A DNA stretch of 12,689 nt from Candidatus Lindowiibacteriota bacterium. GTDB lineage: Bacteria > Lindowbacteria > 2-12-FULL-62-27. Below the pieces are notes generated by a model. That model saw only the letters and a program-made list of their open reading frames with translations. It was not told the origin of the DNA and ran no database searches. Shown here one piece after another: positions 1 through 12,689 of this stretch. The DNA lies in NCBI GenBank assembly GCA_023249255.1, contig JAHFCY010000078.1:1-12689 (forward strand), read 5' to 3'. A program made the translations under genes and the position numbers. Each line of letters opens with the position of its first letter. The first letter of the stretch is position 1.

Positions 1-96
1 ACCGTCGATCAAACCAGCACGATCACCTGGGCGGGAATCAAATATCTGAATAGCGACGCCGGCACCATCGTGTCGGCGGACTGGACGATGAAATAG
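1..96 (+). CDS. 3' end of an unidentified protein gene (partial)
   Basis: The plus strand is open from the first base to a TAG at 94-96, giving the last 31 residues of a protein that ends in DWTMK. The fragment alternates Thr, Ser, Ile and Val with Trp and Gly (TITWAGIKYLN, then GTIVSADW). This resembles a beta-strand-rich extracellular or secreted domain, but no family is recognisable. Coding on this strand is supported by third positions: 24 of 31 codons end in G or C, as in neighbouring genes. The mirrored minus frame is also open but only 12 of 32 codons end in G or C. It is convergent with the prepilin gene, with only six bases (CCGCGG) between the two stop codons. It could encode a surface or pilus-associated protein, but that is only a guess from position. 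Confidence 0.5.
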   Translation, partial: TVDQTSTITWAGIKYLNSDAGTIVSADWTMK

Positions 97-102
97 CCGC
101 GG

Positions 103-645
103 TCAGCCGCCGAAGTTCCTCATCGTTACGGTGGCGGACAGGGGCAGGGTCCGTTTTTTGTCACTGGATTGAATCTCCAGATCGAGCGTGACCGTGCTGA
201 TGAGGCTTGTGTCCGTCATTTCTGCGAAAGTGTAGGTCGAGGTGTCCATTCCGTAGTATTTGAATGCGACGCTCTGGACGCTGTCAGCCACGGTCGATGT
301 TTTTCCGTCGAACAAATTTTTCAGGATCAATTGATTTCCCGACAGGTAAAACTGATACGGCGTGGCCGTGATGTTAAGAGTCAGGGTGCTCGCGCTCACG
401 CCGACGACGTTCTGCGCCATCCAGGTTTTTGGAAGAAAGCCGTTCAGGCCGGGAAATCCGAACATGCCGGCATTTCCATCGTCCGCCATGTCGGACGTGG
501 TGGTGATGTACTTGGAACACGCGTTGCCGACCACGAACAATTGAACAAACGCGGCCGATAAGATGACGAGGATCACCGTCGCCACCAGCATCTCGATCAG
601 CGTCACGCCCCGCATGGCCGCGCGGGATCGGTCGAATTTTTTCAC
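103..645 (-). CDS. Prepilin-like protein with class III leader (PilW/GspJ-like minor pilin)
   Basis: This 180-residue protein begins with a short basic leader and the class III prepilin motif RG|VTLIEM at residues 12-19. Cleavage by prepilin peptidase after Gly13 would leave Glu at mature position 5, followed by a hydrophobic helix to about residue 39. The rest is a soluble beta-rich head typical of minor pilins and pseudopilins (GspJ/PilW type); the exact subclass is not certain. The chosen start is GTG at 645, which gives the basic leader KKFDRSR. An ATG ten codons later would leave only a two-residue leader before the cleavage glycine. It lies nine bases after the stop of the other prepilin gene and is probably the last gene of the assembly operon. 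It should be inserted in the inner membrane, processed and incorporated into a pilus or pseudopilus. Confidence 0.85.
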   Translation of the reverse strand: MKKFDRSRAAMRGVTLIEMLVATVILVILSAAFVQLFVVGNACSKYITTTSDMADDGNAGMFGFPGLNGFLPKTWMAQNVVGVSASTLTLNITATPYQFYLSGNQLILKNLFDGKTSTVADSVQSVAFKYYGMDTSTYTFAEMTDTSLISTVTLDLEIQSSDKKRTLPLSATVTMRNFGG

Positions 646-654
646 GACGGTCGC

Positions 655-1152
655 CTACATCTGCGAAAACATGTCATGGAGCGTCACCAGCGTCTGGCCG
701 CTCTTCTTTACAGTCACCGTCACGCGCTTGCGGGTCGTGGTCGATGCGGACACGCCGTTATTGGCGTCGAGAAACGCGACGGCGACATCGCGGCTGAATC
801 CCGTATAGCCCGTCATCGCCGCGCCGGCCGGATATTGGATCGAGGATTCGACGTAGCCGTTGAAATCGTCGACGTCGTCGAAGGTCGTCTTGTTCGTGGC
901 GTTTTCGCCGGCGTCAACGCCGAGCGTCGACGAAATCGATCCGTTCGTGTTTTCATCCCACCGGCGGCCGTGAATTTCCTCCATGAGGCTCATCGCGAGA
1001 TACATCGCGCGGGTCACGTTGACGCTTTTGTCGGCGGACCGGTTGGCTGTCGTGTAGAGCGAGGCGAGGGTGACGGCAACCATGCCGATGATAACCATCG
1101 AAAGGTTGACCTCGACCAGCGTCATGCCGGCCGGGCGGCCCGGACGCGTCAA
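655..1152 (-). CDS. Prepilin-like protein with class III leader (GspI/PilV-like)
   Basis: This 165-residue protein has leader MTRPGRPAG followed by MTLVEVNLSMVIIGMV. It is a type IV prepilin signal with Gly at -1, Glu at +5 and a hydrophobic N-terminal helix to about residue 30. The soluble head carries Thr/Ser-rich strands and ends in HDMFSQM. Size and motif fit a minor pseudopilin of the GspI/PilV kind; the exact class is inferred. The start is a TTG at 1152, supported by a GGAG five bases upstream and by overlap of TTGA with the stop codon of the GspF/PilC gene, implying translational coupling. The next ATG would remove the whole leader. The product is expected in the inner membrane, then in the pilus or pseudopilus filament with its downstream neighbour. 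Confidence 0.85.
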   Translation of the reverse strand: MTRPGRPAGMTLVEVNLSMVIIGMVAVTLASLYTTANRSADKSVNVTRAMYLAMSLMEEIHGRRWDENTNGSISSTLGVDAGENATNKTTFDDVDDFNGYVESSIQYPAGAAMTGYTGFSRDVAVAFLDANNGVSASTTTRKRVTVTVKKSGQTLVTLHDMFSQM

Positions 1153-2225
1153 ACGAACTCCGTCATGGACAGCACCGGCAACATCATCCCGGCGACGATG
1201 ATGCCGACAATGGTTCCCATCCCTAAAATCAGGAGCGGCTCAAGCGACGCGAAAAAATTCTTCAATGCCGTGTCGACGTCCTTGTCGTAAAATTGGCTGA
1301 CCTTGGCCAGCGCCTGCGGAAGCCGGCCTGTCATTTCGCCCGTGGCCACCATGTTTCCGACCAGCGGGGGAAAATAGGGACTGCTTTTTATTTTTTCGGA
1401 CAGCCCCATCCCCATCCGGACGTTTTCGTAAATTTTATCGATTTCCTGCGCGATCACGCTGTTGCCGGTGACTTCCCGCGATACCTTCAATGCTTCCAAT
1501 ATCGGCACGCCTTTCTCGAGAAGAGTCGACAGGGCCGAGACAAACCGGGAAATATAAATTTTTTGCACGAGGATGCCGAGGAGGGGAAGTTTCAGAAGAG
1601 CGCCGTCCAGAGCCGGATTTTCGCCGATCGTCTGGATCTGCCGCCTGGCGAACCAGATCGCTCCCGCCAGCACGAGAATACACACGTACCAGTAGCCCGC
1701 CAGAAAAGCGGACAGCCCCATGAGCAATTTCGTGATGCCCGGGAGTTTTTCGGGCGGAAGATTCAGCGATTTGACGAACTTGGGCATGACAAACAGCGTC
1801 ACAAAAAAAAGCGTCGCCATGGAAACGGTGAAGATGATGCAGGGATAGATCATGTACGTCTGGATTTTTTTCTTCATGTCGTCCTGCTTTTCCTGATAGT
1901 CGGCCAGCTTGGACAGCGTCTCCGGCAGGCTTCCTGATTTTTCGGCGCCGACGATCAGGTTGACGTAGAGCCTCGGAAACGAATCGGAACAGGTCCGCAA
2001 GGCCGAGGAAAAACTGTTCCCCTTGGTGATGTGCGCCGCCATGTTGGCGAACAACTTTTTCACGTTTTCGGTCGGCGCTTCGGTGGCAATGAAATGCAGG
2101 CTCTCGAGGAGGGAAACGCCGCTGTTGAGGCTAAGCTCAAGCTGGCGGGTGGCGGTTAACAGCTCTTTGTCGGTGATCCCGACCTTGTCTTTTTTGGGCG
2201 ACGCGGCGTCAATCGCGGACGGCAT
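1149..2225 (-). CDS. Type II secretion / type IV pilus inner-membrane platform protein (GspF/PilC family)
   Basis: This is the polytopic platform protein that sits in the inner membrane and couples the assembly ATPase to pilin insertion. Counted from ATG 2225 it is 358 residues, somewhat short of the usual roughly 400. It has two homologous T2SSF cytoplasmic domains, about residues 22-125 and 226-328. Hydrophobic segments lie at about 126-147, 172-193 and 329-350. The repeated family pattern is visible in both halves (LNSGVSLLESL with GAEKSGSLPETL; LEKGVPILEAL with ATGEMTGRLPQAL). A GTG at 2231 would overlap the gspE stop codon, but the GGGA element is eight bases before the ATG and only two before the GTG, so ATG is preferred. 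It lies between the ATPase and two prepilin genes, the classical order for this machinery. PilC and GspF cannot be told apart from this sequence. Confidence 0.92.
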   Translation of the reverse strand: MPSAIDAASPKKDKVGITDKELLTATRQLELSLNSGVSLLESLHFIATEAPTENVKKLFANMAAHITKGNSFSSALRTCSDSFPRLYVNLIVGAEKSGSLPETLSKLADYQEKQDDMKKKIQTYMIYPCIIFTVSMATLFFVTLFVMPKFVKSLNLPPEKLPGITKLLMGLSAFLAGYWYVCILVLAGAIWFARRQIQTIGENPALDGALLKLPLLGILVQKIYISRFVSALSTLLEKGVPILEALKVSREVTGNSVIAQEIDKIYENVRMGMGLSEKIKSSPYFPPLVGNMVATGEMTGRLPQALAKVSQFYDKDVDTALKNFFASLEPLLILGMGTIVGIIVAGMMLPVLSMTEFV

Positions 2226-2230
2226 GATCA

Positions 2231-3970
2231 CTATCCCGCGACGACCCGGAGAAGTTCCTCGCAGGACGTGTCGCCGTTCAGGACTTTCATCATGCCGTTT
2301 TCGTACATCGTGTGAAAACCGACACCGCGGGCCGCCTCCATAATCTCGTTGTCCGGCGCCCGCGCCTGAATCTTGTCCTGAATGTCCCGGTTGATCACGA
2401 GAAGTTCAAAGACGCCGACCCGGCGGCGATAGCCGGTTTTGGAGCATTTGTCGCATCCCGTCGGACGATAAAACGTGTACGGCTCGGACGGCGGCGGAAG
2501 GCCGAGACGTTCCACCTGCGCGGCGTCCGGCTCGTACGGTTTTCGGCAGTACGGGCAGAGAAGCCGGATCAGGCGCTGGGCGATGATGCCCTTGAGCGAG
2601 GAACTCAACAAAAACGGTTCGATGCCCATGTCCATGAGGCGCGAGATCGAACCACAGGCGCTGTTGGTGTGCAGGGTCGAAAAGACCAGGTGGCCGGTCA
2701 GGGCGGCGTGGATCGAAATTTCGGCCGTCTCCTGATCGCGAATCTCGCCGACCAGAAGGACGTCCGGGTCCTGCCGAAGAAGCGAACGAAGAGCGGCGGC
2801 GAAGGTCATCCCGATGGCGGCGTTGAGCGTGACCTGATTGATGCCGGCCACCTGATATTCGACGGGATCTTCCAGCGTGGAGATGTTGACCGTATCGTCT
2901 TTGATGCTCTGCAGGGCGGCATAGAGGGTTGTCGTTTTGCCGGAACCGGTCGGACCCGTCACCAGAATGATGCCGTTGGGACTTTGGAGAAGCTGTTTGA
3001 AGGGAGTAAGAATTTCCGGAGGCATGCCGATTTTGTCGATGTCCTGCTGGCTTTCGTCCTTGTCCAGAATTCGCATGACCACTTTTTCCCCGGTGACGAG
3101 CGGCAGACTCGACACGCGAAGGTCGACGTTGCGGTCGGTGAGTTTCATCCGGATTCTGCCGTCCTGCGGTTTTCTCGTTTCCGCGATATCGAGTTTGGCG
3201 ATGATTTTGATTCGGGACGCGACGGTCGGCGCCAGCGCGCGCGGCAGGGACATGATCTCGCTCAAGACGCCGTCCATCCGGTAGCGGACGATCAGTTTGT
3301 CGGCCCGGGGTTCGATGTGGATATCCGAGGCCCTCTTGTTGATCGCGCCCAACAAAATCTGGTTGACGAGTTTGATCACGGGCGCGTCGTCGAGGACTTC
3401 AAGATTCGGATCGACGACGTCTGTCGGTGTCGACACTTCAAAAGTCGTGTACTCCTTGTCCTCGTCCGTCGCGCCCGCCTGCCTCACCTCTTCGGTGGCT
3501 TTCGAGATCGTTGAATGCAGTTCGGCGGCCTCGTCCGGCCGGAACATTTTTGTAATCGCCGCCAAAACGGCATTCCGCGTGCTGATGACCGGCTGGACCG
3601 ACAATCCGGTCTGGCTTCCGATCTGATCGCAGGCCGCCACGTCATAGGGATTGAGCATGGCCAGCATGAGATGGTCGCCCTCCTGAAACAGCGGCACGAC
3701 CTGATACTGTCGGCAATATTTTTCCGGAAGGAATTTGGCGCTTTCGGGTGTGAGGAACGGATCTAGATCCTCAAAGTAGGCGATCTGATCTTTCATGCCG
3801 ATGCCCTTGATGATCTGCGCCTCCGTGGCAAATCCGGCGGTGATCAGAATTTCCCGAAGGTCTCCGCCGACAGTCCCCACGCGGCGGGCCTCGATGGCCT
3901 CATTGAGCTGTTCCTGCGTGATGACTCCGACTTCCACCAGCACTTCACCCAGCCTGTCCGTCTGTTCCAT
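2231..3970 (-). CDS. Type II secretion / type IV pilus assembly ATPase (GspE/PilB family)
   Basis: This is the hexameric cytoplasmic ATPase that powers pilin or pseudopilin assembly. Counted from ATG 3970 it is 579 residues. An N-terminal MshEN-like domain (about 6-140) starts with RLGEVLVEVG. The T2SSE core follows, with SDIHIEP near 215-221, Walker A GPTGSGKT at 339-346, an Asp box with ISTLEDPVEY near 364-373, Walker B LLVGEIRD near 405-412, and a His box GHLVFSTLHTN near 426-436. A zinc-binding set CxxC-CxxC is present (Cys472, 475, 506 and 509). All catalytic elements are intact. A TTG one codon upstream is possible, but AAGGAG lies seven bases before the ATG. The gene follows the CheY-like gene by about 11 bases and is coupled to the GspF/PilC gene downstream. 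GspE, PilB and MshE cannot be separated by eye. Confidence 0.95.
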   Translation of the reverse strand: MEQTDRLGEVLVEVGVITQEQLNEAIEARRVGTVGGDLREILITAGFATEAQIIKGIGMKDQIAYFEDLDPFLTPESAKFLPEKYCRQYQVVPLFQEGDHLMLAMLNPYDVAACDQIGSQTGLSVQPVISTRNAVLAAITKMFRPDEAAELHSTISKATEEVRQAGATDEDKEYTTFEVSTPTDVVDPNLEVLDDAPVIKLVNQILLGAINKRASDIHIEPRADKLIVRYRMDGVLSEIMSLPRALAPTVASRIKIIAKLDIAETRKPQDGRIRMKLTDRNVDLRVSSLPLVTGEKVVMRILDKDESQQDIDKIGMPPEILTPFKQLLQSPNGIILVTGPTGSGKTTTLYAALQSIKDDTVNISTLEDPVEYQVAGINQVTLNAAIGMTFAAALRSLLRQDPDVLLVGEIRDQETAEISIHAALTGHLVFSTLHTNSACGSISRLMDMGIEPFLLSSSLKGIIAQRLIRLLCPYCRKPYEPDAAQVERLGLPPPSEPYTFYRPTGCDKCSKTGYRRRVGVFELLVINRDIQDKIQARAPDNEIMEAARGVGFHTMYENGMMKVLNGDTSCEELLRVVAG

Positions 3971-3981
3971 CAATGGGCTCC

Positions 3982-4353
3982 TTATGGATTTAAAATGCGC
4001 CCGATTTTTTCACGAAGGGCTTCGACTTTGAAAGGTTTGACCACATAGTCGTTCGCGCCAAGCCGGATGGCTCCATCGACGTACTCCGGTTTTTCATAAC
4101 CGGACATCACAATGACCGGAATGCCGGCCGTCGCCTCGTCCGCCTTGAGCTCCTGCAATATCTGATAGCCGTCTTTGTTGGGAAGCGCGAGGTCAAGCAA
4201 GATGACCGACGGGGGATCCTGTTTGACGACCTCGACCAGATTCATCCCGTCGGCGACGTGCGTCACCACAAACCCGTCCTTTTTCAGGAGGAACTGGGTC
4301 ATCTTCGACATATTGACATCATCATCGCAAATCAAAATTTTTTGGCCGCTCAT
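3982..4353 (-). CDS. Stand-alone CheY-like response regulator receiver
   Basis: This 123-residue protein is a single receiver domain with no output domain. The acidic pocket Asp10-Asp12, phospho-acceptor Asp54 (ILLDLALP), Ser84 in IVMSG, Tyr103 and Lys106 (VVKPF) are all present, so it should be competent for phosphorylation. Lacking a DNA-binding or enzymatic domain, it presumably signals by protein contact. Its position between a hybrid kinase carrying an Hpt domain and a pilus-type ATPase suggests it is the terminal receiver of that phosphorelay and acts on the assembly machine; this is inferred from context. The ATG at 4353 has no strong Shine-Dalgarno. The AAGGAG of the ATPase gene lies just after this gene's TAA stop, favouring co-translation of the two. 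Confidence 0.93.
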   Translation of the reverse strand: MSGQKILICDDDVNMSKMTQFLLKKDGFVVTHVADGMNLVEVVKQDPPSVILLDLALPNKDGYQILQELKADEATAGIPVIVMSGYEKPEYVDGAIRLGANDYVVKPFKVEALREKIGRILNP

Positions 4354-4362
4354 ATTCGCTTA

Positions 4363-4388
4363 CGCCTGCCCAGCATACACGGCAGGCG
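4363..4388. repeat. GCCTGCC/GGCAGGC inverted repeat between kinase and receiver genes
   Basis: CGCCTGCC at 4363-4370 pairs perfectly with GGCAGGCG at 4381-4388 around a ten-base loop. No T-run follows on either strand, so it does not look like an intrinsic terminator. The same GCCTGCC core recurs as a hairpin near 10815-10831 between fabF and rnc, which suggests a small dispersed palindromic repeat. It lies within the candidate promoter for the receiver-pilus genes and ends about ten bases before the receiver ATG. Confidence 0.6.
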
Positions 4389-4400
4389 GAATAAAAGCAA
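4372..4400 (-). promoter_or_regulatory. Candidate sigma70-type promoter for the receiver-pilus genes
   Basis: Read on the minus strand, TTGCTT (4400-4395) and TATGCT (4377-4372) are separated by 17 bases. These are partial matches to -35 and -10 boxes at ideal spacing, 18 bases before the receiver ATG. The region is one of the few gaps inside this gene run. The match is imperfect and overlaps an inverted repeat, so this is a weak prediction only. Confidence 0.22.
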
Positions 4401-4426
4401 TTTGTCGAAGACCTGCAGGCACGGAT

Positions 4427-6997
4427 TCATTCATATTCGATCCGAACCCGGTCCATGTATCGGATCAGTTCATGGGCCGCCGCGCGGATCTGATCGGCGT
4501 TCCCCGACTTGGCGCCGTCTTCGATCAATTTGCCGTGCACGGTCACCGGATCAAACCCGAACGCGCCGCCGGAGCCTTTGAGTTTGTGGCCGCGTTTCTG
4601 GATGGAGGCGAAATCCTGCCGGCCGAGTTCCTCCAAAATGGCGGTCAGATGCTCCCGCGTGTCTCCGATAAACTGATCGACGAATTCCCGCAGGTCTTTG
4701 TCCACCTTCACAAGGATTTCTGCGGATACCGGTTGTACCGGCGGCTGCGATGGCATTTTTTCTTCAGGCGGCGGGGGCGGAAGAGGTTGTGACGCATCCG
4801 GCAGACGGTCGACGGTTCCCGTGTATTTTTTCAGAAGCGAAAACAGTTTCGACTTCTTGACGGGCTTTGTCGCGTGCTCGTTGCATCCCGAGTCAAGACT
4901 CTTGCGGACGTCCTCCACCATGGCGTCGGCCGAGAGGGCGACGATGGGCGTTTTGGCGAGACCGTTTTCCTTCTGCCAGGCCCGGATCACGCGCGTGGCG
5001 GTGAATCCGTCCATCACAGGCATCTGAAGGTCCATGAAAATGACGTCATAAGATTCGCCCGCGCGAATTTTGTCCACGGCGATTTTGCCGTGTTCCGCGA
5101 ATTCCAGCCGGTGAGGCGAGTTCTGGAGGTACGCCCGGATCACCACGCGATTCTGTTCGTAGTCCTCGACAACGAGGATTTTCAGCGGCGGAAGATTTTC
5201 ATCCGCCGCAATCCCCCGCGCGGCCCGGGCGCCGCGCTTGAAATCCTTCGCCACGCCGAGCCTGACCGAGAATTTGAACGCACTGCCCTTGCCCAGAACA
5301 CTCTCGACCCAGATTTTTCCGCCCATGAGTTCCACCAGTTGCTTGCAGATCGAAAGCCCCAGCCCCGTGCCGCCATACATGCGGGTCGTGCCGGCGTCGG
5401 CTTGGGAGAATTTTTCAAAAATCGTGCCGCATTTGTCCGGCGGAATACCGATGCCCGTGTCTGAAATGGAGATCAGCAAATCACCCGCATCCGTTGAATC
5501 CGGGCGTTTTTCAATCCGGAGTTTGATATCGCCGTTTTCGGTGAACTTGATGGAATTTCCGATCAGGTTGATCATGATCTGTCGGAGCCGCGTCGGGTCG
5601 CCCTCCAATCCGTCCGGCACGCCTGCGTCGACCTCCCGGGACAGATTCACATTTTTGGCTCGCGCGCGGATGACCAGAAGTTCGACCGTCTGTTCGGCCA
5701 GGTCGCGGATGTCGAAAGCGATTTTCTCAAGTTCCAGCCGGCCGGCCTCGATTTTGGATATGTCCAGAATGTCGTTGATCAGTCCCAGCAGGGCATCGCC
5801 GGCGCTGCTGATGGTCGAGACGTATTTGTGATGCTCGGCCGACAGGCCGGACTCCAACAGCACGTCCGACATGCCGATGATCGCGTTCATGGGCGTCCGG
5901 ATTTCGTGGCTCATCCGGGCCAGAAAATCCGATTTCTCCTGATTGGCCGTCTCGGCCGCGGCTTGGGCCGATTTGAGTTCCCTTTCGGCGCGCTTGCGTT
6001 CGGTGATGTCGCGCGCGAAGAGACAGTAGTACTCCAGTTCGTCGTATTCCAGAAAATTGCCCGATATCTCGACCGGGATGAGACCGCTGTCGGCGCTCAT
6101 GTGGACGGCCTCATAGATGAGAGAACGCTTTTGGCGAAGATCGTTCCAGAATTCCTGCCACGTGTCCTCGGGATGGTCGGAATTGATCTGGTGGATGGTC
6201 ATGGTCAGCAGTTCATCGCGGCTGTATCCGAGCGACCGGCAGGCCGCGTCGTTCACGTAGATGATCTTGCCGTCCGACATGATCCAGAACGCCGGATCGG
6301 ATGCGGTATCGAGTGAAAACCTGGTGAATTTCAGCGCCTTCTCGGCCATCTTGCGATCGGAAATGTCCTCGATCATCAAAAAACATGCGTCGATGCGGCC
6401 GGCCGCATCCCGAAGCGGCGAGCCCCGGACCCTCGCCCAAAACGGCGACCCGTCCATCCGGATAAATCTGAACTCCATCCGGAAGACGTCCGAGTTGCCG
6501 GCCATGAATCCCGCAAATTCCTCTCCGAAGGACTTTTCGTCCCGCGCGTAGATGAATTCCGAAAAAATCGCCGATCGCAGTTCGGATTCTCCGTAACCGA
6601 GCAGGCTCTGCAGAGCGGAATTGATTTCCACGATGCGGCCGTCCCGGTCAAGGATCGTCATGCCGCGATGGGATTTGACGAAAATTTCGTGATAGCGGGA
6701 TTTGGTTCCGGTCGCGTCGGTCGCATCCTCGGCCTGGCGGCGATCCGTGACATCGCGGAGGATCATCACGAAGGCTGGCTGGTCGCCCCACATCGCCTCG
6801 ACGCCGCGAATTTCCATGAGACCGAGTTCCCCGTCATCCCGGAAAAAATGGACCTCCTGCGGCCGGTCCGTCTGAATCGGATATCCGAACGACTCGCCCT
6901 TCATGCTTCCGGCACTGCGACCGAGAAGCCGGGCCGCGTCCGGCGTGGCGTAAAGAACCGTTCCCTCCAGCGTGACTGCGACGATACCGTCGGCCAT
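4427..6997 (-). CDS. Cytoplasmic hybrid sensor histidine kinase (PAS x3, HisKA, HATPase, REC, Hpt)
   Basis: This 856-residue protein has no signal peptide or membrane segment. It has PAS domains at about 1-85, 100-215 and 225-335, then HisKA with phospho-accepting His364 (FLARMSHEIRTPMN). The HATPase has an N-box Asn near 481, DTGIGIP near 513-519 and GGTGLGLSI near 542-550. The receiver has Glu611/Asp612, Asp656 (FMDLQMP) and Lys711. A proline-rich linker follows at about 738-754, then an Hpt domain with His804 (GHKLKGSGGAFGF). All phosphorelay residues are present, allowing His-Asp-His transfer and then transfer to the adjacent CheY-like protein. The ATG at 6997 is eight bases after the upstream gene's stop and begins directly inside the first PAS fold, with no clear Shine-Dalgarno. 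The upstream frame has no ATG, GTG or TTG before a stop at 7064-7066. The stimulus is unknown. Confidence 0.94.
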   Translation of the reverse strand: MADGIVAVTLEGTVLYATPDAARLLGRSAGSMKGESFGYPIQTDRPQEVHFFRDDGELGLMEIRGVEAMWGDQPAFVMILRDVTDRRQAEDATDATGTKSRYHEIFVKSHRGMTILDRDGRIVEINSALQSLLGYGESELRSAIFSEFIYARDEKSFGEEFAGFMAGNSDVFRMEFRFIRMDGSPFWARVRGSPLRDAAGRIDACFLMIEDISDRKMAEKALKFTRFSLDTASDPAFWIMSDGKIIYVNDAACRSLGYSRDELLTMTIHQINSDHPEDTWQEFWNDLRQKRSLIYEAVHMSADSGLIPVEISGNFLEYDELEYYCLFARDITERKRAERELKSAQAAAETANQEKSDFLARMSHEIRTPMNAIIGMSDVLLESGLSAEHHKYVSTISSAGDALLGLINDILDISKIEAGRLELEKIAFDIRDLAEQTVELLVIRARAKNVNLSREVDAGVPDGLEGDPTRLRQIMINLIGNSIKFTENGDIKLRIEKRPDSTDAGDLLISISDTGIGIPPDKCGTIFEKFSQADAGTTRMYGGTGLGLSICKQLVELMGGKIWVESVLGKGSAFKFSVRLGVAKDFKRGARAARGIAADENLPPLKILVVEDYEQNRVVIRAYLQNSPHRLEFAEHGKIAVDKIRAGESYDVIFMDLQMPVMDGFTATRVIRAWQKENGLAKTPIVALSADAMVEDVRKSLDSGCNEHATKPVKKSKLFSLLKKYTGTVDRLPDASQPLPPPPPEEKMPSQPPVQPVSAEILVKVDKDLREFVDQFIGDTREHLTAILEELGRQDFASIQKRGHKLKGSGGAFGFDPVTVHGKLIEDGAKSGNADQIRAAAHELIRYMDRVRIEYE

Positions 6998-7005
6998 TGA
7001 GAATT

Positions 7006-8277
7006 TCAGGCCCCGGGAGACTTGGCCTGGAATTTGAACTTCTCGCCGATTTCCTTTTTCAGGTCATCCGGAATGTAGGGATTGCGGTACAGGACCTCCA
7101 TGATCATCCTAAAGTGAGACCGTTCCTTGTAGAGCCACATCGCAAAGGGGCGGTCGATGTCCTTGTTCGCGGCCATGGTGGACAGTTCGCGCGGGGACTT
7201 GAGTCCGAATCGCGAATCCAATTTGGCCATCTCGGTCTGCTCGTCAGCCGCGATCCGGTCCAGAACCGACGTCGCGGCCTGACGCTTGGATTCCTCCACC
7301 ACTTTCTCGTGCTGCGTGCGGGCGGCCAGAATATACGCGTACAGCCGCCCGATCTGCTGGGCCCGCGCCATAATTTCATCATCCGTCTGCGCCGTCCGAA
7401 CCTGATCGGCCAGTCCGTCCAGGGACTGGGCGACACCCGGCAGATTCAGAGGCAAATCCAGTTTCATCTGGCTGATAAAATCATCCGTGGCGTCTTTCAG
7501 CATCTGCGTCTCGTACCGGGCGCTCTGGTCGGTCATCTGCTGCAACAGGCGCTGGTCGTTGAGAATCTTGCGATCGGCCGGGCCGACGTAAAAAATGTCG
7601 TGGCCGACACGGAACGTGATCAGGCGGATGATGAATTTGATTGCTCTTCCGAAGGAGCCGGAGGACCGATACGCGATTTCCTCCCGGGCGTCAAGGCAGA
7701 GTCGCCTCCGACGCCTTTCATCCTCCGGCGGCAACCCCATTTTCGCGAGGATGGCAAGACCCTTGTCAAAATGCTTTTGGGCAAGCTGGAAATTTTCAAA
7801 TACGCCGGTTGAACCGCACCGGAAATGGTAGACGCCCTTGTTGATGTGGGCGTCCGCATTTCCGCTCTTGATCGCCTCCGCAAACAATTTGCCCGCCGAT
7901 CGGGCCTGACCCTTCTCCGCCAGATAGGCGCCGAGGTACTGGTAGTCCTCGTAATTGAAAAATTCGAGATTATATTTTTCGACGATCCGGATCGGTTTTT
8001 CGCTCACGTAAACGAGGAGCGAGGCATCGTCCCGCGACCGCAGTTTCGTCCAGACCGATTTCGTCAACGGATCGTATTTGGCCGCCATGAGATTTCCGTC
8101 TTTGTCCGGGATATCGGTCATGGCGCGGGGCGTTTCTCCAATCTCCAGAATTTTCGTGTTCAGGTATTCCCGCGGCGCAAGCTTGACGAAATTCTCCCCC
8201 CAGCGCTCCTCGGACGCGGATACGCCCTCCCCGACTTCGCCGACCCACGACTCGAATGCCTCTTCCGGGGTCGACAT
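7006..8277 (-). CDS. Unrecognised soluble protein with TPR-like helices
   Basis: This 423-residue protein is not one I recognise. It has no signal peptide and no convincing membrane helix, so it is probably cytoplasmic. Residues about 112-178 form paired helices resembling tetratricopeptide repeats (YLGAYLAEKGQARSAGKLF, then a helix pair ending in HFDKGLAILAKMG). This suggests a protein-binding scaffold. A basic amphipathic stretch lies at about 205-232. Long, charged, probably coiled-coil-prone helices occupy about 236-355, and a Pro/Arg/Tyr-rich C-terminus follows (LYRNPYIPDDLKKEIGEKF). The ATG at 8277 is four bases after the stop of the membrane protein gene, and the kinase starts eight bases after this gene ends. 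That tight packing implies the three are co-expressed, perhaps with this protein as an adaptor between membrane sensor and kinase; this role is inferred. Confidence 0.8.
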   Translation of the reverse strand: MSTPEEAFESWVGEVGEGVSASEERWGENFVKLAPREYLNTKILEIGETPRAMTDIPDKDGNLMAAKYDPLTKSVWTKLRSRDDASLLVYVSEKPIRIVEKYNLEFFNYEDYQYLGAYLAEKGQARSAGKLFAEAIKSGNADAHINKGVYHFRCGSTGVFENFQLAQKHFDKGLAILAKMGLPPEDERRRRRLCLDAREEIAYRSSGSFGRAIKFIIRLITFRVGHDIFYVGPADRKILNDQRLLQQMTDQSARYETQMLKDATDDFISQMKLDLPLNLPGVAQSLDGLADQVRTAQTDDEIMARAQQIGRLYAYILAARTQHEKVVEESKRQAATSVLDRIAADEQTEMAKLDSRFGLKSPRELSTMAANKDIDRPFAMWLYKERSHFRMIMEVLYRNPYIPDDLKKEIGEKFKFQAKSPGA

Positions 8278-8281
8278 CGGA

Positions 8282-10057
8282 TTAAGCGGGTTTTGCGGGC
8301 GCCGGGAGCCGGCACGCGTACGTAATCACGGCTTCGACGTCCTCGCGATTCGCCGTCGCGTCGATTTTGAGCAGATCGTCCGCCTCCATGTCCGCCAGAT
8401 CCTCCAGCCGGCGCAATCCCGCGGCAAACCAGCGGCCCACAACCTCCCGGGGAATTTTTCTGACTATGCGGACATCCGTGATGAATACCTGCTTGAAATC
8501 GGACTCGGTGAAATACAGACGGGATTTGGGAATGAGACGCATCTTGTCGATCAGTTGCTTGACGTCATTCTCAGCCTCCGGCCCGTACTTTTTGACGATG
8601 TCGAGCGCGCCGTCATCAAGAAATGAGGGCAGGCGCGTGAATCCGAGTTTGTGCAATTTGACGGCCTTGCGGGGATCGAAGTTGAACATGAACGCCAGCT
8701 TCACGATAAAAACCTTCCGCTCGAACGCCGGGTCCTTCAGCGCCTCCGGCTCCTCCGGAGCAATGTCATCCTCGGCTTCCCCGCCCATATCCTCCGACGC
8801 ACCCTTGATCCACTCGTCATCCGAATTAAGCAGTGCCCAGCCACCCGCCTGGCGGTCGACCAACTTGTCCCAGTCGTCATGGAGTTTTTGGAGGACGTCA
8901 TGAAAAATTTCGTATCCGGCGCTCCGGTTCGACATCCCGACGGCGGAGAGCGTCAGCATGGGCGTCTTGCCCGACTCGTCTTTTTGAAACAGCGGATGGA
9001 CGGCCTTTTTGAAATATTTTTGGATCAGCGGATAACTCTTCTGAAACGCAGGTTCCGTCAAAAATCCCATAAAAAAATGATCCTGCACGGCAAAGAGAGG
9101 CATGCGGGGCGGCAATCCGACGGTCGCAGCGCCGGCCGTCAGCTTCAAAATCTGGTCCCGGTACGCGCGGCCAAACGACTTGACGTATTCCTTGGCGAAG
9201 TTCGCCCGGATAAAAATGGCAAAAATCTCATCGCCACGCTCATGCGCGCTGACGTAGGCGTTGAGCGCCGCCTGGCCCGACGTGAGACCGGTGACCGGAT
9301 CGACGTTCTCGGCGGCGGCCACCGACGATCGGACGCGGTCGGCGTACCGGTGCAACGCGTCAACTACGTTCCCGAAATCGCCAAATTCATCGGGCGACAG
9401 AGAATCGATCGTTTCCCCTCCCTCCTCCAGCGCCTTCTGCAGGCGGCTCATCGGCTTCTTGACGCTCACGTAAATGGCGGCCGCGATCAGGCAGTAAAAC
9501 AGGGAAAAAACCATGAGCGACATCAGCGCGAACATCGCCCGCCGCGCGCTGACAAATCCCTGCAGATCCATATCCCGCAGGGAGATCATCACCATGCGGC
9601 TCGAAGAATTGCCCGACGTGACGGGAATCCAATACTGCGAGGTCACGTCTCCTGGTCTGGATGACCGTTTGTATTCCTCCTTGGTGATCTTGATATCTTT
9701 CGGAGGTTGATCAAACAGGTTGGGAGCGTAGGAACCGTCAAGTTCGAATGAATAACTCTGCTCCGAGGTGATATTTTCTACAAAGCGATAGACCGCGCCG
9801 CTCAGGAATTTGAAGCCGTTCTCACTCAATTCAGGCGATTGCGCGGCATCGCGCAATTTCCCCGTCAGCCGGGCCGGATCGCCGGCCGAAGCGGCCTGCA
9901 CGCGATTGAGTAGCTGCATGGCCGTTTCCTGCTCGAAATTCTTCCGTTCCACCCTGTAGAGGCCGCCCTTCTCGCCGTTCAGCCAGATGGCAAATGGCAG
10001 ACAGACCAGAAAGCAGGCGAGAAACGATAGAAAATAAACGGAATTAAATTGTTTCAA
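8282..10057 (-). CDS. HAMP membrane sensor-like protein with degenerate GGDEF and C-terminal HhH-like region
   Basis: This 591-residue protein has membrane helices at about 8-26 and 174-198, flanking a periplasmic sensing region of about 145 residues. A HAMP-like linker follows at about 199-245. Residues about 252-400 resemble a diguanylate cyclase fold: DPVTGLTS matches the usual entry motif, and MLTLSAVGMS with a following helix matches its C-terminal part. However, the catalytic GGDEF loop position reads QDHFFMGFL (325-333), so cyclase activity is unlikely. After an acidic linker (about 422-445), a helical region ends with GLRRLEDLADMEADDLLKI (547-565), a helix-hairpin-helix-like pattern. 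The start is TTG at 10057, the only candidate between the gene body and an in-frame stop six codons upstream. It is probably an inner-membrane receptor or scaffold for the kinase module. The family assignment is by pattern only. Confidence 0.8.
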   Translation of the reverse strand: MKQFNSVYFLSFLACFLVCLPFAIWLNGEKGGLYRVERKNFEQETAMQLLNRVQAASAGDPARLTGKLRDAAQSPELSENGFKFLSGAVYRFVENITSEQSYSFELDGSYAPNLFDQPPKDIKITKEEYKRSSRPGDVTSQYWIPVTSGNSSSRMVMISLRDMDLQGFVSARRAMFALMSLMVFSLFYCLIAAAIYVSVKKPMSRLQKALEEGGETIDSLSPDEFGDFGNVVDALHRYADRVRSSVAAAENVDPVTGLTSGQAALNAYVSAHERGDEIFAIFIRANFAKEYVKSFGRAYRDQILKLTAGAATVGLPPRMPLFAVQDHFFMGFLTEPAFQKSYPLIQKYFKKAVHPLFQKDESGKTPMLTLSAVGMSNRSAGYEIFHDVLQKLHDDWDKLVDRQAGGWALLNSDDEWIKGASEDMGGEAEDDIAPEEPEALKDPAFERKVFIVKLAFMFNFDPRKAVKLHKLGFTRLPSFLDDGALDIVKKYGPEAENDVKQLIDKMRLIPKSRLYFTESDFKQVFITDVRIVRKIPREVVGRWFAAGLRRLEDLADMEADDLLKIDATANREDVEAVITYACRLPAPAKPA

Positions 10058-10099
10058 AACAGATCCGCACTTTCATCCGGCAATGCGCCCATGCGCGGT

Positions 10100-10126
10100 G
10101 ATATAGCATAAATCCCGGGCCGTCAC
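10100..10126 (-). promoter_or_regulatory. Candidate extended -10 promoter ahead of the sensor operon
   Basis: On the minus strand, TGCTATATC (10108-10100) resembles an extended -10 element, with GTGACG (10126-10121) 15 bases upstream as a poor -35. It lies in the 65-base gap between the rnc stop and the TTG start of the membrane protein gene. It would separate transcription of the sensor-pilus cluster from the fab-rnc operon. No intrinsic terminator is seen in this gap, so read-through from rnc is equally possible. The call is weak. Confidence 0.25.
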
Positions 10127-10800
10127 GATACGGGGCCGGACAGAAGTTGTTCGATGGCGCTTCTGGCGGCTTCAGATTCAGCTTCGCGTTTACTCCGGCC
10201 GGCGCCCCGGCCCAGAACGCGGGTCTCGAACATCGCCTCGACAACGTAGGTCGGAGCATGGTCCGGGCCGCTGGTCTCCACAACGCGGTAGATCGGCGCG
10301 GCCTTGTGCTCCTTTAAAAACATCTCATTGAGTTTCGCCTTCGGATTTTCGATGCCCTCGGTCACGGCGCCGGTCAGGTGGACGCCGAAATGCCTGTGAA
10401 CAAATTCGATCGACGGATCCATGCCGCCGTCCAGATAGATCGCGCCCAAAATCGCCTCCGTCACGTCCGACATAATCGCCGTGCCTTCAACGCTTGCCGC
10501 CGGTCCGACACGCACATGTCGGTCGAGGCCGAGGTTCTGCGCGACGCGCTCGCAGGCCGACCGGTTGACCACCTGGCTCGTGCGTTTTGTCAGATCGCCG
10601 GCAGGCAGATCGAGGTCGCGGTAGAGTTTTTCGCTGACAATCAGACCCAATACGGCGTCGCCCAGAAATTCCAGCCGCTCGTAATCGCCGCCGTTGAGAT
10701 CGAGCGACCGGTACGACCGGTGCGTGAGGGCGATCAGGAGAAGATTCGGATCGGAAAAGGTGTAGCCGATAATCGACTGGACGGCGGCGAGGTCAGTCAA
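10123..10800 (-). CDS. rnc: Ribonuclease III
   Basis: This double-strand-specific endoribonuclease matures rRNA and some mRNAs as a homodimer in the cytoplasm. The family signature ERLEFLGDAVLG is at about 41-52 counted from the TTG at 10800. The metal-binding acidic residues are present (Glu41, Glu44 and Asp48 in the signature; Asp112 and Glu115 in SDVTEAILGAIYLDGG). A double-stranded RNA-binding domain follows at about 152-222, starting with NPKAKLNEM. The frame is open to a TTG at 10860, giving 245 residues. Those first 20 residues are encoded by a palindrome and a 7-base tandem repeat. Starting at TTG 10800 gives 225 residues, the normal size, with GYTF at the expected distance from the N-terminus. 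Position after fabF is a common bacterial arrangement. Confidence 0.95.
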   Translation of the reverse strand: MTDLAAVQSIIGYTFSDPNLLLIALTHRSYRSLDLNGGDYERLEFLGDAVLGLIVSEKLYRDLDLPAGDLTKRTSQVVNRSACERVAQNLGLDRHVRVGPAASVEGTAIMSDVTEAILGAIYLDGGMDPSIEFVHRHFGVHLTGAVTEGIENPKAKLNEMFLKEHKAAPIYRVVETSGPDHAPTYVVEAMFETRVLGRGAGRSKREAESEAARSAIEQLLSGPVS

Positions 10801-10814
10801 TGCAACTTCGCCCG

Positions 10815-10831
10815 CCTGCCGGACGGGCAGG
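10815..10831. repeat. CCTGCC/GGCAGG hairpin at the 5' edge of rnc
   Basis: CCTGCC at 10815-10820 pairs with GGCAGG at 10826-10831 around a five-base loop. It shares its GCCTGCC core with the inverted repeat at 4363-4388, pointing to a dispersed palindromic family. There is no T-run after it in the direction of transcription, so it is not a typical terminator. It sits just upstream of the preferred rnc start. Confidence 0.55.
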
Positions 10832-10837
10832 GGTGGC

Positions 10838-10858
10838 GGATTGCGGATTGCGGATTTC
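10838..10858. repeat. Short tandem repeat, GGATTGC type, 3 units
   Basis: Two exact copies of GGATTGC (10838-10844 and 10845-10851) are followed by a variant GGATTTC (10852-10858). Together with the adjacent hairpin it occupies the short region between fabF and the probable rnc start. This low-complexity array makes it unlikely that the upstream TTG at 10860 is the true rnc start. Confidence 0.7.
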
Positions 10859-10893
10859 AAACAAAAGAAATACGCAACCTGAAATTCGCGGGA

Positions 10894-12147
10894 TCATTGA
10901 AATTTAGTGAGGAGCAGACAGCCGTTGTGCCCGCCGAATCCGAACGAGTTGCTGAGCGCGGCCCGCATCGGCTTTTCGCGCGGGGTGTTGGGCACGTAGT
11001 CCAGGTCGCATTCGGGGTCGGGCGTCTCGTAATGGTGCGTGGGCGGCGCGATGCCCTTCTGAAGCGCAAGCGCGCAGGCAATCGCCTCGACCGCGCCGGC
11101 CGCGCCAAGGAGGTGTCCCGTGATGGATTTGGTCGAGCTGACCCAGAGTTTTTTGGCGTGATCGCCGAAGACGTCCCGGATCGCCTTGCTTTCCGCCCGG
11201 TCGTTGAATTTGGTCGACGTGCCGTGGGCGTTGACGTACTCGACGTCGGACGGATTGAGCCGGGCGTCGGCAACCGCCATCGACATCGCGCGGCGCGCGC
11301 CTTTGCCCTCCGGCTCCGGCTCGGTGATGTGGTATGCGTCGGCCGACAGCCCGTAACCGGCGACTTCGGCGTATATTTTCGCGCCGCGCTTTATCGCGCG
11401 CTCCAACTCTTCAAGCACAACCACCCCCGCTCCTTCGCCCATCACAAATCCGTCCCGGTTGAGGTCAAAGGGCTTGGAGGCGTGGGCGGGATCGTCGTTT
11501 CGGCGCGACAGCGCCCGCATGCTGCAAAATCCGCCGAACCCCAGCGCACTGATGGCGGCTTCGGTGCCGCCGGCGATCATGACGTCGGCGTCGTGGCGCT
11601 GGATGATTTTCATCGCGTCACCGATCGCATGCGATCCGCTCGCGCAGGCGGTGACCTGCGACAGGTTCGGGCCGCAGAATCCGTAGCGGATGGCGATTTC
11701 ACCGCTGGCCATGTTGATGATGAGTTTGGGGATCAGAAACGGCGAGACTTTCGGATGGTCGGAATCCAGATCCAATTCGCGGGCCTCATGTTCAAGCGTG
11801 GCAATGCCGCCGATGCCTGACCCGATGATGACGCCGACGCGCTCCAGGTCCTCACGAGCCGGATCAATACCGCTGTCCGCGATTGACTCCTTGGCTGCGA
11901 CAATTGCAACCTGAACAAACCGGTCCATGCGCTTGATCTCTTTCGTCGAAAAATGCTCTTCCGGTTTGTATCCGAGAATTTCGCAGGCGAATGTGGTGGG
12001 GAATTTGGACGCGTCAAATTGCTCAACGGTCCGGGCGGCGCACCGGCCCGCAAGGATGGAGTCCCAGAAAATGGAAACGCCATTGCCGTTGGGCGTGATG
12101 GCGCCCATGCCGGTGATGACGACTCTGCGATCGGATTGAATGGACAT
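10894..12147 (-). CDS. fabF: 3-oxoacyl-[acyl-carrier-protein] synthase II
   Basis: This condensing enzyme elongates acyl chains on ACP with malonyl-ACP in type II fatty acid synthesis. The 417-residue length is normal. The thiolase-fold catalytic set is complete: nucleophile Cys168 (VTACASGSHA), His308 (NAHGTSTKFND), Lys340 and His345 (STKSITGHLLGAAGA). The C-terminal glycine-rich NSFGFGGHNG also fits KAS II. The presence of two active-site histidines separates it from FabH. The ATG at 12147 is preceded by a purine-rich GGGAGAGGG and starts 41 bases after the acpP stop. It is in the usual fabG-acpP-fabF order, and the gene ends in the repeat patch before rnc. Confidence 0.97.
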   Translation of the reverse strand: MSIQSDRRVVITGMGAITPNGNGVSIFWDSILAGRCAARTVEQFDASKFPTTFACEILGYKPEEHFSTKEIKRMDRFVQVAIVAAKESIADSGIDPAREDLERVGVIIGSGIGGIATLEHEARELDLDSDHPKVSPFLIPKLIINMASGEIAIRYGFCGPNLSQVTACASGSHAIGDAMKIIQRHDADVMIAGGTEAAISALGFGGFCSMRALSRRNDDPAHASKPFDLNRDGFVMGEGAGVVVLEELERAIKRGAKIYAEVAGYGLSADAYHITEPEPEGKGARRAMSMAVADARLNPSDVEYVNAHGTSTKFNDRAESKAIRDVFGDHAKKLWVSSTKSITGHLLGAAGAVEAIACALALQKGIAPPTHHYETPDPECDLDYVPNTPREKPMRAALSNSFGFGGHNGCLLLTKFQ

Positions 12148-12188
12148 CCCTCTCCCGTCCTTCGGTGGTGACGGCGGTGGATCCGGCG

Positions 12189-12428
12189 CTACTCTTTGAC
12201 CGCCTTTTTGACGTGGTCGATCGCCTGGCCGACGGTTTTGATTTTTTCCGCCTCTTCATCCGGAATGCTGATGCCAAATTCCTGCTCGAAGGCCATGACG
12301 AGTTCCGCGGTGTCCAGGGAATCAGCGCCCAGATCGTCGATGAACGACGCTGCGTCCTTGACCTCCTCCTCGGTCACACCCAGTTGATCGATGATAATCT
12401 CCCGAACCCTCTCCTCAATGCTTGCCAT
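12189..12428 (-). CDS. acpP: Acyl carrier protein
   Basis: This 79-residue acidic protein carries acyl intermediates of fatty acid synthesis on a phosphopantetheine arm. The attachment site is Ser37 in [10 protein letters not shown]. The four-helix ACP pattern is evident ([15 protein letters not shown], then [22 protein letters not shown], then [11 protein letters not shown]). The frame could extend 17 codons upstream. However, ATG 12428 has a strong GGGAG five bases before it and gives the standard ACP N-terminus MASIEERV, so the longer form is rejected. It lies between fabG and fabF; a stem-loop in the fabG-acpP gap could affect its expression. Confidence 0.97.
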
Positions 12429-12449
12429 GATGTCTCCCTTCGTTGATCC

Positions 12450-12487
12450 TCCGATTTGACGGCCGGCGGTGACGCCCAAAAATCGGA
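12450..12487 (-). other. Stem-loop in the fabG-acpP intergenic region
   Basis: TCCGATTT at 12450-12457 pairs perfectly with AAATCGGA at 12480-12487 across a 22-base loop. Inside the loop a second short stem is possible, GGCG (12465-12468) with CGCC (12473-12476). It lies in the mRNA after the fabG stop and ends about 11 bases before the acpP Shine-Dalgarno. No T-run follows, so it is not a standard terminator. It could be an mRNA processing or stabilising structure; this is inferred. Confidence 0.5.
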
Positions 12488-12497
12488 TACACCCTTA

Positions 12498-12689
12498 TTA
12501 CATCGCCATTCCGCCGTCAATACGAATGATCTCGCCCGTGATGTAGCCGGCGGCGTCCGAGGCGAGGAAGGCGGTGAGCGCGGCGACCTCTTCGGGCCGG
12601 GCAAACCGCTCGGCCGGCGTGCGTTTGATGATCTCCTCGCGGATTTGCGGCGACAGGCCATGCGTCATTTCAGTTTCAATGAATCCCGG
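12498..12689 (-). CDS. fabG: 3-oxoacyl-[acyl-carrier-protein] reductase, C-terminal part (partial)
   Basis: The minus strand is open from the window's right edge to a TAA at 12500-12498, immediately followed by a second TAA. It encodes the last 63 residues of a short-chain dehydrogenase/reductase. The sequence starts PGFIETEMT, the conserved loop after the nucleotide-binding core, and continues with RFARPEEVAALTAFLAS and then YITGEIIRIDGGMAM, the typical FabG tail. The catalytic Ser-Tyr-Lys and the Rossmann motif lie outside the window. FabG is an NADPH-dependent cytoplasmic enzyme that reduces 3-ketoacyl-ACP. Its position upstream of acpP and fabF supports FabG over other SDR enzymes. Confidence 0.93.
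   Translation of the reverse strand, partial: PGFIETEMTHGLSPQIREEIIKRTPAERFARPEEVAALTAFLASDAAGYITGEIIRIDGGMAM

What the first reader, a model, noticed from the sequence alone, without database searches (positions are those of the whole stretch)
2231..10057. Sensor-phosphorelay genes joined to a pilus/secretion motor: a possible signal-controlled pseudopilus system
Genes run in one direction in the order HAMP membrane protein, unknown TPR-like protein, hybrid kinase with Hpt, lone receiver, GspE/PilB ATPase, with GspF/PilC and two prepilins following. Most gaps are under about 12 bases. Regulators are known near pilus genes, but a full phosphorelay with a degenerate-GGDEF membrane protein and an unknown adaptor directly upstream of a compact ATPase-platform-prepilin set is not a standard arrangement I recognise. 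The functional link is inferred from proximity.
Basis: partly seen in the sequence, partly recalled or inferred. Interest (0 to 1): 0.7.

Follow-up and report, generated by a model that had tools for sequence, protein, structure and literature searches.

The report
Phosphorelay wired to a pilus-type motor
In an uncultured bacterium, a complete His-Asp-His-Asp signalling relay is encoded directly in front of the motor ATPase of a pilus-like machine, and because the same kinase-receiver-motor order recurs in unrelated bacteria, including one where receiver and motor are a single protein, the relay probably controls the motor directly; two further unknown genes in front are a separate unit.

Summary
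The genes are real and in the stated order, but the block is two separable units. Unit B is a soluble PAS hybrid kinase with an Hpt domain, a lone receiver, GspE, GspF and two prepilins. It is conserved in another genus in the same order, with all four phospho-acceptor residues kept. Unit A is the 591-aa membrane protein plus the 423-aa protein. In both relatives it lies elsewhere, mostly beside sugar-PTS genes; both families were found only in these three genomes of 386 searched. The HAMP, degenerate-GGDEF and TPR labels are weakly supported at best.

The arrangement is not unique. Kinase-receiver-(receiver)-GspE recurs in three other families (4/4, 7/7 and 3 loci). A further family has a prepilin peptidase between receiver and GspE, and one genome encodes a GspE-receiver fusion. 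Paralogous GspE genes in one of these families lack receivers (0/6). This supports the phosphorylated receiver acting on the GspE motor, as published for EmvR-PilB and PixE-PilB1. The c-di-GMP site of this GspE looks degenerate. The genome also carries typical T2SS and type IV pilus loci, so this is an extra motor set. Phosphotransfer, receiver-motor binding and cargo are inferred. New variant of a known kind, moderate interest.

The parts
4427..6997 (-). Unit B: soluble hybrid histidine kinase, PAS repeats-HisKA(H364)-HATPase-REC(D656)-Hpt(H804), no membrane segment
   Evidence: Pfam; conserved phospho-sites with the G002 ortholog; no membrane segment
3982..4353 (-). Unit B: single-domain receiver with canonical acidic residues, D54, S84 and K106
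   Evidence: Pfam REC E=3e-27; 78% identity to the G002 ortholog; alignment with other GspE-linked receivers
2231..3973 (-). Unit B: GspE/PilB-type motor ATPase with Walker motifs, CxxC pairs and an MshEN N-domain whose c-di-GMP motifs look degenerate
   Evidence: Pfam and NCBIfam, PDB alignments, motif reading against PMC5013675
1149..2231 (-). Unit B: GspF/PilC platform protein
   Evidence: T2SSF E=1e-60, GspF E=2e-91
655..1152 (-). Unit B: prepilin, GspI/PilV-like
   Evidence: N_methyl at cut-off, PilV weak; 52% ortholog in G002
103..645 (-). Unit B: prepilin, GspJ/PilW-like
   Evidence: N_methyl and T2SS J N-terminus; 41% ortholog in G002
8282..10057 (-). Unit A: 591-aa membrane protein (TM near 6-24 and 177-195), conserved HhH-like C-terminus; family found only in 3 genomes of one family
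7006..8277 (-). Unit A: 423-aa soluble, mostly helical protein of a new family
10123..12689 (-). Upstream housekeeping genes rnc-fabF-acpP-fabG(cut), not part of the system; genes after rnc differ in G001 and G002

Best explanation
Unit B is a phosphorelay-controlled type IV-filament assembly motor. The soluble PAS kinase senses an unknown cytoplasmic cue, autophosphorylates on H364 and passes the phosphoryl group to D656 and then to Hpt H804 (inferred from canonical, conserved residues). Hpt then phosphorylates D54 of the lone receiver encoded just before GspE (inferred). The receiver has no output domain, so its phospho-state most likely changes its binding to the GspE hexamer and thereby raises or lowers ATPase activity. 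That would switch GspF-coupled assembly of a short pseudopilus or minor-pilin complex (inferred; sign unknown). In this lineage the relay may have replaced c-di-GMP as the input, because the MshEN site looks degenerate. The 591/423-aa pair is an independent unit that happens to sit upstream here.
For: Kinase-receiver-GspE-GspF-prepilin I-prepilin J keep their order in another genus at 55/78/69/66/52/41% identity. All four phospho-acceptors are invariant. Receiver and GspE overlap by 4 nt in G002 and are 8 nt apart here. Histidine kinase-receiver-(receiver)-GspE recurs in family f198 (4/4 orthologs), f225 (7/7) and f75 (three loci in two genomes), while six GspE paralogs in f198 have none. f178 has kinase-receiver-prepilin peptidase-GspE. 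G366 encodes MshEN-T2SSE-Zn ribbon-REC as one 758-aa protein. In the f198 locus the unit continues into GspF, prepilins, a PilM/GspL-like protein and a secretin. Published precedents: EmvR binds PilB and inhibits its ATPase non-competitively (PMC11973254); PixE is reported to bind PilB1 (PMC7690835).
Against: No biochemical test exists here. Kinase and receiver are 73 nt apart, and in G002 a PDDEXK_3 gene lies between them, so co-transcription is not assured. G001 has no close GspE ortholog (best 44%). Lone receivers can serve other targets. In the 90-locus sample only a minority of GspE genes have an adjacent receiver. The GspE tree does not show that the receiver-linked GspEs here and elsewhere share one origin. 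Loci with no REC hit may have receivers too divergent for the phmmer queries used.
Confidence: 0.58

Rival explanations
1. The relay acts on gene expression or on another pathway; the receiver is a phosphate sink or serves another target, and its place before GspE reflects operon convenience.
For: Phosphorelays commonly feed diffusible lone receivers (general knowledge). Many kinases and receivers exist in this genome; the type IV pilus locus has its own PilS/PilR-type pair (L023). Gap and insertion between kinase and receiver.
Against: Receiver-GspE adjacency is kept in several distant families while paralogous GspEs lack it, and there is a GspE-receiver fusion.
Confidence: 0.22
2. One reading: the 591-aa and 423-aa proteins are the membrane sensor and adaptor of the same motor system.
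For: Gaps of 4 and 8 nt and same strand in the window; the 591-aa protein has two membrane segments. A 179-aa weak-receiver protein near ptsI in G000 has a homolog abutting the end of the GspE unit in G002, so the two neighbourhoods have been in contact.
Against: In G001 the pair lies between ptsI and a receiver-HDOD pair, and G001 lacks a close ortholog of this GspE. In G002 the two genes are on separate contigs away from the GspE unit. G002 keeps the kinase without them.
Confidence: 0.12
3. Regulation is by c-di-GMP through the MshEN domain, with the relay controlling only a local cyclase or phosphodiesterase.
For: An MshEN domain is present and the NCBIfam c-di-GMP motif just passes its cut-off at 39.5 against 38 bits. 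In family f198 a GGDEF protein is part of the locus.
Against: Both motif glutamines are absent in the window and G002 GspE, the second-motif Arg is Asp/Asn, and the linker is 7-8 residues rather than 5 (motif from PMC5013675). The paralog PilB in the same genome keeps the motifs. No cyclase is detected in unit B.
Confidence: 0.08

Closest known systems
EmvR-PilB of Xanthomonas oryzae (PMC11973254)
   Same: A single-domain receiver controlled by a sensor kinase binds the motor ATPase and alters its activity; this is the inferred output here.
   Different: EmvR is an orphan receiver whose kinase ColS pairs with another regulator. Here the receiver sits in one cluster with its likely kinase and the motor, with a four-step relay. 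Binding is untested here.
PixE-PilB1 of Synechocystis (review PMC7690835)
   Same: A CheY-like regulator acts on the assembly ATPase.
   Different: PixE carries a PATAN domain and is held by a BLUF photoreceptor; the receiver here is a bare domain under a PAS hybrid kinase with Hpt.
[quoted passage not shown]
   Same: Homologous ATPase, platform and prepilins.
   Different: No secretin, major pilin or L/M subunits in the unit. A typical T2SS locus and a type IVa pilus locus are elsewhere in the genome.
EpsW-EpsZ of Myxococcus (PMC12802240)
   Same: A single-domain receiver acts post-translationally by contacting an enzyme.
   Different: The target is a phosphoglycosyl transferase, not a filament motor.

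Membership tests
His-Asp-His-Asp phosphorelay | HisKA-HATPase, receiver, Hpt and a separate receiver with phospho-acceptor residues | tested here: met
   Pfam; H364, D656, H804, D54 conserved in G002
His-Asp-His-Asp phosphorelay | Actual phosphotransfer between the four sites | not testable with these tools
   needs a biochemical assay
GspE/PilB assembly ATPase | T2SSE domain with Walker motifs and tetracysteine region | tested here: met
   Pfam E=9e-139; GPTGSGKTTT, DPDVLLVGEIRD and CxxC...CxxC in the PDB alignments
Complete T2SS or type IV pilus | Secretin, major pilin and alignment/assembly subunits in the locus | tested here: not met
   Unit B ends after prepilin J in the window (contig end) and after a 361-aa GspK-like protein in G002; a typical T2SS locus is at G000 C82 (read from gene order and starts)
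MshEN c-di-GMP receptor | Two RLGxx..LxxxLxxQ motifs with a 5-residue linker | tested here: not met
   Gln lost in both motifs, Arg lost in motif II, linker 7 (window) or 8 (G002). Wang et al. note that perfect conservation may not be required, so binding is not excluded.
Receiver-controlled pilus motor (EmvR/PixE type) | Receiver binds the motor ATPase and changes its activity | not testable with these tools
   supported only by gene order and fusion
HAMP/GGDEF membrane sensor (591-aa protein) | Recognisable HAMP and GGDEF domains | tested here: inconclusive
   No HAMP hit; GGDEF E=0.08 in one member, hhalign E=0.13; two membrane segments are present
TPR protein (423-aa protein) | Tetratricopeptide repeats over threshold | tested here: inconclusive
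   Best E=0.066 in one of six; low-confidence model with a helical middle

The most novel reading that the evidence does not exclude
Kinase-receiver-GspE operons form a widespread, so far unnamed class of type IV-filament machines in which a dedicated receiver is a regulatory subunit of the motor ATPase. In the window's lineage it runs on a full four-step phosphorelay and has displaced c-di-GMP as the input.
Probability: 0.4. Interest if true: 0.6.

Novelty: new variant of a known kind. Interest (0 to 1): 0.42.

Why it matters
How bacteria switch pilus and secretion motors on and off after they are built is only partly understood, and few direct receiver-to-motor contacts have been shown. A co-encoded kinase, receiver and motor, recurring in distant families and once fused into one protein, gives a clean genetic handle: short soluble proteins that can be purified and tested for phosphorylation-dependent control of ATPase activity.

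Tried and rejected
Conserved co-occurrence of the 591/423-aa pair with the motor was tested in the two held relatives and rejected. Uniqueness of the arrangement was rejected. Degenerate GGDEF and HAMP in the 591-aa protein: only weak support. AlphaFold models were too poor to use: 423-aa protein mean pLDDT 53 with a two-row alignment, 591-aa protein 37.5 from a single sequence; no fold search was made on them. PDB profile searches with both families gave nothing convincing. No sigma-70-like promoter was found in 3900-10200; terminator-like counts were near shuffled expectation. The hairpin in the kinase-receiver gap is no stronger than shuffles (z -0.58). Insertion or chimera by base composition: GC is even across the window. 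Literature searches for an operonic kinase-receiver-GspE arrangement found no description in the held library; subscription journals are mostly missing from it. The organism's name could not be established; one relative is the MAG NC_groundwater_1274 (JACQOF01).

Full report
What is there. The window is the whole of contig C321 in a 3.35-Mb, 366-contig metagenome-assembled genome, 89% complete. All genes of interest lie on the minus strand: fabG(cut)-acpP-fabF-rnc, then the 591-aa protein, the 423-aa protein, a hybrid kinase, a lone receiver, GspE, GspF and two prepilins, up to the contig end. Pfam and NCBIfam confirm PAS repeats-HisKA-HATPase-REC-Hpt, a stand-alone REC, MshEN-T2SSE, T2SSF and two N-methylation motifs. 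Junctions are 4, 8, 73, 8, -1, -4 and 9 nt. The kinase has no membrane segment; the 591-aa protein has two.

Two units, not one. Two other genera of the same family are held (G001, G002). G002 carries kinase-receiver-GspE-GspF-prepilin I-prepilin J in the same order, at 55, 78, 69, 66, 52 and 41% identity, followed by a 361-aa protein that looks GspK-like (no Pfam hit). A PDDEXK_3 protein is inserted between kinase and receiver there. The 591-aa and 423-aa genes are not there: in G002 they are on two other contigs, and in G001 they sit between ptsI and a receiver-HDOD pair at the end of a PTS cluster. In the window's own genome ptsI-104 aa is followed directly by that receiver-HDOD pair without them, so the pair's position is variable. 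Genes after rnc also differ in the three genomes. Both protein families were found only in these three genomes of 386 searched. The 591-aa family has a second copy after enolase in all three, and the 423-aa family a copy after ftsZ in two.

Domain labels. In the 591-aa family only a helix-hairpin-helix-like C-terminus is reasonably supported (best E=5e-7). HAMP is not detected. GGDEF is marginal (E=0.08; profile comparison E=0.13), although a D-x-x-TGL stretch resembles the start of GGDEF domains. The 423-aa family has no domain over threshold. Both structure predictions were too poor to use.

An extra motor set. The same genome has a typical T2SS gene order at C82 and a PilB-PilB-PilT-PilC-PilS-PilR-like locus at C111, so unit B is an additional set (identities there rest on similarity to the window GspE/GspF and on gene order). 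No GspK follows prepilin J in the last 102 bases of the window; instead the end of a frame on the other strand is seen. The secretin and major pilin, if any, must come from elsewhere.

Is the kinase-receiver-motor link more than chance? A profile of this GspE was run over 386 genomes and 90 loci were inspected. Besides the window and G002, a kinase and lone receiver precede GspE in G348, G240, G368 and G297, and in G200 with a prepilin peptidase between. Following these into their orders gave: f198, 4 of 4 orthologs with receiver-receiver-GspE and a hybrid kinase seen upstream where sequence was long enough; f225, 7 of 7 genomes that hold the ortholog, in seven genera; f75, three loci in two genomes. 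Six GspE paralogs in f198 have no receiver. G366 encodes MshEN-T2SSE-Zn ribbon-REC in one 758-aa chain. Receiver residues at the phospho-site are conserved in all of these, the fusion included. A GspE tree puts f198, f225 and f178 in one group (91/92), with the window pair, G348 and the fusion unresolved; four changes of the receiver label are needed against 7.4 in shuffles. So the link is either old with losses or arose several times. Frequencies among all GspEs remain low, and genomes within a family are not independent.

Mechanism. Shown: canonical, conserved H364, D656, H804 and D54, and an intact motor. Inferred: phosphate flow to the lone receiver, and the receiver binding GspE to change its ATPase rate. 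Precedents are EmvR, which binds PilB and lowers its Vmax (PMC11973254), and PixE-PilB1 (PMC7690835). The sign of the effect and the cargo are unknown. The c-di-GMP motif of Wang et al. (PMC5013675) is degenerate in both orthologs: both glutamines lost, Arg of motif II lost, linker 7-8 instead of 5, whereas the paralogous PilB keeps it. Replacement of c-di-GMP by a relay is therefore an attractive but untested idea.

Verdict. Observation partly confirmed; interpretation partly supported. The motor-relay link is likely and is one instance of a recurring arrangement for which no description was found in the papers held; the membrane protein and 'adaptor' most likely do not belong to it.

Noticed in passing
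window 1-96, + strand: A frame open to the contig edge (TVDQTSTITWAGIKYLNSDAGTIVSADWTMK*) looks like the end of a convergent gene right after prepilin J, where G002 has a GspK-like gene.
   Followed up: partly
window 4362-4402: GC-rich inverted repeat in the 73-nt kinase-receiver gap; not stronger than shuffles and without a U tract.
   Followed up: yes
L022 7200-9068, L019 9026-10909, L021 2814-4676: A paralog of the 591-aa protein follows enolase in all three genomes; in the window's genome it is next to a TPR protein, a phosphonate-binding-like protein and a HAMP-GGDEF protein.
   Followed up: partly
L039 7802-9073, L041 8196-9455: Paralogs of the 423-aa protein directly follow genes that look like ftsA-ftsZ in two genomes.
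   Followed up: no
L047 2297-2836 and L036 15457-15987: A weak-receiver protein (49% identical) lies near ptsI-receiver-HDOD in the window's genome and abuts the end of the GspE unit in G002, hinting at rearrangement between the two neighbourhoods.
   Followed up: partly
L156 11062-13338: GspE with C-terminal zinc ribbon and receiver fused in one 758-aa protein.
   Followed up: yes
L064 664-3189, L068 847-3186, L069 880-3186: GspE with an N-terminal TPR extension in family f76 (TPR confirmed by Pfam in the first two).
   Followed up: partly
L036 9658-10032: PDDEXK_3 (GxxExxY-type) gene inserted between kinase and receiver in G002.
   Followed up: partly
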